A DNA stretch of 64,000 nucleotides from positions 1 to 64,000 of the forward strand of contig NZ_KE340380.1 in the NCBI RefSeq assembly GCF_000413935.1, written 5' to 3'. A model generated the notes under the pieces. The model was given only the letters and a program-made list of their open reading frames with translations, searched no databases and had not been told where the DNA came from. The DNA is from Acinetobacter colistiniresistens (lineage in GTDB: Bacteria > Pseudomonadota > Gammaproteobacteria > Pseudomonadales > Moraxellaceae). This document shows positions 1 to 64,000 of the stretch, in pieces (the first letter of the stretch is position 1; each line of letters opens with the position of its first letter). The translations under genes and the position numbers were made by a program.

Positions 1-24
1 TCCTTTATTATTTTAATTAAAGTA

Positions 25-72
25 GTATGGTGCGAACAGGAATGACTGGTATGGTACGAACAGGAATGACTG
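25..72. repeat. two tandem copies of a 24-bp unit
   Basis: The unit GTATGGTGCGAACAGGAATG plus ACTG occurs twice back to back, differing only by G/A at one position, and the first five bases of a third copy follow. Because 24 is a multiple of three, every frame repeats as an 8-residue peptide. One such frame runs from an ATG at 27 to a TGA at 99-101 and would give a 24-residue peptide with the repeat MVRTGMTG. No convincing ribosome binding site precedes it, so I do not call it a gene. Confidence 0.8.
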
Positions 73-195
73 GTATGTTTATGCAGGAATATGCAGTTTG
101 ACTTTTAATTTTATTTTCATCCGCTCGGAATTTAGTAATCTGGAAGAGATGTCGCTTTTTTACAAAGAGAGATGCGGGGTGAAAGCAAATTATGA

Positions 196-405
196 TTTAT
201 TTATTGGATTGGTTTTGCTGACCTAGTTCCATTCTCTGTAGCGCAGGTTCCAATCGCCCTTGGCGTTTATGCTTGCAATGGTGCATCTTAAGTTCTTGCT
301 TGGATCAGGAGTCAGTTATATAACGGAACTTTAATTCCAATGACCAACGGCTTAGTAATTTTATATGGTTTGGCTTTCGTGATGATACTATATGAGAAAA
401 AGTAG
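196..405 (+). pseudogene. possible remnant of a small membrane protein gene
   Basis: One plus-strand frame stays open except for a single TAA at 289-291 and ends at TAG 403-405. Its translation is hydrophobic: a segment around YWIGFADLVPFSVAQ, then, after the stop, a segment around GLVILYGLAFVMILYEKK ending in a charged tail. That pattern (membrane segment plus lysine-rich end) resembles the C-terminal part of an integral membrane protein. There is no usable start codon with a ribosome binding site, and I cannot assign a family. The pseudogene call is an inference; it could be chance. Confidence 0.25.
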
Positions 406-487
406 TTGAAAGCCTTCCAAAAGTATAAATTATTCAGTAGATTAAGAAGGGTGTGAGTCTTTGCTCTAGTCTATTGATGTTAGGAAA

Positions 488-1039
488 ATGAAAAGAAGAC
501 TTCTAGATACCGCAACAGTATTGTTAGATAAATTTGTTAATCGTTATCATGATTATGAGGACTTTTGGGCAATAGGTGTTTTATATAGCTACTGCCAGTC
601 TTTAGATCAATCGTCATTAACATTTAATCTTATAGATCGGGACTGCTTTGGACGTGATGAATTCTTAAAGCAAGTTAATATCAAATTTTCGGACGATCTC
701 GATAAATATTTGGCTATCCATAAGAAAAGAAGAGAGGATTTAGCTGATGCAACAATAACAATTGCATTTGATAAAGATCATAAAATATCGTCAGAAACTT
801 TATTTGGCGACTATTTTCAAGTTCGAGTGATACTTATTGATTCGTACGGTAGGCGCTTCATGAGGTATAGTGATGGATATTGCGTGTCACATACATTGTG
901 GTTAGAACAACGTAATTATATAGATTCATTATCGATAGAAACCCATCACATAGTGGGGAGTATTCATTTTCCATTAACACGGCCTATTAAGTCTTTACCC
1001 GATACTGATATTTTATTTAATGATATTAAGGCAGTATAG
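488..1039 (+). CDS. hypothetical protein, 183 aa, orphan
   Basis: I do not recognise a family. The protein is soluble: no signal peptide, no membrane segment. It has a basic N-terminus (MKRRLL), a charged middle (LAIHKKRREDLADA near residue 80) and a C-terminal half rich in beta-forming and aromatic residues. The start ATG at 488 is preceded by AGGAAA with very short spacing. The gene is AT-rich even for this genome and sits alone next to decayed sequence, which fits recently acquired or accessory DNA. An immunity-type or phage-derived protein would fit the size and context, but nothing in the sequence proves it. Confidence 0.6.
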   Translation: MKRRLLDTATVLLDKFVNRYHDYEDFWAIGVLYSYCQSLDQSSLTFNLIDRDCFGRDEFLKQVNIKFSDDLDKYLAIHKKRREDLADATITIAFDKDHKISSETLFGDYFQVRVILIDSYGRRFMRYSDGYCVSHTLWLEQRNYIDSLSIETHHIVGSIHFPLTRPIKSLPDTDILFNDIKAV

Positions 1040-1153
1040 TTGAAGAGATATTGGTGAGAAACTTGTCTTTCTATTGATTACCTAATTTATTTATGAAGTT
1101 GGATCAATTCTTGCTTCTTATATTTAGACAATGAACAAAATATGAGAAGTCTG

Positions 1154-1285
1154 ATGATGAAAAATGCAAATTATTTAAGAACAGTGCATACCAAAGATCG
1201 AGGCTGGTTTTGGTTTGGTCTAACGGTCGCGATTCAAGTGCTATTTATTGTCGTGAGTTACCTAGCGATCAATATTTCACTTTGA
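1154..1285 (+). CDS. small single-pass membrane protein, 43 aa
   Basis: An ATG at 1154 (second ATG at 1157) opens a 43-codon frame ending in TGA at 1283-1285. The peptide starts with a polar, basic stretch (NANYLRTVHTKDRGW) and continues with one strong membrane segment (WFWFGLTVAIQVLFIVVSYL). The positive-inside rule predicts the N-terminus in the cytoplasm. GAGAAG at 1144-1149 may serve as a ribosome binding site. Function unknown. Conservation in related genomes would decide whether it is real; composition and layout make it plausible. Confidence 0.4.
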   Translation: MMKNANYLRTVHTKDRGWFWFGLTVAIQVLFIVVSYLAINISL

Positions 1286-1347
1286 TTATTCAGCTTTTAT
1301 CGCGTTATGATTAAGATCTTATCTATTTGATTTGAGCTGTTTAAGCG

Positions 1348-1662
1348 ATGCTAAAACTGATTTATTACGTGCCTGAGTCTCATTTGGAATCGACTAAACA
1401 AGCAATTTTTGCTGCTGGGGCGGGTGGTATTGGCAATTACGAGCATTGTGCGTGGCAAGTCAAAGGCATTGGTCAGTTTAAGCCCGTAAAAGGTGCAAAT
1501 CCATTCTTAGGGCAATTGGATGAATTAGAGCAGCTTGAAGAATGGCGCGTTGAAACCATTGTTATAGAAGAAAAGGCCAGTGCTGTGGCAAAAGCTTTAA
1601 AAGTAAGCCATCCTTATGAAGAACCTGCTTTTGAATTTATCCAGATTTTAGAGATTCAATAA
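1348..1662 (+). CDS. NIF3-like (YqfO insert-domain family) protein
   Basis: A 104-residue protein that matches the small stand-alone version of the domain inserted in YqfO/NIF3 proteins, distantly related to PII/CutA folds. Recognisable features are the start MLKLIYYVPESHLE, the glycine-rich AAGAGGIGNYEHCAW around residues 22-36, and the C-terminal VSHPYEEPAFEF near residue 85, the HPYEEP motif being typical of the family. The biochemical role is not established; family members are often described as metal-binding. The gene converges with the glycerate kinase gene, only 3 bp from its stop codon, with no room for a separate terminator. The ribosome binding site is weak. Confidence 0.8.
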   Translation: MLKLIYYVPESHLESTKQAIFAAGAGGIGNYEHCAWQVKGIGQFKPVKGANPFLGQLDELEQLEEWRVETIVIEEKASAVAKALKVSHPYEEPAFEFIQILEIQ

Positions 1663-1665
1663 ACT

Positions 1666-2811
1666 TTATTCTTTTCTAAGCATACTGCTTTGAATCAACC
1701 GAGCAATATCGGTTGCCCGTGCATGAATCAGCTCTGCCGCATTTTGACAGGCTTCTTCTAGACTGATTGGACCTGAGGTTAAAGAGAAGGCAGCAGTAAC
1801 ACCATGTGGGTAAAGTGCTTGGTAATCCTCTCCAAGTGTTCCTGCTATGACAATGACGGGGACATTGGTCAATTGTGCAATTTTAGCGACGCCGAATGGA
1901 GTTTTACCATTCAAGGTCTGCTCATCAAACTTTCCTTCACCTGTAATCACCCAATCCGCCCCTTGGATTTTAGCAGCAAGCTGATTCAGTTCAGCAATGA
2001 CTTCGACTCCAGATCTAAACTCCGCCTTTAAGAATGTTTTAGCAGCAAAACCAAGTCCGCCTGCGGCTCCGGCACCAGCTTCATTACGTTGATCAACCCC
2101 AAGCAATTGTGCGGTGACATCGGCAAAATGGGCGAGGGCTTGATCTAACTCCAATACTTGTTGAGGTGAAGCACCTTTTTGAGGCCCAAAAATATGTGAA
2201 GCGCCATTGGCCCCACATAAAGGATTGGTCACATCGGCGGCTAATCGAAATTGGGTTTGTTGAATCCGTGGATCAAGCTGATCTAAATTGATTTTAGCTA
2301 AGTTTTGCAGTGCAATGCCGCCAGCGGCTAGGGGATTATGCTTTGCATCTAGAAATGTTGCCCCTAATGCCGTCAATAAGCCTGTACCTGCATCATTACT
2401 TGCGCTGCCGCCGACAGTCAGTACAATTTCCTTTGCACCCGCATCCAAAGCAGCGAGGATCAATTCACCTGTACCAAAAGTACTGCTGATACATGCATCT
2501 CGATCAGCAGGTTGCACCAACTGGATACCACTGGCTTGCGCCATTTCAATAATGGCAATTTTTTCTGTGGCTAACCAGCCCCATTTAGCCAGTACAGGTT
2601 CACCAAGAGGGCCTTGTACCATTTGCTCACGCCATTCCCCTGAACAAACTTCTAAGACAGCCTCGATAGAGCCCTCACCACCATCTGCCATGGGGCATTG
2701 AATGATTTCTGCATCAGGAAAGACCTGTTGCCAACCTGAAGCAATTGCTTGAGCAATCTCCTGTGCAGATAGGCTGTCTTTAAAGGAATCTGGGGCAATC
2801 ACTACTTTCAT
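1666..2811 (-). CDS. glycerate kinase
   Basis: A 381-residue enzyme of the GarK/GlxK type I glycerate kinase family, which phosphorylates D-glycerate with ATP and feeds it into lower glycolysis. The N-terminal signature MKVVIAPDSFKDSLSA is diagnostic. Further family motifs are PMADGGEGS near residue 40, TVGGSASNDAGTG near 132, and ITGEGKFDEQTLNGKTP near 289. Length fits the family. It is a stand-alone gene: no glyoxylate carboligase or tartronate semialdehyde reductase lies beside it, so the pathway supplying glycerate is not visible. It is transcribed in the same direction as the enoyl-CoA hydratase gene upstream but separated by that gene's terminator. Confidence 0.93.
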   Translation of the reverse strand: MKVVIAPDSFKDSLSAQEIAQAIASGWQQVFPDAEIIQCPMADGGEGSIEAVLEVCSGEWREQMVQGPLGEPVLAKWGWLATEKIAIIEMAQASGIQLVQPADRDACISSTFGTGELILAALDAGAKEIVLTVGGSASNDAGTGLLTALGATFLDAKHNPLAAGGIALQNLAKINLDQLDPRIQQTQFRLAADVTNPLCGANGASHIFGPQKGASPQQVLELDQALAHFADVTAQLLGVDQRNEAGAGAAGGLGFAAKTFLKAEFRSGVEVIAELNQLAAKIQGADWVITGEGKFDEQTLNGKTPFGVAKIAQLTNVPVIVIAGTLGEDYQALYPHGVTAAFSLTSGPISLEEACQNAAELIHARATDIARLIQSSMLRKE

Positions 2812-2882
2812 AATTGTTTGTAACTTTATCTTGTTCTGACCTGAGCTTAGTCTGTCTGGTGTGGAATAGCTAGATGAATGCC

Positions 2883-2922
2883 AAAAAGAAAAAAGCCACT
2901 GAATTGTATCAACTCAGTGGCT
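2883..2922 (-). terminator. intrinsic terminator after the enoyl-CoA hydratase gene
   Basis: Perfect 9-bp arms AGCCACTGA (2894-2902) and TCAGTGGCT (2914-2922). On the minus strand the stem is followed by a T-run (TTTTTCTTTTT). It ends transcription of the gene at 2946-3746. Confidence 0.85.
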
Positions 2923-2945
2923 TGGTTTAATCAACGATTATTGCA

Positions 2946-3746
2946 TCAATTAAACTGAGAAAAATCAGGTTTACGTTTTTGCATAAAGGCTTGTACGGCT
3001 TCCATCATTTCAGGTGAGCGTACACGCTGCATAAAGATTTCAGCTTCATCATCCACACACTGAATGATCTCAGCCAAGTCTTGTTTCATTAGGGCTTTAG
3101 TCTGTTTGATTGAAGCCAATGGTAATGCTGCTAAATGTTGCGCTGTTTTTTGCGCTGTGGCATAAACATCTTCAACCACATCATTCACAAGATTGGCTTT
3201 AACCGCAGTTGCTGCATCAAATTTCTTCGCTGTGAAGAGTAATTCAGCGGCTTTTTGATAGCCCGCTTGTTTTACCAAGAGTCGACTTGCAGCACCTTCT
3301 GGAGATAGACCAAGGCTAACAAATGGAATTTGGAACAGGGCAGTATTGTCTGCAAATACCAGATCAGCATGTAATAAAATCGTCACGCCAATACCGATTG
3401 CGACACCTTTAACCGCAATAATCAATGGCTTAGAAAAACGAGCAGCCGCTTTTAACAATACAAAAGGAGGTTGATCACCCGCTTTGCCTTCATGTGGTTT
3501 TTGAATAAAACCCATAAAGTCTTTCATGTCATTACCCGCAGTAAAGTCTTGTTCTGCACCACGGAAAATTACCACACGAACGTCTTTATTTGCATCGGCT
3601 TCATCTAGAGCTTTTGCGATCCAAAGGTAAAGTTCGCCATAGAGTGCATTTTTTGCTTCTGAACGGTTAATGGCTAAGGTGAGTACGCCATCTTCTAAAT
3701 TTGCTTGCAAATGTTGATGAGGTTGTTGAATACAGCTAAGTGTCAT
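2946..3746 (-). CDS. enoyl-CoA hydratase/isomerase family protein
   Basis: A 266-residue crotonase-fold protein that would hydrate or isomerise an enoyl-CoA. The first oxyanion-hole segment is GAEQDFTAGNDMKDF (about 64-78) and the second is AVKGVAIGIGVTILLHADL (about 110-128). Family catalytic glutamates should lie near residues 130-150; PFVSLGLSPEGAASRLL (about 141-157) supplies one candidate, in LSPEG. The substrate cannot be told from sequence. No other beta-oxidation gene is adjacent, so it is a stand-alone accessory hydratase/isomerase. It is divergent from nadM. Confidence 0.9.
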   Translation of the reverse strand: MTLSCIQQPHQHLQANLEDGVLTLAINRSEAKNALYGELYLWIAKALDEADANKDVRVVIFRGAEQDFTAGNDMKDFMGFIQKPHEGKAGDQPPFVLLKAAARFSKPLIIAVKGVAIGIGVTILLHADLVFADNTALFQIPFVSLGLSPEGAASRLLVKQAGYQKAAELLFTAKKFDAATAVKANLVNDVVEDVYATAQKTAQHLAALPLASIKQTKALMKQDLAEIIQCVDDEAEIFMQRVRSPEMMEAVQAFMQKRKPDFSQFN

Positions 3747-3853
3747 CGTACTATCCTTGCTTTAATCCAGATTGATTTTTAAGTGCCCTCATTATGTCGC
3801 ATATTTGTCTGAATGACACAACTGATGAGTTCACAAAAAGTGAAATTACGCCT

Positions 3854-4426
3854 ATGTACACATTTGACTATCTTGTTTTTATTGGACGCTTTCAGCCCTT
3901 TCATTTGGCACATCTAGAAACTATTGAAATTGCATTACAGCAAAGTCAGAACGTGATCTTGGCTTTGGGCTCAGCTCAATCTGAACGAAACATCAAGAAT
4001 CCTTTTCTGGCGATTGAACGTGAGCAGATGATTCTGTCAAATTTCTCTGAAGATGCACAAAAGCGGATTCATTTTGTACATGTGATTGATGTTTATAATG
4101 ATGAAAAATGGGTTAAACAGGTCAAAGATTTGGTCAATGGCGTCATTCAGCCAAATGCAAAAGTCGGTTTAATCGGTCATTTTAAGGATGAATCTTCGTA
4201 TTATTTACGTTTATTTCCTGAGTGGCAAATGCTGGAACTAGACAGTTTAAAGAACTCGATTTCAGCAACACCGATGCGTGAAGCCTATTATCGTGGCGAG
4301 ATTCAAACTGAATTTTTCCCAGCAGGGACGATACGCTTTCTGGAAGAATTTCAAAAGTCATCGGCTTATCAGAAGTTGCAGCAACATTTTGATCAAGATG
4401 ATCGTTCCAATATCGATGAATCTTGA
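3854..4426 (+). CDS. nadM: nicotinamide-nucleotide adenylyltransferase NadM
   Basis: Transfers AMP from ATP to nicotinamide mononucleotide, giving NAD directly. The nucleotidyltransferase signature GRFQPFHLAH sits at residues 11-20, and the second motif ISATPMR near residue 140 completes the HIGH/ISxTxxR pair of this superfamily. No Nudix domain is fused. Acinetobacter is known to use NadM in an NMN-based route to NAD. I chose the ATG at 3854 because the motif then lies at the usual distance from the N-terminus and leaves about 107 bp for divergent promoters; an in-frame ATG at 3794 would add 20 residues with no family likeness. Neither start has a strong ribosome binding site. Confidence 0.85.
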   Translation: MYTFDYLVFIGRFQPFHLAHLETIEIALQQSQNVILALGSAQSERNIKNPFLAIEREQMILSNFSEDAQKRIHFVHVIDVYNDEKWVKQVKDLVNGVIQPNAKVGLIGHFKDESSYYLRLFPEWQMLELDSLKNSISATPMREAYYRGEIQTEFFPAGTIRFLEEFQKSSAYQKLQQHFDQDDRSNIDES

Positions 4427-4441
4427 GGCTGGGGAAGAGGA

Positions 4442-4804
4442 TTAAGCATCTTCCCAAAAAATAAGTCGATTGGAAAATGGATCGGTGATAATGAGTTCTA
4501 AAGTTTCCCAATCCGTTTTCTCAATTTGTGGCTTGGCAAATTTATAGTCTTTTGCATCAATTTCAGCATGTAGCTGTGTCAGATCTTGCCAATAAATCCG
4601 AATCGCACTGTGTGGACTGGCATCACCGAAATGTTCAGATAAGTGAATAATACAATCACCTTTAGAAACTTGTAGATAAATAGGGAAGTTATCCCCAAAG
4701 GTATGCTCCCAATCCTGTTGGAAGCCTAAATAATCAAGATAAAATGATTGGGCGAGTGGAAGATCAAAAATACGAAAAATCGGGGTGATTGAACCTGATT
4801 GCAT
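4442..4804 (-). CDS. glyoxalase/bleomycin-resistance (VOC) family protein
   Basis: A 120-residue single VOC-fold protein. The start ITPIFRIFDLPLAQSFYLDYLGF is the standard first beta-alpha module, and the C-terminal ELIITDPFSNRLIFWE is the module that usually brings in a metal-binding glutamate. The middle part (SKGDCIIHLSEHFGD, near 47-61) resembles the bleomycin-resistance branch rather than lactoylglutathione lyase. Substrate unknown; real drug resistance should not be assumed. It lies 12 bp downstream of the CAP lipoprotein gene, so the two are probably co-transcribed. It converges with nadM. Confidence 0.82.
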   Translation of the reverse strand: MQSGSITPIFRIFDLPLAQSFYLDYLGFQQDWEHTFGDNFPIYLQVSKGDCIIHLSEHFGDASPHSAIRIYWQDLTQLHAEIDAKDYKFAKPQIEKTDWETLELIITDPFSNRLIFWEDA

Positions 4805-4816
4805 TACTTTTTCCTT

Positions 4817-5386
4817 TTAACGAACACCGAAGTGCTGTGTCCAATAGTTTTTTTGCCGAACGGATTGGTCTGTGGTACAAGCGATGGCGTAATCTGTAAA
4901 TTTTGGATGTATTAAATTATGACAATGGACAGGGCTCGCTAACCAGGTTGCCATAACAGCATGCAGATTTTTTTGTCCACGTGCCACATTCTCTCCGCCG
5001 CCCCGACCGTTAAATTGTGAATACTTCAAACGGGTTCTAAAATCTTGCCCTGTGATGCTGACATGTCCTAGAAAATTGTGTTGTGCCATCTCCTGAGCAT
5101 GCCTCAAAGCCGTTTGATAGAGCTGATTGTTCCATTTTAATGGTGCAACTGCTGGAAAATATTGTTCGCCACATTGACGTGGATGTTGTCTAATTTCATT
5201 GATTGCATTGAGAATGACTTGTTGATAAGCAGGGTTCTGTAGATCTTGGCAGCGAATTTCAGTTGCTGCTATCGTAATTTGTGGTACTAGAGCCGACTGA
5301 TCTTGGGTTGTTGTTGGTGTATTGGAATTACATGCCACTAAAAAAAACACCAAAGAGAGTGGCCAAAAAACATGGGAATGATTCAT
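4817..5386 (-). CDS. CAP-domain (SCP/PR-1-like) lipoprotein
   Basis: A 189-residue secreted protein. Residues 1-19 form a lipoprotein signal ending in the lipobox LVAC, so Cys19 would be acylated. The mature part is a CAP domain: NEIRQHPRQCGE near 63, LKWNNQLYQTALRHAQEMAQHN near 84, then HVSITGQDFRTRLKYS and GENVARGQ, and finally MATWLASPVHCHNLIHPKF. The two histidines and two glutamates that form the CAP cavity appear to be present. Bacterial CAP lipoproteins act in the periplasm or at the outer membrane, but their activity is mostly unknown. It probably forms a two-gene unit with the VOC gene downstream. Confidence 0.85.
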   Translation of the reverse strand: MNHSHVFWPLSLVFFLVACNSNTPTTTQDQSALVPQITIAATEIRCQDLQNPAYQQVILNAINEIRQHPRQCGEQYFPAVAPLKWNNQLYQTALRHAQEMAQHNFLGHVSITGQDFRTRLKYSQFNGRGGGENVARGQKNLHAVMATWLASPVHCHNLIHPKFTDYAIACTTDQSVRQKNYWTQHFGVR

Positions 5387-5451
5387 TATAAATGTCTTTC
5401 ATTTAATTTTTTTAATCTATTTATCATACGTCAAACGTAATTTGCTTCAAC

Positions 5452-5480
5452 AAAAAAGCGAGTACTGAACTCGCTTTTTT
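5452..5480. terminator. bidirectional intrinsic terminator
   Basis: Arms AAAAAAGCGAGT (5452-5463) and ACTCGCTTTTTT (5469-5480) pair perfectly over 12 bp with a 5-nt loop. It lies downstream of the peroxiredoxin gene on the minus strand, which it most likely terminates. Confidence 0.85.
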
Positions 5481-5494
5481 GTTACTCAACATGA

Positions 5495-5956
5495 TTATGC
5501 TTTTTGTAATGCTTTTAAGTCTTCAAGCACTTGTTCTGCATGTCCAGCAGCTTTAACTTTACGATAGCTTTTGACCAGTTGCTTGTTATGGAAAATAAAG
5601 GTAGAGCGTTCGATGCCCATCACTTGTTTGCCATACATATTTTTTTCTTTAATCACATCGAAATGTTTACAGAGTACTTCTTCTTTATCACTGATTAAAT
5701 CAATCGTGAGCGCTTGTTTTTCAGTAAAGTTCTGATGTGCTTTAACAGAATCGCGTGATACACCAATGATTTGACAATTTAAGGCATCGAATTGATCTTT
5801 TAGGCATGAAAAGCCGACTGCTTGTGTGGTACAGCCTGGGGTTGAATCTTTTGGATAGAAATAAAGAATCAACCATTCGCTGCTAAGTTCAGCAAGATTA
5901 ACTTCACTTTGTGTGGTTGGGAAGCTGTGATTCGGTAATTGAATATTCTCAGACAT
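5495..5956 (-). CDS. bcp: peroxiredoxin of the Bcp/PrxQ family
   Basis: A 153-residue thioredoxin-fold peroxidase that reduces hydroperoxides. The active-site motif YPKDSTPGCTTQ places the peroxidatic cysteine at residue 42. In classical Bcp proteins the resolving cysteine is five residues later; here residue 47 is valine, and the next cysteines are at 51 and 61. The enzyme may therefore resolve through a different cysteine or work as a one-cysteine peroxiredoxin. The C-terminal part (RSTFIFHNKQLVKSYRKVKAAGHAEQVL) is typical. It lies 19 bp after the Dph6-like gene and may be co-transcribed with it. Confidence 0.9.
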   Translation of the reverse strand: MSENIQLPNHSFPTTQSEVNLAELSSEWLILYFYPKDSTPGCTTQAVGFSCLKDQFDALNCQIIGVSRDSVKAHQNFTEKQALTIDLISDKEEVLCKHFDVIKEKNMYGKQVMGIERSTFIFHNKQLVKSYRKVKAAGHAEQVLEDLKALQKA

Positions 5957-5975
5957 TGCTTATCCTTCGATAAAA

Positions 5976-6674
5976 TTAATTGTTTTCGAGCTCAAGTGTT
6001 AAAAAAGCATATTCCTCATGATAAACAATATCGCCGTGACGTACAGGAATAGCTTTGTTAAAAATTGGTCCATCAATGACCGTTGTATGGAATTCACCAC
6101 CTTCACCACATGGATCAACCCCTCGATTTTCTAACTCTTGGATGTAGTCTAATGTGAGGGTTTTGCCCAGATCTTCGACTTTCATACCAAGTTTAAGATT
6201 GACGGTGACGATTACGCTGCGGAAACCAAGATTGATAAACTCTTCTACCACTTCTCTATGCGGACGTAACCACAGTGGCATGCCTAGTTTGAGTCCAACC
6301 TGTTGGGTTACACGGTCATGCCAACAACCATGTTCAGGCATATCCAGATCACCTGTTACCAGAACTTCGGCACCTTGTTGTTTGGCTTGATCGAGTAGAG
6401 CAATAAATTTATTTTCATAGTCAGCCCAACTGGAAGAGGCCATAAACACCGGTAAACCAACTGCATTTGCCTGTGCATGAATGATATCCAGTGGCATGGC
6501 ATGTGAACGAGAGCGCTGGCCTTGTTCTTCTAACATCACGATTAGACCAACAGCAACGCCTGTCTGCATCGTATGGTAGAGGGCTAGGGAGCTGTCTTTG
6601 CCACCACTAAATGACACAATCGACCGCCGTCGATCAGCATTGGTTCTCCACTGCTCTTGCATACTGTTATTCAA
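5976..6674 (-). CDS. Dph6-related ATP pyrophosphatase (adenine nucleotide alpha hydrolase)
   Basis: A 232-residue enzyme of the PP-loop family once called DUF71. The PP-loop SGGKDSS is at residues 23-29. The family motif GEGGEFHT near residue 193 and TGDLDMPEHGCWHD near 107 match the diphthine-ammonia ligase (Dph6) domain. Bacteria have no diphthamide, so the bacterial proteins must adenylate some other acceptor; the B12-salvage branch has been proposed for some relatives. No cobalamin gene is adjacent here. Its substrate is unknown. Confidence 0.8.
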   Translation of the reverse strand: MNNSMQEQWRTNADRRRSIVSFSGGKDSSLALYHTMQTGVAVGLIVMLEEQGQRSRSHAMPLDIIHAQANAVGLPVFMASSSWADYENKFIALLDQAKQQGAEVLVTGDLDMPEHGCWHDRVTQQVGLKLGMPLWLRPHREVVEEFINLGFRSVIVTVNLKLGMKVEDLGKTLTLDYIQELENRGVDPCGEGGEFHTTVIDGPIFNKAIPVRHGDIVYHEEYAFLTLELENN

Positions 6675-6712
6675 CTAATTCTAGATAAAAGGGATTTTAA
6701 CAAAACCCAATA

Positions 6713-6740
6713 AAAAAGCCTGCATTAATGCAGGCTTTTT
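6713..6740. terminator. bidirectional intrinsic terminator
   Basis: Perfect 14-bp self-complementary arms AAAAAGCCTGCATT and AATGCAGGCTTTTT. It ends transcription of the secreted-protein gene at 6756-7172 on the minus strand and insulates the Dph6-like gene. Confidence 0.85.
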
Positions 6741-6755
6741 CTGGGCAATCCAAGC

Positions 6756-7172
6756 TTATTTTTTAGGAGCTTGTTGCTGAGCAGCTTTCATTGCTTCTTC
6801 AGTTAACTTTTCAAGTTTGCTTACAAGCGGAGCACCTAAGCATGCTTGTAGGTCTTTATTTTGCTGTTGTACAAAAGCTAAAGAACTTGGGCTTTTCTTC
6901 GCGTTAATTGCGCTTTGGATTTCCCATTTCTGAGCTTCGGTTACTTTACCTTGTGCGTCAATTTGGCAACCACAGAACTTGCTGACTTCTGCTGCTGTTA
7001 ATTTACCGCCTTTCGCAGTTTGATCTTTACATACATTGACCAATGCTGCTTTTACATTGGTACTTTTATACGCAGTTTGTAATGGATTATCAGCTGCGTG
7101 AGTTGCTGTCGCAAATAATGCAGCAGCTGACATCATGGTAGAAAGAATAAGATTTGATTTAGAAAACTTCAT
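6756..7172 (-). CDS. secreted hypothetical protein, 138 aa
   Basis: Residues 1-26 form a signal peptide with a clear cleavage site (ATATHA followed by ADNPLQ). The mature protein carries cysteines in VNVCKDQT, KFCGCQID and LQACLG, four in all, so one or two disulfides in the periplasm are likely. The rest is alpha-helical, lysine- and glutamine-rich, ending in QQQAPKK. I know no function for it. It stands between queC and a terminator and probably has its own promoter or is read from queC, whose end is 31 bp upstream. Confidence 0.75.
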   Translation of the reverse strand: MKFSKSNLILSTMMSAAALFATATHAADNPLQTAYKSTNVKAALVNVCKDQTAKGGKLTAAEVSKFCGCQIDAQGKVTEAQKWEIQSAINAKKSPSSLAFVQQQNKDLQACLGAPLVSKLEKLTEEAMKAAQQQAPKK

Positions 7173-7203
7173 ATAATGTACCTAATTTTTTACCCTATAT
7201 CGG

Positions 7204-7884
7204 TTATTCAGCGTATCGCGTAGGATCTGCAATACCTGCTTCGATAAAACCTTGTTGACGTAGACGACAACTGTCGCATTTGCCACATGCACGTCCTTGA
7301 GCATCTGCCTGATAGCAGGATACCGTTTGACTATAGTCTACGCCATGTTCGATGCCTAAGCGTATAATATTCGCTTTGGATAAATGTAACAAAGGTGTTT
7401 CAATTTTAAGGGGTTTTCCTTCAACCCCCGCTTTTGTTGCAAGACGAGCTAAATTGGCAAAAGCGTCAATAAATTCTGGACGGCAATCTGGATACCCTGA
7501 ATAATCAACAGCATTGACCCCAATGACGATGGCTTCAGCGTCAAATACTTCGGCTGCTGCGAGCGCATAAGATAAGAAAATGGTGTTACGTGCTGGAACA
7601 TAAGTTACAGGAATGCCTTCTTGTAATTGTTCTGGGACTTCAATGTTATGATCTGTAAGTGCAGAACCACCTAGATTACCCAAATCAATATTAATGATCC
7701 GGTGTTCTACACCTGCGCGTTGTGCAAGTGCTTTGGCTGCATCAAGTTCTGTGGTCGAACGTTGACCATACATAAAGCTCAAAGCAATGCATTCGTAGTT
7801 AGCTTGTGCCCAAGCTAGACACGTTGTTGAATCTAAACCACCAGACAATAATACGATGGCACGGGAACGCATATTATTTTCCAT
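7204..7884 (-). CDS. queC: 7-cyano-7-deazaguanine (preQ0) synthase QueC
   Basis: Converts 7-carboxy-7-deazaguanine to preQ0 with ATP and ammonia, in queuosine tRNA-modification synthesis. The PP-loop SGGLDST is at residues 14-20. The zinc site near the C-terminus has four cysteines ([18 protein letters not shown]). Length fits the family. An in-frame ATG at 7872 (MRSRAIVLL) is also possible; both candidates have a modest ribosome binding site. It follows queE by 62 bp on the same strand, so the two consecutive pathway enzymes are probably one transcription unit. Other queuosine genes (queD, queF) are not in the window. Confidence 0.95.
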
Positions 7885-7946
7885 TATTTAACCTAAATCT
7901 AAATTGGGGAAGACCATTCTGAATGAGTAGAAAGGCTTCATGAGTT

Positions 7947-8657
7947 TTAACGACCAGATTCATCATTCCATAACAGTTTATGCAACTGGAGCTGGAAGCG
8001 AACAGGGAGATGGTCTTCTAAAATCCACTGTGCTAAATCGCGCGCCAATGCAGGAAGGGCGACTGCACCTTTTTCAACTGCAAAAGCGGGGGAGAACCAG
8101 ACCGTACTCACTTTGTTTTGCAACTGAAACTGTTCAAGTTGTTGTCTTGACCATTCATAGTCTTCACGATTACAGATCACAAATTTAATCTGATCGTGCT
8201 GGGTTAAATAGTCAAGATTGCTGTATAGATTTCGATGATCTTCTTTGGAGGTCGGTGTTTTTAAATCCAGTACTTTAGAAACACGGGGATCAACTTTAGA
8301 GACATCTAAAGCACCACTGGTTTCCAAAGAAACGTCGAAACCGAGGTCACACAGACGCTGTAATAGGATCAGGCAATTGGGTTGAGCAAGTGGCTCACCC
8401 CCTGTGACACAAATATAGGGTGTTTTATGCTGGCTAGCAGTTTCGATAATCTGTTCGAGTGATAAACGCTCACCGCCTTCAAAAGAGTAAGTGGTATCAC
8501 AATAACTACAACGTAAAGGACAGCCTGTTAAACGAATAAAAACAGTCGGTAGACCAAACGTATTCGCTTCGCCTTGCAAAGAGTAAAAGATCTCCGTAAT
8601 GCGTAAACCAGCCGCAGGATCAGAGACAGGAATTGCCGAAGAACGTAAGGAAGCCAT
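7947..8657 (-). CDS. queE: 7-carboxy-7-deazaguanine synthase QueE
   Basis: A radical-SAM enzyme that contracts the ring of 6-carboxytetrahydropterin to give 7-carboxy-7-deazaguanine. The iron-sulfur cluster ligands are Cys46, Cys50 and Cys53 in GCPLRCSYCD, a CX3CX2C spacing that is the canonical radical-SAM pattern. The family start ITEIFYSLQGEANTFG (residues 20-35) and the SAM-binding VTGGEPLAQ are present. At 236 residues it is of usual size. Gene order queE-queC is sensible for the pathway. No preQ1 riboswitch is seen in the leader. Confidence 0.94.
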   Translation of the reverse strand: MASLRSSAIPVSDPAAGLRITEIFYSLQGEANTFGLPTVFIRLTGCPLRCSYCDTTYSFEGGERLSLEQIIETASQHKTPYICVTGGEPLAQPNCLILLQRLCDLGFDVSLETSGALDVSKVDPRVSKVLDLKTPTSKEDHRNLYSNLDYLTQHDQIKFVICNREDYEWSRQQLEQFQLQNKVSTVWFSPAFAVEKGAVALPALARDLAQWILEDHLPVRFQLQLHKLLWNDESGR

Positions 8658-8701
8658 AAACAGTTACCACAAACAGGTGCCGCATAAGCAGCATGCTATA
8701 T

Positions 8702-8740
8702 AAAAAACAAAATCTCTACGACCATGACTGATCGTAGAGA
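8702..8740 (-). terminator. intrinsic terminator after dapD
   Basis: Arms TCTCTACGA (8713-8721) and TCGTAGAGA (8732-8740) pair over 9 bp. On the minus strand the stem runs straight into TTTTGTTTTTT. It is the third and strongest hairpin downstream of dapD. Confidence 0.85.
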
Positions 8741-8743
8741 CGA

Positions 8744-8778
8744 GGAGCAATTGAAGCTCCGAGGAACGATCAAGTTCC
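8744..8778 (-). other. two small hairpins in the dapD 3' untranslated region
   Basis: Between the dapD stop and its terminator are two further stem-loops: GGAGC/GCTCC (8744-8760) and GGAAC/GTTCC (8763-8778), separated by only 2 nt. Together with the terminator they give three hairpins in about 77 nt, a layout compatible with a 3'-UTR-derived small RNA or an RNA stability element. Function is inferred only. Confidence 0.45.
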
Positions 8779-8795
8779 ACAATAAATATTACAAA

Positions 8796-9617
8796 TTAGT
8801 CAGCGCGCAATAAATCGTTCAAGCTGGTTTTTGCGCGAGTTTTCGCATCTACTTTTTTGACGATGATTGCAGCATAAAGGCTGTAAGTACCGCATTTCGA
8901 TGGAAGGCTACCAGCAACAACTACAGAACCTGCTGGTACGCGACCGTAGTGAACTTCACCAGTTTCACGATCGAAGATCTTGGTTGATTGACCAATGAAA
9001 ACGCCCATTGAAATCACAGAACCTTCTTCAACAATCACACCTTCAACGATTTCAGAACGTGCACCAATGAAGCAGTTATCTTCAATAATGGTCGGGTTTG
9101 CTTGTAATGGCTCTAATACACCACCAATACCAACGCCACCTGACAAATGAACATTTTTACCAATTTGTGCACATGAACCGACAGTTGCCCATGTGTCAAC
9201 CATGGTACCTTCATCAACATAAGCACCAATGTTGACATAAGAAGGCATCAACACCACATTTTTTGCTTGGAAGCTACCACGTCGTGCTACTGCAGGCGGT
9301 ACAACACGGACACCAGCAGCTTTGAACTGTTCTTCTGTCCAACCTGAGTATTTGGTTGCTACTTTGTCATAGAAACGAAGATCACACGCTTCAATCGGCG
9401 TATTGTCATTGAGTTTAAATGAAAGTAAAACCGCTTTTTTTAACCATTGATGAACAACCCATTCACCATCAATTTTTTCTGCAACACGGAGGGTACCGTT
9501 ATCTAAACCTGTCAACGCTTCTTCTACAGCTTGACGGATTTCTGTTGGGCAGTCCGCTGCACTATAGTTGGCACGGTCTTCAAATGCTTGCTCAATGATT
9601 GTAGAAAGCTGAGACAT
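8796..9617 (-). CDS. dapD: tetrahydrodipicolinate N-succinyltransferase DapD
   Basis: Adds succinyl from succinyl-CoA to tetrahydrodipicolinate in the lysine and meso-diaminopimelate pathway. The 273-residue protein has the N-terminal helical domain ([16 protein letters not shown]) followed by the left-handed beta-helix of hexapeptide repeats (residues about 105-215, for example [19 protein letters not shown] and [18 protein letters not shown]). The C-terminal [17 protein letters not shown] segment is characteristic. It appears monocistronic, with a terminator downstream and an AT-rich upstream region shared with the divergent outer-membrane gene. Confidence 0.97.
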
Positions 9618-9915
9618 GATCTTCCTTCTTCCAAAAAAAATTTTGTAGATTTTACACTAATTTGTAGCAAGAATCTTTGAAAAAAGTAGTTACAATATTT
9701 TGTTTTAAATTTGAGCAATAAATCTGTAATAAAAAATGGAGCTTATTGTTTTTTATCTATATTTTGCAAATACATAATTACTTCGAATTTGTATCAAAAA
9801 ATAACAAAAAGTAATCAGTTTTTGTATAAAAAAATAGCGATCATTCTTTTATGCTTATTTCACAAGCAACAATTATATATTTATTTAAATAAAAGCATTT
9901 TTTGAGGAGACTTCA

Positions 9916-10665
9916 ATGAAAGCTTTGCGTGTTATGTTAGCAGCAGGTGCATTAACAGCGATTGCAGGTACTGCATTTGCAGCAGATGAACAAGTAGTGA
10001 AGGAATCTGTATATGCGTTCCCTTCATACTTAGATCCAGTTTCAGTTCGTGCTGAGGTAGGTACTACAGGCTACGGTGGTGCAATTTCATATAGAGTCAA
10101 TCCATATGTAAGCTTAAGTCTTGGTTATAATGGTGGCGATATTTCTTGGTCAGATGACCTTAAAATAAATGGCTCTAAATATGACTTGGACATGGACAAT
10201 AAAACAGCATATTTAAATGCTGAGATTCGTCCTTGGGGCACAAATCCGAACAACTTTGTAAACTCAATTTATGTTGCAACAGGTGTTGGTTATTTAGATA
10301 ATGATTACAAGCTTGACCGTCGTGTAGGTCAAGGGCGTAATTTCACTGTAAATAATACTGATTTTAACGCAACTTCTGATGTTCATATTGCAGGTAAAAT
10401 GCGTTATAAAGATGATATCGCACCATATTTAGGTGTGGGTATCGCGCCGCAAGTGTATAAAAACATTGGTGTATTCGGTGAAGTCGGGGCTTACTATACA
10501 GGTAACCCAACAGCAACTTTACAAAATGTGAATGGCGGTACTGCGACTAACGGTAATGGTGCAAACTTAAATGATGAAATTGCTAAAGAACAAGGCAAAA
10601 TTCAAGATAAAGCACGTTACGAGTGGATGCCAGTTGCGAAAGTGGGTGTGAGCTTCAAGTTCTAA
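9916..10665 (+). CDS. outer-membrane beta-barrel protein, OmpW/porin-like
   Basis: A 249-residue outer-membrane protein. Residues 1-22 are a signal peptide (cleavage after GTAFA, before ADEQ). The mature chain shows alternating amphipathic strands, for example SVRAEVG, AISYRVNPYVSLSLGYN and SIYVATGVGYL, and ends in KVGVSFKF with the terminal phenylalanine that outer-membrane insertion machinery recognises. The strand count suggests a small barrel of about eight strands, like OmpW and related proteins. A good ribosome binding site (GAGGAG) precedes the ATG. The 298-bp upstream region is extremely AT-rich and holds no other gene. Exact family uncertain. Confidence 0.8.
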   Translation: MKALRVMLAAGALTAIAGTAFAADEQVVKESVYAFPSYLDPVSVRAEVGTTGYGGAISYRVNPYVSLSLGYNGGDISWSDDLKINGSKYDLDMDNKTAYLNAEIRPWGTNPNNFVNSIYVATGVGYLDNDYKLDRRVGQGRNFTVNNTDFNATSDVHIAGKMRYKDDIAPYLGVGIAPQVYKNIGVFGEVGAYYTGNPTATLQNVNGGTATNGNGANLNDEIAKEQGKIQDKARYEWMPVAKVGVSFKF

Positions 10666-10681
10666 TCCATGCATTCAATAT

Positions 10682-10710
10682 AAAAAAACGAGCACTATGC
10701 TCGTTTTTTA
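10682..10710. terminator. intrinsic terminator after the outer-membrane gene
   Basis: Arms AAAAAACGAGC (10683-10693) and GCTCGTTTTTT (10699-10709). It lies 17 bp past the stop codon of the beta-barrel gene; symmetrical enough to work in both directions. Confidence 0.85.
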
Positions 10711-10740
10711 TATTTTGATATCCGATCAAAGACAAACAAA

Positions 10741-10761
10741 AAAGGCTCTAGCTGAGCCTTT
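10741..10761 (-). terminator. intrinsic terminator after the CysB-like gene
   Basis: Arms AAAGGCTC and GAGCCTTT with a 5-nt loop; on the minus strand a T-run follows (TTTTTTGTTTG). It closes the regulator gene that starts at 11702. Confidence 0.8.
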
Positions 10762-10778
10762 CTTTGTTCTGTAGGGGA

Positions 10779-11702
10779 TTACTCTTCTGGATATGCCACT
10801 TTCTTTAACGCTTTAATGTCAGTTTGAGGTGAGCATAGTGAGATGAATTCATAACCATAGCCACGGAGTAGGTGTCCTTTACGCACTGCGATCCATGTCG
10901 TATTTACCCCAAAAACATCGGTTTTAATTTGTTGTAAACGATAGTCACGCTCGGCATCATAAGCGACATCATTGACAATCCCAACCCCCATATTAAGTTC
11001 AACATAGGTTTTGATAACATCGGCATCTAGTGCGGACATTACGATATCAGCATGCAATTGTGCATCTTCAAAAGCCTTATCAATTTTAGAGCGTCCTGTG
11101 AAACCACCATGATAGGTAATTAAAGGATATTCAGCTAATACGTCTAGGCTGATTTTGTCTAGTTTTGCGAGAGGATGGTCTTTTGGCGTAATGATACTGT
11201 GGTGCCACTCATAATAAGGCACGCTGGCTAAATTATCTTCTGTAGTTAACGATTCTGTTGCAATCCCGATATCTGCTTCACCTTGTAGTAACATTTCTGC
11301 AATTTCAACAGGGCTGGCCTGTTGTAAAACCAAATGTACTTTTGGAAATAGTTTTTTAAATTGGTTAACGATTGGCGGAAGGACATAACGTGCCTGTGTA
11401 TGCGTTGTGGCAATTGTGAGTGTCCCTTCATCGACTTTATTAAAATCATCGGCCAGACGTTTAATATTATCTGCATCGACCAGCATGCGTTCCACGATGC
11501 TTAATAAGGATTGACCTGGTTCGGTTAAGCCAAGTAAGCGTTTACCTTTACGGACAAACAGTTGTACACCTAATTCATCTTCTAGATCTTTAATATGTTT
11601 ACTGACACCAGATTGGGAGGTATAAAGTGCCGCAGATGCTTCAGTCAAATTAAAGTTTTGGCGAACTGTTTCTCGAATAATTCTGAGTTGTTGAAAGTTC
11701 AT
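10779..11702 (-). CDS. cysB: CysB/Cbl-type LysR-family transcriptional regulator
   Basis: A 307-residue LysR-type regulator. The N-terminal helix-turn-helix (MNFQQLRIIRETVRQNFNL to about residue 60, with LYTSQSGVSKHIKDLEDELG) has the long recognition helix typical of CysB and Cbl. The substrate domain includes TTHTQARYVLP near 98, the CysB segment that binds the O-acetylserine-type inducer or sulfate. CysB homologues control sulfate uptake and cysteine synthesis. It lies 53 bp downstream of cysA on the same strand, so it could be read through from the transport operon or have its own promoter. CysB or its paralogue Cbl cannot be separated by sequence alone. Confidence 0.9.
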   Translation of the reverse strand: MNFQQLRIIRETVRQNFNLTEASAALYTSQSGVSKHIKDLEDELGVQLFVRKGKRLLGLTEPGQSLLSIVERMLVDADNIKRLADDFNKVDEGTLTIATTHTQARYVLPPIVNQFKKLFPKVHLVLQQASPVEIAEMLLQGEADIGIATESLTTEDNLASVPYYEWHHSIITPKDHPLAKLDKISLDVLAEYPLITYHGGFTGRSKIDKAFEDAQLHADIVMSALDADVIKTYVELNMGVGIVNDVAYDAERDYRLQQIKTDVFGVNTTWIAVRKGHLLRGYGYEFISLCSPQTDIKALKKVAYPEE

Positions 11703-11755
11703 AAAAGTTTTTCCTCATAAGAGGATGGGGCGTGTTTTACCCCATCAATATTATT

Positions 11756-12826
11756 TTAAGCAACTTGCGTTGTTTGATCTGCGAATAAATGAAGTTGAGC
11801 CGCACTAATCCAAACGGTTTGATTTGGTTTGAATTGATGTAAGTTCGCCTCTTCTACAGTTAATAAAATTTCAATCGTTCGTCCACTACGATCTTGTAAT
11901 TCAGCTACGACACGACCTGCAATCCATACTTCCCGCAAGAAGGTTGCCTCAATGGTATTGGCTTGAGGCTGAGTATGAATATGTAATTCATTTGGTCGCG
12001 CAAAGGCAATCACTTTCCCTTGCGGCGCTTCTAGGCTAGTTGGTAGCTGAATACGATCATCACCGATACGAATAATACCGCCAGTATGCTCACCTTCAAA
12101 ACGATTTGCTTGACCAAGGAAATCAAAAACAAAGGGGGTTGCTGGTTTTTCGTACACTTCTCGTGGTGAACCGATTTGTTCAACGTCACCTTTGTTCATG
12201 ACAATAATCTGATCTGCAACTTCTAAGGCTTCTTCCTGATCGTGTGTCACGAAGATTGAAGTAATGTGAAGTTCATCGTGCAAAGTTCGTAACCAGCGGC
12301 GTAATTCTTTACGGACTTTGGCATCTAATGCACCAAATGGCTCATCGAGTAATAAAACACGTGGTTCAACTGCCAAGGCACGTGCCAAGGCGATACGCTG
12401 GCGCTGGCCACCTGAAAGCTGAGCTGGATAGCGGTCTGCCAAAAAGCCGAGCTGTACCAAATCGAGTAAACGAGTGACACGTTTTTTGATTTCTGCTTCC
12501 GATGGGCGTGTTGCGCGTGGACGAACACGTAAACCAAAAGCAATATTGTCAAAAACAGTCATGTGACGGAACAGCGCATAGTGCTGGAATACAAAACCAA
12601 CCTGACGCTCACGGACGTGAATATCCGTTGCATCTTCACCTTCAAGTAAAACCTGACCGCCGTCTGCAGACTCTAGACCTGCGATAATGCGTAGTAAGGT
12701 GGTTTTTCCACAACCAGAAGGGCCAAGCAGGGCAACCAATTCACCTTCCGGAAAGTCTAAAGAGATATTTTTCAGCGCATGGAATGCACCAAAGTGTTTT
12801 TCAATATTTTTAACTTGAATACTCAT
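11756..12826 (-). CDS. cysA: sulfate/thiosulfate ABC transporter ATP-binding protein CysA
   Basis: A 356-residue ATPase that drives sulfate and thiosulfate import. Walker A is [11 protein letters not shown] (about 35-45), the ABC signature [15 protein letters not shown] (about 136-150) and Walker [13 protein letters not shown] (about 156-167), followed by the H-loop histidine in FVTHDQEEA. The C-terminal third is a TOBE-type regulatory domain ([14 protein letters not shown]). It lies 11 bp after cysW, so it belongs to the sbp-hydrolase-cysT-cysW-cysA unit. Confidence 0.96.
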
Positions 12827-12837
12827 GTGTTCATTCC

Positions 12838-13722
12838 TTAGTGATTGGGTTGATGTTCATTTGCTTGGTCTTGGCGGACTTCTAGCCAAGTTTTCAAAAT
12901 CAAAGTAATGATCGCTAAAAATGCCAGTAATGAAGACACAGCAAATGCAGCACTAAAGGTATATTCGTTATAGAGAATTTCTACATGTAACGGTAGTGTA
13001 TTGGTTTGGCCGCGAATATGACCTGAAACCACAGATACTGCACCGAACTCACCCATTGCACGGGCATTACATAGAATTACACCGTAAATCAAACCCCATT
13101 TGATATTAGGCAGGGTTACTTTCCAGAAGGTTTGCCAACCTGAAGCACCGAGTACAATCGCTGCTTCTTCTTCCTCAGTCCCTTGCGCTTCCATTAAAGG
13201 AATTAACTCACGAGCAACGAAAGGAACCGTAATAAAAATGGTGGCAAGGACAATCGCAGGGACGGCATACAAGATTTTGATGTCATGGTCCATTAACCAG
13301 CTACCCATCCAGCCTTGTGTACCAAAAATCAGCACCAACATGAGGCCAGCAATGACAGGAGATACCGAGAAAGGCATATCAATAATCGTGGTTAAGATGG
13401 CTTTACCACGGAACTGGAATTTCGCAACCGCCCATGCTGCAGCAACACCAAACACGACATTAATGGGTACAGCAATGGCTGCTGTGAGTAAGGTCAGTTT
13501 GACTGCTGATAAGGTATCTGAATCAGTTAAGGCATTAATATAAACCGTCAACCCTTGTTTAAATGCTTCAACAAAAACCAAAATCAGGGGCAGAATTAAG
13601 CAGCTCAGGAAGAAGATTAGTGCAACAGTGATCAAGCTATAGCGAACCCAAGTCGGTTCACGGGTTGCATCTCTGGCTTGTAATTTGAGTGCCAAAGCAT
13701 TGCCATTGGTATTTAAGCTCAT
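12838..13722 (-). CDS. cysW: sulfate ABC transporter permease CysW
   Basis: One of two inner-membrane permease subunits of the sulfate transporter, about 294 residues with six predicted membrane segments. The EAA loop that docks on CysA is visible as [25 protein letters not shown] near residue 180. I chose the ATG at 13722 ([10 protein letters not shown]), which overlaps the cysT stop codon as ATGA, the usual sign of translational coupling. An in-frame upstream start at 13755 would overlap cysT by 37 nt and is less likely. Confidence 0.94.
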
Positions 13723-14552
13723 TGTGCAACTCTCCCTGTACGACGGCTCGCCCATGCTTGTACCAAGTTAATTAAAAATAAAATACCGAAAGAGAGGACA
13801 AGCATGACCACAGCAATGGTGGTTGCACCGGCATAATCATATTCTTCTAAACGAGAAATAATCATCAGCGGCGCGATTTCAGTTTTATAGGGCTGGTTAC
13901 CTGCAATGAAAATGACTGAGCCATATTCACCGACGCCACGGGCAAAGGCCAATGCGAAGCCTGTCAGTAAGGCAGGGAATAAAATCGGTAAAATAATTTT
14001 GGTAATGGTCTGCCAACGATTCGCACCTAAGGCAGAAGCAGCTTCTTCCAATTCGGTTTCAATATCACTAAGTACAGGCTGAACTGTACGAACCACGAAA
14101 GGTAGACCAATAAAGATCAAGGCTAATGTAATCCCGATGGGGGTATAAGCCACTTCAATCCCTAGCGGTGAAAGATATTGTCCAATCCAGCCTGTTGGTG
14201 CGTATAAAGAGGTTAATGCAATACCTGCAACAGCTGTTGGTAGGGCAAAAGGTAGATCCACTAAAGCATCAACAATGCGTTTACCAGGAAAGTTATAACG
14301 GACGAGGCACCAAGCCAGTAACAAACCAAAAATAACGTTCACTAAAGCCGCAATCAGTGCAGCACTAAAGCTCAGTTGTAAGGACTTTAAAATTCGTTCT
14401 GAGGTTAAGATTTCCCATAAGCCATCCCATCCAATCCCAAAAGATTTGATAAATACAGCAGATAAAGGAATAAGCACAATCAAAGACACGTAAGCGAGGG
14501 TGAAGCCTAATGAGAGACCAAACCCAGGCAGCACTCGGGAACGCTGCGACAT
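13719..14552 (-). CDS. cysT: sulfate ABC transporter permease CysT (CysU)
   Basis: The partner permease of CysW, 277 residues, with about six membrane helices. The EAA loop is [25 protein letters not shown] near residue 170. The N-terminal [21 protein letters not shown] is typical of CysT. It shares a 4-nt ATGA overlap with cysW. Upstream on the same strand lie an alpha/beta hydrolase gene and the binding-protein gene, an unusual insertion for this operon type. Confidence 0.95.
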
Positions 14553-14628
14553 GATATTTCCTCAAAGAGAAATTTTGCTAAAACAAGCAAATAAATAATG
14601 GGAATACTAAAATTACGGAAAGCTGGGG

Positions 14629-15231
14629 TTAGGCAAATTTCAAATTAAAATTTGCCTGACTCATTCGGACCACAGGTTGCATCTTTTTTTCAGGCAGCAA
14701 ATAGTTCAGGATCTCAGGGAAGGGACCAAATCCAGATGCGACATTGATATGACCAACAGCACCTAAATTAATCGGTGTTAATTTCCATGTTTGGGCCAAT
14801 TGCAAGGCATCGACATAACCTAACCAAGGATCATTTTCACTGATCAGTAAAGTGGTGGGCACTTCGATTTTGAGTTGCTGAAAATACTGTTTGTAGTCCG
14901 TCAAGCTATGTCGTGCAAAACCTGCTTCACCAAAACGGGCAGGATTTGCAGGAGCAACTAAAACCAGATTTTTCACTTTTGCGCTGAGTTCTGGATGCTC
15001 CGCAAGTGCTGCGACACTGGTCAAACAACCAAAGCTGTGGGCAACGATTTGCACAGGGGCTGGCGCAGCTGAAACTGTTTTGACAAACTGAGCAACCCAT
15101 TCGCTGAGCACAGGACGATCCCAATGTTTCTGTTCAACGCGAGAGCTAGACACGAGTTGCTGTTGTAACCAAGACTGCCAATGCTGCGCTTCGCTACCAC
15201 CTACACCTGGAACAATTACGGTATGAATCAT
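14629..15231 (-). CDS. RBBP9/YdeN-family alpha/beta hydrolase
   Basis: A 200-residue serine hydrolase. The start MIHTVIVPGVGGSEAQHWQSW is the hallmark of the RBBP9/YdeN family. The nucleophile elbow is AHSFGC (near residue 78), the acid is in ISENDPWLG and the catalytic histidine in VGHINVASGFG. Substrate unknown. I chose the ATG at 15231 because AAGGAGA stands at ideal spacing; the longer frame from 15258 has no such site. The gene sits inside the sulfate operon, between the binding protein and cysT, which suggests co-expression under sulfur control, perhaps acting on a sulfur-containing ester, but that is speculation. Confidence 0.88.
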   Translation of the reverse strand: MIHTVIVPGVGGSEAQHWQSWLQQQLVSSSRVEQKHWDRPVLSEWVAQFVKTVSAAPAPVQIVAHSFGCLTSVAALAEHPELSAKVKNLVLVAPANPARFGEAGFARHSLTDYKQYFQQLKIEVPTTLLISENDPWLGYVDALQLAQTWKLTPINLGAVGHINVASGFGPFPEILNYLLPEKKMQPVVRMSQANFNLKFA

Positions 15232-15248
15232 GTCTATTCTCCTTAGAA

Positions 15249-15369
15249 TCCCTCCCAACCGCCCTTTAAGAAAGGGAGGAGTGACACGAATTTAGTAACT
15301 AAACTAAGATTCGTGTAATTCCCCTCTTTTAAAAGAGGGGAGCTGCGTTTATAGCAGCGCAAGGGAGAT
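15249..15369. repeat. multi-hairpin palindromic (REP-like) element, copy A
   Basis: Four stem-loops stand in a row: CCTCCC/GGGAGG (15251-15279), CACGAAT/ATTCGTG (15285-15315), CCCCTCTTTTAAAAGAGGGG (15321-15340, perfect palindrome) and GCTGC/GCAGC (15342-15358). The purine/pyrimidine skew, runs of CCCTC and GAGGG, and intergenic position are shared with the element at 50069-50184. It separates the sulfate-binding protein gene from the hydrolase gene and may terminate or stabilise the upstream mRNA. Confidence 0.6.
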
Positions 15370-15371
15370 TT

Positions 15372-16379
15372 TTATTTGCCTGTGCTGTTGAGCTTGACGA
15401 TTTGGTCAAACACACCGCCATTATCAAAGTGAGTTTTTTGTACTTTGGTCCAGCCACCGAATTCTTGATCAATCGTCACTAATTTTAGGGGTTTGAATAC
15501 ATTGCTATATTTCTTTAATACAGCTGCATTGCGTGGGCGGTAGAAGTTACGTGCCGCAATCTCTTGACCCGCAGGTGAGTAGAGGTAGTTCAAATAACCA
15601 CGAGCGATTTGTAAATTGCCTTTTTTCTCAGCATTTTTTTCTACGACTGCAACAGGTGGTTCAGCAAGAATTGAGAGGGATGGTGTGATAATCTCGAATT
15701 TGCCTGGCTGTTCACGTACAGCAAGATAAGCTTCATTTTCCCAAGCCAGTAATACGTCACCGATACCGCGTTCAGCAAAGGTTGTGGTTGCGCCACGTGC
15801 GCCTGAATCTAGTACTTTGGTTTGTTTATAAATTTGACGAACAAATTCTTGTGCTTTGGCATCGTTACCACCTTTTTGGTGTTTCGCCCAAGCCCAAGCA
15901 CCTAAGTAGTTCCAACGTGCCCCACCTGATGTTTTTGGATTTGGTGTGATGATTTCTACACCAGGTTTAATCAGATCACCCCAGTCCTTAATTTGCTTTG
16001 GATTGTCTTTACGAACAAGGAATACAATTGTTGAAGTGTATGGCGTAGAGTTGTTTGGTAATTTCTTTTGCCAGTCTGCAGGAAGTAATTTTGCATTTTT
16101 AGCAATTTCGTCAATATCCGCTGCAAGTGCAAGCGTAACGACATCTGCATTTAAGCCATCAATTACGGCACGCGCTTGTTTACCTGAGCCGCCATGGGAC
16201 TGTTTAAAGTCAATGTCTTGACCCGTACGTTGTTTCCAGAATGTGCCAAATTGTTTATTGAAATCTGTATAAAGTTCACGAGTTGGATCATAAGACACAT
16301 TTAAAAATTCTTGTGCCGCAAATGAAGAAACTGAGAGTAGTGCGGCAATGACGCCAACTTTAACTTGAGATAAACGCAT
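15372..16379 (-). CDS. sbp: periplasmic sulfate-binding protein Sbp
   Basis: The extracytoplasmic receptor that delivers sulfate to CysTWA. I place the start at 16379 ([25 protein letters not shown]), preceded by AAGGGG at good spacing; the frame stays open upstream for 66 more codons without merit. Residues 1-22 are the signal peptide. Typical binding-protein segments are [28 protein letters not shown] (residues about 60-72) and [17 protein letters not shown]. The C-terminal [11 protein letters not shown] is also characteristic. About 335 residues, normal for the family. It is first in the sulfate operon, upstream of the REP-like element. Confidence 0.94.
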
Positions 16380-16632
16380 GAAAAACCCCTTAAAAACTAA
16401 ATCACTGTTTGGAATATGTACGCAGCATAACGCCAGTTTTTTTGCAAAAAAAATAATTAAAATCGAATTTGATATGAAAAAAATGCAATTGCATAAAACA
16501 GCTAAGCTTTGCTGAATTGTTGATATAGATCTGTTTTTTTTGGCGGAAATTAAATTAACATCCTTGTTTAAAATCAAATGGTTATTTAGTATTTGTTATA
16601 AGGCTCATAGAAAGTGAATAGGTGCTTAGGTC

Positions 16633-17445
16633 ATGCAATGTTATAAAAATGGACAATTGATTGATTCCATTCCTTTATTAGATCGAGCTTTTCATTATGG
16701 CGATGGTTGCTTTACCACAGCACGTATTTTTCACGGAATTTGGGAGCTAAAAGAATTACACTTTGCACGTTTGCAGTTGGCTTGTAAAAATTTAAGCCTT
16801 GAAGCCGATCTGAGTTTGATTGAAAGCTCTTTGCAGCACTTAGCACAACAGAATGTGCATCTCAACGGCACCTTAAAAGTCGTGATCAGTCGAGGTATCG
16901 GAGATCGAGGCTATAGCCTTCCATTACATGCTGCTGATGTATATGTCTGGTATTACCCGCGCGCAACTCAAGTTTTTCAGCCTGAATGGATTGAAAGCGG
17001 GATGTTGCATCATGCCTTAGGCTTGAATATGCCGCATTTGGTGGGTTTAAAAACCCTGAATAGATTAGAGCAGGTTTTACTCAAGCAAGAAGCGGATCAA
17101 CATGGTTGGCTGGAAGCGTTGGTGAGTGATGTACAAGGTTATATTGTTGAAGGGGTGAGCAGTAATTGTTTTATTCGTATAAATGATCGATGGATTACGC
17201 CTGAACTTCGTTATAATGGCGTCCACGGTGTGATGAGAGCCAGAATCTTATCGAGAATGCAGCAATACCAGATTGAATGTGAGCAGCGGTGTATCGATAT
17301 CAATGAGATTGGGCGCATCCAGAATCTATTTTTTTGTAATGCCTTACATCCCATGAAAGCGGTTGTTCGATTTAATGATCGGGCTTTAGAGCAACAACCC
17401 TATCTTGATTTATTTGAAACTTTAAAACTTAGCCAGATTGATTAA
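16633..17445 (+). CDS. pabC: aminodeoxychorismate lyase PabC
   Basis: A PLP enzyme that releases pyruvate from 4-amino-4-deoxychorismate to give p-aminobenzoate for folate. The 270-residue protein belongs to fold-type IV transaminases: LLDRAFHYGDGCFTTARI near residue 18, and the PLP lysine in VGLKTLNRLEQ near residue 140. The end segment SDVQGYIVEGVSSNCF is typical. First gene of a compact pabC-mltG-tmk unit; a single base separates its stop from the mltG ATG. Confidence 0.92.
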   Translation: MQCYKNGQLIDSIPLLDRAFHYGDGCFTTARIFHGIWELKELHFARLQLACKNLSLEADLSLIESSLQHLAQQNVHLNGTLKVVISRGIGDRGYSLPLHAADVYVWYYPRATQVFQPEWIESGMLHHALGLNMPHLVGLKTLNRLEQVLLKQEADQHGWLEALVSDVQGYIVEGVSSNCFIRINDRWITPELRYNGVHGVMRARILSRMQQYQIECEQRCIDINEIGRIQNLFFCNALHPMKAVVRFNDRALEQQPYLDLFETLKLSQID

Positions 17446-17446
17446 T

Positions 17447-18526
17447 ATGCCAAAGCCGCCTAATTCCAGCAAGAGCAAGAAAAAGCCTAAAGCGAAACCG
17501 AAAGCCAGATTTTCTTTTTTTAAAGCCCTTTTGATCATCATTATTATTGCGCTATTGGGGATCTTTGGTGCTGTATGGTCAAGTTTATTTAAAAATTATC
17601 CTGTAGAAGGGAAGAAACAACTTCTGGTGATTTCTTCTGGTGATACCTATTCACGATTTATTGATCGTTTAGCCAAAGAAAATAAAGTGAACTTTCCAAT
17701 AGTTTTAAAGCTGTATCAGAAGTTTATGATTCATGACACCATGAAAGCGGGTGTCTATGAAATCGCAGAAGGCATGAGTATTCGTCAGGTCATGGATATG
17801 TTGGCTGATGCAGATAATGCACAGATGAATCGTATTTTGGTGATTGAAGGGACAACTTTTTCACAGCTGATCCAGAGTTTGAGAAAAGATCCGAATGTGA
17901 CCAATACCTTACTCGATCTTCCGCACAGTGAGCTATTAAAGCAGTTAAATATTCCGTATACGCATCCAGAAGGTCTGTTTGCACCAGACACTTACTTCTT
18001 TGCCAAAGGTGAGACAGATAAAAAAATCTTAACTGATTTATACCGCCGTCAAATGAAATCACTGGATGAAGCATGGGCCAAGAAAGCACCGAATTTACCG
18101 TATAAAGATAAGTATGAAGCGTTGATCATGGCTTCTATTATCGAGAAAGAAACCAGTTTAGACAGTGAGTTAGAACAGGTTTCAGGTGTATTTGTGCGTC
18201 GCTTAAAAATCGGGATGCGTTTGCAAACAGATCCAACCGTGATTTATGGCATGGGTGAAAATTATAAAGGCAATATCACCCGTAATGACTTACGCACCCC
18301 AACTGCATATAACACTTATACGATCAATGGGTTACCACCAACACCAATTGCTTTACCGGGCAAAAAAGCAATCGAAGCTGCAATGCATCCTGATGATGCC
18401 AAAAATATTTATTTTGTTGCGACAGGTAATGGTGGACATAAATTTACAGCGTCTTTAGACGATCATAATCGGGCAGTGCAAGAATATTTAACTGTACTAC
18501 GTTCAAAGAAAAAGCAGGGCGAATAA
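17447..18526 (+). CDS. mltG: endolytic murein transglycosylase MltG
   Basis: Cleaves nascent glycan strands at the inner membrane and so sets strand length. About 359 residues: a lysine- and proline-rich cytoplasmic tail (KPPNSSKSKKKPKAKPKAR), one membrane helix (ALLIIIIIALLGIFGAVW, residues about 27-44), then the periplasmic YceG domain with IEGTTFSQL and the catalytic-glutamate segment IMASIIEKETS near residue 224, and LRTPTAYNTYTINGLPPTPI. I chose ATG 17447, one base after the pabC stop, over the TTG at 17438. Confidence 0.93.
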   Translation: MPKPPNSSKSKKKPKAKPKARFSFFKALLIIIIIALLGIFGAVWSSLFKNYPVEGKKQLLVISSGDTYSRFIDRLAKENKVNFPIVLKLYQKFMIHDTMKAGVYEIAEGMSIRQVMDMLADADNAQMNRILVIEGTTFSQLIQSLRKDPNVTNTLLDLPHSELLKQLNIPYTHPEGLFAPDTYFFAKGETDKKILTDLYRRQMKSLDEAWAKKAPNLPYKDKYEALIMASIIEKETSLDSELEQVSGVFVRRLKIGMRLQTDPTVIYGMGENYKGNITRNDLRTPTAYNTYTINGLPPTPIALPGKKAIEAAMHPDDAKNIYFVATGNGGHKFTASLDDHNRAVQEYLTVLRSKKKQGE

Positions 18527-19125
18527 TGTTTATTAGTTTTGAAGGGACGGAAGGTGTAGGCAAGACTACATTGATTCGTAAAATTCATCAGTACTTTGAA
18601 CAGCAAGGTAAGGAAGTGGTATTAACCCGTGAGCCGGGTGGAACACCCTTGGCTGAGCAGATCCGTTCGCTATTATTGGCTGTGAATCATGAAGAGCAAA
18701 TGAGTCATGATACTGAGCTACTCTTGATTTATGCCGCACGTGCACAGCATTTACAGCAAGTGATTTTACCTGCATTACAGGCAGGCAAGATTGTATTAAG
18801 TGATCGTTTTACCGATGCCAGCTTTGCTTATCAGTGTTCTGGACGTGGTTTAAGCCAAGAAAAGTTGCAACTGTTGAATCAAACTTTTGTCGCGAAAATG
18901 CCCAATATTACTTTTTGGCTGGATGCGCCAATTGAGTTGGGGATGACCCGTGCTCGAGAGCGTGGCGCCTTGGATCGTTTTGAGCAAGAGAAATTAAGTT
19001 TCTTTGCTAAAGTTCGTGCAGGTTATGAGACTTTATGGCAAGCAGAGCCTGAACGGATGAAGCGATTGGATGCGACACAGAATGCGGATGTTGTGTTTGA
19101 AGATGCTTTGCAATATTTGAGATAG
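18526..19125 (+). CDS. tmk: thymidylate kinase Tmk
   Basis: Phosphorylates dTMP to dTDP. The P-loop FEGTEGVGKTT is at residues 4-14, the DRX motif is SDRFTDASFAYQ near 91, and the LID region is RARERGALDRFEQE near 142. 199 residues, standard. It overlaps the mltG stop by one base (TAATG), implying coupled translation. In many gammaproteobacteria holB comes next; here the unit ends with a palindromic element. Confidence 0.96.
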   Translation: MFISFEGTEGVGKTTLIRKIHQYFEQQGKEVVLTREPGGTPLAEQIRSLLLAVNHEEQMSHDTELLLIYAARAQHLQQVILPALQAGKIVLSDRFTDASFAYQCSGRGLSQEKLQLLNQTFVAKMPNITFWLDAPIELGMTRARERGALDRFEQEKLSFFAKVRAGYETLWQAEPERMKRLDATQNADVVFEDALQYLR

Positions 19126-19201
19126 GCCTTAAGCAATATCCAGTCCGAAAATAGCCTGATTTTTAGTATTTGAATTCAAGTTGTTATTTGCTATCGAGAT
19201 C

Positions 19202-19295
19202 GGCGGCATGGATGCCGCCAAGTTGGGCAGGGGTAACAAGGATGTACCCTCTGTCCAACAAGGGATTTTTGATTACTTTGATCCTTCAAAGTAAT
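19202..19295. repeat. three-hairpin palindromic element downstream of tmk
   Basis: Consecutive inverted repeats: GGCGGCATGGATGCCGCC (19202-19219), an imperfect long stem from TTGGGCAGGG (19223) to CCTCTGTCCAA (19258), and ATTACTTTG/CAAAGTAAT (19272-19295, 9-bp arms). There is no T-run, so it is not a plain terminator. The GGCGGC palindrome contrasts with the AT-rich surroundings, a hallmark of REP-type units. Copy number in the genome cannot be seen from here. Confidence 0.55.
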
Positions 19296-19354
19296 GTATT
19301 GCCCATACAAATAGTATTTAATTATTCTGACTATATAAGATAAGGCAGTGACAA

Positions 19355-19399
19355 TTAAAAAATAATTGGTGAATAAATTGAGAATTATTCATTCACCAA
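19355..19399 (-). terminator. intrinsic terminator overlapping the nadB stop codon
   Basis: On the minus strand the last nadB codons form the 5' arm TTGGTGAAT and the 3' arm ATTCACCAA lies past the stop, followed by TTATTTTTT. The stem has 9-bp arms (19391-19399 and 19366-19374). Confidence 0.7.
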
Positions 19400-21016
19400 C
19401 GGCTGTTCCACTTTAAAATTCGGTGGCGTTAACACCGTTTTGCGAATCTCATTTGAGAGTTCAGGATAATCCAGTGTGTAATGTAGACCACGTGATTCCT
19501 TACGTTCCATTGCACAACGTACAATCATTTCTGAAACTAAAACCAAGTTACGCAATTCAATCAGATTCTTACTGACACGATAATCCTGATAATACTCAGT
19601 GATTTCACGTTTCAACATTTCAATACGGTGCAAGGCACGTTGTAAGCGTTTGGTGGTACGCACAATACCGACATAGTTCCACATGGTGGAACGTAGCTCA
19701 TCCCAATTTTGCAGAATCACCACGTCTTCATCGGCATCGGTGACTTGGGTTTCGTCCCATGTTGGAACATCAGGGAATTTAAACTCAGCATCAAATTTTT
19801 GTTGGATATCTTCTGCTGCACTCATGCCATAAACGAAACATTCAAGTAAGGAGTTACTCGCCATGCGGTTAGCGCCGTGTAGACCGGTATATGAGGTCTC
19901 ACCAATTGCATATAAACCGTCTAAATCAGTTTGGCTATGTTCATCCACCACTACACCGCCACAGGTGTAATGCGCTGCAGGCACAACTGGGATCATATCT
20001 TTGGTGATATCAATGCCAAGCTCAAGCAAACGTGCATATAGGGTCGGGAAGTGTTCGATAATGAATTCTGGAGATTTATGGGTGATGTCTAACCAAACAT
20101 GACGAATCCCTAAGCGTTTGATTTCATGGTCGATGGTACGTGCCACAATATCACGCGGCGCGAGTTCAGCACGTTCATCAAAACGCAGCATAAAACGTTC
20201 GCCGTCTGGTAAGCGTAAATAAGCACCTTCACCACGCATTGCTTCGGTAATTAGGAAAGAACGGGCTTTCGGGTGATATAAACAAGTTGGATGGAATTGG
20301 TTAAATTCCATATTGGCGACACGACATCCCGCACGATAAGCCATGGCAATCCCATCGCCTGTTGCGATGTCTGGGTTTGAGGTGTATAGATACGCTTTCA
20401 TTGCACCACCACAGGCAAGTGCAGTAAATGGTGCTAAGAAAGTATGAACCTGTTCGTTGGTTTCATCTAAAGCATAAAGACCGATTGATCGATTGGCTTG
20501 GTCTTGATGGCCAAGTTTATGCAGAGTAATTAAATCAATCGCAATATAATTTTCAAAAATCGTAATATTTTTTCGTTCTTTGGCGCGTTCAACCAAGGTG
20601 GTTGAAATGGCTTTACCAGTGGCATCGGCAGAGTGAATGATACGACGTTGTGAGTGGCCACCTTCACGGGTCAGGTGTAACTGCTCATCATCATCTAAAG
20701 TAAATTGCACGCCTTGCTTAAGCAGGAAGTCAACCGAAGGTTTACCACCTTCAACGGTATGTTTTACAGCATCCAACTCGCAAAGATGACCGCCTGCAAT
20801 CATAGTGTCATTAATGTGTTGTTGAATAGAATCTGTTTCGTCTAAGACTGCAGCAACACCGCCTTGCGCATAGAAGGTACTGGCCTCTGTCAATGCTGCC
20901 TTGGCTAAAATTGCAATGTTGTAATGACTTGGTAAAGAGAGTGCGAGGCTTAAACCTGCACCACCACTGCCCACAATAATCACATCAAAATGGTGAATTG
21001 TTTTTAAATCAGGCAT
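19385..21016 (-). CDS. nadB: L-aspartate oxidase NadB
   Basis: A flavoenzyme that oxidises L-aspartate to iminoaspartate, the first step of de novo NAD synthesis. The N-terminal FAD-binding [11 protein letters not shown] starts near residue 16. Family motifs follow: [16 protein letters not shown] near 42, [27 protein letters not shown] near 236, and [26 protein letters not shown] spanning 344-370, including the active-site arginine region [13 protein letters not shown]. 543 residues, full length. It reads away from the htrA-like gene. A 16-bp palindrome lies 44 bp upstream of its start. Confidence 0.96.
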
Positions 21017-21397
21017 GTCGTCGATCTGCTTCAGTTTTAAACGTTCGCTAATGACACCGCTTTTTGATCAAAAAGGCAAGGGCTAATCTGCCTAGAATTG
21101 AATGAATTTTTAGCGAATGCGATTTATTTACTTATTAATTTTTGCCCCAATTGTATGAATGTGAAAATGATTACGTTTCAATACATTGTTTTAATCTGTG
21201 ATTAAGCTCCCCAAGATAAAACCATTCTTAGACAGTGGATCATGGCGTGTTTCTCCATAGTTTATTCACATTTCATCATTCTAGATCGTTGTATGCATTG
21301 AAAATATAAACATATTTTTACGAAAAGAATGGTAGGGTTATGCTAAAAACATAGACCTAAATCTTATTTTAATCATCAGTATGTGGGTTCTTGCTTC
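21017..21397. other. divergent promoter region between nadB and the HtrA gene
   Basis: This 381-bp region has no gene. It contains the perfect 16-bp palindrome CTTTTTGATCAAAAAG at 21060-21075, near the nadB start, and otherwise AT-rich sequence that must carry both promoters. No named operator is recognised. Confidence 0.5.
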
Positions 21398-22774
21398 ATG
21401 AAAAGTCGCTATTTACAACAAGGAATGTATGCTGCGGTATTTACGATAGCAGCATCTCAAGTCAATGCTGCATCGCCAGTAGATTTTTCAAATCTGGTTG
21501 AGCAGGTCAGCCCTGCTGTTGTGAGTGTCAATGTTGTAAAGAAAATGACTCAGGAAGAGTTATTGCAACAACAAGTCCCTGAAATTTTACGTCGTTTTTT
21601 TGGTAATCAGGTGATTATCCCACAACAGCAGGGGCCTCAAGAAAAAACTGGCTATGGCAGTGCATTTTTTATTGGTAAGGACGGTTATTTATTAACGAAT
21701 CGTCACGTGGTTGAAAATGCTTCCCGTATCAGTATTATCCTGAATGATCGTCGAGAATTAGATGCCACGCTCGTTGGAAGTGATGAGCGTACCGATATTG
21801 CGCTACTCAAAGTCACTGGAAATAACTTTCCAGAGTTAAAAATTGGTAATGTCGATCAACTTCGTGTGGGTGAACCTGTATTGGCAATTGGTTCACCATT
21901 CGGTTTTGACTACTCGGCTTCGGCGGGGATTGTCAGTGCGAAATCACGTAATATGAGTGGTGAAACGTCTGTTCCCTTTATTCAAACGGACGCTGCTCTG
22001 AATCCGGGTAACTCAGGTGGTCCATTGTTCAACCAACGTGGTGAGGTTGTTGGGGTGAATTCACGTATCTTCAGTGGTACGGGCGGCTATATGGGCTTAT
22101 CCTTCTCGATTCCGATCGATGTGGCAATGGATGTTGTACAGCAGTTGAAAACAACAGGTAAGGTGACTCGCTCATATCTTGGTATTATGATGCAGGATAT
22201 TGATCGTAATCTGGCAGAAGCCTATAAGTTACCGAAACCAGAAGGTTCTTTGATTACTCAGGTTGCACCGAAATCGCCAGCAGAAAAAGCAGGTCTGAAA
22301 TCGGGCGATGTGATTTTGAAAGCCAATGGTGCTTCAATTTCACGTACCAGCGATTTACTTTACTCACTTAACCGTATTGCGCCGAATCAAACGGTTCAAT
22401 TAGAAATTCTGCGTGATGATAAAACACGTACGATCTCAGCAACATTGGGCACTGCGCCAGATGATACGGCTGCTGATGCTGAGAAAAATAACCCGACTAG
22501 TGGTTTGGGTATGAGTATTCGTGATTTAAGCGCAGCTGAACAAGCGCGTTTAGATGTGCGTGGTGGTATCTTGATTCAAGATGTGAAGCGTGGCGGTACG
22601 GCTTCTTTATCCAATCTGGTTGCTGGTGATGTGATTGTACAAGTGAATGGTACAGCAATTACCAATAGCCAGCAGTTTGCAAGAACGGTTTCGGCTTTGC
22701 CGAAGAATAGTGTTGCGCGTGTAACGATTATTCGCCAAGGTCAACGTGCAATCCTTGGGTTGCGTTTACCTTAA
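21398..22774 (+). CDS. periplasmic serine endoprotease of the DegP/HtrA family
   Basis: A quality-control protease that degrades misfolded envelope proteins. From ATG 21398 it is 458 residues with a signal peptide (to about residue 25, cleaved after QVNA). The protease domain has the catalytic triad: His in LLTNRHVVENA, Asp in DERTDIALLKV, Ser in NPGNSGGPLFN. Two PDZ domains follow: the first around SYLGIMMQDIDRNLAEAY to LRDDKTRTISA, the second around GLGMSIRDLSAAEQARL to the end. The layout matches DegP, DegQ and MucD; MucD-type is most likely but not proven. A terminator follows at 22804. Confidence 0.93.
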   Translation: MKSRYLQQGMYAAVFTIAASQVNAASPVDFSNLVEQVSPAVVSVNVVKKMTQEELLQQQVPEILRRFFGNQVIIPQQQGPQEKTGYGSAFFIGKDGYLLTNRHVVENASRISIILNDRRELDATLVGSDERTDIALLKVTGNNFPELKIGNVDQLRVGEPVLAIGSPFGFDYSASAGIVSAKSRNMSGETSVPFIQTDAALNPGNSGGPLFNQRGEVVGVNSRIFSGTGGYMGLSFSIPIDVAMDVVQQLKTTGKVTRSYLGIMMQDIDRNLAEAYKLPKPEGSLITQVAPKSPAEKAGLKSGDVILKANGASISRTSDLLYSLNRIAPNQTVQLEILRDDKTRTISATLGTAPDDTAADAEKNNPTSGLGMSIRDLSAAEQARLDVRGGILIQDVKRGGTASLSNLVAGDVIVQVNGTAITNSQQFARTVSALPKNSVARVTIIRQGQRAILGLRLP

Positions 22775-22803
22775 GATTTAAATTTTATTGAATACTACTT
22801 AAA

Positions 22804-22833
22804 TAAAAACCACTCTAGAATTAGGGTGGTTTT
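22804..22833 (+). terminator. intrinsic terminator after the HtrA gene
   Basis: Arms AAAAACCAC (22804-22812) and GTGGTTTTT (22825-22833), 30 bp after the stop codon, running into a T-rich stretch. Confidence 0.8.
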
Positions 22834-22905
22834 TATTTTGAAATCCTGTTGTGTTTAGACTAGTGTAGCTAGCGAAACGTTGGTCGTGATGAAATACGCA
22901 AAATT

Positions 22906-23361
22906 ATGAGTACGATTTTTGATCTAAAAATACAAGTTCAGCCTAAACATATTGATGTATTGGGGCATGTCAATAACGTTATGTATATCCAGTGGATGCA
23001 AGATGTTGCTTCAGCACATATCGAGACATTGGGTTTAGGTCTAGCTCAATATCTAGAGCTGAAACATGCCATGGTGGCAGTTGAACATCATGTGCAATAT
23101 CGTAAGGCAGCACTGGAAGGTGAGGAAGTCATTTTACGGACATGGCTGGATGATATTAATGCCCTCTATTCATTCCGCCAGTATGCGTTCTATCGCCCTA
23201 AAGATCAGAGTATTTTATTTGTTGGTAATACCAAATGGGCCTGTATTGAAATCGAAACAGGTCGACCAAAACGAATGTCACCGAGTTTTACCCAAGCTTA
23301 TCAGCCGATTGCTACGGATTTAGATCCGATGGATTTCTCTATTTCATATGAAGCAGTTTGA
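22906..23361 (+). CDS. acyl-CoA thioesterase, 4HBT/YbgC-like hotdog fold
   Basis: A 151-residue single-hotdog protein. The catalytic-region motif is VQPKHIDVLGHVNNVMYIQWMQD (residues about 11-33); in the 4HBT branch an aspartate in this position (HIDVLGHVNN) is the catalytic residue. The later VEHHVQYRKAALEGEEVILRTW is the usual central strand. It probably hydrolyses a short or aromatic acyl-CoA thioester. It stands alone between the HtrA gene and lepA, with no recognisable co-regulated partner. Confidence 0.85.
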   Translation: MSTIFDLKIQVQPKHIDVLGHVNNVMYIQWMQDVASAHIETLGLGLAQYLELKHAMVAVEHHVQYRKAALEGEEVILRTWLDDINALYSFRQYAFYRPKDQSILFVGNTKWACIEIETGRPKRMSPSFTQAYQPIATDLDPMDFSISYEAV

Positions 23362-23415
23362 TTGACTTAAATGTGAGTAAATTGTTCAGTCTTAGCAATG
23401 AAAGCTTTTATTATT

Positions 23416-23447
23416 TTGAATACTTTGAAAAGCTGTTCTGTTATAAT
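23416..23447 (+). promoter_or_regulatory. probable sigma-70 promoter of lepA
   Basis: A perfect -10 TATAAT at 23442-23447 stands 78 bp before the lepA ATG. A -35-like TTGAAT begins at 23416, with a 20-bp spacer that is longer than ideal, so the -10 is the reliable part. Confidence 0.45.
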
Positions 23448-23524
23448 CCCGAGCAATTTTATTAAACCATTTGGCTCATTACTTTTCTTAAGTACAGAGC
23501 GTTCTATTTTTCTTAAGGTAACCC

Positions 23525-25342
23525 ATGGCGCAAGCTAAAAAATCCGTAGATATCAAAAATATACGCAATTTCTCGATCATTGCTCATATTGACCATGGTA
23601 AGTCGACTTTGGCTGACCGTTTTATTCAAATGTGCGGTGGCTTACAAGATCGTGAGATGCAAGCTCAAGTATTAGACTCTATGGAGCTTGAGCGTGAACG
23701 TGGGATTACCATTAAGGCTGCATCGGTAACCTTGTACTACACGCATCCAAATGGCCAAGAATATCAATTGAATTTTATTGATACTCCAGGGCACGTTGAC
23801 TTCTCTTATGAAGTATCACGTTCTTTAGCAGCCTGTGAAGGTGCATTGTTGGTCGTAGATGCTGCGCAAGGTGTTGAAGCACAGTCTGTCGCAAACTGCT
23901 ATACCGCAATTGAACAAGGCCTGGAAGTTTTACCGATCTTAAACAAAATTGATTTACCACAAGCAGAACCAGAGCGTGTAATTCACGAAATTGAAGAAAT
24001 TATCGGAATTGAAGCGACGGATGCACCGACCTGTTCAGCAAAAACAGGTTTAGGGGTTGAGGGTGTTTTAGAACGTTTGGTGGATGTGATTCCTGCACCA
24101 GAAGGTGATCGTGATGCACCTTTACAAGCATTGATTATCGACTCATGGTTTGATAATTACCTTGGTGTTGTATCGTTGGTTCGTATTAAACAAGGTCGTA
24201 TCCGTAAGGGCGACAAGATGTTGGTGAAATCGACAGGCCAAACACATCCAGTAACTTCAGTGGGTGTATTTAATCCGAAGCATACCGAAACTGACATCCT
24301 CGAAGCGGGTGAAGTGGGCTTCGTGATTGCAGGGATTAAAGATATTTTTGGTGCGCCAGTGGGGGATACGATTACGCTTGCAGCAACACCAGAAGTTACA
24401 ACTTTACCAGGTTTTAAAAAGGTTAAGCCACAGGTCTATGCGGGTCTGTTCCCGATTGATTCAAGTGACTTCGAGCCGTTCCGTGAAGCGCTGCAAAAAT
24501 TACAGATCAATGACTCGGCTTTATTTTTCGAGCCTGAAAGTTCGGATGCATTGGGCTTCGGTTTCCGTTGCGGCTTCTTGGGCATGCTGCACATGGAAAT
24601 CGTACAAGAGCGCTTAGAACGTGAATACGATCTGGATCTGATCAGTTCTGCACCAACGGTTATTTATGAAGCATTGACCAAGAAAGGCGATATTATTTAT
24701 ATCGACAGCCCTTCAAAAATGCCTGATGGTTCAACGGTTGAAGATCTACGTGAACCAATTGCTGAATGTCATATTCTGGTGCCGCAAGAATATCTGGGTA
24801 ACGTCATGACTTTGTGTATTGAGCGTCGTGGCGTACAAAAAGACATGAAGTTCTTGGGTAATCAAGTGTCAATTACCTTTGAAATTCCAATGGCAGAAGT
24901 GGTCATGGATTTCTTTGATAAATTAAAATCGTGCTCGCGTGGTTTTGCTTCACTAGACTATAACTTTGTGCGTTTCGAGAGTTCAGCTCTGGTTAAGGTT
25001 GATGTTTTAATCAATAGCGAAAAGGTTGATGCCTTGGCAATGATCTGTCACCGTCAAGACGCGCGCCATCGTGGTATTGCATTGGTTGAGAAGATGAAAG
25101 ATCTGATTCCTCGCCAAATGTATGATGTTGCGATTCAGGCGGCGATTGGTGCGCAAATCATTGCTCGTTCTACTGTAAAAGCCATGCGTAAAAACGTATT
25201 GGCAAAATGTTATGGTGGTGACGTGTCACGTAAGAAGAAACTTCTTGCGAAGCAGAAAGAAGGTAAGAAGCGTATGAAGCAAGTGGGAAGTGTTGAAATC
25301 CCACAAGAGGCATTCTTAGCTGTATTGAAAGTTGATCGATAA
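23525..25342 (+). CDS. lepA: elongation factor 4 (LepA)
   Basis: A ribosomal back-translocase GTPase, 605 residues. The GTPase domain has [14 protein letters not shown] (about 19-32), the switch I region [27 protein letters not shown], and [13 protein letters not shown]. The EF-G-like domains and the LepA-specific C-terminal domain ([20 protein letters not shown] near 400; [24 protein letters not shown] near the end) are all present. It heads a nine-gene cluster with lepB, DUF4845, rnc, era, a lipoprotein, recO, pdxJ and miaE, a common arrangement. Confidence 0.98.
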
Positions 25343-25416
25343 AGAAACATGAGGCTGGGGAAACGTTTTGTTTTACCCAGTCGCGAGACGAGCAGTAAAA
25401 CTGCAAGAGAGGGTTT

Positions 25417-26280
25417 GTGGATTTTGATTTTAACTTGATTCTGGTACCAGCAACACTGATTTTCTTTTTAGTGTGGTTACTGGATAAGTTGGTATTCAAA
25501 CAACGTGCAACACGTGGGCGTAATCAAGAGAATTTTGTCATTACATGGGCATATGACTTTTGGCCAGTGTTAGCAGTCGTGCTCGTGCTACGTTCTTTCT
25601 TATATGAACCATTTAACATTCCATCAGATTCTATGGTCCCAACCTTGGAAACTGGTGATTTTATTTTGGTGAATAAGTTTGATTATGGTGTGCGTTTGCC
25701 TATCGTTAATTCTAAAATTATTGATGTCGGTGAACCCAAACGTGGTGAAGTGATTGTATTCCGTTATCCACCACAACCTACGATCAGCTATATTAAGCGT
25801 GTGGTGGGTTTACCAGGAGATCATATCCAGTTTAAAGAGGGGCAATTGGTCATTAATGGTCAACAAATTGCAAAGGTTGAGACACGATTTGCACGTGAAA
25901 AAGATCAGCAAGATACACCAACTGCACTTTACTTTAAAGAAACCTTGGGTGAACACCAGCATTTGATCCGTTACTTGGAAGGGCGAAATCCTTTGGTTGA
26001 GCAATTCCAGTTTGCACAATTGCGAGGTGCTGAAGCATTGATTCCATTTGTTGCCAAAGAAAATGATGTATTTATCAAAAGTAATGGGCAAGATTGGGAA
26101 GTCACTGTACCGAAAGGCCAATACTTTGCCATGGGCGATAACCGTGATCAAAGTGCAGACAGTCGTTTTTGGGGCTTTGTACCTGAGGCGAATTTAACAG
26201 GTCGCGCTTTTTATGTATGGATGCATAAAGAACCTGGTTTTAATCTTCCAAGTTTTAACCGAAATGGTAAGATTGACTAA
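25417..26280 (+). CDS. lepB: signal peptidase I LepB
   Basis: Cleaves signal peptides of exported proteins at the inner membrane. 287 residues, with membrane segments near 2-22 (FNLILVPATLIFFLVWLL) and near 46-62 (FWPVLAVVLVLRSFLYE). The catalytic serine is in IPSDSMVPTLETGDF, the lysine general base in SYIKRVVGLPGD, and the C-terminal box E is MGDNRDQSADSRFWGFV. The start is a GTG at 25417, preceded by the strong ribosome binding site GAGAGGG. It lies 74 bp downstream of lepA, in the standard order. Confidence 0.97.
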   Translation: MDFDFNLILVPATLIFFLVWLLDKLVFKQRATRGRNQENFVITWAYDFWPVLAVVLVLRSFLYEPFNIPSDSMVPTLETGDFILVNKFDYGVRLPIVNSKIIDVGEPKRGEVIVFRYPPQPTISYIKRVVGLPGDHIQFKEGQLVINGQQIAKVETRFAREKDQQDTPTALYFKETLGEHQHLIRYLEGRNPLVEQFQFAQLRGAEALIPFVAKENDVFIKSNGQDWEVTVPKGQYFAMGDNRDQSADSRFWGFVPEANLTGRAFYVWMHKEPGFNLPSFNRNGKID

Positions 26281-26304
26281 TAAAAATAGATAGGAAATAG
26301 ACAG

Positions 26305-26682
26305 ATGCGTAAATCTCAACAAGGGACTTCGTATATTGCAATTTTATTTGGGGTGGTGTTGTTTGCAATTGCTGTTAAGGCGGCAATTGCGATCTGGCCA
26401 GCATATTGGGACGATAAACTGATTAATACTCAGATTGAGGGTTTATTAAAAGAGAGCCCTCCGAATATTACGCCGAGTAAGTTCGCGTCTCAGATGGATC
26501 AGCGTTTTGATATGAACGGGATTCGTGATCTGCATTTTAAAGATATTGCGCAAGTGACTTATAAAGACGATCTTGTGGTGATGAAGAAGTATGAAATACG
26601 TAAGCCTTTCATGCTGAATATCAGTTTAGTTATGACCTTTGAGAAGACTTTTGACCAAAAATCTGCAAAACAAGCTCAATGA
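26305..26682 (+). CDS. DUF4845 domain protein, membrane-anchored
   Basis: A 125-residue protein with an N-terminal membrane segment (SYIAILFGVVLFAIAVKAAIAIW, residues about 8-30) and a periplasmic part with the family pattern SPPNITPSKFASQMDQRFDMNGI near 50-72. DUF4845 proteins are regularly found between lepB and rnc in gammaproteobacteria, and their function is unknown. The segment before the membrane helix (MRKSQQGTS) looks like a type IV pilin-like cytoplasmic start, but no pilin cleavage site is clear. Its 3' end overlaps the rnc start. Confidence 0.85.
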   Translation: MRKSQQGTSYIAILFGVVLFAIAVKAAIAIWPAYWDDKLINTQIEGLLKESPPNITPSKFASQMDQRFDMNGIRDLHFKDIAQVTYKDDLVVMKKYEIRKPFMLNISLVMTFEKTFDQKSAKQAQ

Positions 26683-27346
26683 TACACGGCTGCAAGGGCG
26701 CTTAGGTCACCAGTTTAAACAGTTTGACTTGTTAAAACTGGCTTTGACCCATCGCTCGGTCAGCCATAAACATAATTATGAACGCCTAGAGTTTCTAGGC
26801 GATTCATTATTAGGGATGATCGTCGCAAATTATTTGTACAATGCCTATCCATTGGAAAATGAAGGTCGTTTAACGCGAATGCGTGCGACTTTGGTTCGAC
26901 AGGAAGCGTTGGGAAAAATCGCAAATGATTTGCAACTAAGCCGGTCATTAATTTTAAGCACAGGCGAGTTAAAATCTGGTGGACATCACCGCGAGTCGAT
27001 TTTGGCGGATACCGTAGAAGCCATCATTGGTGCTATTTATTTAGACAGCAATGATCTCAACTTACTGGAACGCATTGTGCTAAAATGGTATGAACCATAT
27101 CTGGATCATATCGAACCGACAGATCAACTGAAAGACCCGAAATCACGTTTGCAAGAGTATTTACAAGCACGTAAAAAACCTCTCCCAGTTTACGAGGTTG
27201 TAGATATTCAAGGTGATGCCCCGAACCAACATTTCAAAGTGGAATGTGATGTAACGGGATTGCCAAAAATTATAGGCGAGGGCTCAAGTCGTCGTTTTGC
27301 CGAACAAACGGCAGCGGCAGAGATTTTAAAATTATTGGAGCAATAA
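26651..27346 (+). CDS. rnc: ribonuclease III
   Basis: Cleaves double-stranded RNA in rRNA and mRNA processing. The catalytic signature [13 protein letters not shown] is near residue 45, the second acidic site is [13 protein letters not shown] near 115, and the C-terminal double-stranded RNA-binding domain runs from [22 protein letters not shown] to the end. Start codons are unusual: a TTG at 26651 (LTKNLQNKL) has GAGAAGA upstream at good spacing and is preferred; another TTG at 26639 has no such site. Either way the gene begins inside the DUF4845 frame, so it is translationally coupled. Confidence 0.94.
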
Positions 27347-27350
27347 CCTG

Positions 27351-28376
27351 ATGTCTCAATCAAATGAAAATAAGCCAGAAGCAATTGAACAGCAAGATGG
27401 CAATAACTTAATTGATCAATTTTTTAGTTCTCAAGGAACTACAATTCCTTCAGATTTCAAAAGCGGTTTTGTTGCCATTGTCGGTCGCCCAAACGTAGGT
27501 AAATCTACGTTGATGAATCATTTACTGGGTCAAAAGTTATCGATTACTTCACGTAAGCCACAAACTACGCGTCACAAGATTGTGGGGATTGATTCACGTG
27601 AGAAATCTCAGGCCGTATTTGTTGACACGCCAGGGATGCACAAAAAAGAAGTACGTGCCATCAATAAGATGATGAACCGTGCCGCACACTCAGCATTGCG
27701 TGATGTGAACTTGGTTTTATTTGTGGTGGATGCACAGAAGTGGACTCAAAACGATGAATTGGTTTTGGAAAAACTTAAAAATGCAGAAATACCTGTCATT
27801 CTTGTGATCAATAAGTTAGATACTTTTGAAAATAAAAATGAAGCTTTACCACTGATTCGCGAGCGTGCAAAGTTAATGAACTTTGCTGAGATTGTTCCTG
27901 TTTCTGCACTACGTGGAGCGAATCTGGAACACCTGCGCGATACCATTGAGAAGTATTTGCCGTATCAGCCGCCTTTGTATTCATTAGATCAGATTACTGA
28001 TCGTTCTGAACGTTTCCTTGCGAGTGAAATCATTCGCGAGAAAATCATGCGTCAGTTGGGTGAAGAGCTTCCATATGATTTGACCGTACAAATCGAATCG
28101 TTTAAAACTGAAGAAGCGACTGTAAATGAAAAAACAGGTCGTTTAAAGCCACCTTGTACTTATATTGATGCAACCATTTTCGTAGAGCGTCAAGGTCAAA
28201 AAGCCATTGTAATTGGTGATAAAGGTGCGAAGCTGAAAAGTATCGGAATGGATGCGCGTGCAGACATGGAAAAAATGTTTGAACAGAAAATCATGCTCAC
28301 ACTTTGGGTGAAAGTCAAAGGGGGTTGGTCTGATGATGAGCGTGCTTTAAAAAGTTTGGGTTATAGCGATATTTAA
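27351..28376 (+). CDS. era: GTPase Era
   Basis: An essential GTPase in 16S rRNA maturation and 30S assembly. G1 is [13 protein letters not shown]3 is [10 protein letters not shown]4 is NKLD, and G5 is VSALRG. The C-terminal KH domain with [16 protein letters not shown] binds the 3' end of 16S rRNA. At 341 residues it is longer than the typical 300, because of an N-terminal extension of about 40 residues rich in acidic and polar residues ([14 protein letters not shown]). It lies 4 bp after rnc, the usual partner. Confidence 0.97.
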
Positions 28377-28388
28377 AAAGGATTAGGA

Positions 28389-28574
28389 ATGATTAAAGCA
28401 CTCATGGTTTTATCCTGCATCTTTTTGTTACAAGGGTGTATTACTAAAGTTGTTACCGTCCCAGTCGAAGTGGCTTATAAAACCACGAAAGGGGTCGTGA
28501 AGGGAACGGCTGCAGTTGTGGGTGCTGTAATCCCAGGCGGTGATGATAAAAAGGATGAAAAAGAAAAGGACTAG
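28389..28574 (+). CDS. small lipoprotein, 61 aa
   Basis: A tiny gene between era and recO. The N-terminus MIKALMVLSCIFLLQGC is a lipoprotein signal with lipobox LQGC, so Cys17 would be lipidated. The mature part alternates valines and threonines (TKVVTVPVEVAYKTTKGVVKGTAAVVGAVIPGG) and ends in a charged tail DDKKDEKEKD. A good ribosome binding site precedes it (AAGGATTAGGA). The lipoprotein assignment is firm; the function is unknown. Its position inside a conserved cluster makes it likely to be expressed with era. Confidence 0.75.
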   Translation: MIKALMVLSCIFLLQGCITKVVTVPVEVAYKTTKGVVKGTAAVVGAVIPGGDDKKDEKEKD

Positions 28575-28583
28575 TATCGTTCT

Positions 28584-29291
28584 ATGATGCGTAATGAAGT
28601 CCTGCATGGCTATTTGATTCATCATCGTAAATATCGTGAAAAAAGCCATATTGTGCATTTATACACACAAGAGTTTGGTCGGGTGGATGGAATTTTAAGA
28701 CAAATTCCACCGCCGCAATACCAGCCGATTCGTTTGCAAGCCACAGGAAAATCTGAGTTGAAGAATTTCACCAAACTTGAAATTCTGAATCAGCCTGTAT
28801 TTTTTCATGGTGATGCTTTCTTTGCTGGTTTTTATTTGAATGAAATTTTATTGCGATTATGCCCTCTAGAAGAGGCAATGCCACAAAGCTTTGAACAATA
28901 TCAATTGATATTATTACAATTACAGCAATTGGCTTCCCATGAGCAATCGGCTCTATTTTTGCGGCAAATATTACGTCAGTTTGAGCATGTTTTACTGCAA
29001 GAACTGGGTTATGCGATTGATTTTTCAATAGATGCAAATCAGCAGAAAATCTTGCCGCTTCGGCATTATCAATTTCAGCTCAATGATGGTTTTTTACCAG
29101 TTTCACAAGCTTCGCGCTCTACGCTCGGAGGGGCTTTGATTGCATCAATGCAATGTTATGAAGATGGTCAGAATTTTTCTCCCGAACAACTGCAATTATT
29201 AGGTAAACTATATCGCCAAATGATTAGCTCATTGTTAGGTGATCGGCCGCTGAAAAGCCGTCAACTCTGGATTCAAAATACGCAAACTTGA
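28584..29291 (+). CDS. recO: DNA repair protein RecO
   Basis: Helps load RecA on single-stranded gaps (RecFOR pathway). 235 residues. The N-terminal OB-fold begins MMRNEVLHGYLIHHRKYREKSHIVHLYTQEFGRVDGILR, with the typical lengthy basic face. The middle region is rich in leucine and glutamine. The usual zinc-finger cysteines of many RecO proteins are not evident; gammaproteobacterial RecO often lacks them. Start ATG at 28584; the second Met (28587) is also possible. Confidence 0.88.
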   Translation: MMRNEVLHGYLIHHRKYREKSHIVHLYTQEFGRVDGILRQIPPPQYQPIRLQATGKSELKNFTKLEILNQPVFFHGDAFFAGFYLNEILLRLCPLEEAMPQSFEQYQLILLQLQQLASHEQSALFLRQILRQFEHVLLQELGYAIDFSIDANQQKILPLRHYQFQLNDGFLPVSQASRSTLGGALIASMQCYEDGQNFSPEQLQLLGKLYRQMISSLLGDRPLKSRQLWIQNTQT

Positions 29292-29345
29292 TTTCTTTGA
29301 TGCATTGATGATGTAAACAAAGAGATAAACGATAGGATATTTTTT

Positions 29346-30074
29346 ATGGCTGCAATCTTAGGTGTAAACATTGATCATGTTGCGACGTTAAGACAGGCAC
29401 GTGGTACAACTTACCCTGATCCAGTTCAGGCTGCTTTGGTTTGTGAAGAAGCGGGTGCTGAGGGGATTACTTTGCATTTGCGTGAAGATCGCCGCCATAT
29501 ACAAGATGATGATGTGCGTCGTATGCGTCCATTATTAAAAACGCGAATGAATCTCGAATTGGCTGTGACGGATGAAATGGTTGAATTTGCTAAAGAGATC
29601 AAACCTCAACACGTGTGTTTTGTCCCTGAACGTCGTCAAGAAGTCACCACAGAAGGTGGCTTGGATGTGGTGGGTCACTTTGAAAAGGTCAAAGCTGCAA
29701 CTGAAGCATTGAAAGCGATTGGTAGCGATGTCTCTTTGTTTATCGATGCTGACTTGGCACAAATTGATGCAGCGGTGGCGTGTGGCGCACCGACGATTGA
29801 GATTCATACAGGCGCTTATGCTGATGCTGAGACAGATGAGCAGCAACAGGCAGAATTAGCGCGTATTATCAAAGGTGTAGAATATGCTGCTGCTAAAGGT
29901 TTGGTGGTGAATGCTGGCCATGGTTTGAATCTGGACAATGTTGCTGCAATTGCTGCAATTCCACAAATTCATGAACTCAATATTGGTCATTCGATCATTG
30001 CAGATAGCGTATTTGTTGGTTTGACTCAAGCAGTAAAAGATATGAAAGCAGCGATTCAGGCTGCTGTGAGATAG
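29346..30074 (+). CDS. pdxJ: pyridoxine 5'-phosphate synthase PdxJ
   Basis: Condenses 1-deoxyxylulose 5-phosphate with 3-amino-2-oxopropyl phosphate to give pyridoxine 5'-phosphate. The signature [22 protein letters not shown] is at residues 5-26. Others are [15 protein letters not shown] near 44, [17 protein letters not shown] near 91, and GHGLNLDNV plus [17 protein letters not shown] at the end. 242 residues, full length. It follows recO by 54 bp, a typical pairing. Confidence 0.97.
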
Positions 30075-30078
30075 TTGA

Positions 30079-30735
30079 ATGAGTAGTGTAAAGTATGAAG
30101 AGCTGATGCAACCTGTAATTGATTTTTTGGGTTGCACGACTCCTCAAGCATGGTTGGATGAGGCTGTTAATAATTTAGACACTTTAATGCAGGATCATGC
30201 CAATTGTGAAAAAAAGGCAGCCGGAACAGCGATGAATCTCATGTTTCGCTACAACTTCTTTACCGACTTGCAGGTGAAATTAGCACAATTGGTACGTGAA
30301 GAAATGCTGCATTACGAGCAGGTGTTAGAATTCATGACCAAACGTGGCCAAGAATGGAAGGGGCTAAGTGCGGGACGTTATGCGGGCGAATTGCGTAAAG
30401 AAATCCGGACTTATGAGCCTGAAGCCTTAATCGATGTCATGGTTATTGGTGCATTTGTAGAAGCGCGCTCTTGTGAGCGTTTCTATTCGCTTGCACCCAT
30501 TGTTGATGATGAGTTGGGGCGTTACTACCGTTATTTGCTTAAGTCTGAATCTCGTCATTTTGAGGACTATCTGGCATTGGCTTTGGATGTTGCGAAAACA
30601 GCGAAATTAAAAGACCCTGAAGAAGACATTCAACGGCGTATTGAACATATTCGTGAAGTGGAAAAAAATCTGATTTTAACTCCAGACAATACCTTCCGTT
30701 TCCACAGTGGTGTACCTGCAAAAGTTGCAGCTTAA
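30079..30735 (+). CDS. miaE: tRNA-(ms2io6A)-hydroxylase, MiaE-like
   Basis: A ferritin-like di-iron monooxygenase that hydroxylates the isopentenyl group of modified A37 in tRNA. Likely iron ligands are in REEMLHYEQVLEFM near residue 73, and ESRHFEDYLAL near 155, consistent with the EExxH-type ligand pairs of MiaE. Length 218 residues. It begins 4 bp after the pdxJ stop and ends the lepA cluster; a terminator follows. Confidence 0.87.
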   Translation: MSSVKYEELMQPVIDFLGCTTPQAWLDEAVNNLDTLMQDHANCEKKAAGTAMNLMFRYNFFTDLQVKLAQLVREEMLHYEQVLEFMTKRGQEWKGLSAGRYAGELRKEIRTYEPEALIDVMVIGAFVEARSCERFYSLAPIVDDELGRYYRYLLKSESRHFEDYLALALDVAKTAKLKDPEEDIQRRIEHIREVEKNLILTPDNTFRFHSGVPAKVAA

Positions 30736-30743
30736 TTTACGAT

Positions 30744-30775
30744 AAAAAGGCCTCTGTATCTCAGAGGTCTTTTTT
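30744..30775 (+). terminator. intrinsic terminator after miaE
   Basis: Stem AAAGGCCTCTG with CAGAGGTCTTT (one G-U pair) and a run of six T's, 9 bp past the miaE stop codon. It closes the lepA-miaE cluster. Confidence 0.85.
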
Positions 30776-30802
30776 ATTGGCTTATATTTTTATTGGGAAT
30801 AA

Positions 30803-30833
30803 AAAAAGCCCTGATCAATGATCAGGGCTTTTT
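30803..30833. terminator. intrinsic terminator flanking the tRNA-Asn genes
   Basis: Perfect arms AAAAAGCCCTGAT and ATCAGGGCTTTTT. On the minus strand it lies just past the 3' end of the tRNA pair and would end their transcript. Confidence 0.85.
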
Positions 30834-30840
30834 AGAATCT

Positions 30841-30916
30841 TGGCTCTCCCACCTGGGCTCGAACCAGGGACCTGCGGATTAACAGTCCGTCGCTCTACCG
30901 ACTGAGCTATGGGAGA
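30841..30916 (-). tRNA. tRNA-Asn (GTT)
   Basis: 76 nt, cloverleaf complete on the minus strand. The acceptor stem TCTCCCA pairs with TGGGAGA and CCA is encoded. The anticodon loop is CTGTTAATC with anticodon GTT. D-arm and TpsiC (GGTTCGAGCC) are canonical. Confidence 0.97.
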
Positions 30917-30925
30917 ATAGTAGAT

Positions 30926-31001
30926 TGGCTCTCCAACCTGGGCTCGAACCAGGGACCTGCGGATTAACAGTCCGTCGCTCTACCGACTGAGCTATTGGAG
31001 A
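30926..31001 (-). tRNA. tRNA-Asn (GTT), second copy
   Basis: 76 nt, same anticodon and body as the neighbouring copy; the only differences are a compensated acceptor-stem pair (TCTCCAA with TTGGAGA). The two genes are 9 bp apart and are probably processed from one transcript. Confidence 0.97.
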
Positions 31002-31143
31002 ATCTGATGCGCATTTTAGGCATGAAAAGCGGATGCGTCAACAACAATAGTAAAGAAAATTAATCGTTTGCTTGATTAATAGTCTTTTCTGGTCAAAGTG
31101 AAGTAAATTTGCTTAAAAATGACCTTATTTACTTAAAAATTAA

Positions 31144-32370
31144 TCAGTTATTGTGAAGTTCCTTAAATTTGGCAAGTGCATCAATTCGATATTGAATCAG
31201 CATTTCACCAATTTCTGGACCTGTAACATGTTCAGGTAAGTCCTGAGCGCGAATATTGCGCACAATTTCCATGGCATCTAAAACAAACTGTGCCTGAGGA
31301 TAAGGACGCTGCTCCAAACCTAAGCGGCCCTTAGCATCGCATTCACATGCTTGTACAAAGGCGACGACTTTCTCGGGACGACGCAGTACATCTAAGCGCT
31401 GTAATAGCCGCCATAACGTGCCTGGTTTGAGATTCTTGATCTGATGGCATTTCAGATGCTCTTTGCAGACGATCAGCGCCAAATTCTTTAAATGTGTAGG
31501 TACTCTTAAGCGGTCACAAAGGTCGGTCACAGGCTGGATACCACGCTCTTCATGCATAATGTGCCGTGGTAGTTCGTCTACAGGGGTAAGTGCCTTACCT
31601 AAATCATGAACCAGTACTGCAAAACGGACATCCAACGCATATTTTGCTAAACAAGCTTGTTTAAGCGCCATCAATGTATGAATACCACAGTCGATTTCAG
31701 GGTGATATTCTGGCCGTTGCGGTACCCCAAAAAGGGCATCAATCTCGGGGAATAAAATCTTTAAGGCGTGACAATCTCTTAAGGTTTGGAAGTAAATATC
31801 GGCGTGATCTTCCAGTAAAGCACGGGACGTTTCTTTCCAGACTCGTTCAGGTGTTAAAGCATTTAACTCGCCAGATTGAGCAATATCTTGCATCAATTGC
31901 AGTGTTTCATCTGCAATTTTAAAGCCATAGGCTGCATAACGGGCAGCGAAACGAGCCACGCGAAGAACACGTAAAGGGTCTTCGGTAAACGCATCCGAAA
32001 CATGGCGCAGGATTCTCTGCTCTAAATCTTGTTGTCCACCATAAGGATCATAGATGTTACCTGCTTCATCCATGGCTATGGCATTAATGGTTAAATCACG
32101 ACGGATCAGGTCTTCTTCTAGTTTAACAGTCGTGTCCGTGAAAAATTGAAACCCGTGATAACCAATGCCTGACTTACGCTCTGTACGTGCAAGTGCATAT
32201 TCTTCTTTTGTTATTGGATGTAGAAATACCGGGAAATCTTTTCCCACGGGTTGATAGCCTTCGGCGAGTAATTGCTCGGGCGTTGCTCCAACCACCACAT
32301 AATCTTTTTCGTGATAGGGGTGGCCGAGTAAATGATCCCGAACAGCACCGCCTACTAAATAAACTTGCAT
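31144..32370 (-). CDS. cca: CCA-adding tRNA nucleotidyltransferase
   Basis: Adds or repairs the CCA tail of tRNAs. About 408 residues. The class II nucleotidyltransferase head is MQVYLVGGAVRDHLLG with the catalytic DYVVVG (metal-binding acid pair replaced in the family by D-x-V arrangement KDYVVVG), then DLTINAIAMDEAGNIYDPYGG, and an HD phosphohydrolase-like domain (VLVHDLGKALTP) as in the bifunctional enterobacterial form. I chose ATG 32370, with GAGG at good spacing; the frame is open for 7 more codons upstream (32391). Remarkably, that ribosome binding site lies within the upstream terminator stem. Confidence 0.95.
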   Translation of the reverse strand: MQVYLVGGAVRDHLLGHPYHEKDYVVVGATPEQLLAEGYQPVGKDFPVFLHPITKEEYALARTERKSGIGYHGFQFFTDTTVKLEEDLIRRDLTINAIAMDEAGNIYDPYGGQQDLEQRILRHVSDAFTEDPLRVLRVARFAARYAAYGFKIADETLQLMQDIAQSGELNALTPERVWKETSRALLEDHADIYFQTLRDCHALKILFPEIDALFGVPQRPEYHPEIDCGIHTLMALKQACLAKYALDVRFAVLVHDLGKALTPVDELPRHIMHEERGIQPVTDLCDRLRVPTHLKNLALIVCKEHLKCHQIKNLKPGTLWRLLQRLDVLRRPEKVVAFVQACECDAKGRLGLEQRPYPQAQFVLDAMEIVRNIRAQDLPEHVTGPEIGEMLIQYRIDALAKFKELHNN

Positions 32371-32373
32371 GAA

Positions 32374-32418
32374 AAAACCTCTATTCTTCACACAATCATG
32401 CTACAGAATAGAGGTTTT
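32374..32418 (-). terminator. intrinsic terminator of maeB that covers the cca ribosome binding site
   Basis: On the minus strand: AAAACCTCTATTCT, a 17-nt loop, then AGAATAGAGGTTTT and two more T's. The 14-bp stem is perfect. The GAGG in the 3' arm is the presumed Shine-Dalgarno of cca, and the T-run ends 1 nt before its ATG. It lies 48 bp after the maeB stop. Confidence 0.75.
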
Positions 32419-32466
32419 CTCAAGCGTTAAGCGAAGCTTTTCAAGAAAAGCAGAGCTTAAATAGAT

Positions 32467-34737
32467 TTAGTTTTGGCTTTGCTGAATTTCCGCAACCGTT
32501 AATGCTGTCATATTCACCAAGCGACGCGTTGTTGCTGTAGGTGTAAGAATATGAACAGGTTTTGCAGCGCCTAATAAAATAGGACCAATGGTCACATTAT
32601 TACCAGAAGTTGCTTTTAACAAGTTGAATGAAATATTGGCTGAATCAAGGTTCGGCATAATCAACAAGTTTGCAGAACCTTTGAAACGTGAATTCGGGAA
32701 TGCAAAATGACGGATGTTTTCATCTAGAGCTGCATCACCATGCATTTCACCTTCAACTTCCAGTTCCGGAGCTTGTTCCGACAGTAAACGGTAAACTTCA
32801 CGCATTTTTTGAGCGCTTGGATCAGTTTGGTCACTACCAAAGCTTGAGTGAGACAGCAGGGCAACACGTGGTGTAATACCAAAACGACGGACTTCTTCTG
32901 CTGCTAAAATAGTCATTTCAGCGAGTTGAGCCGCGGTTGGATTAGTGTTGACATAGGTATCTGCAATAAATAAATTGCGATCTTCAAGCATCAATGCATT
33001 CAAGGTAAAGAATGTGCTGCGACCTTCTTTTAAGCCAATGATATTCTTTACGAAATCTAAGTGAATATCATAGCTTGAATAGGTTCCGCATAACATACCA
33101 TCTGCTTTGCCAAATTTAACCAGCATTGCTGCGATTAAAGTAGAACGACGACGGGCTTCACGTTGTGCATATTCAACAGTGACACCTTTACGCTGCATGA
33201 TTTGATGATATTCTTTCCAGAAATCGTCATATAAAGGATTCTTTTCTTGATCGACGATTTCAATATTCACGCCATGCTGTAAACGTAAACCTAACTTTCG
33301 GATGTTGTCTTCAATAACAGCGGTACGACCAATTAGAATTGGTTTCGCTAAGCCTTCATCTACAACAATCTGAACAGCACGCAATACACGTTGGTCTTCG
33401 CCCTCAGCATAAGCAATACGCTTTGGATCTGTTTTCGCTTGAGAGAAAATTGGCTTCATCAGGAATGCTGAGTTATAAACAAACTCAGAAAGTCGTTGAC
33501 GATATGCCGAGAAATCTTCAATTGGACGGGTCGCAACACCAGAGTCCATTGCTGCTTTTGCTACAGCAGGTGCAATTTCTAAAATCAAACGCTGATCAAG
33601 TGGACGAGGGATTAAATAGTCACGACCGAATGAAGCTGATTTTTCACCATAAGTTGCTGCATCTGCTTCAACATGTGCCATACGCGCAATGGCATGTACA
33701 CAAGCAATTTTCATTTCTTCATTAATTGTTGTTGCACCAACATCAAGTGCACCACGGAAGATATAAGGGAAGCAAAGTGCATTGTTCACTTGGTTTGGAT
33801 AGTCTGAGCGACCTGTTGCCATAATGGCATCTGGACGTACTTCATGCGCATGTTCAGGCAGAATTTCAGGATCTGGGTTTGCGAGTGCAAAAATAATTGG
33901 ATTTTCAGCCATTTCCTTAACCATTTCTTTGGTTAAGATTCCAGCTGCTGAAAGACCTAGGAACATGTCTGCGCCAGTCATCACTTCATGGAGTTGGCTT
34001 GCTTGAATGTCTTGCACATAACGTTTTTTAGACTCATCCAACCCTTCTCGAGAAGTAGTGAGAAGACCGCGAGAGTCGGCAACAACGATATTGGCTTTAT
34101 TTACACCTAAAGCACAAAGTAAATCTAAACAAGAAAGGGCAGCAGCGCCTGCGCCTGATGCAACGATTTTAATTTCATCAATCTTCTTATTGACCAGTTG
34201 CAAAGCATTGAGCAAAGCAGAACCAACAATAATACTGGTACCATGTTGGTCATCATGGAAGACTGGAATTTTCATGCGCTCGCGAAGTTTCTTTTCAATG
34301 TAGAAACATTCTGGCGCTTTGATATCTTCCAGATTGATACCACCAAATGTCGGTTCTAATGCAGCAACGATATCCACGATCTTGTCTGGATCATTTTCAT
34401 CAATTTCGATATCGAATACATCAACACCAGCAAACTTCTTGAACAGAACGCCTTTACCTTCCATTACAGGTTTAGATGCGAGTGGGCCAATATTTCCTAA
34501 ACCAAGCACGGCTGTACCATTACTCACAACCGCGACCAGATTTCCGCGTGCTGTATACTTTGCAGCGGCAGAAGGGTCTCGTTCGATTTCCAAACATGGA
34601 GCAGCAACGCCTGGAGAATATGCAAGCGCTAAATCTCGTTGGTTCACGAGCTGCTTGCTAGGCGTCACACTGATTTTTCCTGGGGTTGGAAATTCATGGT
34701 AATACAAAGCGGCTTGTTTTAAAGATTGATCGTCCAT
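32467..34737 (-). CDS. maeB: NADP-dependent malic enzyme MaeB with phosphotransacetylase-like domain
   Basis: Decarboxylates malate to pyruvate with NADP. 756 residues, the long two-domain form. N-terminal malic enzyme domain (1 to about 430): [24 protein letters not shown] near 26, [43 protein letters not shown]-terminal phosphate-acetyltransferase-like domain (about 440-756): [34 protein letters not shown], and [16 protein letters not shown]. In such fusions the second domain is regulatory, sensing acetyl-CoA, rather than catalytic. No neighbour is in the same pathway. Confidence 0.96.
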
Positions 34738-34928
34738 CTGAGTCTCGTTTGTTCCGATAATAATCAGACATCTAGCTGTCTAATTACGATATTAAGATAA
34801 GTGCACAAGAATATAGCACTAGTTCATGCTTTCGCACAGTCAAAAAAGCTTATTTTCACTGAACCGTATGCTTATTGACTGGTTGGTTTGAAGGCAAAAT
34901 AAATAGCTCAAAAGCTCAAAATTCATGT

Positions 34929-37805
34929 TTAAATGGAAGGTCTTGCCGTTGACTGTTGCATTTGTTTTTGCAGATATTCAGTTGCATGGGCTGAGCTTAG
35001 TGGCTGTGAAAATAGATAACCCTGTAATATGTCGCAGTTTTGCTGTCTTAAATAATAGTATTGTTGCTCAGTTTCGACGCCTTCGGCTACAACTTTTAGG
35101 CCAATGGTCTTGCCCATTGCGATCATGGCATTAACGATTGCATCTTGTTTTGGGTTACCAATTTTTGAGATAAAAGCACGATCAATTTTCAAAATATCAA
35201 TTGGATATTCGGTGAGGTAGGCGAGTGAAGAATAGCCCGTGCCGAAGTCGTCCAGCGCAATTGAAATTTGACGTTCTTTAATGGCACGTAATACCGTTTT
35301 GACGCTTTCGGTATTTTCAATGAAGGCTGATTCAGTAATTTCTAATTCAAGATTTTTCCCTGAAATTGCATAACTGTTTAATACCGTATCAATGTCATGC
35401 AACAATTGGCCGCGCAAAATTTGCTGTGCCACAATATTGACGGCAATATTGATATTGCTAAAACCAAGCTGTTGCCATGTCTGTAATTGCTTGGCTGCTT
35501 CATGTAAAACGAATTGCCCGATATCCGAAATCAAACTGGTACTTTCAGCTAAGGGAATAAAAATGCTGGGCATGATGAGCCCTTTGGTTGGATGTTGCCA
35601 TCGAATCAAAGCTTCAAAGCCATTAATTTGATTATTTTGTGCATTAATTTTGGGTTGATAGTAAACCACCAATTCGTTGTTCTGGATCGCTTTTCTGAGA
35701 TCAAGCTCTAAGTCAGTATATTTGGCAACAAAATTGGCACGTTCATTGGAATAATAACGAATGGTATTGCCACCTAAACGTTTCGCTTCAGTTAATGCCT
35801 GTTCTGCATGCGTATTTAAGTTATCAACTTGGCGGCCATGCTCTGGGTAAATCGCGACCCCGATTGAAATACTGACTAGATGTTCCTGATCGGCGAGATA
35901 GAAGGGTTTGCTAAAGGCTTCAACAATGTTGTTGCAGAGTTGATGAATGGGCGGGTGTAACGGAGACATCTCATAGATAATGGCGAAGTCATCGGCACTT
36001 AAATGCGCAACCAGCAACGCATCAATATTGCTAATGCGTAAGCGTTGCGCCACTTGTTTCAATAATTCATTCCCAGCTTGATTGCTGATGATTTCATTTA
36101 ATGCACGGAAGCGGTCAATGTTGAGGCGGATGACAGCCAAGTGCTGAATTGAAGTTTCATTGACTAAATATTGATGTAATTGCTGTTGATAATAAAAGCG
36201 GTTAGGCAGATCGGTGAGCGTATCGTAATTGGTTAAATATGATAGGCGTTGTTCTTGATGTTTACGCTCAGTTTGATCTGAAACAATACCAATATAATTG
36301 ATAACCCGATCTTGCTCATCTTTCACTGCATTAATATGCATCCATAAAAAACACGATTTTTCGGAACTATAGGTTTCTTGAAATTCACCTTCATATTCTT
36401 GTTCTGCTCGAAGTGTATCGAGTATAGATAAGTGAAAATTGTGATGATGTTGTTTATTCTGTTTAGTGATTTCAAACAACTGTTTATTGACGATGTCTTG
36501 TTTATTAAGACCTGTGAGCTGCTCATATTTAGGATTCACTTCAACATAATTGAAGTTGCCATCTAAAATGAAAATACCTTCAGAGGCTTGTTCAAATACA
36601 CTGGCAGCGAGTTTTAAACGCTCCTTATCTCTTTTTTCCTGATTGATATCACGATGAATGCCTACCATGCGTAATGGGGTATTATCTTTGGGGTCTCTTA
36701 GAATGACCTGGCCAACATCATGAATCCATGACCATTCACCATTATGACGTTTGATTCTGAAGGTTTCTTCATAACGTTTGGTCTGACCACATAGGTGACG
36801 ATATAGGGTGTTTTTGACACGTTCAATATCATCAGGATGGATGATTTTATGCAGCAGCGTGTAATGGTTCTCGGAGTTGCGTGTTACTGACTGGCTATGC
36901 GCATTGGTCACGCCAACGCTATGATTTTCAAGATCCCAATCCCAAGGTCGAATGCCCGCTGTTTCATGCGCAAAGCTTAAGTTTTGACGGTGTTCTTGCA
37001 AGCTTTCATTCATCTGAGTCAAATCAAATGTTCGCTCACGAACTTTTTGCTCTAAAAGATGATTGTTAAATTGTAGTTGGGCTTCAATATCTTTAGATTT
37101 ATTCACTTCACGCTGTAACTGTTGGCAAAGTTCTTCAGTCCATTGATTGTGCTGCTCGGCGACATCAATCAACTGTTTATTTTTATCCAGTACTAAGGCC
37201 AAGCGCTTATGAATTTTAAACGTGGCTTGAGCACATAGTACTGTCGCAAAAAAAGAAGAGTAATAAGCCAGATAGAAGAGAGTGTGATCGTGCTCTTGGT
37301 GCAGCAGTTGAGATATAATTAATGGTGTAATACTTGGAATAAAAAATAGAAAGAAATAGCGAATATGTTGGGTTAAAAAAGTCAGTGCAATAATATGCGA
37401 TGCGGTGAGTAATAAAGCGGTTAGTGTTAAAACATGTGAGCCAATTAAATGAGGAATGTCAGCCACTAAGTAGTGGTTAATGACGATAGTATTTACACCA
37501 ATGAGCAAACCAGTTAAGAAACAGATGGTCTGGAAAATAATATTGGTTTGACTGCTATATTGAATTGAAGCGTTGCGTTTTAATAAAAAATGACAAATAC
37601 AGAAAAAACTAAACAAAATGATGAGGGTAATGCTCATCCAAGTTGTGAAAATATTAGATTCAAAAGAATAAAAGATACCAAATAGGGCATAATCTAACAG
37701 ACAAATACAAAACACGCTTAATACAAATAAGCGGACATGATTTGGATAATTGATTTGATCTGTATAGATAAACTGTGGCAAATTTTTTTCCTGAGCAGCT
37801 AACAT
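34929..37805 (-). CDS. membrane-bound PAS-GGDEF-EAL protein, degenerate GGDEF
   Basis: A 958-residue c-di-GMP-related protein. Residues about 20-190 carry five or six hydrophobic segments, then a coiled-coil region, two PAS/PAC domains (about 265-395 and 395-520), a GGDEF domain (DTLTDLPNR near 530) and an EAL domain (about 710-950). The GGDEF motif is degenerate: residues near 603 read SADDF instead of GGDEF, so cyclase activity is unlikely. The EAL domain keeps GFEALIRW, LEITESAFIEN, DDFGTGYSSLAYL, LKIDRAFI and VAEGVET, so phosphodiesterase activity is likely. It would lower c-di-GMP in response to a signal sensed by the membrane or PAS part. Stand-alone gene. Confidence 0.9.
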   Translation of the reverse strand: MLAAQEKNLPQFIYTDQINYPNHVRLFVLSVFCICLLDYALFGIFYSFESNIFTTWMSITLIILFSFFCICHFLLKRNASIQYSSQTNIIFQTICFLTGLLIGVNTIVINHYLVADIPHLIGSHVLTLTALLLTASHIIALTFLTQHIRYFFLFFIPSITPLIISQLLHQEHDHTLFYLAYYSSFFATVLCAQATFKIHKRLALVLDKNKQLIDVAEQHNQWTEELCQQLQREVNKSKDIEAQLQFNNHLLEQKVRERTFDLTQMNESLQEHRQNLSFAHETAGIRPWDWDLENHSVGVTNAHSQSVTRNSENHYTLLHKIIHPDDIERVKNTLYRHLCGQTKRYEETFRIKRHNGEWSWIHDVGQVILRDPKDNTPLRMVGIHRDINQEKRDKERLKLAASVFEQASEGIFILDGNFNYVEVNPKYEQLTGLNKQDIVNKQLFEITKQNKQHHHNFHLSILDTLRAEQEYEGEFQETYSSEKSCFLWMHINAVKDEQDRVINYIGIVSDQTERKHQEQRLSYLTNYDTLTDLPNRFYYQQQLHQYLVNETSIQHLAVIRLNIDRFRALNEIISNQAGNELLKQVAQRLRISNIDALLVAHLSADDFAIIYEMSPLHPPIHQLCNNIVEAFSKPFYLADQEHLVSISIGVAIYPEHGRQVDNLNTHAEQALTEAKRLGGNTIRYYSNERANFVAKYTDLELDLRKAIQNNELVVYYQPKINAQNNQINGFEALIRWQHPTKGLIMPSIFIPLAESTSLISDIGQFVLHEAAKQLQTWQQLGFSNINIAVNIVAQQILRGQLLHDIDTVLNSYAISGKNLELEITESAFIENTESVKTVLRAIKERQISIALDDFGTGYSSLAYLTEYPIDILKIDRAFISKIGNPKQDAIVNAMIAMGKTIGLKVVAEGVETEQQYYYLRQQNCDILQGYLFSQPLSSAHATEYLQKQMQQSTARPSI

Positions 37806-37896
37806 ACAAAGAATAATCCTTTTCGTTTTTTATCTATATTTACAGTCTTTGTTTTTTTGTAAACAGAACAGCATTTTATCTTAAATGCGCGTTCTG

Positions 37897-38616
37897 TTAT
37901 TTCAACGAAAAATGATAATTCAAGATCGATAAAGCAACCACTGGTGCTGTTTCTGTTCTTAAAACACGGTCTCCAATACACCAGTTTTTAAAGTGATGCT
38001 GATTCGCAGTAGTAATTTCTGCTTCACTGAGACCGCCTTCAGGGCCAATCAATAATGCGATATCAGGGCTGCTGTTAAGCAGTACATTGGCTTGATCTTT
38101 GTTGGGAGCGAGGACAAAGCGTGATGCGGGTAATTCAGAATTGACCCAATCATTTAAAGAGATAGGGGCGAGAACTTCAGGGACTCGGTTAAGGCCACAC
38201 TGTTCACATGCTGCAATTGCAACAGACTGCCAATGATCGATTTTCTTTTGGTCGCGATCGTATTTTAATCGCATTTCACAGCGTTCGCTGGTGAGTAACT
38301 GAATCGTTGTAACACCGAGCTCAGTTGCTTTCTGGATCGCATAATCCATGCGATCACCTTTGCTCATCACTTGCCCTAGAATAACCTGAAAAGGTGCTGT
38401 GCGATCGACTGGATCAAACTGATCTACTGAAACAAAAGCATTTTTCTTATTGATTTCAGTCAGTGTTACGATATATTCACCACCTTTTCCATTAAAAAAG
38501 ATGGCTTGTTCTTGTTCTTTTGCACGGAGTACACGAACCCAATGGTGAAATACCGATTCAGTTAATTCAATGGTATTGCCAGTGTTTAATTCAGTTTCGA
38601 TATAAAAACGATTCAT
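37897..38616 (-). CDS. rsmE: 16S rRNA m3U1498 methyltransferase RsmE
   Basis: Methylates U1498 of 16S rRNA. From ATG 38616 (MNRFYIETELNTGN) it has 239 residues. N-terminal PUA-like domain (VFHHWVRVLRAKEQ), then the SPOUT fold with ILGQVMSKGDRMDYAIQKATELGV near 90, and the knot signature IGPEGGLSEAEI near 192 followed by IGDRVLRTETAPVVALSIL. A TTG 7 codons upstream overlaps metF and is less likely. It lies 22 bp after metF and is probably co-transcribed. Confidence 0.95.
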   Translation of the reverse strand: MNRFYIETELNTGNTIELTESVFHHWVRVLRAKEQEQAIFFNGKGGEYIVTLTEINKKNAFVSVDQFDPVDRTAPFQVILGQVMSKGDRMDYAIQKATELGVTTIQLLTSERCEMRLKYDRDQKKIDHWQSVAIAACEQCGLNRVPEVLAPISLNDWVNSELPASRFVLAPNKDQANVLLNSSPDIALLIGPEGGLSEAEITTANQHHFKNWCIGDRVLRTETAPVVALSILNYHFSLK

Positions 38617-38638
38617 GCTTGGGTCGTGCTCGTACAAA

Positions 38639-39475
38639 TTAGTTTAAACCAAGATCAACAACGAGTTGTCGAGTTGGCTCTGTTTGATTCATTGAATAGA
38701 AGTGCAGGGTTGGTGCGCCACCCGCAATCAAGCGTTCACAAAGTTTCACAATCACTTCATGACCAAAAGCTTTGATGCTCTCGCTGTCATCGCCATAAGC
38801 TGCCAGTTGCTTACGAATCCAACGCGGAATTTCTGCACCAGTCCCATCGGCAAAGCGGATCAGGTTGCTTGCGTTGGTGATCGGCATAATACCTGGTGCG
38901 ACTGGAATATTCACGCCAGCTTTGGCAATACGCTCGATAAAATAGAAATAGGCATCTGGATTGAAGAAAAATTGAGTAATACCTGCGTTCGCACCAGCAT
39001 TTACCTTTTCAACAAAACGTTGAATATCACCATCAAAGGTGTCAGCTTGGGGATGCATTTCAGGATAGGCCGCCACTTCGATATGGAAGTGATCACCTGA
39101 ATGTTCACGAATAAAGCGAACTAAGTCTTGGGCATAAGGTAATTCACCTAGACCGACCTGACCTGATGGTAAGTCACCACGTAATGCGACAATGCGATCA
39201 ATACCTTGAGATTTATATAAATCTAAAAGTTCAGCGATACGAACCTTATCATCACCAATACAAGACAAATGCGGTGCGACAGGCGTGCCTTTGCCATTAA
39301 ATTCATTAATCGCCGCTAAAGTGCGTTCACGAGTAGAACCACCTGCGCCATACGTAATCGAGAAAAATTCTGGATTTAATAATTGTAATTCTTGATGAAC
39401 AGTTTTTAATTTTTCCGCACCAGCATCAGTTTTGGGTGGGAAAAATTCAAAAGAAATAGGAACACGTTTTGTCAT
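38639..39475 (-). CDS. metF: 5,10-methylenetetrahydrofolate reductase MetF
   Basis: Reduces methylene-THF to methyl-THF, the methyl donor for methionine. 278 residues. Start PISFEFFPPKTDAGAEKL with the catalytic Glu, FSITYGAGGSTRERT near 38, ALRGDLPSG near 96, and INITQFFF-like AGITQFFFNPDAYFYF near 166 all match. Downstream of ahcY, which recycles SAH to homocysteine; the two enzymes meet in the methionine cycle. A terminator lies between them, so metF is likely expressed at a lower level from read-through or its own promoter. Confidence 0.96.
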   Translation of the reverse strand: MTKRVPISFEFFPPKTDAGAEKLKTVHQELQLLNPEFFSITYGAGGSTRERTLAAINEFNGKGTPVAPHLSCIGDDKVRIAELLDLYKSQGIDRIVALRGDLPSGQVGLGELPYAQDLVRFIREHSGDHFHIEVAAYPEMHPQADTFDGDIQRFVEKVNAGANAGITQFFFNPDAYFYFIERIAKAGVNIPVAPGIMPITNASNLIRFADGTGAEIPRWIRKQLAAYGDDSESIKAFGHEVIVKLCERLIAGGAPTLHFYSMNQTEPTRQLVVDLGLN

Positions 39476-39510
39476 TTCAAATCCTTTTTAAAATCGCTCG
39501 GAAATTTTAG

Positions 39511-39540
39511 AAAAAAGGGCAGTCCGTAAAACGTCTGCCC
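39511..39540 (-). terminator. intrinsic terminator between ahcY and metF
   Basis: Minus strand: GGGCAG (39535-39540), inner CGT/ACG pair, CTGCCC, then six T's. It lies 9 bp past the ahcY stop, so part of the riboswitch-controlled transcript ends before metF. Confidence 0.8.
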
Positions 39541-39548
39541 TGATTTTC

Positions 39549-40931
39549 TTAGTATTTATAAGCGTCAGATTTGAACGGACCTTCGACAGGAACGCCAAGG
39601 TAATCTGCTTGTACTTGCGTCAATTGCGTTAATACACCGCCAAAGCCAACGACCATTGCAGCAGCAACTTCTTCATCTAATTTCTTAGGAAGCACTTCTA
39701 CACGAATTGCAGCTTGTTTCTGATCAGCAGGTAAATCAGCAAATTTCTCAGCAAATAAATGCATTTGACCTAATACTTGGTTAGCAAAAGAACCATCCAT
39801 GACACGTGATGGGTGGCCTGTTGCATTGCCAAGGTTCACTAAACGACCTTCAGAAAGAAGAATCAAGTAGTTATTTTCGTCTTCTGAACGATAGACTTGG
39901 TGGACTTGAGGTTTTACTTCAACCCACTTATAACCACGGAGGTAGGCAGTGTCAATTTCTGTATCGAAGTGACCGATGTTACACACCACAGCACCCGCTT
40001 TTAAGCTATCTAACATTGCAGAATCACATACGTGGTAGTTACCAGTCGTCGTGACAACAAGGTCAGTATTGCCTAATAAATCGTGGTTGATGTCTTCTTT
40101 TTTGCCAGTTTGCGCACCATTTTTGTATGGAGATACAACTTCATACCCATCCATGCAAGCTTGCATTGCACAAATTGGGTCAACTTCAGTCACGCGAACG
40201 ATCATGCCTTCTTGACGTAAAGATTGTGCAGAACCTTTACCTACGTCACCATAACCGATCACAAGCGCACGACGACCAGAAAGCAACATGTCAGTCGCAC
40301 GTTTGATCGCATCGTTTAATGAGTGGCGGCAACCGTATTTGTTGTCATTTTTCGATTTAGTGATCGAATCATTCACATTGATTGCAGGGACTTTAAGCGA
40401 ACCGTCTTTCCACATTTCTAACAGGCGTTGTACACCTGTTGTCGTTTCTTCGGTAATGCCGTGAATACGTTCTAAAAGCGCAGGGTATTTGTCATGAACA
40501 AGTGCAGTTAAGTCACCGCCATCGTCCAAGATCATGTTGGCATCCCAAGGTTGACCATTGACATTGATCTGTTGTTCTAGGCACCAAACATATTCTTCTT
40601 CAGTTTCGCCTTTCCAAGCAAAAACAGGAACACCGCTTGCAGCGATTGCAGCAGCAGCATGGTCTTGAGTAGAGAAGATGTTGCAAGACGTCCAACGCAC
40701 TTCTGCGCCAAGTTCAACCAAGGTCTCAATGAGAACGGCAGTCTGGATTGTCATGTGGATACAACCCAAGATTTTTGCGCCAGCAAGTGGTTTAGCCGCT
40801 GAATAACGCTTACGTAAGCCAATCAAAGCTGGCATTTCTGCTTCAGCAAGTTTGATCTCTTTACGACCGTAGTCAGCAAGGGAAATATCAGCAACTTTAT
40901 AATCTGTAAATGAAGCATTCACCGCGTTCAT
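39549..40931 (-). CDS. ahcY: S-adenosylhomocysteine hydrolase AhcY
   Basis: Hydrolyses SAH to adenosine and homocysteine, with NAD as internal cofactor. 460 residues. Motifs: [16 protein letters not shown] near 56, [15 protein letters not shown] near 82, [26 protein letters not shown] near 197, the NAD-binding [12 protein letters not shown] near 230, and the C-terminal [13 protein letters not shown], in which the lysine and tyrosine complete the neighbour's NAD site. A strong AGGAGA ribosome binding site precedes the ATG. The upstream leader matches the SAH riboswitch. Confidence 0.98.
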
Positions 40932-40969
40932 CAGGATCTCCTAGAAAAAATAGTATGGATCATTCTGTT

Positions 40970-41068
40970 CGCGGATGCCGTTGTTGGTTAAAAACGAGTG
41001 TCTAACCGATCGTCGAGCCTGGCAAATTGATCTTTAGTGCCGATCAATTGTCGCAGCATCCCTCGACT
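40970..41068 (-). promoter_or_regulatory. SAH riboswitch upstream of ahcY
   Basis: On the minus strand the leader reads GTCGAGGGATGCTGCGAC, hairpin ATTGATC/GATCAAT, TTGCCAGGCTCGAC, hairpin GGTTA/TAACC, then AACGGCATCCGC. GTCGAG pairs with CTCGAC (P1) and GGATGC with GCATCC (pseudoknot); the GAGG, CTGCGAC, GCCAGGCTCG and AACGGC blocks are the family's conserved core. SAH riboswitches turn on ahcY-type genes when SAH accumulates. Its 3' end lies 39 bp from the ahcY start. Confidence 0.93.
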
Positions 41069-41234
41069 GGCCATTATGATACTTGGAAATTGCGTTGGTT
41101 CCAATAATATTTTGTATGAAATGCTTAGAAAATGAGGGATTAAATCGAAGGGGAGAAATGTTTAAATTTTTTAGACTTCATCTATCAGGATTCCAAAATC
41201 CTTTTGCAATCCTGATCTATTAGAAATTTGGTCA

Positions 41235-41441
41235 TTAGGCTTTTAAGTGGTCTTCGAATTCTTCGCCAAGCTGCATTGCCAAGGCATTACCGGATAAGTC
41301 ACATGTAACTAGACCATATTCTTTTTTAAAGCTAAATGTAAAACCACGGTTATCTGTCAGATTTTTAACCGAATAGCCTAATTTTTCTAGCCAAATACGG
41401 AAAGCCAATACGTTTTTTGCTTTAACAACTCTGTTTTTCAT
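41235..41441 (-). CDS. hypothetical protein, 68 aa
   Basis: A small soluble protein, basic at the N-terminus (MKNRVVKAKNVLAFRIWLEKLGYSVK) and acidic at the C-terminus (QLGEEFEDHLKA). The ATG at 41441 has a near-perfect ribosome binding site (AAGGAGA, 7 nt spacing), which supports a real gene; the alternative start at 41462 lies before that site. The central part, GFTFSFKKEYGLVTCDLSG, looks like a beta hairpin. No family is recognised. It stands alone upstream of the ahcY leader. Confidence 0.7.
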   Translation of the reverse strand: MKNRVVKAKNVLAFRIWLEKLGYSVKNLTDNRGFTFSFKKEYGLVTCDLSGNALAMQLGEEFEDHLKA

Positions 41442-41680
41442 GACAGATCTCCTTGTGAACATGTAAATATTAATAAGGGCCGGTTAAAATTTTTTAAAGG
41501 GGGATTGCATAGATTTATTTTTCCACATGTAAATAATGTAAGTTGAGCGTAATTTTTATAGAGAGAACGTTATCTGGTGTTTATTTATATTTTTGATTTT
41601 ATTTGATTATTTGGTTTTGTTTTTTGGAAATTTAAGCTCGGATATTTTATAAATTGAGCCAGATAAATGTAAAAAATAAT

Positions 41681-41716
41681 TTCATTTTCCACTTTTAACA
41701 AAAAATGGAAAATGAA
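41681..41716 (-). terminator. AT-rich intrinsic terminator after gloB
   Basis: Arms TTCATTTTCCA (41681-41691) and TGGAAAATGAA (41706-41716), 11 bp, followed on the minus strand by ATTATTTTTTAC. It lies 22 bp past the gloB stop. Confidence 0.7.
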
Positions 41717-41738
41717 TCGTTTAAATTTAATGCATTCA

Positions 41739-42470
41739 TTAGAACTGATCTTTCAAACTGCGGATATGTGCAAAATCTTCGGCACTTTCGGTACGCAAAA
41801 ATGGATTGGTTTCGAGTTCTAATTCAATGGTACTTGGTAAGGTGATTTGATCGGCCGCTCTCAGTGCTCGAACCTGTTTGATGCGCTGTTGTAATGCCGC
41901 GTTATGCGGTTCAACCGTAACCGCAAATTCTGCGTTGGCAAGTGTGTACTCATGTGTGCAATAGACTTTGGTTTGAATAGGCAAGGCGGCTAGACGATTT
42001 AATGAGTGATACATTTGTTCAGCTGTACCTTCAAATAGGCGGCCACAACCCATTGCGAACAAGGTATCACCACTAAACAGTGTCTCTATTTTTTCAATAA
42101 AATAAACAATATGACCTAGGGTATGACCTGGCGTTGCAATAATTTCAACTTTTAAATCATTAAAATGAAAATGATCGTCATTTTGCAAAGGGTTTGAAAT
42201 TAGCGAAATTTTACTGAGTTCATCTCTTGGGCCATAGACCATAATATTTTGATCTGCGAGTAAACCTTCGACTCCACCTGTATGATCTTTATGCCAATGT
42301 GTCAACCAAATCTGTTTCAGCTTGAGCTGGTTTTTTTCACAAAATTCGATCACCAAATCTGCTTCGGTCGGGTCAATTGCAACCACCTCTTGCGCCTCGG
42401 TATCTTCCAATAACCAAATATAGTTTTTTAAGGCATTTTTGACATCAATTGCATGAATTTTATAATGCAT
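41739..42470 (-). CDS. gloB: hydroxyacylglutathione hydrolase GloB (glyoxalase II)
   Basis: Hydrolyses S-lactoylglutathione to lactate and glutathione, the second step of methylglyoxal detoxification. 243 residues of the metallo-beta-lactamase fold. The metal-binding THWHKDHTGG is near residue 57, GHTLGHIVYF near 115 supplies another histidine, SGDTLFAMGCGRLFEG near 135 the bridging aspartate, and THEYTLANAEF near 173 the last histidine. It stands alone. Confidence 0.94.
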   Translation of the reverse strand: MHYKIHAIDVKNALKNYIWLLEDTEAQEVVAIDPTEADLVIEFCEKNQLKLKQIWLTHWHKDHTGGVEGLLADQNIMVYGPRDELSKISLISNPLQNDDHFHFNDLKVEIIATPGHTLGHIVYFIEKIETLFSGDTLFAMGCGRLFEGTAEQMYHSLNRLAALPIQTKVYCTHEYTLANAEFAVTVEPHNAALQQRIKQVRALRAADQITLPSTIELELETNPFLRTESAEDFAHIRSLKDQF

Positions 42471-42833
42471 AGCCGAATCCTAAATCTTTTGTTCCGGGTG
42501 GTTATTGCGAGTTGGGTACTGAATGTTAGTGCCTGATTCTAGTTTAAGTGTAAATGCTGCTGAGTGCAAAAAAGTAGAATAAAGTTGAAAGCAAAAGGCT
42601 GACGATTTCGGGCAAATGTTGACAGCAAACTTCAGTCGATATCTTTCTCGTTGACAAGCATCCTGTTTTCCATGAAGATGGAATTAAAGTTTATAAGTTA
42701 ATGATTTATATTCATCTTTGGTCGTATAAGAATAGTTAATTAAAGCTAAATAATGTGAATGATGAAGCAAGCATCGTACAGATCATTTGCGATAGATGAA
42801 AATTGATAAATCAGAATAACAAGAGAGGGAATC
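42471..42833. other. intergenic region with divergent promoters
   Basis: No gene is visible in these 363 bp between gloB and the unknown coupled gene. Two TTGACA boxes (near 42618 and 42652) look like -35 hexamers for plus-strand transcription, but no well-spaced consensus -10 follows either. Nothing else is recognised. Confidence 0.4.
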
Positions 42834-43820
42834 ATGTCTGAGATGGTCGACCATGAAGTGGTCGTTATTTTTAAAAAATATTTATATCCGCTCTCTGCCA
42901 AACTTACAGAAATGCTGAATGAGCATTTTAGTCACCAAACCGAGCGACGGGGTTGTGGCTATACACAAGCCACCCGTGTAATTGCAGAATTTGTTTCACA
43001 GGCACGTGATCCAATGGGGTTTCAGGATTTACGCATTTTTGAAGATTATGATACGAAGACGTTAAAAAATCTTCTCAATCAAAGTTCATCTTATGGTTTA
43101 GTGCTGCAGACATGGCGTAATCTGGATCTTAACGCTGATGTTCAGCAGTGTTTGCAACGTTTAAATCCACAAGAGGGCTTTGCGCAGAATTTACAACAGG
43201 AAATTGAGTTTCAGTCCACACTTAGACATATACATCAATATGCCGAGCGAGAAGAAAGTAAACTGATTTGCCAGTTGCTGACGGATATTATTTTGCCTCA
43301 AGATGCAGCAGTGCTGGATATGATTGATTGCCAATCCTTAGCAGAAAAGCCTAAAGTCGGTTCTTGTCCCATGGCAGAAAAATTCTTCCTGCGTATCGCA
43401 CATCATCGCTTACTCAGGCAGGGGGAAATCAATATCTTTGTGGATGAGCATGAACAACCAATCATGATAGAAAAGCTCAATATGGGAGATAATCATTCCT
43501 GTATCAGCTTAGTACCTTTGATGATGAATGGGGTGCGTTTACCTGCGGGTAGTTTATTTTCAGCCGACTATGATATTGAGCAACTGGTTAAACACAAAAA
43601 TAAGCAGTACAAAGGCTATGTGATCCCGATTGCTGAAATGAGTGGTTTTTGGTTTTTGCGTCTAACTACTTTGGCTGTGTCACCTGAAAATCGGGCACGT
43701 GCTTTTGGATATCATTTTAAACAACAGGTGGATAATGGATTGTTCCGACCGGATAGTACTGAATTAAGTCAGTTGATGGACATTGCGCATGATCAAATTT
43801 ACGTAGGACATCCATGCTAA
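42834..43820 (+). CDS. hypothetical protein, 328 aa, coupled to an HDAC-family gene
   Basis: I do not recognise a domain. The N-terminal third is helical and charged (MVDHEVVVIFKKYLYPLSAKLTEMLNEHF). The middle has FQSTLRHIHQYAEREESKLICQLLTDII. The C-terminal half is beta-rich, with INIFVDEHEQPIMIEKLNMGDNHSCIS and YVIPIAEMSGFWFLRLTTLAVS. No signal peptide or membrane helix is seen, so it is cytoplasmic. A start site with GAGAGGGA just upstream supports ATG 42834. Its last 7 bases overlap the start of the next gene, so the two proteins are made together and probably act in one process, perhaps a regulatory partner or substrate of the deacetylase. Confidence 0.7.
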   Translation: MSEMVDHEVVVIFKKYLYPLSAKLTEMLNEHFSHQTERRGCGYTQATRVIAEFVSQARDPMGFQDLRIFEDYDTKTLKNLLNQSSSYGLVLQTWRNLDLNADVQQCLQRLNPQEGFAQNLQQEIEFQSTLRHIHQYAEREESKLICQLLTDIILPQDAAVLDMIDCQSLAEKPKVGSCPMAEKFFLRIAHHRLLRQGEINIFVDEHEQPIMIEKLNMGDNHSCISLVPLMMNGVRLPAGSLFSADYDIEQLVKHKNKQYKGYVIPIAEMSGFWFLRLTTLAVSPENRARAFGYHFKQQVDNGLFRPDSTELSQLMDIAHDQIYVGHPC

Positions 43821-44701
43821 AAGCTTGTTATTCGCCGCGTTATTTTGCCCAAACGCACACCAATAGTATGGAAAAACTCACCGCCGTTGCGGATGTGTTA
43901 GCAGCGCAACATATAGCTGAGCTAATTGATCCTGGCATGATCGATGTCGAGTTGCTCAAAAAGTTGCATAATCCTCAGTATGTGGATGCTTTTTTATCTG
44001 GTCAATCTGCATTTGCCACCATACAAGGCTTTAAGCCATGGAATGAGCAGCTTCGGGATGCGATTCTGTCAGTACAGGCAGGGCAATTGGTGGGTGCAGA
44101 GATTGCTTTGAAAGAAGGCATTGCTGCCAATATTGCCCAAGGCTTTCATCATGCTAGCTATGAATCTGGTGCAGCCTATTGTACTTTTAATGGCTTAGCT
44201 CTGGTGGCTAAGCAGTATCCAGAAAAGCGCATTTTCGTTCTGGACTGTGATCAGCATGGTGGAGATGGGACAGCAGTGTTTACCAACCGTATGACAAACT
44301 TGGTCAATTTCGGAATTTTTGGGATTCGCTTTGGTTGTAAAGCCAGTGAACGTAGTTTGACCCGCTATATTCATCCTAAACAGGGGAATTTTGACTTATA
44401 TCGTGAGGCGATCTATGAGGCTTTCCAATATGCATCAGGTTGGGAGGCAGATCTTATGATTTATCAGGCGGGCATGGATTGTCATCAACACGATAAATAT
44501 GGTTCAAAGTGGTTTAGTACCGAATTGCTATTTGAGCGTGATCGGATTGTTTTTGAAATGGCTAAAAAAATGAAAATCCCGATGTTGTTTGTGTTGGCGG
44601 GGGGATATCAGGCACTGGATGATTTAGTGCCGTTACATGTGAATACTTTTAAAGCAGCGAATGAAGTTTATTTTCCATCAGCTCATTTAGTGTTGGCCTA
44701 A
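43814..44701 (+). CDS. histone deacetylase-family (AcuC-like) enzyme
   Basis: A 295-residue zinc hydrolase of the arginase-deacetylase fold, which in bacteria removes acetyl groups from small molecules, polyamines or proteins. The catalytic histidine pair is in AQGFHHASYESG near residue 98, the zinc ligands are in FVLDCDQHGGDGT (Asp-x-Asp-x-His near residue 138) and the second aspartate in YQAGMDCHQHD near 218; the late glycine-rich LFVLAGGYQAL is also typical. It overlaps the upstream unknown gene by 7 bases. It converges with the LysE gene, their 3' ends overlapping by 15 bp. The acetylated substrate is unknown. Confidence 0.88.
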   Translation: MLKACYSPRYFAQTHTNSMEKLTAVADVLAAQHIAELIDPGMIDVELLKKLHNPQYVDAFLSGQSAFATIQGFKPWNEQLRDAILSVQAGQLVGAEIALKEGIAANIAQGFHHASYESGAAYCTFNGLALVAKQYPEKRIFVLDCDQHGGDGTAVFTNRMTNLVNFGIFGIRFGCKASERSLTRYIHPKQGNFDLYREAIYEAFQYASGWEADLMIYQAGMDCHQHDKYGSKWFSTELLFERDRIVFEMAKKMKIPMLFVLAGGYQALDDLVPLHVNTFKAANEVYFPSAHLVLA

Positions 44702-45313
44702 AACGAGAAATAAGCCCAAAGTAATAAAGATTGTCCCGCCTAATATGGACATAAATTTTTGGACACTTTGGGATTTATTCATTTTTGTCATGATGAATTC
44801 AGCAAGAAAAACGCATACCAGATCTGCGGAAATAAAAATCGTATTAACGATTAAACCTAAGAGGATGAATTGTAGCCAGACGGGTGATTCAGAAGTGCTA
44901 TTGATAAATTGAGGTAAAAATGCGAGATAAAAAATTGCAGTTTTAGGGTTTAATACCTCTACCAATATACTTTCTTTCAATGTTTTTTTCGCAATATTTT
45001 GAGGGGAGTTTAACGTACCCGATTTGGGAGTGTCTTTAATGAGTTTTATCCCCAACCAGATCAGCCAACATGCTCCAAGTACTTTAATGACGGTGTATAA
45101 AACTGGAAATAGATGGAACAGTGTCGTAAGTCCCACTGCGGCGGCTATGATATGAGCACATCCTCCTATAAAAAGTCCTAAAGTTGCCATGAAACCAGAT
45201 TTTTGGCCTTTAGCTAAAGTTTGTGCGGCGGTATACAGCATTGCTGGACCAGGAATATAAGCAAAGATAAATGTAGTAATTAAAAAGGTGGTTAGTATTT
45301 CAAGCGACGCCAT
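44687..45313 (-). CDS. LysE/RhtB-family amino acid exporter
   Basis: A 208-residue inner-membrane exporter with about six membrane segments. The N-terminal signature FIFAYIPGPAMLYTAAQTLAKGQKSGF (residues about 15-41) and the charged loop GIKLIKDTPKSG followed by SILVEVLNPKTAIFYLAFLPQF (near 115) are family hallmarks. Substrates in this family are homoserine, threonine, lysine or similar; which one is not decidable. It is transcribed towards the deacetylase gene with an overlapping 3' end. Confidence 0.9.
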   Translation of the reverse strand: MASLEILTTFLITTFIFAYIPGPAMLYTAAQTLAKGQKSGFMATLGLFIGGCAHIIAAAVGLTTLFHLFPVLYTVIKVLGACWLIWLGIKLIKDTPKSGTLNSPQNIAKKTLKESILVEVLNPKTAIFYLAFLPQFINSTSESPVWLQFILLGLIVNTIFISADLVCVFLAEFIMTKMNKSQSVQKFMSILGGTIFITLGLFLVLGQH

Positions 45314-45395
45314 ATTGTTCTCATTGATGGTTTTTAACTTTATTTTAATAGACCATTATTTTATATCAATTGGTCGGTTTTTGAGAATAAAATAA

Positions 45396-45427
45396 AAGGA
45401 ATATATTGAGTTTTCAATATATTCCTT
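45396..45427 (-). terminator. intrinsic terminator of the methionine importer operon
   Basis: A 14-bp perfect stem, AAGGAATATATTGA with TCAATATATTCCTT, followed on the minus strand by TTATTTTATTC. It lies 20 bp past the metI stop. Confidence 0.8.
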
Positions 45428-45447
45428 GATGACACATAGAATACAAG

Positions 45448-46143
45448 TTAGCGTAATTTTGCTAACCAATCACCGAGCATTTGTACTATTTGTACCAGCA
45501 GCAATAATACGATTACGGTTAAAATCACGACACTGGTGTCAAAACGTTGGTAACCATACGAAATGGCCAAGTCACCAATACCGCCTGCACCCACTGCACC
45601 AGCCATTGCCGTTGCACCGATCAGGGAAATTGTACCTGTGGTTAAGTTTAAAATCAGAGAGCTACGTGCTTCTGGAATAATAAACTTAAAAATAATTTGC
45701 CAAGGCGAGGCACCCATTGCCTGAGCCGATTCAACAATGCCTTCATTTACTTCAAGTAATGAAGTTTCAATTAAACGACCGAGATATGGGCCGACATAAA
45801 TGGTTAAAGGCACAATTGCAGCCCACGTCCCAATTGAAGTTCCAACTAACATTTTGGTCAGTGGAATAACGGCAATCAGTAAGATAATGAAGGGAAGGGA
45901 GCGTAGCGCGTTGACGATTGGATTGAGAAAATAATAAATCGCACGATTTTGTAAAATGCCGCCAGTACGTGTCACCACTAAGGTGATGCCTTGAATCAAG
46001 CCCCAAATACAACCAAACAGTAGCGAGAAAAACACCATTTGGAAGGTTTCTTGCAAGGCTGTGACAAACTGGTCAATCGATAGCGAGCTATGCCAAAATG
46101 GTGCTGTGACTTCGGTCAGCCATTGTACAATTAAATCTCTCAT
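45448..46143 (-). CDS. metI: methionine ABC transporter permease MetI
   Basis: The membrane subunit of the D/L-methionine importer. 231 residues, five predicted membrane helices, with LPFIILLIAVIPLTKMLVGTSIGTWAA near residue 80 and the EAA-like docking loop EGIVESAQAMGASPWQIIFKFIIPEA near 140. It overlaps the metN stop in ATGA, so translation is coupled. Last gene of metQ-metN-metI. Confidence 0.95.
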   Translation of the reverse strand: MRDLIVQWLTEVTAPFWHSSLSIDQFVTALQETFQMVFFSLLFGCIWGLIQGITLVVTRTGGILQNRAIYYFLNPIVNALRSLPFIILLIAVIPLTKMLVGTSIGTWAAIVPLTIYVGPYLGRLIETSLLEVNEGIVESAQAMGASPWQIIFKFIIPEARSSLILNLTTGTISLIGATAMAGAVGAGGIGDLAISYGYQRFDTSVVILTVIVLLLLVQIVQMLGDWLAKLR

Positions 46144-47168
46144 TGGCTTACCACTCCAGACTGTTCAACTTTCACCCCTTGGCGCTCAAGAAACGCCACA
46201 GTTTCTTGAATCATGAGTGGATCACCCAATAGCTGGATAAACATTTGACCAATTACCGTACCGTTAATTTCGGTCATATTGGCAAACAAAATATTCAAAC
46301 TGATATCAAACTGCTTAATTGCAGCTTGGATCACGGTTTCCTGCGCCGATGTGCCTAAAAACTGTAAGCTATAAATACTATTATGATGCTGATGCTCAAG
46401 ATTATTCAGAATGTTAATTGGTAATTGTTGTTGCAAAACCGTTTGAATAAAGGTTTTGGTGGTTGGGTGTTGGGGCTGACTGAAGATATCCAGTGTTGGG
46501 CCAGTTTCAATCACATGACCAGCTTCCATCACGGCAACATAATCACAAACAGATTCAATTACATCCATTTCATGAGTCACCATCACAATAGTAATGTTTT
46601 GTTCTTTGTTAATCTTTTTTAACAAGGCTAAAACTGATTTTGTTGTTTGTGGATCAAGTGCAGAGGTGGCTTCGTCACACAATAAGATTTTAGGGTGATT
46701 GGCCAATGCACGTGCAATCCCGACACGTTGTTTTTGACCGCCTGAAAGTTCATCAGGATAAGCATCTTTTTTATGTTTGAGATCGATAAAATCTAGCAGT
46801 TCTGCCAGACGTTTTTCACGCTCAGCTTTACTATGGCCGAGTAATTTAAGTGGCATTTCAATATTTTCAGATACAGTTTTGCTCTGAAGCAGGTTGAAGT
46901 GCTGGAAGATCATGCCGATATTTGCACGTTCTTGACGAAGGGTGCGCGCATCCATTGCAGTAAAGTCTTTTTGATTAATAATGACCTGTCCCTGAGTTGG
47001 GCGCTCAAGTAAATTAATCAAACGGATAAGCGTACTTTTACCTGCACCACTATAGCCGATAATGCCAAAGATACTACCGTCTGGGATCTCTAAATTGATC
47101 TGATCCAACGCATTGATCGTTTGACCTTTCAACTGATAGTGTTTCGAAATGTTTTTAAATTGGATCAT
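46140..47168 (-). CDS. metN: methionine ABC transporter ATP-binding protein MetN
   Basis: Powers methionine import. 342 residues. Walker A is GYSGAGKSTLI near residue 38, signature LSGGQKQRVGIARAL near 140, Walker B ILLCDEATSALD near 161. The C-terminal NIL domain (about 265-340, from SIYSLQFLGTSAQETVIQAA to LERQGVKVEQSG) binds methionine and inhibits transport when methionine is plentiful. It follows metQ with a 72-bp gap that contains a terminator. Confidence 0.96.
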   Translation of the reverse strand: MIQFKNISKHYQLKGQTINALDQINLEIPDGSIFGIIGYSGAGKSTLIRLINLLERPTQGQVIINQKDFTAMDARTLRQERANIGMIFQHFNLLQSKTVSENIEMPLKLLGHSKAEREKRLAELLDFIDLKHKKDAYPDELSGGQKQRVGIARALANHPKILLCDEATSALDPQTTKSVLALLKKINKEQNITIVMVTHEMDVIESVCDYVAVMEAGHVIETGPTLDIFSQPQHPTTKTFIQTVLQQQLPINILNNLEHQHHNSIYSLQFLGTSAQETVIQAAIKQFDISLNILFANMTEINGTVIGQMFIQLLGDPLMIQETVAFLERQGVKVEQSGVVSQ

Positions 47169-47195
47169 GTTCGTCAGTACTATGGCAGAAAAGAA

Positions 47196-47224
47196 AAAAC
47201 AGGCAAAATCACTTTGCCTGTTTT
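47196..47224 (-). terminator. intrinsic terminator between metQ and metN
   Basis: Minus strand: AAAACAGGCAAA, 5-nt loop, TTTGCCTGTTTT with more T's after it. A perfect 12-bp stem placed 16 bp after the metQ stop and 28 bp before the metN start. Confidence 0.8.
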
Positions 47225-47240
47225 ATTTGAGGTTATTATA

Positions 47241-48116
47241 TTACGAATTTGCTTCGGTGAGGTAGCTTGTCGGTTTGTTTACGTCAACTTTAGTACCCGC
47301 GAAGTGTTCTTGAACATATTGCTTCACAGCTTCAGTATGGTAAAGCGCGCCAACTTTTTGCAATACAGGATCATCTTTACGAGATTCAGCCGTTGCCAAT
47401 ACGTTTACGTTTAACTTAGTGCTTTGATCCACTGGCTCATAGAAGATCGCGTCTTTAAGTACGTTTAAACCGCCTTCCATCGCAAGTGTATTACCCAATA
47501 AAATTGCATCAACTTCATCTTTAACACGGACAGCTGTTGCCATTTGAATCGGTTTGATTACGATTTTCTTGCTGTTTTCAATAATATCAGCAGGGGTACC
47601 TTTGACAGGATCAAAGTCAGCTTTTAACTTGATCAAGCCAGCGCTTTGTAAAAGTAATAAAGCACGGGATTCGTTTGCACCGTCATTTGGAATGGCAATC
47701 GTTGCACCTTCTGCAAACTCTTCAACTTTCTTGACTTTGCTTGAGTAGATCCCCATTGGCTCTAAGTAAGTTGTTGAAACAGGCGCAATCTTGTCTTTAT
47801 TTGCAGCATTAAAAGCAACAAGGTAAGCGTAAGATTGGAATGCATTTAAATCAACTTCTTTATTCGCTGCAGCAGTATTCATTGCAACGTAGTCAGTGAA
47901 GTTCTTAATTTCGAGTTTAACGCCAGCAGCTTTGGTTTCAGGCAAAGTCGCAATGTAACGCCAAATATCAGCGTCTGAACCTGTAGAAGCGATTACAACA
48001 GTTTGTAATGCAGCAGCATCACCTTTTTGTTCGGTCGATGCGGTATCTGGTTGTTTACTGCATGCTGCAAGTAATAACACCGATACACTTAAAAAAAGAC
48101 TAATCAGCTTTTTCAT
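47241..48116 (-). CDS. metQ: methionine-binding lipoprotein MetQ
   Basis: The substrate receptor of the methionine importer. 291 residues. The lipoprotein signal ends in lipobox LLAAC (Cys19), so the protein is anchored in the inner membrane facing the periplasm. Family segments are VKLEIKNFTDYVAMNTA, NAFQSYAYL near 95, and PMGIYSSKVKKVEEFAEGATIAIPND near 125. First gene of the unit; a long leader of up to about 270 nt separates it from the likely promoter. Normally metN comes first in enterobacteria, here metQ does. Confidence 0.95.
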   Translation of the reverse strand: MKKLISLFLSVSVLLLAACSKQPDTASTEQKGDAAALQTVVIASTGSDADIWRYIATLPETKAAGVKLEIKNFTDYVAMNTAAANKEVDLNAFQSYAYLVAFNAANKDKIAPVSTTYLEPMGIYSSKVKKVEEFAEGATIAIPNDGANESRALLLLQSAGLIKLKADFDPVKGTPADIIENSKKIVIKPIQMATAVRVKDEVDAILLGNTLAMEGGLNVLKDAIFYEPVDQSTKLNVNVLATAESRKDDPVLQKVGALYHTEAVKQYVQEHFAGTKVDVNKPTSYLTEANS

Positions 48117-48684
48117 GTATAAATCCTAATCGGAATAATGTCGAGAAAATCAGCATTTCTCTAGCATTAATGATTGCAATAGGTTTGTATGTTGTAAATT
48201 GGCATCGGCCTCAAACCATCACGTGAATTATTCTTGAAGTTTGAACAAGAGTCCTTTCCACAACATCAGAAAAATAGATGAATATTCATGTGCCCATTCC
48301 ATAGCTCAGAATAGGGAACATGCGTTGTCCACCTTATGTTTCTAATCGAATTTGGATTTAGCTGCAATTTGTTTTGTTAGGGTGAGTATTCTAACCATTT
48401 GAAACTAATGAAGAAGAATGCCAGGTTAACATAAAAACAACATCTAAAATTTCGGCAATCATACCAACAAATTAGAGCAGGTGACAGTGGAGAAAATGGT
48501 ATTAAAGCGTATAAGAATATGATTATTTAAGGGAAATTGCATATAGAGTAAATATAAATAGATGATAGTTTTATGAATTTTTCTAAAAAGATATTGAGAT
48601 AGATCAATTGAATAATAAATATATATTTTTCTGAATTTTATATTCAAATAATGAATATATAAATTGTATTTATGCTGTTTAAGG
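48117..48684. other. 568-bp region upstream of metQ
   Basis: No gene is convincing here. The metQ-proximal 150 bp hold several inverted repeats (listed separately). The metQ-distal half, about 48420-48680, is very AT-rich and shows no structure that I can name. A weak minus-strand -10 (TAGAAT, 48388-48393) is the best promoter candidate for metQ, giving a leader of roughly 260-270 nt. Confidence 0.45.
48182..48264 (-). promoter_or_regulatory. candidate structured leader of metQ (possible pseudoknot)
   Basis: On the minus strand GTTGT (48264-48260) can pair with ACAAC (48195-48191); inside lie TCTTG/CAAGA, the palindrome TCACGTGA and GGC-CGAT-GCC. GGTTTG (48217-48212) can pair with CAAACC (48187-48182), which crosses the first stem as an H-type pseudoknot. 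The stems are short (5-6 bp) and could be chance. It matches no SAM or SAH riboswitch consensus that I know. Confidence 0.35.
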
Positions 48685-48716
48685 AATAAAAAGCCTTCCG
48701 AAGAAGGCTTTTTATT
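48685..48716 (-). terminator. intrinsic terminator after purD
   Basis: A perfect 14-bp stem, AATAAAAAGCCTTC with GAAGGCTTTTTATT, 9 bp past the purD stop on the minus strand. Confidence 0.85.
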
Positions 48717-48725
48717 GGAAAGTAT

Positions 48726-50012
48726 TTATTCAGCTTTTTCACGTGCAATGGCACGGTAGCCGATGTCACTGCGGTATTGCATCCCCGTAAAGGTGACTTG
48801 ACCACATACTTCTAATGCATTGATTTGCGCTTCAAGTACCGTGTCGCCTAATGCCGTTACGCAAAGTACGCGACCGCCCGCAGTAATGACATGACCATCT
48901 GCGCTCATTGCCGTACCTGCATGGAAAATCTTGGTGTCTTCTGGAGATTGCCCTAGACCTGAAATCACATCGCCTTTGCGCACGGTTTCAGGATAACCGC
49001 CAGCGGCCAGCACAATACCGATCGATTTACGTTCATCCCATTCAGCTTCGCTTGGTAAGTTACCATCGATACCGGCTTCAACCAAATCGACCAAAGATGA
49101 TTTTAAACGCATCATGATTGGTTGGGTTTCAGGATCGCCAAAACGACAGTTGAATTCGATCACACGTGGTTGACCTTGTTCATCAATCATTAAGCCAGCG
49201 TATAAGAAACCAGTGTAAACATGGCCATCTGCTGCCATACCGTCAACGGTAGGGCGCATCACTTCTTTCATAACACGTTCAAAGACTTCTGCGGTTACGA
49301 CTGGCGCAGGAGAGTAAGCACCCATACCACCTGTGTTTGGACCTTCATCACCTTCGAAAATGCGTTTATGATCTTGTGAAGTTGCCATTGGCAAAATGTT
49401 GTTGCCATCGATCATGCAAATGAAGCTGGCTTCTTCACCAGCAAGGAATTGCTCAATCACCACACGTGAGCCTGCATCACCAAATTTGTTGCCTGCAAGC
49501 ATATCGTCAATCGCAGCAAAGGCTTCTTCGTTGCTCATTGCCACGATCACGCCTTTACCTGCAGCTAGACCATCTGCTTTAATTACGATTGGCGCGCCGT
49601 GTTGTTCAACATAGGCTTTAGCCGCAGCAACTTCAGTAAATACATCATAAAAAGCCGTCGGAATGTTATGACGTTTTAAGAAGTGCTTGGCAAATGCTTT
49701 CGAACCTTCAAGCTGTGCAGCATACTGGGTTGGCCCCCAGATTTTTAAGCCTGCTTCACGTGCTGCATCCACCACACCATTCACTAATGGCGCTTCTGGA
49801 CCCACAATGACCAAAGCAACATCATTTGCCTTAGCAAATTCAATAATCGCTGGATTGTCTAAAATATCGAGGTCAATATTTTTACATTTGTCTTCAGTTG
49901 CTGTCCCTGCATTACCTGGTGCAACGAATACTTGAGTGACTTTTGCATCTTGTGCGATTTTCCATGCAAGTGCATGTTCACGGCCACCGCTACCCAAAAC
50001 TAAAATATTCAT
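48726..50012 (-). CDS. purD: phosphoribosylamine-glycine ligase PurD
   Basis: Second step of purine synthesis: joins glycine to phosphoribosylamine with ATP. 428 residues. ATP-grasp family with N-terminal MNILVLGSGGREHALAWK, QVFVAPGNAGTATE near 29, GPEAPLVNGVVDAARE near 73, and the central PIVIKADGLAAGKGVIVA near 135. FNCRFGDPETQPI near 290 is the metal-binding part. It follows purH on the same strand with a palindromic element between. Confidence 0.97.
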   Translation of the reverse strand: MNILVLGSGGREHALAWKIAQDAKVTQVFVAPGNAGTATEDKCKNIDLDILDNPAIIEFAKANDVALVIVGPEAPLVNGVVDAAREAGLKIWGPTQYAAQLEGSKAFAKHFLKRHNIPTAFYDVFTEVAAAKAYVEQHGAPIVIKADGLAAGKGVIVAMSNEEAFAAIDDMLAGNKFGDAGSRVVIEQFLAGEEASFICMIDGNNILPMATSQDHKRIFEGDEGPNTGGMGAYSPAPVVTAEVFERVMKEVMRPTVDGMAADGHVYTGFLYAGLMIDEQGQPRVIEFNCRFGDPETQPIMMRLKSSLVDLVEAGIDGNLPSEAEWDERKSIGIVLAAGGYPETVRKGDVISGLGQSPEDTKIFHAGTAMSADGHVITAGGRVLCVTALGDTVLEAQINALEVCGQVTFTGMQYRSDIGYRAIAREKAE

Positions 50013-50068
50013 TATTAAGTTATTTCCTTTTTCCGTATTTAAGAATATACCTGTTCAGAATAAAAAAG

Positions 50069-50184
50069 TCCCTCTTAACCTCACCCTTGCGTAACTACAA
50101 TCGTTCCCCATCTCCTAAGAGGAGAGGGAACCCATATTGATATTGGTGTAGTCTCCCTCCTTTTAGGAGGGAGATTTAGAGGGA
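50069..50184. repeat. multi-hairpin palindromic (REP-like) element, copy B
   Basis: Outer arms TCCCTCT (50069-50075) and AGAGGGA (50178-50184) enclose two hairpins: GTTCCC..TCTCC/GGAGA..GGGAAC (50103-50131) and TCTCCCTCC/GGAGGGAGA (50152-50174). Composition and architecture resemble the element at 15249-15369. It separates purH from purD. Confidence 0.6.
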
Positions 50185-50214
50185 GGTAAATAAGACGGAA
50201 TTTTTAAAGTAGTA

Positions 50215-51789
50215 TTAGTGACGGAAGTGACGCATGCCTGTGAAGACCATTGCGATACCCGCTTCGTCTGCAGCAGCAATCGTTTCTTCATCACGCATTG
50301 AACCACCCGGTTGGATAATGCATTTAATGCCAGCTTTGGCCGCATTATCAATACCATCACGGAATGGGAAGAATGCGTCAGACGCCATAACTGCACCTTC
50401 AACCACTAAACCTGCATGCTCAGCTTTAATTGCAGCAATACGTGCTGAGTTGACACGGCTCATCTGACCAGCGCCTACACCAATGGTTTGACGGTTTTTC
50501 GCATACACGATCGCATTTGATTTCACATATTTCGCAACTTTCCAAGCAAAGATCAAATCATCAATTTCTTGCTCAGTTGGTGCGCGCTTGGTCACAACTT
50601 TAAGATCATCTTTGGTGATCATGCCCAAGTCTTGGTCTTGAACCAATAAACCGCCGTTTACACGTTTATAGTCAAGTTGTGCTGCACGTGCATCAATTGC
50701 TGGAAGTTCACCACACACCAGCACACGGACATTCTTTTTCGCGCCTGTGATTTCAAGCACGCCATCGGCGATGCTTGGTGCGATAATCACTTCAACAAAT
50801 TGGCGATCTACAATCGCTTGCGCAGTTGCAGTGTCCAATTCACGGTTGAATGCAATGATGCCACCGAAAGCAGATTCAGGATCGGTTGCATAGGCAAGAT
50901 CATAAGCGGCGTTGATACCGTCCAATGAAACTGCAACGCCACAAGGGTTGGCATGTTTAACAATCACACAGGCTGGTTTTGCAAACGATTTCACACACTC
51001 AAGTGCTGCATCGGTATCTGCAATATTGTTATAAGAGAGTTCTTTACCTTGTAATTGCTTCGCAGTAGAAACAGAAGCTTCTTTGGCATTTTCTTCAATA
51101 TAGAAGGCTGCGTTTTGATGCGGATTTTCACCATAACGTAAATCTTGTGCTTTGTTGAGCTGCGTATTGAAAGTGCGCGGGAACACATCTGCTTCACCTT
51201 CAGCCTTACCCACGCGTGCACCTAGATAAGATGCAATCATGCCATCATATTGTGCTGTATGTTCAAATGCTTTTACAGCCAAGTCAAAACGTGTTTCGTA
51301 AGACAATCCACCATTGGCTTTTAATTCAGCGATAACTGAATCATAGTCAGTGGCATTCACAATAATACCGACTGAAGCATGGTTTTTTGCAGCTGCACGA
51401 ACCATTGTTGGACCACCGATGTCGATATTTTCGATCGCATCGGCAAGTGAACAGTTCGGTTTTGCAACTGTTGCTGCAAAAGGATAGAGGTTAACAACAA
51501 CAAGATCGATTGGATCAATATTGTGTTCTTGCATCACCGCTTCGTCCAGACCACGACGCGCTAAGATGCCTCCATGAATTTTAGGATGGAGTGTTTTTAC
51601 ACGACCGTCCATCATTTCAGGAAAACCTGTATGTTCAGAAACCTCTACTACGGCGATATTGTTGTCTTTAAGCAACTTATATGTACCGCCCGTAGATAAA
51701 ATTTCTACCCCTAGAGCTGCAAGATTTTGAGCAAATTCAACGATTCCAGTTTTATCGGAAACAGAGATTAAAGCACGTTTGATAGTCAT
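50215..51789 (-). CDS. purH: bifunctional AICAR transformylase/IMP cyclohydrolase PurH
   Basis: Catalyses the last two steps of IMP synthesis. From ATG 51789 ([15 protein letters not shown]) it has 524 residues. Cyclohydrolase domain: [28 protein letters not shown] and [21 protein letters not shown]; transformylase domain: [10 protein letters not shown] near 218, [12 protein letters not shown] with the catalytic Lys-His near 262, and the C-terminal [19 protein letters not shown]. The in-frame start at 51849 would add 20 unrelated residues. purH and purD are adjacent, as in many bacteria. It reads away from fis, with a terminator between. Confidence 0.97.
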
Positions 51790-51834
51790 GATTTTAGTCA
51801 ACAGTTTGAAGTCTACAGATTGAAAATAAAAGGC

Positions 51835-51866
51835 AAAAAAAATGCCCACGAGAACGTGAGCATTTT
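51835..51866 (-). terminator. intrinsic terminator after fis
   Basis: Minus strand stem AAAATGCTCACG and CGTGGGCATTTT with one G-U pair and an 8-nt T-run, 5 bp past the fis stop codon. Confidence 0.85.
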
Positions 51867-51871
51867 ATCAA

Positions 51872-52141
51872 TTATTCACTCATTAAACCGTGAGCTTTTA
51901 ACTTTTTGCGTAAAGTTCCGCGGTTAAGGCCTAAAATCTCAGCGGCACGTGTTTGATTACCGCGAGTATATTCTAAGACCACAGATAAAAGAGGTTTCTC
52001 CATTTCTGCTAAAACCATGTCATAAACTTGAGATGGTTGCTCACCTTGCAATTGTGCAAAATAATGACGAACTGCGCGATCTACATGGATGCGAAGAGCG
52101 ACATCAGATTGAGCCGTAAAAATAGGAGATTTGCTATTCAT
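51872..52141 (-). CDS. fis: DNA-binding protein Fis
   Basis: A nucleoid protein that bends DNA and adjusts transcription with growth rate. 89 residues, slightly shorter than the 98 of E. coli. The core helices B to D are evident: [61 protein letters not shown], with the helix-turn-helix [17 protein letters not shown] at the C-terminus. In E. coli fis follows dusB; here it follows a zinc-ribbon gene and prmA. The 374-bp upstream region holds a marked palindrome. Confidence 0.95.
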
Positions 52142-52515
52142 GCGTTTTAATCCGAAAAATCAAAATATCACTTGGGTAAAGTGATATAAATGTGGTCTAA
52201 ATTACTGAGTCCTGTTTTAGATCCTAAAACAGTGACTCTAAAACAATGGGACTATTAGCTTGCCACAAATCCTCGAATTGTGTAAAAAATAAGCGTAACA
52301 ATAGTTAAATATTTGTTACCGCCTACTTTAAAAAACAAAAAAACCAACAATGCGCTTATGGGATAGAAGCACAGTTCGTTTAACGATTTTATTGTCTGTA
52401 AATTACGAGGAGTAAGTAGGTCAAAGCATTCGTGGCGCGTATCATACCACTGTCAGCGAAAAAGTGAGCAAATTAACTGCACTTTTTTTTGTTTTTTTGT
52501 CACTTTTTTGATCTT
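52142..52515. other. fis upstream region with palindrome
   Basis: No gene in these 374 bp. A strong inverted repeat CTGTTTTAG/CTAAAACAG-type (about 52211-52232) lies 70-90 bp upstream of the fis start. The far end near 52480-52515 has long A/T tracts. fis promoter elements must lie here; autoregulation by Fis is well known in E. coli. Confidence 0.45.
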
Positions 52516-53376
52516 TTAGGGCTGTACAAATTCTAAACTATAGTCGTTGAAGCTATTTTTGCTTTTTGGAACCGTAAATTCGAAGCGAAATGGGCTATTG
52601 GATGGAATACGTTGAATGGTTTTTAAACTGTCTACCAAATAGTCTTGCGGTTTTAAGACGACATTAAAAACGGCATCATCATTTTGTTTGAGCATAACCT
52701 TTATAGAAGGCAGCATGACACTGTTCTCGTGATGATTTAAAAGTACACCTGAAAAAACCGTACTATCTTTTTCTGCACGCTTTAGTTTTACTTTTTCAAA
52801 GCTGAGATACTTATATTGGTCATTGGTGGTTTTGCACGAGAAAATGCCGCAAGCATAGTTAAAGATTTGATTGAGCGCAGGGCTTTCATGCATCAGTTTT
52901 GGGTTGAACCATAAAATCTGAAAAGCAAATACCAAAATCAAGGCAATATTACCAATGCCCCAAAGTGTGTAATACATCCAGCCATGTTGTTTGTCGTTAT
53001 TTTCATGATCAATCAGTAAGCTGTCTTCTGACAGATTCAGATTGGGCAATGCAGTGACTGGTTCGGTATTGAAGTAATTCAGGTTGTTGAGGTAGGTCAG
53101 TAAATCAATGTTTGAGTTTTCAATTTTCTGATCAAAAATGCTCAAAATCTGCATTTGTTTTTCTGCAAACGAGCTGTCAGGTTGAATTGAAGAAAAAAGT
53201 GAGCGATTGACAGGTGTCGGTATCGCTTCATTATCTGTTTCTAATAAGTTGGTTAATGCGTTAAAGTTGATGACGCATTTTGGACAACAAACCATACCCT
53301 GTGCAACACTGAGTTGTGAAAGGGTCACTTTGTACACAGTTGAACATTTAGGGCAGCGGGTTTGTTTTTCACTCAT
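52516..53376 (-). CDS. zinc-ribbon, DUF3426-type membrane protein
   Basis: A 286-residue protein from ATG 53376 (MSEKQTRCPKCSTVYKV). The N-terminal zinc ribbon has CPKC (near residue 8) and CCPKC (near 31), the MJ0042/DUF3719-like ribbon that often starts DUF3426 proteins. A single membrane helix follows (LWGIGNIALILVFAFQILWF, about residues 139-158), then a DUF3426-like periplasmic domain with FSGVLLNHHENSVMLPSIKVML near 218. Function unknown. It lies 14 bp after prmA, and fis comes after it, so it may be read from the prmA promoter. Confidence 0.82.
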   Translation of the reverse strand: MSEKQTRCPKCSTVYKVTLSQLSVAQGMVCCPKCVINFNALTNLLETDNEAIPTPVNRSLFSSIQPDSSFAEKQMQILSIFDQKIENSNIDLLTYLNNLNYFNTEPVTALPNLNLSEDSLLIDHENNDKQHGWMYYTLWGIGNIALILVFAFQILWFNPKLMHESPALNQIFNYACGIFSCKTTNDQYKYLSFEKVKLKRAEKDSTVFSGVLLNHHENSVMLPSIKVMLKQNDDAVFNVVLKPQDYLVDSLKTIQRIPSNSPFRFEFTVPKSKNSFNDYSLEFVQP

Positions 53377-53390
53377 AAGTAACAATGTTC

Positions 53391-54296
53391 TCAAATTGTT
53401 GTTTTACGTTTTCCTGAAATGCGACACCAGTTTTCTTCACGCTTTTCGATCTCTAATATATCAAAAAATTGTGAGTAAACACTAGAAACATCAGCAACTT
53501 GCTCTTCGATTACACCAGCAAGTGCGAACTCACCCTCATTTTTTAATAAAGTTGAGAATTCAGGCGCAAGTGCCATTAAAGGTGCCGCCAAAATATTTGC
53601 GACAAGGACATCTGCTTGTTGTGGTTTGAATTCTTGATCAAACTCTTCTGGTAATCCTACATAAAGGCGATCGAGTACACCATTCAATTCTGCGTTTTGT
53701 TTTGTAGCAAGTACGGCTTGAGGATCGATATCTGTCGAATATACTTTTTTGGCACCGAGTAATAAGGCTGCAACACCTAAAATTCCTGAACCACAGCCAT
53801 AATCAATCACGATTTTGTCTTTAACGTCAGTTTTACCTAACCATTGTAGGCAGAGGAATGTGCTGGCATGGTTTCCTGTACCAAAAGCCAGACCTGGATC
53901 GAGCTTGATGTTGGTTGCATCTGCTTCAGGTGGTTCTAGCCATTCTGGTACGATCCAGTATTTTTCACCAATTTGAATCGGTTCATAATAGTCCATCCAA
54001 GCACGTTCCCAAACTTGGTTTTCCAGATATTCATGGCGCATAGGCACATCTGGAAGCTGTACTTTTAAAAAGGCTTCCAAAGTATCAACATCAATTGGGT
54101 CATCTTCTTCTTGTTGGTAAATCCCTGTAACGATGACTTTATTCCAAAGTGGGGTTTCACCTGGTAATGGCTCAAGCAAGGCTTGGTCTTCTGCATCATC
54201 TAAAGTAACACTGACTGCACCTAGTGATAGGAGTAATGTTTCGGTCAGTTCAACTTGATTTTGATCAACAGTAATATGAATTTGTAGCCAGTTCAC
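53391..54296 (-). CDS. prmA: ribosomal protein L11 methyltransferase PrmA
   Basis: Trimethylates L11 at several lysines with SAM. 301 residues. SAM-binding motif I is [20 protein letters not shown] near residue 168, followed by [18 protein letters not shown], and motif [17 protein letters not shown]; the N-terminal part ([31 protein letters not shown]) is the L11-binding domain. The name gene order prmA-zinc ribbon-fis is consistent across the direction of transcription. Confidence 0.95.
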
Positions 54297-54446
54297 AGGA
54301 AAACCTAAATAAATGTATTTGTGGGTATTGTAATGGATTCGGGTCGATTAAAGGGATTATAAAATAGACAGATTACAATTTTAAGATGAAATATTGTGGA
54401 CATATGTACACTATTATATTGTTTTTTCATATTTTATGGAAAAGAA

Positions 54447-54472
54447 AAAGAAGGCCTTGAAGACCTTCTTTT
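54447..54472 (-). terminator. intrinsic terminator after the small secreted-protein gene
   Basis: Stem AAAAGAAGG with CCTTCTTTT (26 nt overall). It lies 50 bp past the stop of the gene at 54523-54825 on the minus strand. Confidence 0.65.
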
Positions 54473-54522
54473 ATGGTTTATACCTAGAAAGCAGATCTTT
54501 ATCTGACTGAATAAGGCAGGAT

Positions 54523-54825
54523 TTACTGACTAACAGGGCGAGGTGCCGACTGCGTTTCTGAAATCCGGCTTTGTGTATCTACCGCGGCATTCGAAGCAGG
54601 CATTGGCGGCTGGAATACTAATTTACCTGCTGCATTGGGCTCGCATGACCCATTGAAAACAACGCCTTTATATGCAAATGAGACAGGTGTACCTTGTTTT
54701 TTACCTTTACAAACCTGTTCATATTTTTTTGCTTGTTGGTCTTGGGTTGCCTTAGTCCCTGCATGTGCAGCTACACTGAAACAAAGGCTACAAATAAGAG
54801 ATGACAATAAAAGCTTGGTGTTCAT
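54523..54825 (-). CDS. small secreted hypothetical protein, 100 aa
   Basis: Residues 1-22 are a classical signal peptide (cleavage after VAAHA, before GTKATQ). The mature 78 residues contain two cysteines, in VCKGKKQG and NGSCEPN, that could form a disulfide, and a proline- and serine-rich tail (SAPRPVSQ). The section TPVSFAYKGVVFNGSC has a conserved-looking beta pattern. No domain is recognised. A plain ribosome binding site (AGGA) precedes the start. It is divergent from mnmG. Confidence 0.7.
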   Translation of the reverse strand: MNTKLLLSSLICSLCFSVAAHAGTKATQDQQAKKYEQVCKGKKQGTPVSFAYKGVVFNGSCEPNAAGKLVFQPPMPASNAAVDTQSRISETQSAPRPVSQ

Positions 54826-55012
54826 ATCATTTTCCTAAAGTATTTGTTATTCACTTTTAGGATAAGAAATTCACCAAATAAAACAGTGGTGTTCCAGTTA
54901 ATAGTGATGAATGGCTGTGTGGAGTCTAAGAGCAAAATGCAACATAAGGTTTCTTTTTGTATATTTTGTAGTCAGAACAGTGGCTTGTAATCCACAACAA
55001 ACTTGACTGTTT

Positions 55013-55043
55013 TTGCCAAATTAATTGAAAACTCCTGTATAAT
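55013..55043 (+). promoter_or_regulatory. sigma-70 promoter of mnmG
   Basis: A perfect TATAAT at 55038-55043, 33 bp before the mnmG ATG, with the -35-like TTGCCA at 55013-55018 and a 19-bp spacer. Leader is short. Confidence 0.6.
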
Positions 55044-55076
55044 GCTCTGTCATTTTTTGAATACACATTTACCACT

Positions 55077-56957
55077 ATGCACTATCCTAAAGTTTACGAC
55101 GTTATCGTAATTGGCGGCGGACACGCAGGTACGGAAGCAGCGCTTGCTGCGGCTCGTATGGGAAGACAAACATTATTGTTAACGCATAATATTGAAACTT
55201 TGGGGCAGATGAGCTGTAACCCAGCGATTGGTGGTATTGGTAAATCACATCTTGTTCGTGAAATCGATGCGCTCGGTGGTGCCATGGCACTTGCAGCGGA
55301 TAAAGGTGGTATTCAATTCCGTATTCTAAATTCCCGTAAAGGGGCGGCTGTGCGTGCAACACGTGCGCAAGCGGACCGTGTTCGTTATAAAGCTGCGATT
55401 CGCGATACTTTAGAAAATCAAGCCAATCTGGATATTTTTCAGCAAGCGGCTGATGACCTCATTGTTGAAGGCGATACCGTTAAGGGTGTTGTGACGCAAA
55501 TGGGGATTCGTTTCGATACTAAAACAGTGGTGTTGACGACAGGTACGTTCTTGGGTGGAGTGATCCATGTTGGTTTACAAAACTCTAGTGGTGGCCGTGC
55601 AGGTGATCCACCATCGATTGCTTTGGCGCACCGTTTGCGTGAGCTTAAATTGCCTGTCGGTCGTTTAAAGACCGGAACACCGCCACGTATTGATGCTCGT
55701 ACCGTTGATTTTTCAGCAATGACGCCTCAGCCTGGTGATTTCCCATCTCCTGTAATGTCATTTATGGGTGATGCATCAATGCATCCAGAGCAAGTGAACT
55801 GCTATATCACGCATACCAGTGAAAAAACCCATGAGATCATCCGTGGCGGACTTGATCGTTCACCAATGTATACCGGTGTGATCGAAGGTGTAGGCCCACG
55901 CTATTGCCCATCGATTGAAGATAAGATTCATCGTTTTGCCGATAAAGATTCACATCAGGTGTTCTTGGAGCCTGAAGGTTTGGATACACATGAACTTTAT
56001 CCAAACGGGATTTCGACCTCTTTGCCATTTGATGTGCAGTTCAATTTGGTTCGTTCAATTCGTGGTATGGAAAATGCGCATATCTTGCGTCCAGGCTATG
56101 CAATTGAATATGACTATTTCAACCCACAGGCATTGAAATTCACACTTGAAACCAAAGCGATTCAAAATCTGTACTTTGCTGGTCAAATCAACGGGACTAC
56201 AGGTTATGAAGAGGCGGGTGCACAAGGCTTGCTGGCGGGCTTAAATGCGGCACGCCGTGCTTGGGAACAAGAAGAGTGGACACCAAAACGTGATCAAGCC
56301 TATATGGGCGTATTGGTTGATGACCTTATTACTTTAGGGACGAAAGAACCGTACCGTATGTTCACCTCACGTGCGGAATACCGTTTGATGTTGCGTGAAG
56401 ATAATGCTGATCAGCGTTTAACGTCTATTGGTCGTGAACTGGGTCTGGTTGATGATGAGCGTTGGGTTGCTTATAGCGAAAAAATGGAAGCGGTTGAACG
56501 TGAAACCTCTCGCTTACAACATCTATGGGCTGCACCAAACAACCCAATGGGGAAAAAGTTCGTTGAAATGACGGGTGCTGATCTCAGTAAGGAATGTAGT
56601 GCGATCGATTTGCTGAAACGTCCAAATATCAACTTTGCTCAAATTGCCGAATTAACGGGTTCAGACGTGTCTGAACATGTGGGTGAGCAAATTGAAATTG
56701 CAGTGAAATATCAAGGTTATATTAATCGTCAACATGAAGATGTTGCACAATTAAAGCGTCTTGAAGAAACCAAGATTCCAGCTGATTTTGAATATGAGGG
56801 TATTTCAGGTTTGTCACGTGAAATTACCTTAAAATTGAAAACAGTTCGTCCAGAAACACTGGCGCAGGCAAGCCGTATTCCGGGTGTGACACCAGCAGCT
56901 GTACAGTTACTGATGATTACGATCCGTAAAAACAATATGGCAAAGAAGTCAGCTTAA
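55077..56957 (+). CDS. mnmG: tRNA uridine-5-carboxymethylaminomethyl modification enzyme MnmG (GidA)
   Basis: With MnmE forms the nm5/cmnm5 side chain at wobble uridine 34 of tRNAs. 626 residues. The FAD-binding [21 protein letters not shown] is at residues 10-30, followed by [34 protein letters not shown]. Cys in this segment (SCNPAIGG) and the late ITGRTP-like [15 protein letters not shown] near 200, plus [15 protein letters not shown] near 345 match. The C-terminal helical domain binds MnmE and tRNA. It begins a transcription unit of its own, with a terminator at 56989. Confidence 0.98.
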
Positions 56958-56988
56958 TTTTGTTTTAAACTTGCTGACATTAATATTT

Positions 56989-57020
56989 AAAAACACCCTT
57001 TATCATAAGGGTGTTTTTTT
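56989..57020 (+). terminator. intrinsic terminator after mnmG
   Basis: Arms AAAAACACCCTT and AAGGGTGTTTTT with extra T's, 31 bp past the mnmG stop. Confidence 0.85.
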
Positions 57021-57068
57021 CTTGTATATATCATTGGGTAGGCTGTATTGATCGTGGGAGATAGGTAA

Positions 57069-57401
57069 ATGAACAATTGGGTTATTTTATTCATTGCTAT
57101 TACTGCGGAAGTGATTGCAACATCAGCCTTAAAAAGCAGTGAGGGTTTTACCAAACCACTTGCTTCAATTGTTGTCGTAGTGGGCTATTTCATTGCATTT
57201 TATTGTTTGTCATTAACATTGAAAACCATTCCAGTGGGCGTTGCTTATGCGATCTGGTCTGGGGTGGGTATCGTTTTGATTACTACCGTTGCGTGGTTTG
57301 TATTTGATCAAAAACTAGATGTTTGGGGCATTATTGGTATTGTGTTGATTATGAGTGGCGTATTGATCTTAAATTTATTGTCTAAAACGAGTTCGCATTA
57401 A
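57069..57401 (+). CDS. abeS: small multidrug resistance (SMR) efflux protein, AbeS-like
   Basis: A 110-residue four-helix membrane protein that exchanges cationic drugs, dyes or quaternary ammonium compounds for protons. The conserved Glu is in helix 1 ([12 protein letters not shown], residue 14). The other hallmark segments are [34 protein letters not shown] near 45, and the C-terminal hydrophobic helix with [10 protein letters not shown]. In A. baumannii the equivalent protein is AbeS. It is short but complete. It lies 48 bp after the mnmG terminator and ends at its own terminator. Confidence 0.9.
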
Positions 57402-57416
57402 CGTTAATTGCAATAA

Positions 57417-57446
57417 AAAAACCGAACGCAAGTCTGGTTCGGTTTT
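57417..57446. terminator. intrinsic terminator after the SMR gene
   Basis: Perfect stem AAAACCGAAC with GTTCGGTTTT. It lies 17 bp past the SMR stop, and because both sides are A/T-rich it may also end the minus-strand hydroxylase gene at 57468. Confidence 0.8.
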
Positions 57447-57467
57447 AAGCGTGCGTTGGTTTTATTC

Positions 57468-58091
57468 TTAAAGTGCCACTTCAATCCCATGTTTTAAATT
57501 CTGTTGATCAAATTGCGTATTGGCATCAATTTGAGCATACGCTTTTGGCAACAAGCGACGTGCTACATGATTAACTTTTTTTTCTAACCACTTTGGCATG
57601 TTGATTGCCAAGGGATTGGTTTCTGTCTCTGACGCATCCGTCATCACTCGCGTTCCCATAATGTAATCAAACCATGGCTTAGTCACACACCAGTTGGCGT
57701 TTTGGTTGCTGGTCATATGATGATCGTAGTGCCAGGGGATTCTTTTTTTTGCATACTCTGGATCTAGATGGGATTGAGCATGTACTTTCCAATAGTTCCA
57801 AATGCCGTAGTACAAACCCGCAGTAAAGAACGGTGCAACAGGCAGGAAAATTGTGGATGCAGCAGCCAAGCCGATAAGTGCCGATTTTTCATTATACATT
57901 TCCGAGTTTTTAAACATCGATTCGGCATAACCTTCATCATGAAAGCCATTTAAACGAGCACGTTTATGGTGAGCAATATGGGTAAAGAATGGACTATTTC
58001 TATTTTTGCTTGGAAATTCGTGTAACCAGACTTTGTGGAAATACCATTCCATGCCATTGGCAACAAAAATACCGACTGGGAAACCGATCAT
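57468..58091 (-). CDS. fatty acid hydroxylase/sterol desaturase family protein
   Basis: A 207-residue membrane di-iron oxygenase. Histidine clusters that bind iron are EWYFHKVWLH near 15-24, FTHIAHHKRARLNGFHDE near 36-53, HAQSHLDPE near 105 and IPWHYDHHMTSN near 117, with hydrophobic helices near residue 4-14 and 68-90. Length is short for the superfamily, but all histidine boxes are present. Substrate unknown; lipids such as fatty acids or carotenoid-like compounds are typical. It is on the same strand as the AraC regulator gene 95 bp upstream, so the regulator may control it. Confidence 0.83.
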   Translation of the reverse strand: MIGFPVGIFVANGMEWYFHKVWLHEFPSKNRNSPFFTHIAHHKRARLNGFHDEGYAESMFKNSEMYNEKSALIGLAAASTIFLPVAPFFTAGLYYGIWNYWKVHAQSHLDPEYAKKRIPWHYDHHMTSNQNANWCVTKPWFDYIMGTRVMTDASETETNPLAINMPKWLEKKVNHVARRLLPKAYAQIDANTQFDQQNLKHGIEVAL

Positions 58092-58186
58092 GAGAGATTA
58101 CCTCGTAAAACATGATCGGATTTTAAAAAGAAAACGGTTAAAACTTTTGACAGATCTGGCAGCTTTTGATTGCCTACCGAATCAAT

Positions 58187-59188
58187 TTAAGCCTGTTTAC
58201 GTTGCCGATATGCTGTAGGTGTTTCACCAGTCCAGCGTTTAAAGGCTCTTGAAAATGCTGAGGGCTCAGAAAAGCCAGTGAGATAAACAATCTGGTCAAT
58301 CGTTTCTTGGGTTTGGGAGAGTAATCGCCGTGCCAGACGTTCCCGATAATGGGCAATGACTTTTTCATAGTTGGTATTTAACAGTTGTAAATCCGCTCTC
58401 AAACTACGGGCACTGCGATTTAAATATTGCGCGACGATATTTTGATCAAACTCACCTGATTCCAATAATCCACTGGCTAGAATTTTCTCGATTTCATGAA
58501 TGAGTTGATATTTTTTTAGTAACTCAAGTTGAGTTTTTGCATGATTTTCATGGATTTTTAATAATTCAGGTTCATGGGCAGGTGAAGGGGTATGCAGTAA
58601 TTTTGCATCAAAATAAATACATCCTTCAGTTTGTCCTAGTTTGACATTACATCCCCAGATTTTCTGATATTCCTCTTGATTCGCACCATCTGGGTAAGGC
58701 AGGCCAATTTCAGTCGGTGTAAAAGCTCCGTCACTGATGTATTTAAAAAAATTCAATAAAATCCCGATCGCACATTCCAGATAATGCCGAACAGGATGAT
58801 GCAGACCTGAAATCATTGCGGTGTGTTCGTTGATTATTTCAAGTTTGAAGGACATTGCATTGGTCAGTAAGGCTTGATAGCGAATCGTTCGTTTTAAACC
58901 TTCCCCAAAATTGGGGCTACTAAGAAAAAGATATTCAATCACCTGTCCGCGAAAGGGTGGAACATTGTGACCAATATGCAAGCCAATATCAGAATCTTGG
59001 CTGATCTGTTCTGCGGCTTGCCAAAAACGTTGCTGAGTCGCGTTATCGCGACGAACAAATTTATCAGGCGGCTGATCAGGTAAATGTACACGGGCAAAGA
59101 TGGCTGCGGCATCCAGATTCATCTTTTGCATGGTCTGGTACACCATCCACAAAAAAATGCCCGCATCACTGGTTTTTCTTGACGTCAT
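58187..59188 (-). CDS. AraC-family transcriptional regulator with arabinose-binding-type N-terminal domain
   Basis: A 333-residue regulator. The N-terminal two-thirds match the AraC_binding_2/OruR-type domain (RFWQAAEQISQDSDIGLHIGHNVPPFRGQVIEYLFLSSPNFGEGL near 50). The C-terminal AraC domain has the two helix-turn-helix parts, LNRSARSLRADLQLLN and QIVYLTGFSEPSAFSRAFKRWTGETPTAYRQRKQ. The effector is unknown; in this subgroup regulators of fatty acid or amino acid catabolism are frequent. It sits upstream of the hydroxylase gene, hinting at a lipid-related inducer. Confidence 0.9.
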   Translation of the reverse strand: MTSRKTSDAGIFLWMVYQTMQKMNLDAAAIFARVHLPDQPPDKFVRRDNATQQRFWQAAEQISQDSDIGLHIGHNVPPFRGQVIEYLFLSSPNFGEGLKRTIRYQALLTNAMSFKLEIINEHTAMISGLHHPVRHYLECAIGILLNFFKYISDGAFTPTEIGLPYPDGANQEEYQKIWGCNVKLGQTEGCIYFDAKLLHTPSPAHEPELLKIHENHAKTQLELLKKYQLIHEIEKILASGLLESGEFDQNIVAQYLNRSARSLRADLQLLNTNYEKVIAHYRERLARRLLSQTQETIDQIVYLTGFSEPSAFSRAFKRWTGETPTAYRQRKQA

Positions 59189-59311
59189 AAAACAAACTAA
59201 GTATTCGTTTTTAAATAATATACGCTGTTCTTTTTAAGATAGAAATGGATTGGAGCTAAATCTAAGGGAAAAGGGACTTATGCGGAGATCAGTCCCTATT
59301 CGTGTTTATCG

Positions 59312-60199
59312 TTATTCAGTGACTTCAACCGTAACGCTGTAGGTATAAGCTTGTGCAATAGGTGGTTTGGTATTGTCAGTGTTGGCTTCAGGGTAAGTGG
59401 TGGTAATTAAATAAATACCAGCTTCATTAAACTTAACTTCGACTTCACCTTTGGCATTGGTTTTTACATGGGGTTGTTCGCGTTTTGCATTGGGTTGATA
59501 ACTGCTTGCGCCTTTAAATACATCTACTTCTAAATTAGGTACAGGTTTTCCATCCATCAATACCAATGCTTTGAGTGATTCACCTGAAAACAGTTCATTG
59601 GGATGGGTTGCAAACTTGAATTCAAGGCCTTTGTTGCTGACAGCGGGTAGGGTACTTGGTTTGCCTTTGGTGACAAAACTTTCTGCAAGATAGCTATTGA
59701 TGGTTTGTGCTGTTTTTGCATTGCTAGGAATTTGGTCTTCTGCAATAAAGCGTGGTGGTTGATTGGTCGGCGCTGGAGTTGCTTTTTGTTCTGATTTATT
59801 GCTTTGCTGTGGCATAGGGTTGGCATTGGCTGGACGTTGTGGGCGAACCCGTAACCAACGACCATCAATCAGTGCATATTTGTTCGGGGTGCCTGTTGCA
59901 TTTTGAGTGCGGAGACGATAAGTCCCATCCGTACTTAAATTGGCTTCAGCAATATTAAATTTTTTTAATTCTGCTGCGGCTTTGATGGTTTCAGTTTTAC
60001 CTTCAGGTGTGGTGAGCTGATAATCTGTTTTAAAGTTGCGGCTTGCGACAAAGAATTTTTCAATAGTGATTCCACTTTGGAAACTGACATTATCTGCTTG
60101 GCTGTCGAATACTTCTGGCAATAAAAAAGGGCTTGCCGTATGAGCAAAGCTGAATGTCGGTAGCGAAGAAAATAGGGCAAGAGTGAGCAAATGACGCAT
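59312..60199 (-). CDS. DUF4198 domain periplasmic protein
   Basis: A 295-residue exported protein, signal peptide 1-19 (cleaved after TFSFA, before HTASPF). DUF4198 proteins are periplasmic with a beta-sandwich fold, often encoded beside TonB-linked metal uptake genes. Visible features: FLLPEVFDSQADNVSFQSGI near 25, a proline/glutamine linker (PANANPMPQQSNKSEQKATPAPTNQPPR) in the middle, and the C-terminal carboxypeptidase-regulatory-like piece SLKALVLMDGKPVPNLEVDVFKG followed by VKTNAKGEVEVKFNEAGIYLITTTYPE. It is divergent from the ApbE-DUF2271 operon, and the Fur-box-like site lies just upstream of it. Confidence 0.85.
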   Translation of the reverse strand: MRHLLTLALFSSLPTFSFAHTASPFLLPEVFDSQADNVSFQSGITIEKFFVASRNFKTDYQLTTPEGKTETIKAAAELKKFNIAEANLSTDGTYRLRTQNATGTPNKYALIDGRWLRVRPQRPANANPMPQQSNKSEQKATPAPTNQPPRFIAEDQIPSNAKTAQTINSYLAESFVTKGKPSTLPAVSNKGLEFKFATHPNELFSGESLKALVLMDGKPVPNLEVDVFKGASSYQPNAKREQPHVKTNAKGEVEVKFNEAGIYLITTTYPEANTDNTKPPIAQAYTYSVTVEVTE

Positions 60200-60514
60200 G
60201 CAGAATTCCTTAAAAGAGAAATAAACAAAAATGCAAAAGATTTGCTACAATCTACTTGATAACGAGTATCAGTTGCAATATTATTCCGATAAATTTTTAA
60301 TCGTTTTTATGCCATTAGACATATACAGATGAACACGTTATTTTTCTCCCTAATGTGTATCTCAAGTGAATAGAATGTTTTTGATTTTATTGAAAATAAA
60401 ATTATTTCACTTTCATGTTATTTTGGTTGTAATTCATGCGTGAGACCAAGCCATTTGCTTTTCATAAAGCTCATGTATTGGCTTAGGTAAATCTTAGAAA
60501 ATGGAAGCTTAACG
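60200..60514. other. divergent promoter region between DUF4198 and apbE-DUF2271
   Basis: 315 bp, AT-rich, no gene. It carries a Fur-box-like palindrome near the DUF4198 side and a nested hairpin (AAGCCA/TGGCTT around GCTTT/AAAGC, 60448-60484) in the probable apbE leader. This is the control region for the flavin/iron-type locus. Confidence 0.5.
60254..60274. promoter_or_regulatory. Fur-box-like operator
   Basis: TTGATAACGAGTATCAGTTG, with the palindromic core TGATAAC-GAG-TATCA. On the minus strand it reads CAACTGATACTCGTTATCAA. It resembles the GATAAT-type Fur consensus (GATAATGATAATCATTATC), matching it with gaps. It lies about 55-75 bp before the DUF4198 start codon, a location suited to repression by iron. 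Confidence 0.55.
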
Positions 60515-62086
60515 ATGTCATCAACGCAACAAATTTTTCGTCCAATTCACATCATTTTTCGTTTATCGCCGTTGATGGCAGCCATCGCTGTATTTATGTC
60601 ACCTGTTACCACACTTCAGGCCGGTGAACATGCTACAAAAGATCTGCAGAGCATACAGGCTCAAGCCCAGATTCCGAGTTATAGCTTTCACCAAGATCAT
60701 ATTTTAGGTACTTCTTTGGATGTGGTAGTGACAACAGCCCATCAACAGGATGCAGAAAAGGTATTACAGGCGATTCAGACTGAAATTGCACGATTGGATC
60801 AGATTTTATCGGTCTGGCGTGATGACAGTGAAATTAGTCAACTTAATCGTGAACAACACATTGAGGCTTCTTCGGAACTGTATGAAGTGATTGCTGCTTG
60901 TGAACAGTGGCGTAGTGCGACCTGTGGCGGTTTTGATGCGCGTTTGGGTCAATTGATTCAGCTTTGGGAACACAGCAATCAGGTGCAAAATCTGGATGAT
61001 CAAACGCAAGAAGCATTATTACGTCAGTTAAAAACACAAAGTATTGAGTTAAATCCAAAGACGAAACAGATTAAAATGGGCTCAGCCATCAAAATTGCAC
61101 CTGATGCTTATGCAAAAGGGTATGTGATTGATCGTGCTTTAATCGCTGCGCAAAAGGCGGTGCCACATGTACAAGGGATCTTGATTGATATTGGTGGTGA
61201 TATGCGGGTGTGGGGGCAATCACCCCAACAAGCAGGTTGGAAAGTTGGCATTCAAAATCCAGATGAGCGTTTTGACAATGCTGCGCCAGCGCAGGTTCTC
61301 AATATCAAAGACCAAGCAGTGGCATTGAGTGGCCAAGGTTATCGTTCTTTGTCGGGGCAATCGCATTTGCTTAACCCACAAACGGGGATGCCGATTCAAA
61401 CCGTTGAACAATGTGTCGTGGTTGGGCAATGTGCTGCAGATGCAGATGCTTTGGCTACGGCTTTAACAGCTATGTCACCTTATGAAGGTATGCAACTGAT
61501 TGAACAATTAGTCGGTTTTGAAGCGCAGTTAGTGGCAAGTGATGGTACCAGCTATCAAAGTACGGGTTGGTCTACACTTCTAGATGCCAATCAGGCAGCA
61601 GTGATGCGACATATTGCAGGCAATGCCGCAGCAACGGTTTGGCCAAAAGGCTTCCAAGCACAAGTTGAAGTAAATATTCCAAAACTTGCGGTTGAAAATT
61701 ATCGTGCACCTTATGTTTCAGTCTGGGTTACGGACAGTGATAAAAAGTTGGTGCGCACCCTAGCTGTTTGGGGTAAAGATGAAAAATGGATTAATTCAAA
61801 TTATGTATGGTGGCGTCGTTATGGTCGTCAAATGCCGAATCTGGATGCAGTGGCTAAACCGTCACGCCAACCAGGCCAGTATCGTTTGGCTTGGGATGGT
61901 AAAGATGAGGCCGGCAAGATGGTTGATACAGGCAAATATTTAATCCATATTGAGACCTCTCGCGAGCATGGTGATCATTCGTATCAAAGCTTTGAATTAG
62001 AAGTGGGGCCTAAAGCGGTGAGTAAAACACTTCCTGCACAAGCTGAAATTGGTACGCTGAAACTAAATTTCCAACGTGGTGCTTAA
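60515..62086 (+). CDS. FAD:protein FMN transferase (ApbE) fused to a DUF2271 domain
   Basis: A 523-residue exported protein. Residues 1 to about 37 look like a signal peptide (cleavage around LQAGEHA). The ApbE domain (about 60-350) shows the family blocks ILGTSLDVVVTT, SEISQLNRE, the FAD/Mg site IKIAPDAYAKGYVIDRAL near 185, LIDIGGDMRVWG, and NPQTGMPIQTVEQCVVV, followed by ADADALATALTAM. Residues about 380-523 are DUF2271, with VEVNIPKLAVENYRAPYVSVWVTDS and WDGKDEAGKMVDTGKYLIHIETSREHG. ApbE attaches FMN to a threonine or serine of partner proteins in the periplasm. The partner here is unproven. Confidence 0.88.
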   Translation: MSSTQQIFRPIHIIFRLSPLMAAIAVFMSPVTTLQAGEHATKDLQSIQAQAQIPSYSFHQDHILGTSLDVVVTTAHQQDAEKVLQAIQTEIARLDQILSVWRDDSEISQLNREQHIEASSELYEVIAACEQWRSATCGGFDARLGQLIQLWEHSNQVQNLDDQTQEALLRQLKTQSIELNPKTKQIKMGSAIKIAPDAYAKGYVIDRALIAAQKAVPHVQGILIDIGGDMRVWGQSPQQAGWKVGIQNPDERFDNAAPAQVLNIKDQAVALSGQGYRSLSGQSHLLNPQTGMPIQTVEQCVVVGQCAADADALATALTAMSPYEGMQLIEQLVGFEAQLVASDGTSYQSTGWSTLLDANQAAVMRHIAGNAAATVWPKGFQAQVEVNIPKLAVENYRAPYVSVWVTDSDKKLVRTLAVWGKDEKWINSNYVWWRRYGRQMPNLDAVAKPSRQPGQYRLAWDGKDEAGKMVDTGKYLIHIETSREHGDHSYQSFELEVGPKAVSKTLPAQAEIGTLKLNFQRGA

Positions 62087-62118
62087 TTTAAAGCCCACTC
62101 ATTCATGAGGCTTGTCTC

Positions 62119-62709
62119 TTGTATCAACGCCGTGATTTTTACCGCCATGCTCGCTATGTGCATGGTTGGTTGTCTGCCTTTGCTTTCATTGTACTGATTT
62201 TTTTTGCAGCAACAGGGCTGTTACTAAATAATCCTAATTGGTTTAAATCATCCAATGATGAACAAACCGTAAAGCTTACTTTGCCAGCTGCCTTTGTCAG
62301 TGCCATTCAAAAACAAGAAAATCCAAGTCAATCAATTCTGGATTTTGTTCGAGATAAGCAGCCGTTGATTGGTCGCTATAAAAGTAGCGAAGTGATGGAT
62401 GGTGAAGTCATGATCCGTTTGGAGAGTCCAGCTGGTTCAACTGATGTATGGGTGTTGATGGATGAAGGACAAGTGGAAATCACGCAGAAACCCGCAAGCA
62501 CTGTTTCATTGCTCAATGATCTGCATCGTGGCAAAAATGTCGGTGCCACTTGGCATTGGCTCATTGATATCAGTGCCATCATTATCATTTTATTGTCCTT
62601 GGCGGGCTATATCTTATTTTTAACCATTAAAACGCGTTTAATTCAGCATGTGTTGTTAACTGCAGCAAGTTTATTGACGATTATTTTATTTATGTGGTTT
62701 GCAATTTAA
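62119..62709 (+). CDS. PepSY-associated membrane protein
   Basis: A 196-residue inner-membrane protein. N-terminal membrane segment WLSAFAFIVLIFFAATGLLLNNPNWF (residues about 14-39), a periplasmic domain with VKLTLPAAFVSAIQKQENPSQ and LESPAGSTDVWVLMDEGQVEI (PepSY-like), and two C-terminal helices (WHWLIDISAIIIILLSLAGYILFL near 143 and HVLLTAASLLTIILFMWF). Histidines before helix 1 (RHARYVHGW) and helix 2 (DLHRG...TWHWL) could bind haem, as in PepSY-TM ferric reductases. The start is TTG with GAGG upstream. It follows apbE by 32 bp. Confidence 0.78.
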   Translation: MYQRRDFYRHARYVHGWLSAFAFIVLIFFAATGLLLNNPNWFKSSNDEQTVKLTLPAAFVSAIQKQENPSQSILDFVRDKQPLIGRYKSSEVMDGEVMIRLESPAGSTDVWVLMDEGQVEITQKPASTVSLLNDLHRGKNVGATWHWLIDISAIIIILLSLAGYILFLTIKTRLIQHVLLTAASLLTIILFMWFAI

Positions 62710-62718
62710 GGTGAAGTC

Positions 62719-64000
62719 ATGACTCAGGCTGTGCTGATCGTGATTGCGATTCTCGCAATCTTATTGGGTCTGCATCTTTTTGCGATTGTGTGGTTGTACT
62801 GGCAGCAAAAACAGTCGAAATCTGCTTTACAACAAGTTTCCGTTTATTTAGTGGTCTATGCCAGCCAGTCAGGACATGCGGAAGTTTGGGCAAAGCATAC
62901 GGCTGAACAACTACGTTTGCTCGATGATCAAGTTATAGTTAAAGATATTCAAGATCTGAGCCACGATGATTTAATTCAGCAACACAGAATTTTATGGGTG
63001 GTGAGTACCTATGGCGAAGGCGATGCACCGGATAGTGCGCGTTCCTTTGTGAATAAATTCTTTACTGAACGTTTGGACTTGTCACATTTATCCTTCTCCG
63101 TGTTGGCATTGGGAGATCGGCGCTATGCTAACTTCTGCCAGTTTGGTCGTACACTTGAACAATGGCTAGTTCAGCAACAGGCACAAGTTTTATTTGATAC
63201 GGTTTTGGTCGATCAAATGAATAGTCGTGATTTAGAGCAATGGTTGAGTGGTCTAGAACAGCTGACTTCAATACAGTTTAGCGATTTAGCTCATTCACAT
63301 CCAATGCTGCAATTAAAGTTTGCCCATCGTCAGTGCTTAAATAAAGGCAGTGTGGGAGAACCCATTTATAAAGTCCAATTGATTGGTGATGAGGATTTAA
63401 CGTGGTCATCTGGTGATATTCTTGAAATTCAATGTGAGAACGATCTGCATGAGATCCATGATTTTTTAGGGTCACAGCAACAACCGGTCAATGCTGAATT
63501 GACTGCTCAATTAAGCGCTCTGAATTTAAGAAAATTACCAGCAAAGGCAGAACAATCTTTTGAACAATGGGTTGAAAAATTTGAGCGTTTAGCAAGACGG
63601 GAATATTCTATTGCGAGCTTGCCTGAAAATGGCTTGATTGAGTTGGTAGTCAGACAGCAACATACCATAACAGGGTTGGGTTTGGGCTCAGGTTGGTTGA
63701 CACAAGGATTGCAACAAGATCAATTGCTTCAGGCCCGGATTCGCCATAATCCAAGTTTTCATTTGCCGCATGATGACAGACCTTTGATTTTGATTGGCAA
63801 TGGGACGGGAATTGCGGGCTTGCTGGCACATTTACGCCAGAGAGAACACTGGGGTTATCAGCAAAACTGGCTGATTTTTGGTGAGCGACAACAACAGTTT
63901 GACCATCTTTACCATGCTGAAATCCATTATTGGCAGCAGCATGGTTTTCTGGATCAGGTAGATTATGCATTTTCCCGAGATCAAGCCGAAAAAATCTATG
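62719..64000 (+). CDS. membrane-anchored flavodoxin/NADPH-sulfite reductase-type flavoprotein (partial)
   Basis: The gene runs off the right edge, so only the first 427 or so residues are seen. An N-terminal membrane helix (AVLIVIAILAILLGLHLFAIVWLYW, residues 4-28) is followed by a flavodoxin domain: VYLVVYASQSGHAEVWA (FMN-binding P-loop near 46), WVVSTYGEGDAPDSA near 93, and LALGDRRYANFCQFG near 134. A ferredoxin-reductase/CysJ-like part then begins, with REYSIASLPENG (FAD-binding RxYS near 295) and LILIGNGTGIAGLLAHLR (NADPH-binding glycine motif near 356). It would pass electrons from cytoplasmic NADPH to the PepSY protein. ATG 62719 has AAGGTGA. Confidence 0.85.
   Translation, partial: MTQAVLIVIAILAILLGLHLFAIVWLYWQQKQSKSALQQVSVYLVVYASQSGHAEVWAKHTAEQLRLLDDQVIVKDIQDLSHDDLIQQHRILWVVSTYGEGDAPDSARSFVNKFFTERLDLSHLSFSVLALGDRRYANFCQFGRTLEQWLVQQQAQVLFDTVLVDQMNSRDLEQWLSGLEQLTSIQFSDLAHSHPMLQLKFAHRQCLNKGSVGEPIYKVQLIGDEDLTWSSGDILEIQCENDLHEIHDFLGSQQQPVNAELTAQLSALNLRKLPAKAEQSFEQWVEKFERLARREYSIASLPENGLIELVVRQQHTITGLGLGSGWLTQGLQQDQLLQARIRHNPSFHLPHDDRPLILIGNGTGIAGLLAHLRQREHWGYQQNWLIFGERQQQFDHLYHAEIHYWQQHGFLDQVDYAFSRDQAEKIY

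Follow-up and report, generated by a model that had tools for sequence, protein, structure and literature searches.

The gene metQ of Acinetobacter colistiniresistens, which encodes part of a presumed methionine importer, is preceded by a long leader that can be folded into several helices. Does this leader sense a ligand, or does its structure serve the mRNA in another way? The original prediction for this locus described a leader of about 260 nt containing a pseudoknot. It suggested control by SAM, methionine or tRNA-Met, possibly through an undescribed class of riboswitch. In this study, the metQ leader in a stretch of 64,000 nucleotides (the window) was compared with its counterparts in the genus, and the pairing in it was measured against simulated and shuffled sequences.

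Materials and Methods

The metQ loci came from 27 named Acinetobacter records and from a protein search that found metQ in at least 166 of 175 genomes of the genus; 120 further upstream regions were retrieved, two of which end early at contig ends. Promoter and leader were examined in 150 of the genomes with metQ. A promoter was recognisable before 130 leaders, which were reduced to 73 non-redundant ones. Alignment A1 consists of 28 distinct leaders of the window's lineage (from 30), aligned by sequence only; L075, L076 and the more distant L043-L047 were left out because they are hard to align. Alignment A2 contains 23 of these 28 leaders. The tree-based nulls are alignments simulated along the tree with purpose-written scripts, and the values quoted are those of a null weighted by column variability unless stated otherwise.

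Results

The importer genes lie on the minus strand in the order metQ, metN and metI. The product of metQ (47241-48116, minus) is a substrate-binding lipoprotein of the NlpA/MetQ family (Pfam Lipoprotein_9, E 2.9e-66), and its match to the TIGR00363 MetQ/NlpA model (E 1.4e-37) falls under the curated cut-off. The next gene, metN (46140-47168, minus), encodes an ABC ATPase with a NIL domain (ABC_MetN, E 3.1e-112, under the cut-off), and metI (45448-46143, minus) encodes the permease (MetI, E 6.1e-58; 196 bits against a cut-off of 212). Since all three proteins of 45448-48116 score under the NCBIfam curated cut-offs, they may represent a divergent branch, and their substrate should not be presumed. 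Solved structures of relatives include proteins named methionine-binding MetQ, and methionine as the substrate would follow from family membership alone.

Upstream of metQ, on the same strand, lies purD, which ends at 48726. A terminator-like hairpin behind purD (GCCTTC-TTCG-GAAGGC and a T-run, 48686-48712, minus) stands between this gene and the metQ promoter; it is absent from the output of the consensus terminator scan. Between purD and its own upstream gene, 50080-50190 holds many short inverted repeats (CCTCTCC..GGAGAGG, CCTCCTTTTAGGAGG), possibly an intergenic repeat family. Elsewhere in the window, a pair of tRNA-Asn (GTT) genes stands in tandem (30841-31001, minus).

The metQ promoter was recognised by an extended -10 element, TTGGTATGAT (48458-48467, minus), through a motif match and the consensus of 130 promoters, which reads CaCTATat.gaatata...TTATTG.TATGAT. 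The motif TTATTGnTATGAT was matched at 11 or more of its 12 positions upstream of metQ in 118 of 150 genomes of the genus, compared with 1 of 150 after mononucleotide shuffling. Transcription would start 7 nt downstream of the -10 element, at about 48451. Because the promoter places the start there, the predicted leader is about 335 nt long (48117-48451, minus), instead of the 260 nt proposed originally. Predicted lengths range from 87 to 335 nt across the 118 genomes in which the promoter motif was matched. A proximal promoter candidate (TTTACA-17-AATCAT, 48198-48170) was discarded because its -10 element is lost in relatives (GATTCC in L037 and L039). Short leader peptides from the ATGs at 48443 and 48289 were discarded as well; their starts or frames, read by eye, are missing in the relatives L035, L036 and L069.

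Genus-wide, CaCTATat sits 26 nt upstream of TATGAT; a good -35 element is lacking. The window form, CACTGT (48484-48489, minus), was located from the window sequence and the 130-promoter consensus, and may be where a regulator acts on the metQ promoter. Some species carry the full palindrome CTATATTGAATATAG at this place, and a full CACTATATTGAATATAG-like dyad is present in some, for example G016 and G052; the window dyad is degenerate (CACTGTCACC). A dyad within one mismatch was found in 11 of 60 genomes. By coordinates 7 of these lie at the metQ promoter, and the ORFs downstream of the other 4, read by eye, are unlike methionine genes.

The best-supported structure in this leader lies outside the interval to which the pseudoknot had been assigned (48182-48264). 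It is a 5'-terminal stem, P1, formed by TTTAGATGT (5' arm, 48440-48448, minus) and GCAGCTAAA (3' arm, 48357-48365, minus). It was first found by RNAalifold on the 28 leaders of A1, and both arms were then assessed against tree-based nulls. Its first paired base would lie about 3 nt from the 5' end predicted from the promoter. Every one of the 28 leaders forms 7 or all 8 of the pairs, 97.8% of cells are paired, and no simulated alignment was as well paired (0/300 and 0/400). Compensatory changes occur at 5 of the 8 pairs, with both sides altered, for example, to UAGAUGAA/UUCAUCUA in L037 and to UUUAGCUGUA/UACAGCUAAA in L038. P1 also ranked first in a purpose-written scan of all 9-column helices with one mismatch allowed, a shape chosen after RNAalifold had shown P1; its 5 compensatory pairs exceed 60 of 60 nulls, in which the maximum was 2 in 60 simulations (95% threshold) or 3 in 60 (90% threshold). 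The cells changed on both sides number 11, and 11 of 400 nulls reach that count. Within P1 lies the hairpin P2 (48386-48421, minus; 48421-48415 with 48392-48386). In the 23 sequences of A2 it is 86.7% paired, as high a value as 1 of 500 nulls gave, and it has 4 compensatory pairs, as many as in 9 of 500. Taken jointly, P1 and P2 were better paired than every null (0/500). Pairing kept with compensatory changes, which marks a structured leader under selection, was found for P1 and for P1 and P2 together.

The tests that started from no particular helix were empty. A covariation test of all column pairs with an R-scape-like null yielded nothing significant (best E 0.55), and a scan for 7-column helices gave 4, no excess over the 3.3 of the nulls. 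No helix was prominent in close clusters of 9, 8, 8, 7 and 6 other leaders, clusters of at least 6 being scanned. P1 is missing from the four helices listed for the window's own cluster of 22 leaders, so the compensatory changes would stem from members that diverge more. Taken by itself, the P1 domain of the window folds no better than shuffles (z -0.48); the whole leader reaches z -1.28, and its minimum free energy (MFE) structure is without P1.

Folding was also compared across relatives. In 16 representatives hand-chosen from the 28, the 5' domain, the interval 48182-48264 (nested pairing allowed) and a hairpin before the Shine-Dalgarno sequence each had z below -1 in 15, with mean z of -2.73, -2.23 and -2.35; the stretch between gave -1.70. 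For the first 100 nt, mean z was -2.02 among the 73 non-redundant leaders, of which 73% lay below -1. The comparison values were -0.60 upstream of the promoter, -0.95 in the middle (40 leaders) and -0.95 in the last 100 nt. On their own, the first 60 nt gave only -0.72. The expected number of pairs closing the 5' end averaged 6.61 in these leaders, against 3.97 in shuffled ones. In 25 of the 73, at most 4 of 40 shuffles were as high; 14 have no closed 5' end, with at least 20 of 40 shuffles as high.

A swap test was applied to 56 leaders of at least 200 nt, in which the first 25 nt were paired with positions +46..110 of their own or of an unrelated species. Own-species pairing was better (z -8.5, 0 of 2000 permutations), and 24 of the 56 fell in the best tenth. 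With the 5' arm narrowed to +3..16, z was -6.0. Other segment pairs gave -1.1 to -3.7; the control pair +101..125 / +136..200 lies at -3.7, and the test is thus not perfectly clean. From the swap test and the folding of the first 100 nt, a 5'-end stem looks general in the genus. Judging from these comparisons, it is probably kept genus-wide although its sequence changes, but not in every leader.

At the sequence level the leader is not conserved in the genus; by eye, the leaders of other clades can be aligned with that of the window only at the promoter and the start region. A well conserved mid-leader block, CATGAATATTCATC (48277-48290, minus), which holds a TGAAnnTTCA dyad, was seen in the 28 relatives of A1. 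It lies outside the hairpins, between them, and they do not account for it; nor is it an ORF, since L069 has no start codon there and L036 has TTG in its place. L081 has lost about 235 nt that would separate the promoter-proximal stretch from the hairpin before the Shine-Dalgarno sequence; the promoter and this hairpin are kept. Within the lineage that includes L078-L080, this one species represents a natural deletion of most of the metQ leader.

The helices described originally do exist at their coordinates, with metQ on the minus strand. GTTGT (48264-48260) pairs with ACAAC (48195-48191) and can be extended to ATGTTGT/ACAACAT (48266-48260/48195-48189). GGTTTG (48217-48212) pairs with CAAACC (48187-48182) and crosses the first helix. 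Of the five helices proposed, the two that were named are present and cross, and such crossing is common by chance: when the 83-nt interval was shuffled with its dinucleotides kept, crossing Watson-Crick helices of 5 and 6 bp appeared in 986 of 3000 cases, and a leader of 260 nt produced them in 950 of 1000 shuffles. In the 28 relatives, GGTTTG/CAAACC (48182-48217, minus) is 70.1% paired, at the null mean of about 71%, and the value was reached or exceeded by 197/300 and 242/400 nulls. Since this second helix is complete in 2 of 28 leaders and kept no better than the null, the pseudoknot was rejected. It is a product of chance; an H-type pseudoknot has both crossing helices conserved or covarying, and this pattern was not found.

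GTTGT/ACAAC itself has modest support, from its conservation, as the base of a nested hairpin, P3 (48189-48266, minus). It is 92.9% paired (nulls as high: 7/300 and 12/400), and 25 of 28 relatives form at least 6 of the 7 pairs. Its 2 compensatory pairs are ordinary, as 32 of 60 nulls have at least 2. P3 encloses P4 (48245-48239 with 48216-48210, minus), the nested alternative to the pseudoknot; 3 of 400 nulls were as good as P3 with P4, versus 57 of 400 for the pseudoknot combination. In the window the interval folds as a single nested hairpin (-19.7 kcal/mol, z -2.0), in which GGUUUG pairs with an upstream CAAAC in place of its pseudoknot partner. When more of the first helix is included (48182-48270), z is -2.53. 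P3 and P4 are absent from the RNAalifold predictions on A1, where columns 120-210, 200-305 and 195-350 gave no structure; the latter two ranges contain P3/P4. The P3/P4 hairpin is probably present in the window's lineage.

The Shine-Dalgarno sequence of metQ is AGGA (48124-48127, minus) within TTAGGATTTATAC-ATG, and AGGA is present in 28 of 28 rows. The hairpin before it (TAATG..GAGAAA / TTTCTC..CATTA, 48136-48169, minus) is 92.2% paired, a level matched by 9/300 and 12/400 nulls, and has z -2.24 in the window. These values suggest modest conservation. RNAalifold did not predict this hairpin and placed other pairing there (including A1 columns 300-376), and in the genus-wide swap test it gave z -1.1, within controls. 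In the lineage of L077-L081 it occurs in CAACT/AGTTG, CAACA/TGTTG and CAACC/GGTTG versions. Under a uniform null, P1, P3 and this hairpin were each matched by 0 of 300 simulations, and GGTTTG/CAAACC by 88 of 300.

The 3' arm of P1 overlaps TAAATCC (48354-48360, minus), which is complementary to GGATTTA (48126-48120). In the whole-leader MFE structure of the window, this pairing over the Shine-Dalgarno sequence replaces P1. All 7 pairs are available in 19 of 28 leaders, and 152 of 400 nulls pair as well. Among the 73 leaders, this is the likeliest partner of the Shine-Dalgarno sequence only in the window, L054, L061 and L066. A switch between P1 and this pairing was dismissed on the null comparison, which shows no selective retention.

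The leader was also searched for known regulatory RNAs. At the gathering score, Rfam detected two tRNAs in the window and nothing in the leader, so that no covariance model of a SAM or SAH riboswitch or T-box matched it. This agrees with the original observation that SAM-I, SAM-II, SAM-III, SAM-IV and SAH consensus are not matched. A lax scan of 48000-48800 gave 6 matches, all on the opposite strand, in the area of the purD terminator and outside the leader, and 20 leaders of other lineages gave one sub-threshold, unrelated match (ctRNA_p42d in L081). Under stricter filters, a covariance model of the 5' domain (R1) matched 27 of 173 Acinetobacter genomes, once each and, by coordinates, always just upstream of metQ; in its own genome it found no second site at E <= 10. 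In a family-wide draw of 119 genomes, it matched 5 Acinetobacter genomes and one elsewhere. This only match outside the genus (G234, E 0.0097) precedes an ORF taken by eye for YbaB and was set aside as chance.

No aptamer-like core shared across clades was seen by eye, nor any nucleotide core conserved in divergent carriers, as a new riboswitch would have. The hairpins drift in sequence and retain their pairing, which is opposite to what an aptamer core shows. By purpose-set criteria, intrinsic terminators were found in 9 of 73 leaders against 8.25 expected from shuffles; at three energy thresholds, observed and expected numbers were 9/8.25, 5/3.25 and 1/0.5. A consensus terminator scan of 48000-48800 returned none, a zero that carries little weight as the evident purD hairpin was missed too. 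These counts give no signal of a terminator hairpin with a U-run, the sign of an attenuator.

Discussion

We identified a conserved promoter and a covarying 5'-terminal stem in the metQ leader. The promoter motif, the covariation of P1/P2 and the chance nature of the pseudoknot emerge from comparison of sequences. We consider it about an even chance (roughly 0.5) that metQNI is expressed from the conserved extended -10 promoter with a long leader of nested hairpins, which controls mRNA level and translation in cis and does not sense a ligand. In this reading, the mRNA of the window would begin with the leader of about 335 nt. In the lineage of the window, this leader would fold into P1/P2 at the 5' end, probably P3/P4, and one hairpin before the Shine-Dalgarno sequence. 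Selection would retain the pairing while the sequence drifts. The 5'-terminal stem most likely would shield the mRNA from 5'-end-dependent decay, and the last hairpin might tune the entry of ribosomes. A first paired base so close to the 5' end, as predicted here, is an arrangement that protects mRNAs in E. coli. The review PMC3997798 describes that a 5' hairpin added to the bla mRNA stabilises it and that such a hairpin impedes RppH.

What remains of the proposal of a structured leader under control is a long leader with structural constraint. A riboswitch is unsupported, the strongest structure lies elsewhere and the pseudoknot fails. The covariation that was to be sought in homologous leaders is present as compensatory changes in P1/P2, and GGTTTG/CAAACC stays at the null mean. 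The leader is best described as structured and probably acting on mRNA stability or translation.

A new riboswitch or attenuator that responds to methionine, SAM or tRNA-Met, perhaps operating through P1 and TAAATCC-GGATTTA, would suit the position of an importer gene after a long structured leader. P1 and the anti-Shine-Dalgarno pairing are mutually exclusive in the window, where the latter belongs to the MFE structure; its seven pairs are available in most of the 28 relatives. We nevertheless regard this as very unlikely: the pairing is not selectively kept and is the likeliest partner in few leaders, no Rfam family matches, and the element occupies one place per genome, before one gene in one genus. 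A common core is lacking to the eye, terminators are not enriched, and L081 does without the interior. The broader idea of a genus-specific cis-regulatory RNA, its sequence almost free, in which P1 and UAAAUCC-GGAUUUA toggle translation according to a metabolite, a small RNA or the transcription rate, is likewise a long shot. The leader might instead be a target or source of Hfq-type small RNAs, with the hairpins shaping accessible sites. For A. baumannii, Hfq and networks of RNA-RNA contacts have been described (PMC11472050, PMC12802169), and the conserved block between the hairpins might offer such a site. However, metQ, metN and methionine are absent from the main text of both papers, and the leader sequence is unconserved across the genus; we consider this possible but unlikely.

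Methionine control, if any, might also be exerted at the promoter by a regulator on the dyad, the leader being mostly passive. The position of CaCTATat, the lack of a good -35 element and the full dyads in G016 and G052 speak for this. It is rather improbable, however, because the covarying P1/P2 and the swap test would be left unexplained, the window dyad is degenerate, few genomes carry a close dyad, and the remaining sites precede ORFs unlike methionine genes. The structure could finally be incidental, a chance folding of AT-rich sequence with pairing inherited from shared ancestry. Crossing helices are common in shuffles, and the blind tests (all pairs, 7 columns, clusters) were empty. The tree-based nulls for P1 and for P1 with P2 and the cross-species swap test make this highly improbable.

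The tests draw a line between the real and the chance parts of a leader that looks like a riboswitch. The point of interest is a 5'-end stem, probably retained throughout Acinetobacter although its sequence changes; otherwise the leader is ordinary in kind. Among the matches listed in the Acinetobacter literature, titles and the beginnings of abstracts contained nothing on a metQ leader. If the stem sets the life span of the mRNA, the many species and the L081 deletion would provide a natural series for studying 5'-end protection outside enterobacteria.

Several known systems resemble this leader in part. Like the SAM-I, SAM-II, SAM-III, SAM-IV and SAH riboswitches and the T-box, it is a structured leader before a methionine-related transport gene; unlike them, it has no Rfam match and no conserved core that was seen, and it serves one gene in one genus. 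MetR and MetJ control methionine genes at the promoter, and the possible regulator dyad at the metQ promoter recalls this type of control. The MetR consensus is TGAA-N5-TTCA, which the metQ dyad does not fit. The stabilising 5'-terminal stem-loops of ompA and papA in E. coli are a further comparison; work on both genes appears in the reference list of PMC3997798. In metQ, unlike in these, the stem sequence varies between species, further hairpins follow, and the role in stability is a predicted one. In both cases the mRNA encodes an envelope-associated protein, and the stem of metQ is likewise predicted to begin a few bases from the 5' end.
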